Origin: JBFLYE01 sp040756715 [NCBI: bacterium]
Lineage (GTDB): Bacteria > UBA9089 > UBA9088
Assembly (NCBI GenBank): GCA_040756715.1
Contig: JBFLYE010000053.1
Location: 1-5,618 of the forward strand
Length of the DNA: 5,618 nucleotides
Direction of reading: 5' to 3'
The translations under genes were made by a program, and so were the position numbers. Positions 1 to 5,618 of this stretch are shown piece by piece. The notes beneath the pieces were generated by a model. It had not been told where the DNA came from. It saw only the letters and a list, made by a program, of their open reading frames with translations, and did not search any database. Positions within the stretch are counted from its first letter, which is position 1. Each line of letters begins with the position of its first letter.

Positions 1-13
1 ATCTTAAGGAAAA

Positions 14-128
14 CTTTATATAAAATTTTGAATTTTGAATGTTGAATTTTGAATTAAAAGGGGAAAAATTTTATAAAACTTACCCTTCAATCCAAAATTC
101 AAAATTTAGAATTCAAAATTTTATAAAG
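14..128. repeat. Inverted pair of TTTTGAA-type heptamer repeats
   Basis: The left arm (about 14-55) carries several TTTTGAA heptamers, one degenerate. The right arm (about 91-128) carries the reverse complement, AATTCAAAATT units. Both arms share the outer sequence CTTTATA(TA)AAATTTTGAATT, so they can pair into a long imperfect AT-only stem around a loop of about 35 bases (56-90). The right arm overlaps the last codons and the TGA stop of nadD (stop at 113-115), so the repeat supplies the end of that protein. The stem could slow or end transcription leaving nadD, but it has no GC-rich core followed by a T-run, so I do not call it an intrinsic terminator. There is no gene in 1-112. Confidence 0.8.
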
Positions 129-721
129 TAAAGCCCCTTTTCTTGAATATACCTTTCTACATCATCGGGAAGCAAATATTTTATAGAAAGCCCCTTTTTT
201 ATCCTCTCCCTTATAAGGCTTGATGAAACAGGCAATGTGGGAAATTCAACCAACTCTATTTTTGAATTTTGACTTGCAATTTTGACTTTTGACTTTTGAC
301 TTTTGACTTTAATTTTAAACCCCTCTCTGGTTACGGCAACAAATTTTATCATCCCAAAGAGCTTTTCTATATCCTTCCACTTACAAAGCTCGGGGATTGT
401 ATCTGTGCCTATGATAAAATAATAATCGTTTTTATCGCCATAAATAGATTTTATCTCCCTAATTGTATCTATTGTATATGAATATCCCCCTTTTTTAATT
501 TCAAGGTTCACTGGAATAAATGATTTATTATTCTTTAAGGATAACTTTAACATCTTAAATCTATCTTTTGAATTTGCAATTGGTTTTGGTTTATGTGGAG
601 GAATACCTGATGGAACAAACAAAACCATTTCAAGTTCAAGTTTTTCTTTAACTATTTCTGCGGCTTGGAGATGGCCAAAATGGACAGGGTCAAATACACC
701 ACCCATTATTCCAATCTTCAT
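113..721 (-). CDS. nadD: Nicotinate-nucleotide adenylyltransferase (NadD)
   Basis: This cytosolic enzyme joins nicotinate mononucleotide and ATP to give deamido-NAD, the penultimate step of NAD synthesis. The 202-residue protein opens with the nucleotidyltransferase signature GGVFDPVHFGH (residues 7-17, with HxGH at 14-17). It continues with PPHKP (41-45), GGYSYTIDT (78-86), FIIGTD (102-107) and the ISSTxIR-type motif SSSLIRER (166-173), and ends with the usual YLLPDDVERYIQEKGLY. The order and length fit NadD. The ATG at 721 is the only start that keeps the N-terminal motif, and a GAGGG about 10 bases upstream may serve as ribosome-binding site. The gene lies four bases after the end of a decayed gene and in the same direction as proA, a common partner. 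Residues 138-155 (Lys/Ser/Gln-rich) are encoded by a heptamer array, and the last residues and stop lie in another repeat. Neither touches the catalytic motifs. Confidence 0.95.
   Translation of the reverse strand: MKIGIMGGVFDPVHFGHLQAAEIVKEKLELEMVLFVPSGIPPHKPKPIANSKDRFKMLKLSLKNNKSFIPVNLEIKKGGYSYTIDTIREIKSIYGDKNDYYFIIGTDTIPELCKWKDIEKLFGMIKFVAVTREGFKIKVKSQKSKVKIASQNSKIELVEFPTLPVSSSLIRERIKKGLSIKYLLPDDVERYIQEKGLYFIKF
260..310. repeat. Heptamer tandem array inside nadD
   Basis: Read on the + strand, this is TTTTGAA (260-266), TTTTGAC (267-273), a 6-base break TTGCAA (274-279), then four perfect TTTTGAC copies (280-307) and a partial one. Three heptamers equal 21 bases or seven codons, so the array stays open in the nadD frame. 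It encodes the basic linker of residues about 138-155 (KVKSQKSKVK and following). It is a variant of the TTTTGAA repeat found just past the gene. Confidence 0.9.
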
Positions 722-725
722 AATT

Positions 726-964
726 TTATCCCTCTATTCCAGCTTCCTCCAGACTTTTCTTCAACAAATGTTTTAAATTCAATTTATCTGCCCAACAATA
801 TCCAATCGCCTCCCCTGCACCTTCAATACCCCTAATACATCACTCCACTCTCTATCCGATACCTCGCCACCCATTTTATACCATTGCAATTTACTTAAGA
901 TAGTATCTTCAGGTGTAGAAATATAGGCAGTGTATCGGGTGAGAGTGTTTTCATTTAACTTCAT
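726..964 (-). pseudogene. Truncated, frameshifted AbiEii-like nucleotidyltransferase remnant
   Basis: An ATG-initiated 61-codon frame (964 to 779) encodes the phrases STPEDTILSKLQWYKMGGE and WSDVLGVLKVQG. I recognise these as the C-terminal part of a family usually annotated as hypothetical or AbiEii-like nucleotidyltransferase. It has neither the N-terminal half nor the nucleotidyltransferase GS...D.D motif. After LDI (about 797-805) the family-like sequence moves to another frame: 24 codons from 800 to a TAA at 728-726 read YCWADKLNLKHLL, then KKSLEEAG, matching the expected WAxxLGVxxLLxxAL ending. From memory of the family, about 13 bases are missing at the join. The remnant starts 14 bases after the proA stop and ends four bases before nadD, so it fills that gap exactly. 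The family name rests on recall of typical sequences; the frame switch is read directly. A short expressed protein from the 61-codon frame cannot be excluded. Confidence 0.65.
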
Positions 965-978
965 TCTGCCAAAAAAAT

Positions 979-2208
979 TTATTTTCTAATCTGACCCTCT
1001 CCAAAAATGACGAATTTTGAGGATGTAAGCTCTTTTAGCCCCATTGGACCCCTGGCATGGAGCTTTTGGGTTGATATGCCGATTTCAGCCCCTAAGCCAA
1101 ATTCAAATCCATCGGTGAACCTGGTTGAGACATTTACATAGACACTAGCAGAATCAATCTCCTTAAGAAATCTTAAAGTTTTACTATAAGAATTTGTTAT
1201 AATGGAGTCAGAATGGTGCGAGCCATAATGATTTATATGAAATATTGCCTCATCCAAAGAGGAAACGACTTTTATGGATAAAATAAGGCTTAAATATTCT
1301 GTTTTCCAATCATCCTCTGTGGCAGGAATAATATCTTGGACAATCTCCCTTACCCTTTCATCTCCCCTTATTTCACATCCTGCATCCTTCAATCTTTTTA
1401 TTAAATTTGGTAGAATATCTCTTGCAATATCAGAGTGAACAAGCAATGTCTCCATTGCATTACAAACCCCTGGTCTTTGAACTTTGGCATTATAAGCTAT
1501 ATCTTCTGCCATTTTAAGGTCTGCCTCATTATCAATATAGACATGGCATATCCCCTCTCCATGGCTAATAATAGGAACCTTTGCTCCTTCTCCAATTTCT
1601 TCAATAAGCCTTCTTCCTCCCCGTAATATTATGCAATCTATGTATTCTTTAAGGGATGCTAACTCCTTAACGCCTTCTCTTTCCTCAATAAACCCTATGG
1701 CGTCCTTTAAATCTCCCAAAGCATCCTTTATAAGATTGACAATAAATTTATTGGAATTTAAAGCCTCAGATCCACCTTTTAATATTACAGAATTAGAAGA
1801 TTTAAAGCAGAGAGAAAAGGCATCGGCTGTAACATTTGGCCTTGCCTCATAGATTATCCCAATTACACCTAAAGGGTGCCTCATTTTTCCAACTAGCATC
1901 CCATTCGGTCTCCTTGTCAGATCATAGATCTCAAAAACAGGGTCGGGAAGTAAGGCAACAGCTCTAATTCCAGAAACCATATCCCCTACCCTTTTTTCAT
2001 TAAGCAAAAGCCTATCTGTCAAGGCAGAAGAGAGACCTATTCCTTTTGCATAGCTTAAATCCTTCTCATTCTCCTTAAGCAGAGCTTTTTCTTTTTCAGA
2101 AATTTTACTTGCTATTTTAAAAAGAATATCATCCTTTTCCTTTGAGGAAAGACTAAGGAGTTTATAGGAGACCTCTTTGGCTTTTTTGGCAATTTCTCTT
2201 GTTTCCAT
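979..2208 (-). CDS. proA: Gamma-glutamyl phosphate reductase (ProA)
   Basis: This cytosolic enzyme reduces L-glutamyl-5-phosphate with NADPH to glutamate-5-semialdehyde, the second step of proline synthesis. The 409-residue protein is full length for the family. Landmarks include MRHPLGVIGIIYEARPNVTADA (about 109-130, split here only by naming), LKGGSEALNSN (143-153), and the catalytic cysteine Cys249 in RPGVCNAMETLL. The family C-terminal block VSTRFTDGFEFGLG is followed by LHARGPMGLKEL. The ATG at 2208 starts METREIAKKAK, the normal start of ProA. No Shine-Dalgarno sequence precedes it. A promoter-like element ends six bases upstream, so the message may be leaderless. ProB, which makes the substrate, is not adjacent: the upstream neighbour is divergent. 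Downstream come a pseudogene and nadD on the same strand with no evident terminator, so proA and nadD are probably cotranscribed. Confidence 0.97.
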   Translation of the reverse strand: METREIAKKAKEVSYKLLSLSSKEKDDILFKIASKISEKEKALLKENEKDLSYAKGIGLSSALTDRLLLNEKRVGDMVSGIRAVALLPDPVFEIYDLTRRPNGMLVGKMRHPLGVIGIIYEARPNVTADAFSLCFKSSNSVILKGGSEALNSNKFIVNLIKDALGDLKDAIGFIEEREGVKELASLKEYIDCIILRGGRRLIEEIGEGAKVPIISHGEGICHVYIDNEADLKMAEDIAYNAKVQRPGVCNAMETLLVHSDIARDILPNLIKRLKDAGCEIRGDERVREIVQDIIPATEDDWKTEYLSLILSIKVVSSLDEAIFHINHYGSHHSDSIITNSYSKTLRFLKEIDSASVYVNVSTRFTDGFEFGLGAEIGISTQKLHARGPMGLKELTSSKFVIFGEGQIRK

Positions 2209-2214
2209 AATGTT

Positions 2215-2243
2215 AGTTTAAAAAAAGATAGATTTTTTGTAAA
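2215..2243 (-). promoter_or_regulatory. Putative proA promoter, leaderless geometry
   Basis: On the minus strand a TTTACA -35-like box (2243-2238) and a TAAACT -10-like box (2220-2215) are separated by exactly 17 bases. The -10 box ends six bases before the proA ATG (2208), so transcription would begin at or very near the start codon. No ribosome-binding sequence lies between. The -10 match is only 4 of 6, and AT-rich DNA makes chance matches likely, so this is a reasoned guess. Confidence 0.45.
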
Positions 2244-2289
2244 GGATTTTTATCTTAATTTAAAATAAAAACATTTTCTCTCCATAATT

Positions 2290-2352
2290 TACCTTATCTT
2301 TGGACATAGCCTTTTAAAGGGGGTTTTAAGGCCATATCCAAAGATAAAGGTA
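2290..2352. repeat. 63-base imperfect palindrome between divergent promoters
   Basis: The left arm (2290-2311, TACCTTATCTTTGGACATAGCC in two halves) matches the reverse complement of the right arm (2330-2352) at 20 of 22 positions, with one bulged base. The 18-base centre TTTTAAAGGGGGTTTTAA adds two more pairs. Both mismatches become G-U pairs if the minus strand is transcribed, so the minus-strand RNA would form an unbroken stem of about 24 pairs apart from the bulge. It sits near the midpoint between the two divergent promoters. There is no T-run on either side. It could be an operator region, a mobile palindromic element or a structured RNA. Confidence 0.75.
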
Positions 2353-2389
2353 TTTCTTGCTATCGTTAAATTAAAAAAATAGAATTTTC

Positions 2390-2419
2390 TTGACAGAAAA
2401 GAATTTTGAATGATATTAT
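2390..2419 (+). promoter_or_regulatory. Putative promoter of the rightward unit, near-leaderless
   Basis: A perfect TTGACA -35 box (2390-2395) is followed after 18 bases by TATTAT (2414-2419), a 5 of 6 match to the -10 consensus. A TG one base upstream (2411-2412) makes it an extended -10. Transcription would begin near 2426, leaving about five untranslated A bases before the ATG at 2431. There is no room for a Shine-Dalgarno sequence and none is visible. This is the stronger of the two divergent promoters by sequence. Confidence 0.65.
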
Positions 2420-2430
2420 TTTTTTAAAAA

Positions 2431-3375
2431 ATGAAGTCTATTATTGTTTCGGGAATAGGAAGGTGTGGAAAAAGTTTTTTGTCTATAGGTTTTGCATTAA
2501 ACCTTAAGAATTGCGGGTATTTTAAGCCAATTGGTGAAAGGAGGCTTATGGGTGGCAAAATGATTGATGAAGATATCCCCTTGATGAAGGAGATATGCAA
2601 GCTTTCTTTCTCTGATGAAGAAATATGCCCTGGTCTTTTCTTTCCCGAAAAAGATATTTCTCTAGAAAAAATAAAAGAGGCTTATAATAAAATATCAGAA
2701 GACAAAGATTACATAATTATTGAATCAGACCTTGTAAGGGGAGAAAAAAAGCACTTAGGGGCATTTCATATTGCCAAAGCATTAAATACAAAAATCCTTC
2801 TTGTTATTGAGGAAAAGAATGGATGGGAAGATGAAATGGCATTTTTAAAGGAATTAGGAGGCGAGGCTATCCTTGGTGTGGTATTAAATAAGGCTTCTCA
2901 AACAATTAAAGGTGAATTTTTAGGAATTATTCCAAAAAGGGAGGAATTTTTTTCCCTCTCTGTATCCCAAATTCACGAGGCATTGGATGCAAATCTCTTA
3001 GCCGGAGAGGATGGCATTTCAAAAATGGTTGAGCATATCCTCGTGGGAGCAATGACCCCTCAATATGCCTTAGGATATTTTGAAAGAACAGATAAAAAGG
3101 CAGTAATTACGGGAGGAGACAGGACAGACCTTATTCTTTCAGCCTTAACAGAGGATACATCCTGCATTATTACCACAGGCGATATTATTCCCTCGCCCGA
3201 GGTTATAAGAAAGGCAGAAATAAGAAAAATTCCCATTCTTTCTGTCTCCTGGGACACATTAACCACAGCAGATAAGATTGAAAAAATAATTCCAAGAATA
3301 AACCCCGATAATAAGGTAAAGCTTTCTTTGATAAAAGAGCTTACCGAATCTTTAGCCAATGCAATATTTAAGTAA
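2431..3375 (+). CDS. BioD-like P-loop and DRTGG domain protein
   Basis: The 314-residue protein resembles the N-terminal half of long phosphotransacetylases (dethiobiotin synthetase-like AAA_26 domain plus DRTGG domain), but it has no phosphotransacetylase catalytic domain. Residues 1 to about 190 form the P-loop domain: Walker A GIGRCGKS (8-15), YFKPIG (30-35), the strand YIIIESD (94-100) and VVLNKA (150-155). The acidic strand usually reads EG(A/L)GG in BioD-like proteins, but here it is ESDLVRGE. A DRTGG domain follows at about 205-290, with ITGGDRTDLIL (226-236) and TTGDIIPS (248-255). Stand-alone proteins of this design occur in many bacteria and archaea and are thought to bind nucleotides in a regulatory or synthetase-like role; the reaction is not known. 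The ATG at 2431 directly follows a good promoter and puts the P-loop at the usual N-terminal position. The gene leads a five-gene rightward run. Confidence 0.85.
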   Translation: MKSIIVSGIGRCGKSFLSIGFALNLKNCGYFKPIGERRLMGGKMIDEDIPLMKEICKLSFSDEEICPGLFFPEKDISLEKIKEAYNKISEDKDYIIIESDLVRGEKKHLGAFHIAKALNTKILLVIEEKNGWEDEMAFLKELGGEAILGVVLNKASQTIKGEFLGIIPKREEFFSLSVSQIHEALDANLLAGEDGISKMVEHILVGAMTPQYALGYFERTDKKAVITGGDRTDLILSALTEDTSCIITTGDIIPSPEVIRKAEIRKIPILSVSWDTLTTADKIEKIIPRINPDNKVKLSLIKELTESLANAIFK

Positions 3376-3396
3376 GGATTTAGCAAGAATTTTACT

Positions 3397-3430
3397 GGTG
3401 TTTTGGTGCTTTGGTGCTTTGGTGCTTTGG
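3397..3430. repeat. Octamer tandem array (GGTGCTTT) before the DUF362 gene
   Basis: Four units of eight bases run head to tail: GGTGTTTT (3397-3404), then GGTGCTTT at 3405, 3413 and 3421, ending with a partial GG at 3429-3430. The array lies in the 56-base gap between the DRTGG gene stop (3375) and the DUF362 ATG (3432). The last unit places GGTG seven bases before that ATG, where it could pair with the CACC part of the 16S anti-Shine-Dalgarno end, so the repeat may double as ribosome-binding site. Confidence 0.9.
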
Positions 3431-3431
3431 A

Positions 3432-4508
3432 ATGCCTAAGGTTGCCATTCTTAAAACATCCCCTCAAACCATTATTGATGATTATAAAAGGCTCATTCAC
3501 TTGGTTGAATATGAAAAATGCCTTTCTTGCGAAAGAGACCTTATTCTTAAACTCAATCTCTCCTGGACGAAATACTTTCCATCTTGTTCAACAGAACCCT
3601 GGCAGCTTGATGGTGTTTTAAATTGCCTTATTGAGGATGGTTTTCTTCCCTCAAAGCTATTTCCCGTTGAGAATAAAACCGTGGTTACAAACACCTTAAA
3701 GGGAGCATCTGATAATAAATGGCTCTCTATCTTAAAGAAATACCACTTAAAATTTATAAGCCTTCCTGAGGTAGAATGGACGGTTTTTAAGTTTAAAGAA
3801 AGGCTTCTTGTAATAGATAAGATATTTCCCGAAGGTATTTTAATCCCAAAGATGTTTATAGGAAAAGATATTCTACATCTTCCAACCATAAAGACGCATG
3901 GACACTCAATTACAACAGGGGCTATAAAAAATGCCTTTGGTGGCTTACTAAAGGAATTCAGGCACTATGCCCATAAATACATCCACGAGGCATTGGTTGA
4001 CTTGCTTATTATGCAAAAAGAGCTTCACCCTGGTATTTTTGCTGTAATGGATGGGTGTGTTGCTGGAGATGGTGCAGGTCCTAGGACTATGATTCCTAGG
4101 ATAAAAAATGTCCTATTGGCATCATCTGATTCGGTTGCGATAGATGCTGTATCAGCAAAGCTTATGGGATTTGAACCAATGGAGATTCCATATATTAAAA
4201 TGGCTAATGATATGGGTCTCGGTGTTGGTAAGATCAAGGATATAGAGCTTGTTGGAGATATTGATACAATCAATGAAAATTGGAATTTTAAGGTAAAAAG
4301 AAGCCCTGTTATCTTTGTTGACCAAATGATTAGAAAGGGATTTTTACAAAGGTTTGAAAGAATCCTTCTTCATTCACCATTATGGCGTTGGGCACCAATT
4401 GCCTCAAATTTCTATCACGACATCCTTTGGTATCCAACAATTGGAAGAATAAGGATAAATAAATTTATGAAAACAGAATGGGGAAAGCTCTTTAGGTCTT
4501 ATGAATGA
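3432..4508 (+). CDS. DUF362 domain protein
   Basis: The 358-residue protein matches the DUF362 pattern. It opens with PKVAILKTSP. It then has the region LILKLNLSW...STEPWQLDGVL (37-63), which corresponds to the family's KPNL...TTDP segment, then LPTIKTHGHSITTGAIKNAFGG, then MDGCVAGDGAGP and SDSVAIDAVSAKLMGF. DUF362 proteins have no agreed reaction, and many members carry a ferredoxin-like 4Fe-4S domain. This one has no such C-terminal cluster, but it has an N-terminal CLSC pair (Cys30, Cys33) plus Cys52 and Cys65, whose role is unknown. The C-terminal 60 residues are rich in Trp, Arg and aromatic residues and could lie against a membrane. I chose the ATG at 3432 over a TTG at 3411 because the extra residues come from the octamer array and the family normally begins with xxVAIxK. 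It follows the DRTGG gene by 56 bases and overlaps the next gene by four bases (ATGA). Confidence 0.85.
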   Translation: MPKVAILKTSPQTIIDDYKRLIHLVEYEKCLSCERDLILKLNLSWTKYFPSCSTEPWQLDGVLNCLIEDGFLPSKLFPVENKTVVTNTLKGASDNKWLSILKKYHLKFISLPEVEWTVFKFKERLLVIDKIFPEGILIPKMFIGKDILHLPTIKTHGHSITTGAIKNAFGGLLKEFRHYAHKYIHEALVDLLIMQKELHPGIFAVMDGCVAGDGAGPRTMIPRIKNVLLASSDSVAIDAVSAKLMGFEPMEIPYIKMANDMGLGVGKIKDIELVGDIDTINENWNFKVKRSPVIFVDQMIRKGFLQRFERILLHSPLWRWAPIASNFYHDILWYPTIGRIRINKFMKTEWGKLFRSYE

Positions 4509-4771
4509 AAAAGAGTATATTTTTCCTTCTTTTATTTTTATATCCAGCCTTCTTAGACCTTAAAACTGCAAAAGGATGCTTTTTAAAATGGGAATTTAAA
4601 GAGGGACAATTATATTACGAAGAAGAATTAAAGAAAACAAACAATCCAGAGATACTATTCCCCCTTTGTATTCGCTATCAAAAGCAAGGAAACCTCTTAA
4701 AATTTAGAGATCTAAAAACGGGCTATCCAGAATTAAGGGATGGTATTTTCTTTTATTATCTTTTATGTTAA
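4505..4771 (+). CDS. Small putative exported protein, unknown function
   Basis: This 88-residue protein is not one I recognise. It starts with two lysines and a strongly hydrophobic stretch, SIFFLLLFLYPAFLDL (4-19), typical of a signal peptide or N-terminal anchor; there is no lipobox where one would be expected. The rest (about 25-88) is polar and helical-looking. The segment around GQLYYEEELKKTNNPEILF (34-52) to IRYQKQGN (57-64) recalls a single tetratricopeptide-like helix pair, but too little remains to be sure. Its ATG overlaps the DUF362 stop as ATGA, and its own stop lies seven bases inside the TsaC-family gene, so its reading frame is boxed in by real genes on both sides. That supports translation in the operon. 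It may be a shortened relative of a larger TPR protein. Function unknown. Confidence 0.6.
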   Translation: MKKSIFFLLLFLYPAFLDLKTAKGCFLKWEFKEGQLYYEEELKKTNNPEILFPLCIRYQKQGNLLKFRDLKTGYPELRDGIFFYYLLC

Positions 4772-5361
4772 AGATAAAGGAAAATGAAATAGAAATTGCT
4801 GTTTCTTGTTTAAAAAATGGAGGGATAATTGCCTTTCCAACAGATACAGTCTATGGAATAGGCGTGGATGGAAAGAATAAAGGGGCATATTATAAGATTT
4901 ATAAGATAAAAAAGAGGGAAGAAGACAAGCCAATTCCATTTTTAATAGGAGATATTTCATATTTAGAAATGATGACAGGGAATGTTTCAAAGGAGGCTTT
5001 TAAAATGGCAGAAAGGTTCTGGCCAGGCCCACTTACAATTATCCTTTATTCCTCTCCTGAATTCTTGTGGGTTGGTCCTAAAATTGCCTTAAGGGTTCCT
5101 AATCATCCAATCCCCCTTTTGTTGTTAAAAAGCCTTAAGGGACCAATTGCAGCAACATCGGCAAATATATCAAAGGAAAAAGAGGCAATAAAAGCAGATG
5201 AGGTTTGTGCTTGCCTTTCTTCTTGTATTGATGTTATCATTGATGGAGGAGATGCAAATTTAGGTATTGCATCAACAATTATTGATATGACAGAAAAACC
5301 AAAGATATTAAGGAGGGGGGCAATATATCAGGAGGTTTTAAGATGGATAGAGAGGTTATAA
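4765..5361 (+). CDS. tsaC: L-threonylcarbamoyladenylate synthase (TsaC/YrdC family)
   Basis: This enzyme makes threonylcarbamoyl-AMP from threonine, bicarbonate and ATP. TsaD and partners then transfer the group to A37 of ANN-reading tRNAs (t6A). The 198-residue protein is a single YrdC domain of normal length. Visible motifs are GGIIAFPTDTVYGIG (19-33), KIKKREEDKPIPFLI (47-61), FWPGPLTIIL (85-94), KIALRVPNHP (106-115), PIAATSANIS (127-136), STIID (170-174) and ILRRGAI (181-187). The extra Sua5 domain of the long form is absent, so this is the short TsaC type. The ATG at 4765 overlaps the preceding stop by seven bases. No strong ribosome-binding site is seen, so translation may depend on termination and restart from the upstream gene. 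The 3' end overlaps gatC by 19 bases. Confidence 0.95.
   Translation: MLKIKENEIEIAVSCLKNGGIIAFPTDTVYGIGVDGKNKGAYYKIYKIKKREEDKPIPFLIGDISYLEMMTGNVSKEAFKMAERFWPGPLTIILYSSPEFLWVGPKIALRVPNHPIPLLLLKSLKGPIAATSANISKEKEAIKADEVCACLSSCIDVIIDGGDANLGIASTIIDMTEKPKILRRGAIYQEVLRWIERL
5330..5335 (+). promoter_or_regulatory. Strong ribosome-binding site for gatC, inside tsaC
   Basis: A perfect AGGAGG lies seven bases before the gatC ATG at 5343, within the last codons of tsaC. It decides the gatC start and shows that this cell uses canonical Shine-Dalgarno initiation for internal operon genes, in contrast to the bare starts at 2208 and 2431. Confidence 0.85.
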
Positions 5362-5609
5362 GATACATCGCAGGCCTTTCCAATATTTACCTTACCCCGG
5401 ATGAGGAAGAAAAGCTAACAAAGGAATTGACAAAAATCATTGAATACATTTCAAAGATTAGCGAGGTTTTAGAAGATGCGCCTTTTTACTTAGAAGAAAA
5501 AGAAAGGCGGATGAGACCAGATGAGGTAAAACCAGGTCTTTCATCCATTTCAAGCCTTTCAAAATACATTGAGGATAACCAATTTAAGGTTCCAAAGGTG
5601 ATAGAGTGA
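5343..5609 (+). CDS. gatC: Asp-tRNA(Asn)/Glu-tRNA(Gln) amidotransferase subunit C
   Basis: GatC is the small subunit that holds GatA and GatB together in the amidotransferase that turns Glu-tRNA(Gln) into Gln-tRNA(Gln), and in many species Asp-tRNA(Asn) into Asn-tRNA(Asn). The 88-residue protein is close to the usual 95 or so. It has the N-terminal helix pattern VIRYIAGLSNIYLTPDEEEK (5-24), a long helical middle through KIIEYISKISEV, the conserved MRPDEVKPGLS (about 56-66) and the hallmark C-terminus FKVPKVIE (81-88). The start is fixed by an AGGAGG seven bases upstream, and the gene overlaps tsaC by 19 bases. The complete stop lies nine bases before the window end, so gatA, its usual partner, may follow outside the window. 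Confidence 0.93.
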   Translation: MDREVIRYIAGLSNIYLTPDEEEKLTKELTKIIEYISKISEVLEDAPFYLEEKERRMRPDEVKPGLSSISSLSKYIEDNQFKVPKVIE

Positions 5610-5618
5610 ATTTCGGAT

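Follow-up and report, generated by a model that had tools for sequence, protein, structure and literature searches.

Repeat DNA that is tolerated in frame within protein genes is known from the Rickettsia palindromic elements, which form palindromic families without a 7-base period, and tandem heptamers, mainly intergenic, are known from the STRR heptanucleotide repeats of cyanobacteria. Closer in period are the heptamer simple sequence repeats (SSRs) of the GGGNATC type in Xanthomonas and Nostoc, described as one G-rich unit type that is over-represented in non-coding DNA (Rehm et al., 2015, PMC4692102). The TAACTGA repeats of the Beggiatoaceae comprise one unit in 169 sets, which are mostly intergenic and, where they occur in proteins, mainly peripheral (MacGregor, 2015, PMC4679880), and the four-unit heptanucleotide elements of Geobacter metallireducens are reported as one family of 49 copies, predicted to be regulatory RNA elements (PMC2700814). 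In most bacterial genomes, heptamers reportedly outnumber all other classes of longer simple repeats, and according to one idea 7 nt is the stretch in contact with a polymerase (both as cited in PMC4679880).

The window, i.e., the whole stretch of 5,618 nucleotides analyzed here, stems from genome G000 and contains a heptamer array inside nadD (Table 1). The encoded protein scores 216 bits against NF000840 (equivalog cut-off 150) and 187.5 bits against TIGR00482 (cut-off 112.45), matches NadD chains of the PDB with E values down to 1e-37, and its structural model agrees with solved NadD over the whole length (best Z 26.7 for 5deo, rmsd 1.8, 179 aligned residues). The TTTTGAC-type heptamers that the initial annotation had reported in this gene were recovered by TRF with a period of 7, 7.4 copies, 80% match and 4% indels, the copies being less regular at the low-coordinate end. 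Their assignment to a linker of about residues 138-155 likewise agrees with the codon display, in which residues 136-154 read KIKVKSQKSKVKIASQNSK. Because 7 mod 3 = 1, three GTCAAAA units yield the seven codons VKSQKSK, and since the opposite strand reads TTT TGA (stop), only the GTCAAAA orientation is possible inside a gene. In the fold, this surface linker leads from strand E126-132 to strand E155-160, and the array falls into the least confident stretch of an otherwise confident model, whose mean pLDDT is 88.1, with block means of 71 for residues 131-140 and 51 for residues 141-150.

Table 1. Positions of the features in the window and in the loci compared with it, each numbered within its own stretch.
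Stretch	Feature	Positions	Strand	Basis and remarks
Window	Copy of the dispersed MITE-like element of G000	1-128		left end CTTAAGGAAAACTTTATA at 3-20; right end inferred
Window	Left heptamer arm of the dispersed element, 32 nt, 4.6 units	24-55	+	TRF; inverted pair
Window	Right, inverted heptamer arm of the dispersed element	89-120	-	TRF; spacer 33; codon display
Window	nadD, nicotinate-nucleotide adenylyltransferase, 202 aa	113-721	-	stop codon 113-115; NCBIfam NF000840; PDB NadD chains
Window	Heptamer array, sense unit GTCAAAA	260-310	-	TRF, codon display; encodes NadD linker, about residues 138-154
Window	Perfect core of the nadD array, 4.4 units	280-310	-	sequence
Window	Octamer array TGGTGCTT x4.4	3396-3430	+	TRF; directly before probable true start of downstream gene
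L181 (G001)	Site of the window's octamer array	17529-17564		TGGTGCTC in all four units
L183 (G001)	TpiA, triosephosphate isomerase	94-855		best solved match 1b9b; 4.9 CTTCCCA units
L252 (G001)	ValS, valyl-tRNA synthetase	2-1966		best solved match 1gax; arrays in two loops
L189 (G001)	Octamer array of a gene copy	8020-8043		frame lost there (read by eye)
L186 (G001)	Array with change of reading frame	17861-17885
L036 (G016)	Perfect 32-nt GATTTTC array	2062-2093		adjoins nadD match
L087	Selenomonadales arrays	2806-2837, 3604-3635
L089	Selenomonadales array	2806-2837
L092, L101	Selenomonadales arrays

To compare the linker among relatives, NadD was retrieved by protein search, which found it in 59 of 61 genomes; 21 sequences were aligned, and 37 named relatives separately. 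Counted from the conserved F135 up to the strand that follows, the linker comprises 19 residues here, 11 in G001, 6 in G002 and 8 each in G003 and G004. G001, the only genome of the same genus, encodes a NadD that is 88% identical, and in its linker, shorter by 8 residues, the corresponding position is taken by another heptamer array (GCTCAAT/GCAAAAT), so that VKSQKSK is faced by AQCSMLNAKCK. In each of the two nearest genomes a different repeat occupies the NadD loop. The NadD of G002 and the four Bacillus-type solved chains whose alignments were examined are devoid of 12-13 of the linker residues, 12 being absent from the solved chains; other solved NadDs are longer. The comparison with close relatives over residues 138-155, suggested earlier, showed shorter linkers in all of the nearest ones (G001-G004). 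Among distant relatives, the linker of G045 is nearly as long and those of L109 and L115 are longer, all three differing in composition and free of the TTTTGAC repeat. Among the aligned NadDs, none without this repeat had a linker of the same length and composition. Judged from these alignments, a long NadD linker as such is not unique to this genome, and the variable linker lengths across relatives indicate that the site is a generally variable loop. As a separate observation, in G016, a member of the same phylum, a perfect array adjoins the nadD match, and heptamer arrays, AATTAGG among them, were noticed at four Selenomonadales loci, several being 32 nt long and near nadD.

The search of the whole genome for other such arrays, suggested by the initial annotation, was positive. 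Two successive TTTTGAM units gave 115 matches in G000 vs. 2 for a reversed-pattern control, and three exact TTTTGAC units gave 7 matches, corresponding to 4 separate arrays, while the control gave 0. Three exact units occurred in 5 of the 290 genomes searched, namely G000 (4 arrays), G001 (6), G002 (1) and two distant genomes, and they lie inside open reading frames (ORFs) of at least 70 aa, as called by ourselves, in 4 of 4, 5 of 6 and 1 of 1 cases in G000, G001 and G002, respectively. The idea that a repeat family of this genome has entered a coding sequence at a loop therefore stands as regards the class of repeat and the loop, whereas the heptamers just downstream, which had been counted to the same family, turned out to belong to a separate element. 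They were considered as an overflow of the coding array, which was rejected since they are the inverted arms of a dispersed, MITE-like element. The right arm includes the stop codon of nadD, whose last codons therefore stem from this element; it is a second, different invasion of the gene. Allowing up to 1 mismatch, its left end was found 92 times in G000, once each in G001 and G004, and in neither G002 nor G003. The 92 matches against a single one in the congener indicate that it probably spread recently in this species. Including the window, the stretches of G000 under study contain 18 inverted arm pairs, whose spacers mostly measure 33-34 nt, besides 25 unpaired arms, and further G000 stretches examined contained more copies. 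No copy was found with the identical exact 18-base end on both sides, which is why the right end had to be inferred.

Many contigs of G000 start or finish within the dispersed element, which seems to break the assembly. Together with the fragmented state of both drafts (218 and about 330 contigs), this could suggest that the arrays themselves are an assembly or consensus artifact. However, the coding arrays are short (~33 nt), lie mid-contig in unbroken conserved genes, and the pattern appears in unrelated genes of two genomes and of G002 as a further member of the family, which makes an artifact highly improbable.

We surveyed 1,370,316 unmasked bases from the genomes G000 and G001, a part of which had been chosen because it held matches; 196,765 bases of G000 and 821,599 bases of G001 were not chosen in this way. 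Perfect arrays of at least 22 nt in the full survey comprised 49 of period 7 and 21 of period 8, compared to 0, 0, 4, 0 and 5 for periods 5, 6, 9, 10 and 11, and a Markov control gave 0 for each period. In the parts not chosen by matches, 27 arrays of period 7 or 8 were found in G000 and 77 in G001 (TRF score at least 42). The TRF periods of G001 are led by 7 (60 arrays), followed by 14 (40), 21 (23), 12 (22), 15 (19) and 8 (17); period 8 is thus outstanding among perfect arrays and no longer so once mismatches are allowed. The surveyed arrays comprise 57 distinct unit sequences, some of which, such as AAAAGTC, AAAATGC and AAAGGCAC, are common to unrelated genes, and coding arrays occur about once per 11.7 kb of coding DNA, with ORFs being uncurated greedy calls of at least 60 aa, among which NadD, TpiA, ValS and the other genes of the window were identified. 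In comparison, 80 named NadD loci (506,405 bases) contained 9 arrays of period 7 or 8, all in the four Selenomonadales loci, and 28 nadD loci of relatives (94,610 bases) contained 8 arrays, all in four genomes of the same phylum. G002 (88,707 bases) lacked arrays of periods 7 and 8 and had two with period 14, and G003 (43,148 bases) had two of period 7. The array pattern is genus-wide, and the NadD array is one case of many.

The length of the arrays is nearly constant, irrespective of the unit. A length of 30-37 nt applies to 69 of 93 coding arrays, and the preference for about four units that is known for bacterial heptamer SSRs is present here as well. Perfect period-7 arrays show a bimodal distribution with almost none above 37 nt (14-17 nt, n = 52; 18-21 nt, 68; 22-25 nt, 9; 26-29 nt, 6; 30-33 nt, 17; 34-37 nt, 16; above, 1), in which the short class includes, unseparated, pieces of broken arrays and of dispersed-element arms. 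Perfect period-8 arrays count 11, 19, 8, 5, 2, 5 and 1 over the same bins, and among mismatch-tolerant arrays there are a few far longer ones of up to 176 nt. If mismatches are allowed, the range of 30-37 nt takes in 54 of 71 coding period-7 arrays and 69 of 90 intergenic ones. It had been expected that arrays inside genes favor multiples of three units, which keep the frame, yet only 2 of the 71 coding arrays differ from 21 or 42 nt by no more than 1 nt. We rejected this expectation; the 30-37 nt peak is common to coding and intergenic arrays, and consequently the process, and not the reading frame, sets the length.

To follow individual sites between the two species, 134 orthologous pairs were defined as reciprocal best hits of G000 and G001, with a median DNA identity of 0.851 and 0.727 of fourfold third positions identical. 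The resulting table has 23 rows representing 21 distinct sites, some rows of period 14 and 16 being ordinary coding sequence; after two long unaligned ends and two unclear cases had been set aside, 17 sites were classifiable. Five of these have a different unit or period in the two genomes, i.e., NadD, two loops of ValS, L160/L258 and L141/L235 (period 7 vs. 8), four have the same or a near unit, and eight have a clear array in one genome only. These counts depend on the cut: four of the one-genome sites (both L146 sites, L153/L247 and the terminal site of L151) lie just past P 0.01 in the other genome, three of them with an identical unit or one that deviates by a single base, and the second L141 site has P 0.042 there. 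With a looser cut, both L146 sites, the L151 terminal site and the second L141 site join the same or near class and L153/L247 differs in period, so that turnover no longer outnumbers conservation. Furthermore, L147/L229 are 45% identical and of doubtful orthology, L159, scored as a site of G000 alone, seems to represent the dispersed element, and the L170/L255 start array, identical in both species, probably precedes the true start codon and may be non-coding. Where the unit does differ, 2-5 of 7 bases are changed throughout the array at an ortholog identity of 0.851, which is not what point drift would produce. At the site of the window's octamer array, each of the four units of the congener differs from its counterpart by one base, always at the same position. 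In TpiA, the loop that holds the array of the congener is shorter in G000 and shorter still in G002, and the TpiA and ValS arrays of the congener fall in stretches whose alignment with solved chains is poor. Within G001, four paralogous copies of one family carry four different units at one loop, while a fifth copy has no array.

Differing units at tolerant loops might also be the trace of independent insertions, if each array were the half-element of a REPIN- or MITE-like mobile repeat that was inserted whole. The fixed length of ~32 nt equals one arm of the dispersed element of G000, the sharing of units among unrelated genes would fit as well, and so would the presence or absence of arrays between orthologs, as in L145/L251 with 4 vs. 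18 residues. However, 57 unit sequences are unlike one element, and both species carry arrays at 9 of the 17 sites despite the low density of coding arrays. Moreover, a Y1/REP-type transposase (PF01797) has no match in the 95-97% complete drafts of G000, G001 and G002, although this family is present in 10 of 19 genomes searched and in 5 of 14 control genomes, so that a RAYT/Y1 transposase was rejected as the mover of the arrays. Taken together, we consider insertion of whole half-elements unlikely.

Changes of reading frame at arrays raise a further scenario, namely that gain and loss of units switches genes off and on by phase variation. In L189 of G001, the octamer array of one gene copy is 8 nt shorter than that of its paralog, and in L186 the frame changes at the array as well. 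However, a scan for frame changes flagged only 3 of 281 array regions (L238, L186 and L248, of which only L186 has long homology on both sides), a number that is an undercount since the scan requires a homolog on both sides and missed L189. In addition, nadD, tpiA and valS are among the host genes, and a cell could hardly afford to switch these off; with their 4-5 units, the arrays are also short for slippage at a high rate. We thus give phase variation only a slim chance.

The position of the arrays relative to genes varies with their purity. In the G001 sample not chosen by matches, 25 of 30 perfect arrays of period 7 or 8, defined by a match run of at least 14, lie in ORFs, at a coding fraction of 0.881, compared to 41 of 77 mismatch-tolerant arrays, and imperfect arrays lean intergenic. 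The mostly non-coding location described for Xanthomonas, Nostoc and the Beggiatoaceae is thus not seen for perfect arrays here. Perfect arrays make up 20 of 41 coding vs. 1 of 32 intergenic ones in this sample (Fisher p 1.3e-5), and 2 of 10 vs. 0 of 16 in the corresponding sample of G000 (p 0.14). The reading of coding arrays is related to their surroundings: for 41 arrays that are open both ways, the chosen reading follows the hydropathy of the flanks (Spearman 0.52, p 0.0005), where the p value is too small because paralogs and orthologous pairs make the rows non-independent, while for all 81 coding arrays the correlation between array and flank is only 0.22 (p 0.048). Of 17 hydrophobic readings 11 are near N-termini. 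One might speculate from this match, from the place of the hydrophobic readings and from the higher purity of coding arrays that the arrays are selected at the protein level as linkers or spacers. However, the hydropathy match is explained equally well by the avoidance of damage, the peptides encoded by orthologs such as NadD are completely different, and the NadD of G002 as well as the Bacillus-type chains do without most of these residues. Selection for linkers is therefore improbable in our opinion.

The arrays are numerous, stand in frame in many ORFs, differ in unit at several orthologous sites and are nearly constant in length. We regard it as probable, though far from settled, that the NadD array is a member of a genus-wide set of short tandem arrays of period 7, less often 8, that settle at about 30-37 nt, arise and are homogenized by slippage-like repair and are kept where frame and hydropathy survive. 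Slippage or template-switching repair with a step of 7-8 nt would give birth to the arrays and rewrite them; a variant unit would then spread through the whole array by concerted evolution, or the array might be copied anew from another array of the genome. The octamer site, with its base difference in all units, and mixed-unit arrays such as that in the NadD gene of G001 point to homogenization within the array, the shortened array of L189 to the loss of single units, and the units common to unrelated genes to copying between sites, which hints at more than local slippage alone. Selection would remove versions that break the frame or bear stops, so that survivors would be found in loops, signal peptides and termini, and the array of NadD would be a tolerated, functionally neutral linker with fast sequence turnover. 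However, there are observations against this reading: plain slippage predicts falling lengths instead of a bimodal distribution with a near cut-off, the concentration of perfect arrays in genes is the reverse of what simple neutrality predicts, and the excess of turnover over conservation vanishes with the looser cut. An alternative that could be envisioned is a dedicated, length-measuring process that writes and rewrites ~33 nt arrays of an interchangeable word of 7-8 bases, genes included, whereby protein loops would continually receive new low-complexity peptides in place of the old ones, at an unchanged site and length; this we put forward as a speculative and rather doubtful scenario.

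The 7-nt idea becomes testable in a genus with dozens of heptamer words of near-fixed length in orthologs, where changes of unit can be tallied at each site and compared with the known level of divergence. Furthermore, since NadD, ValS and TpiA accept the replacement of whole loops, the arrays provide a natural record of where proteins tolerate insertions. As regards the described systems, it is already known from the published accounts that heptamer arrays exist, that they favor four units and that some of them lie in genes (PMC4692102, PMC4679880, PMC2700814). As in the Beggiatoaceae, some of the heptamer arrays are read as protein in one orientation only, yet here there are many units, and they occupy internal loops of conserved enzymes. 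In contrast to the SSRs of Xanthomonas and Nostoc, we find dozens of units that are mostly not G-rich, with perfect copies mainly in ORFs and with units that differ between the orthologs at some sites. The part of the Geobacter metallireducens report considered here does not describe a switch of units between orthologous sites, and a literature search over open-licence papers found no description of different heptamers at orthologous coding sites. Published mobile coding repeats resemble our arrays as coding tandem repeats that apparently move within genomes, but, as presented in the part of that work considered here, theirs is a protein motif of 25 residues and not a 7-base period. Measured against these systems, the turnover of units at fixed coding sites, and at fixed length, looks new.
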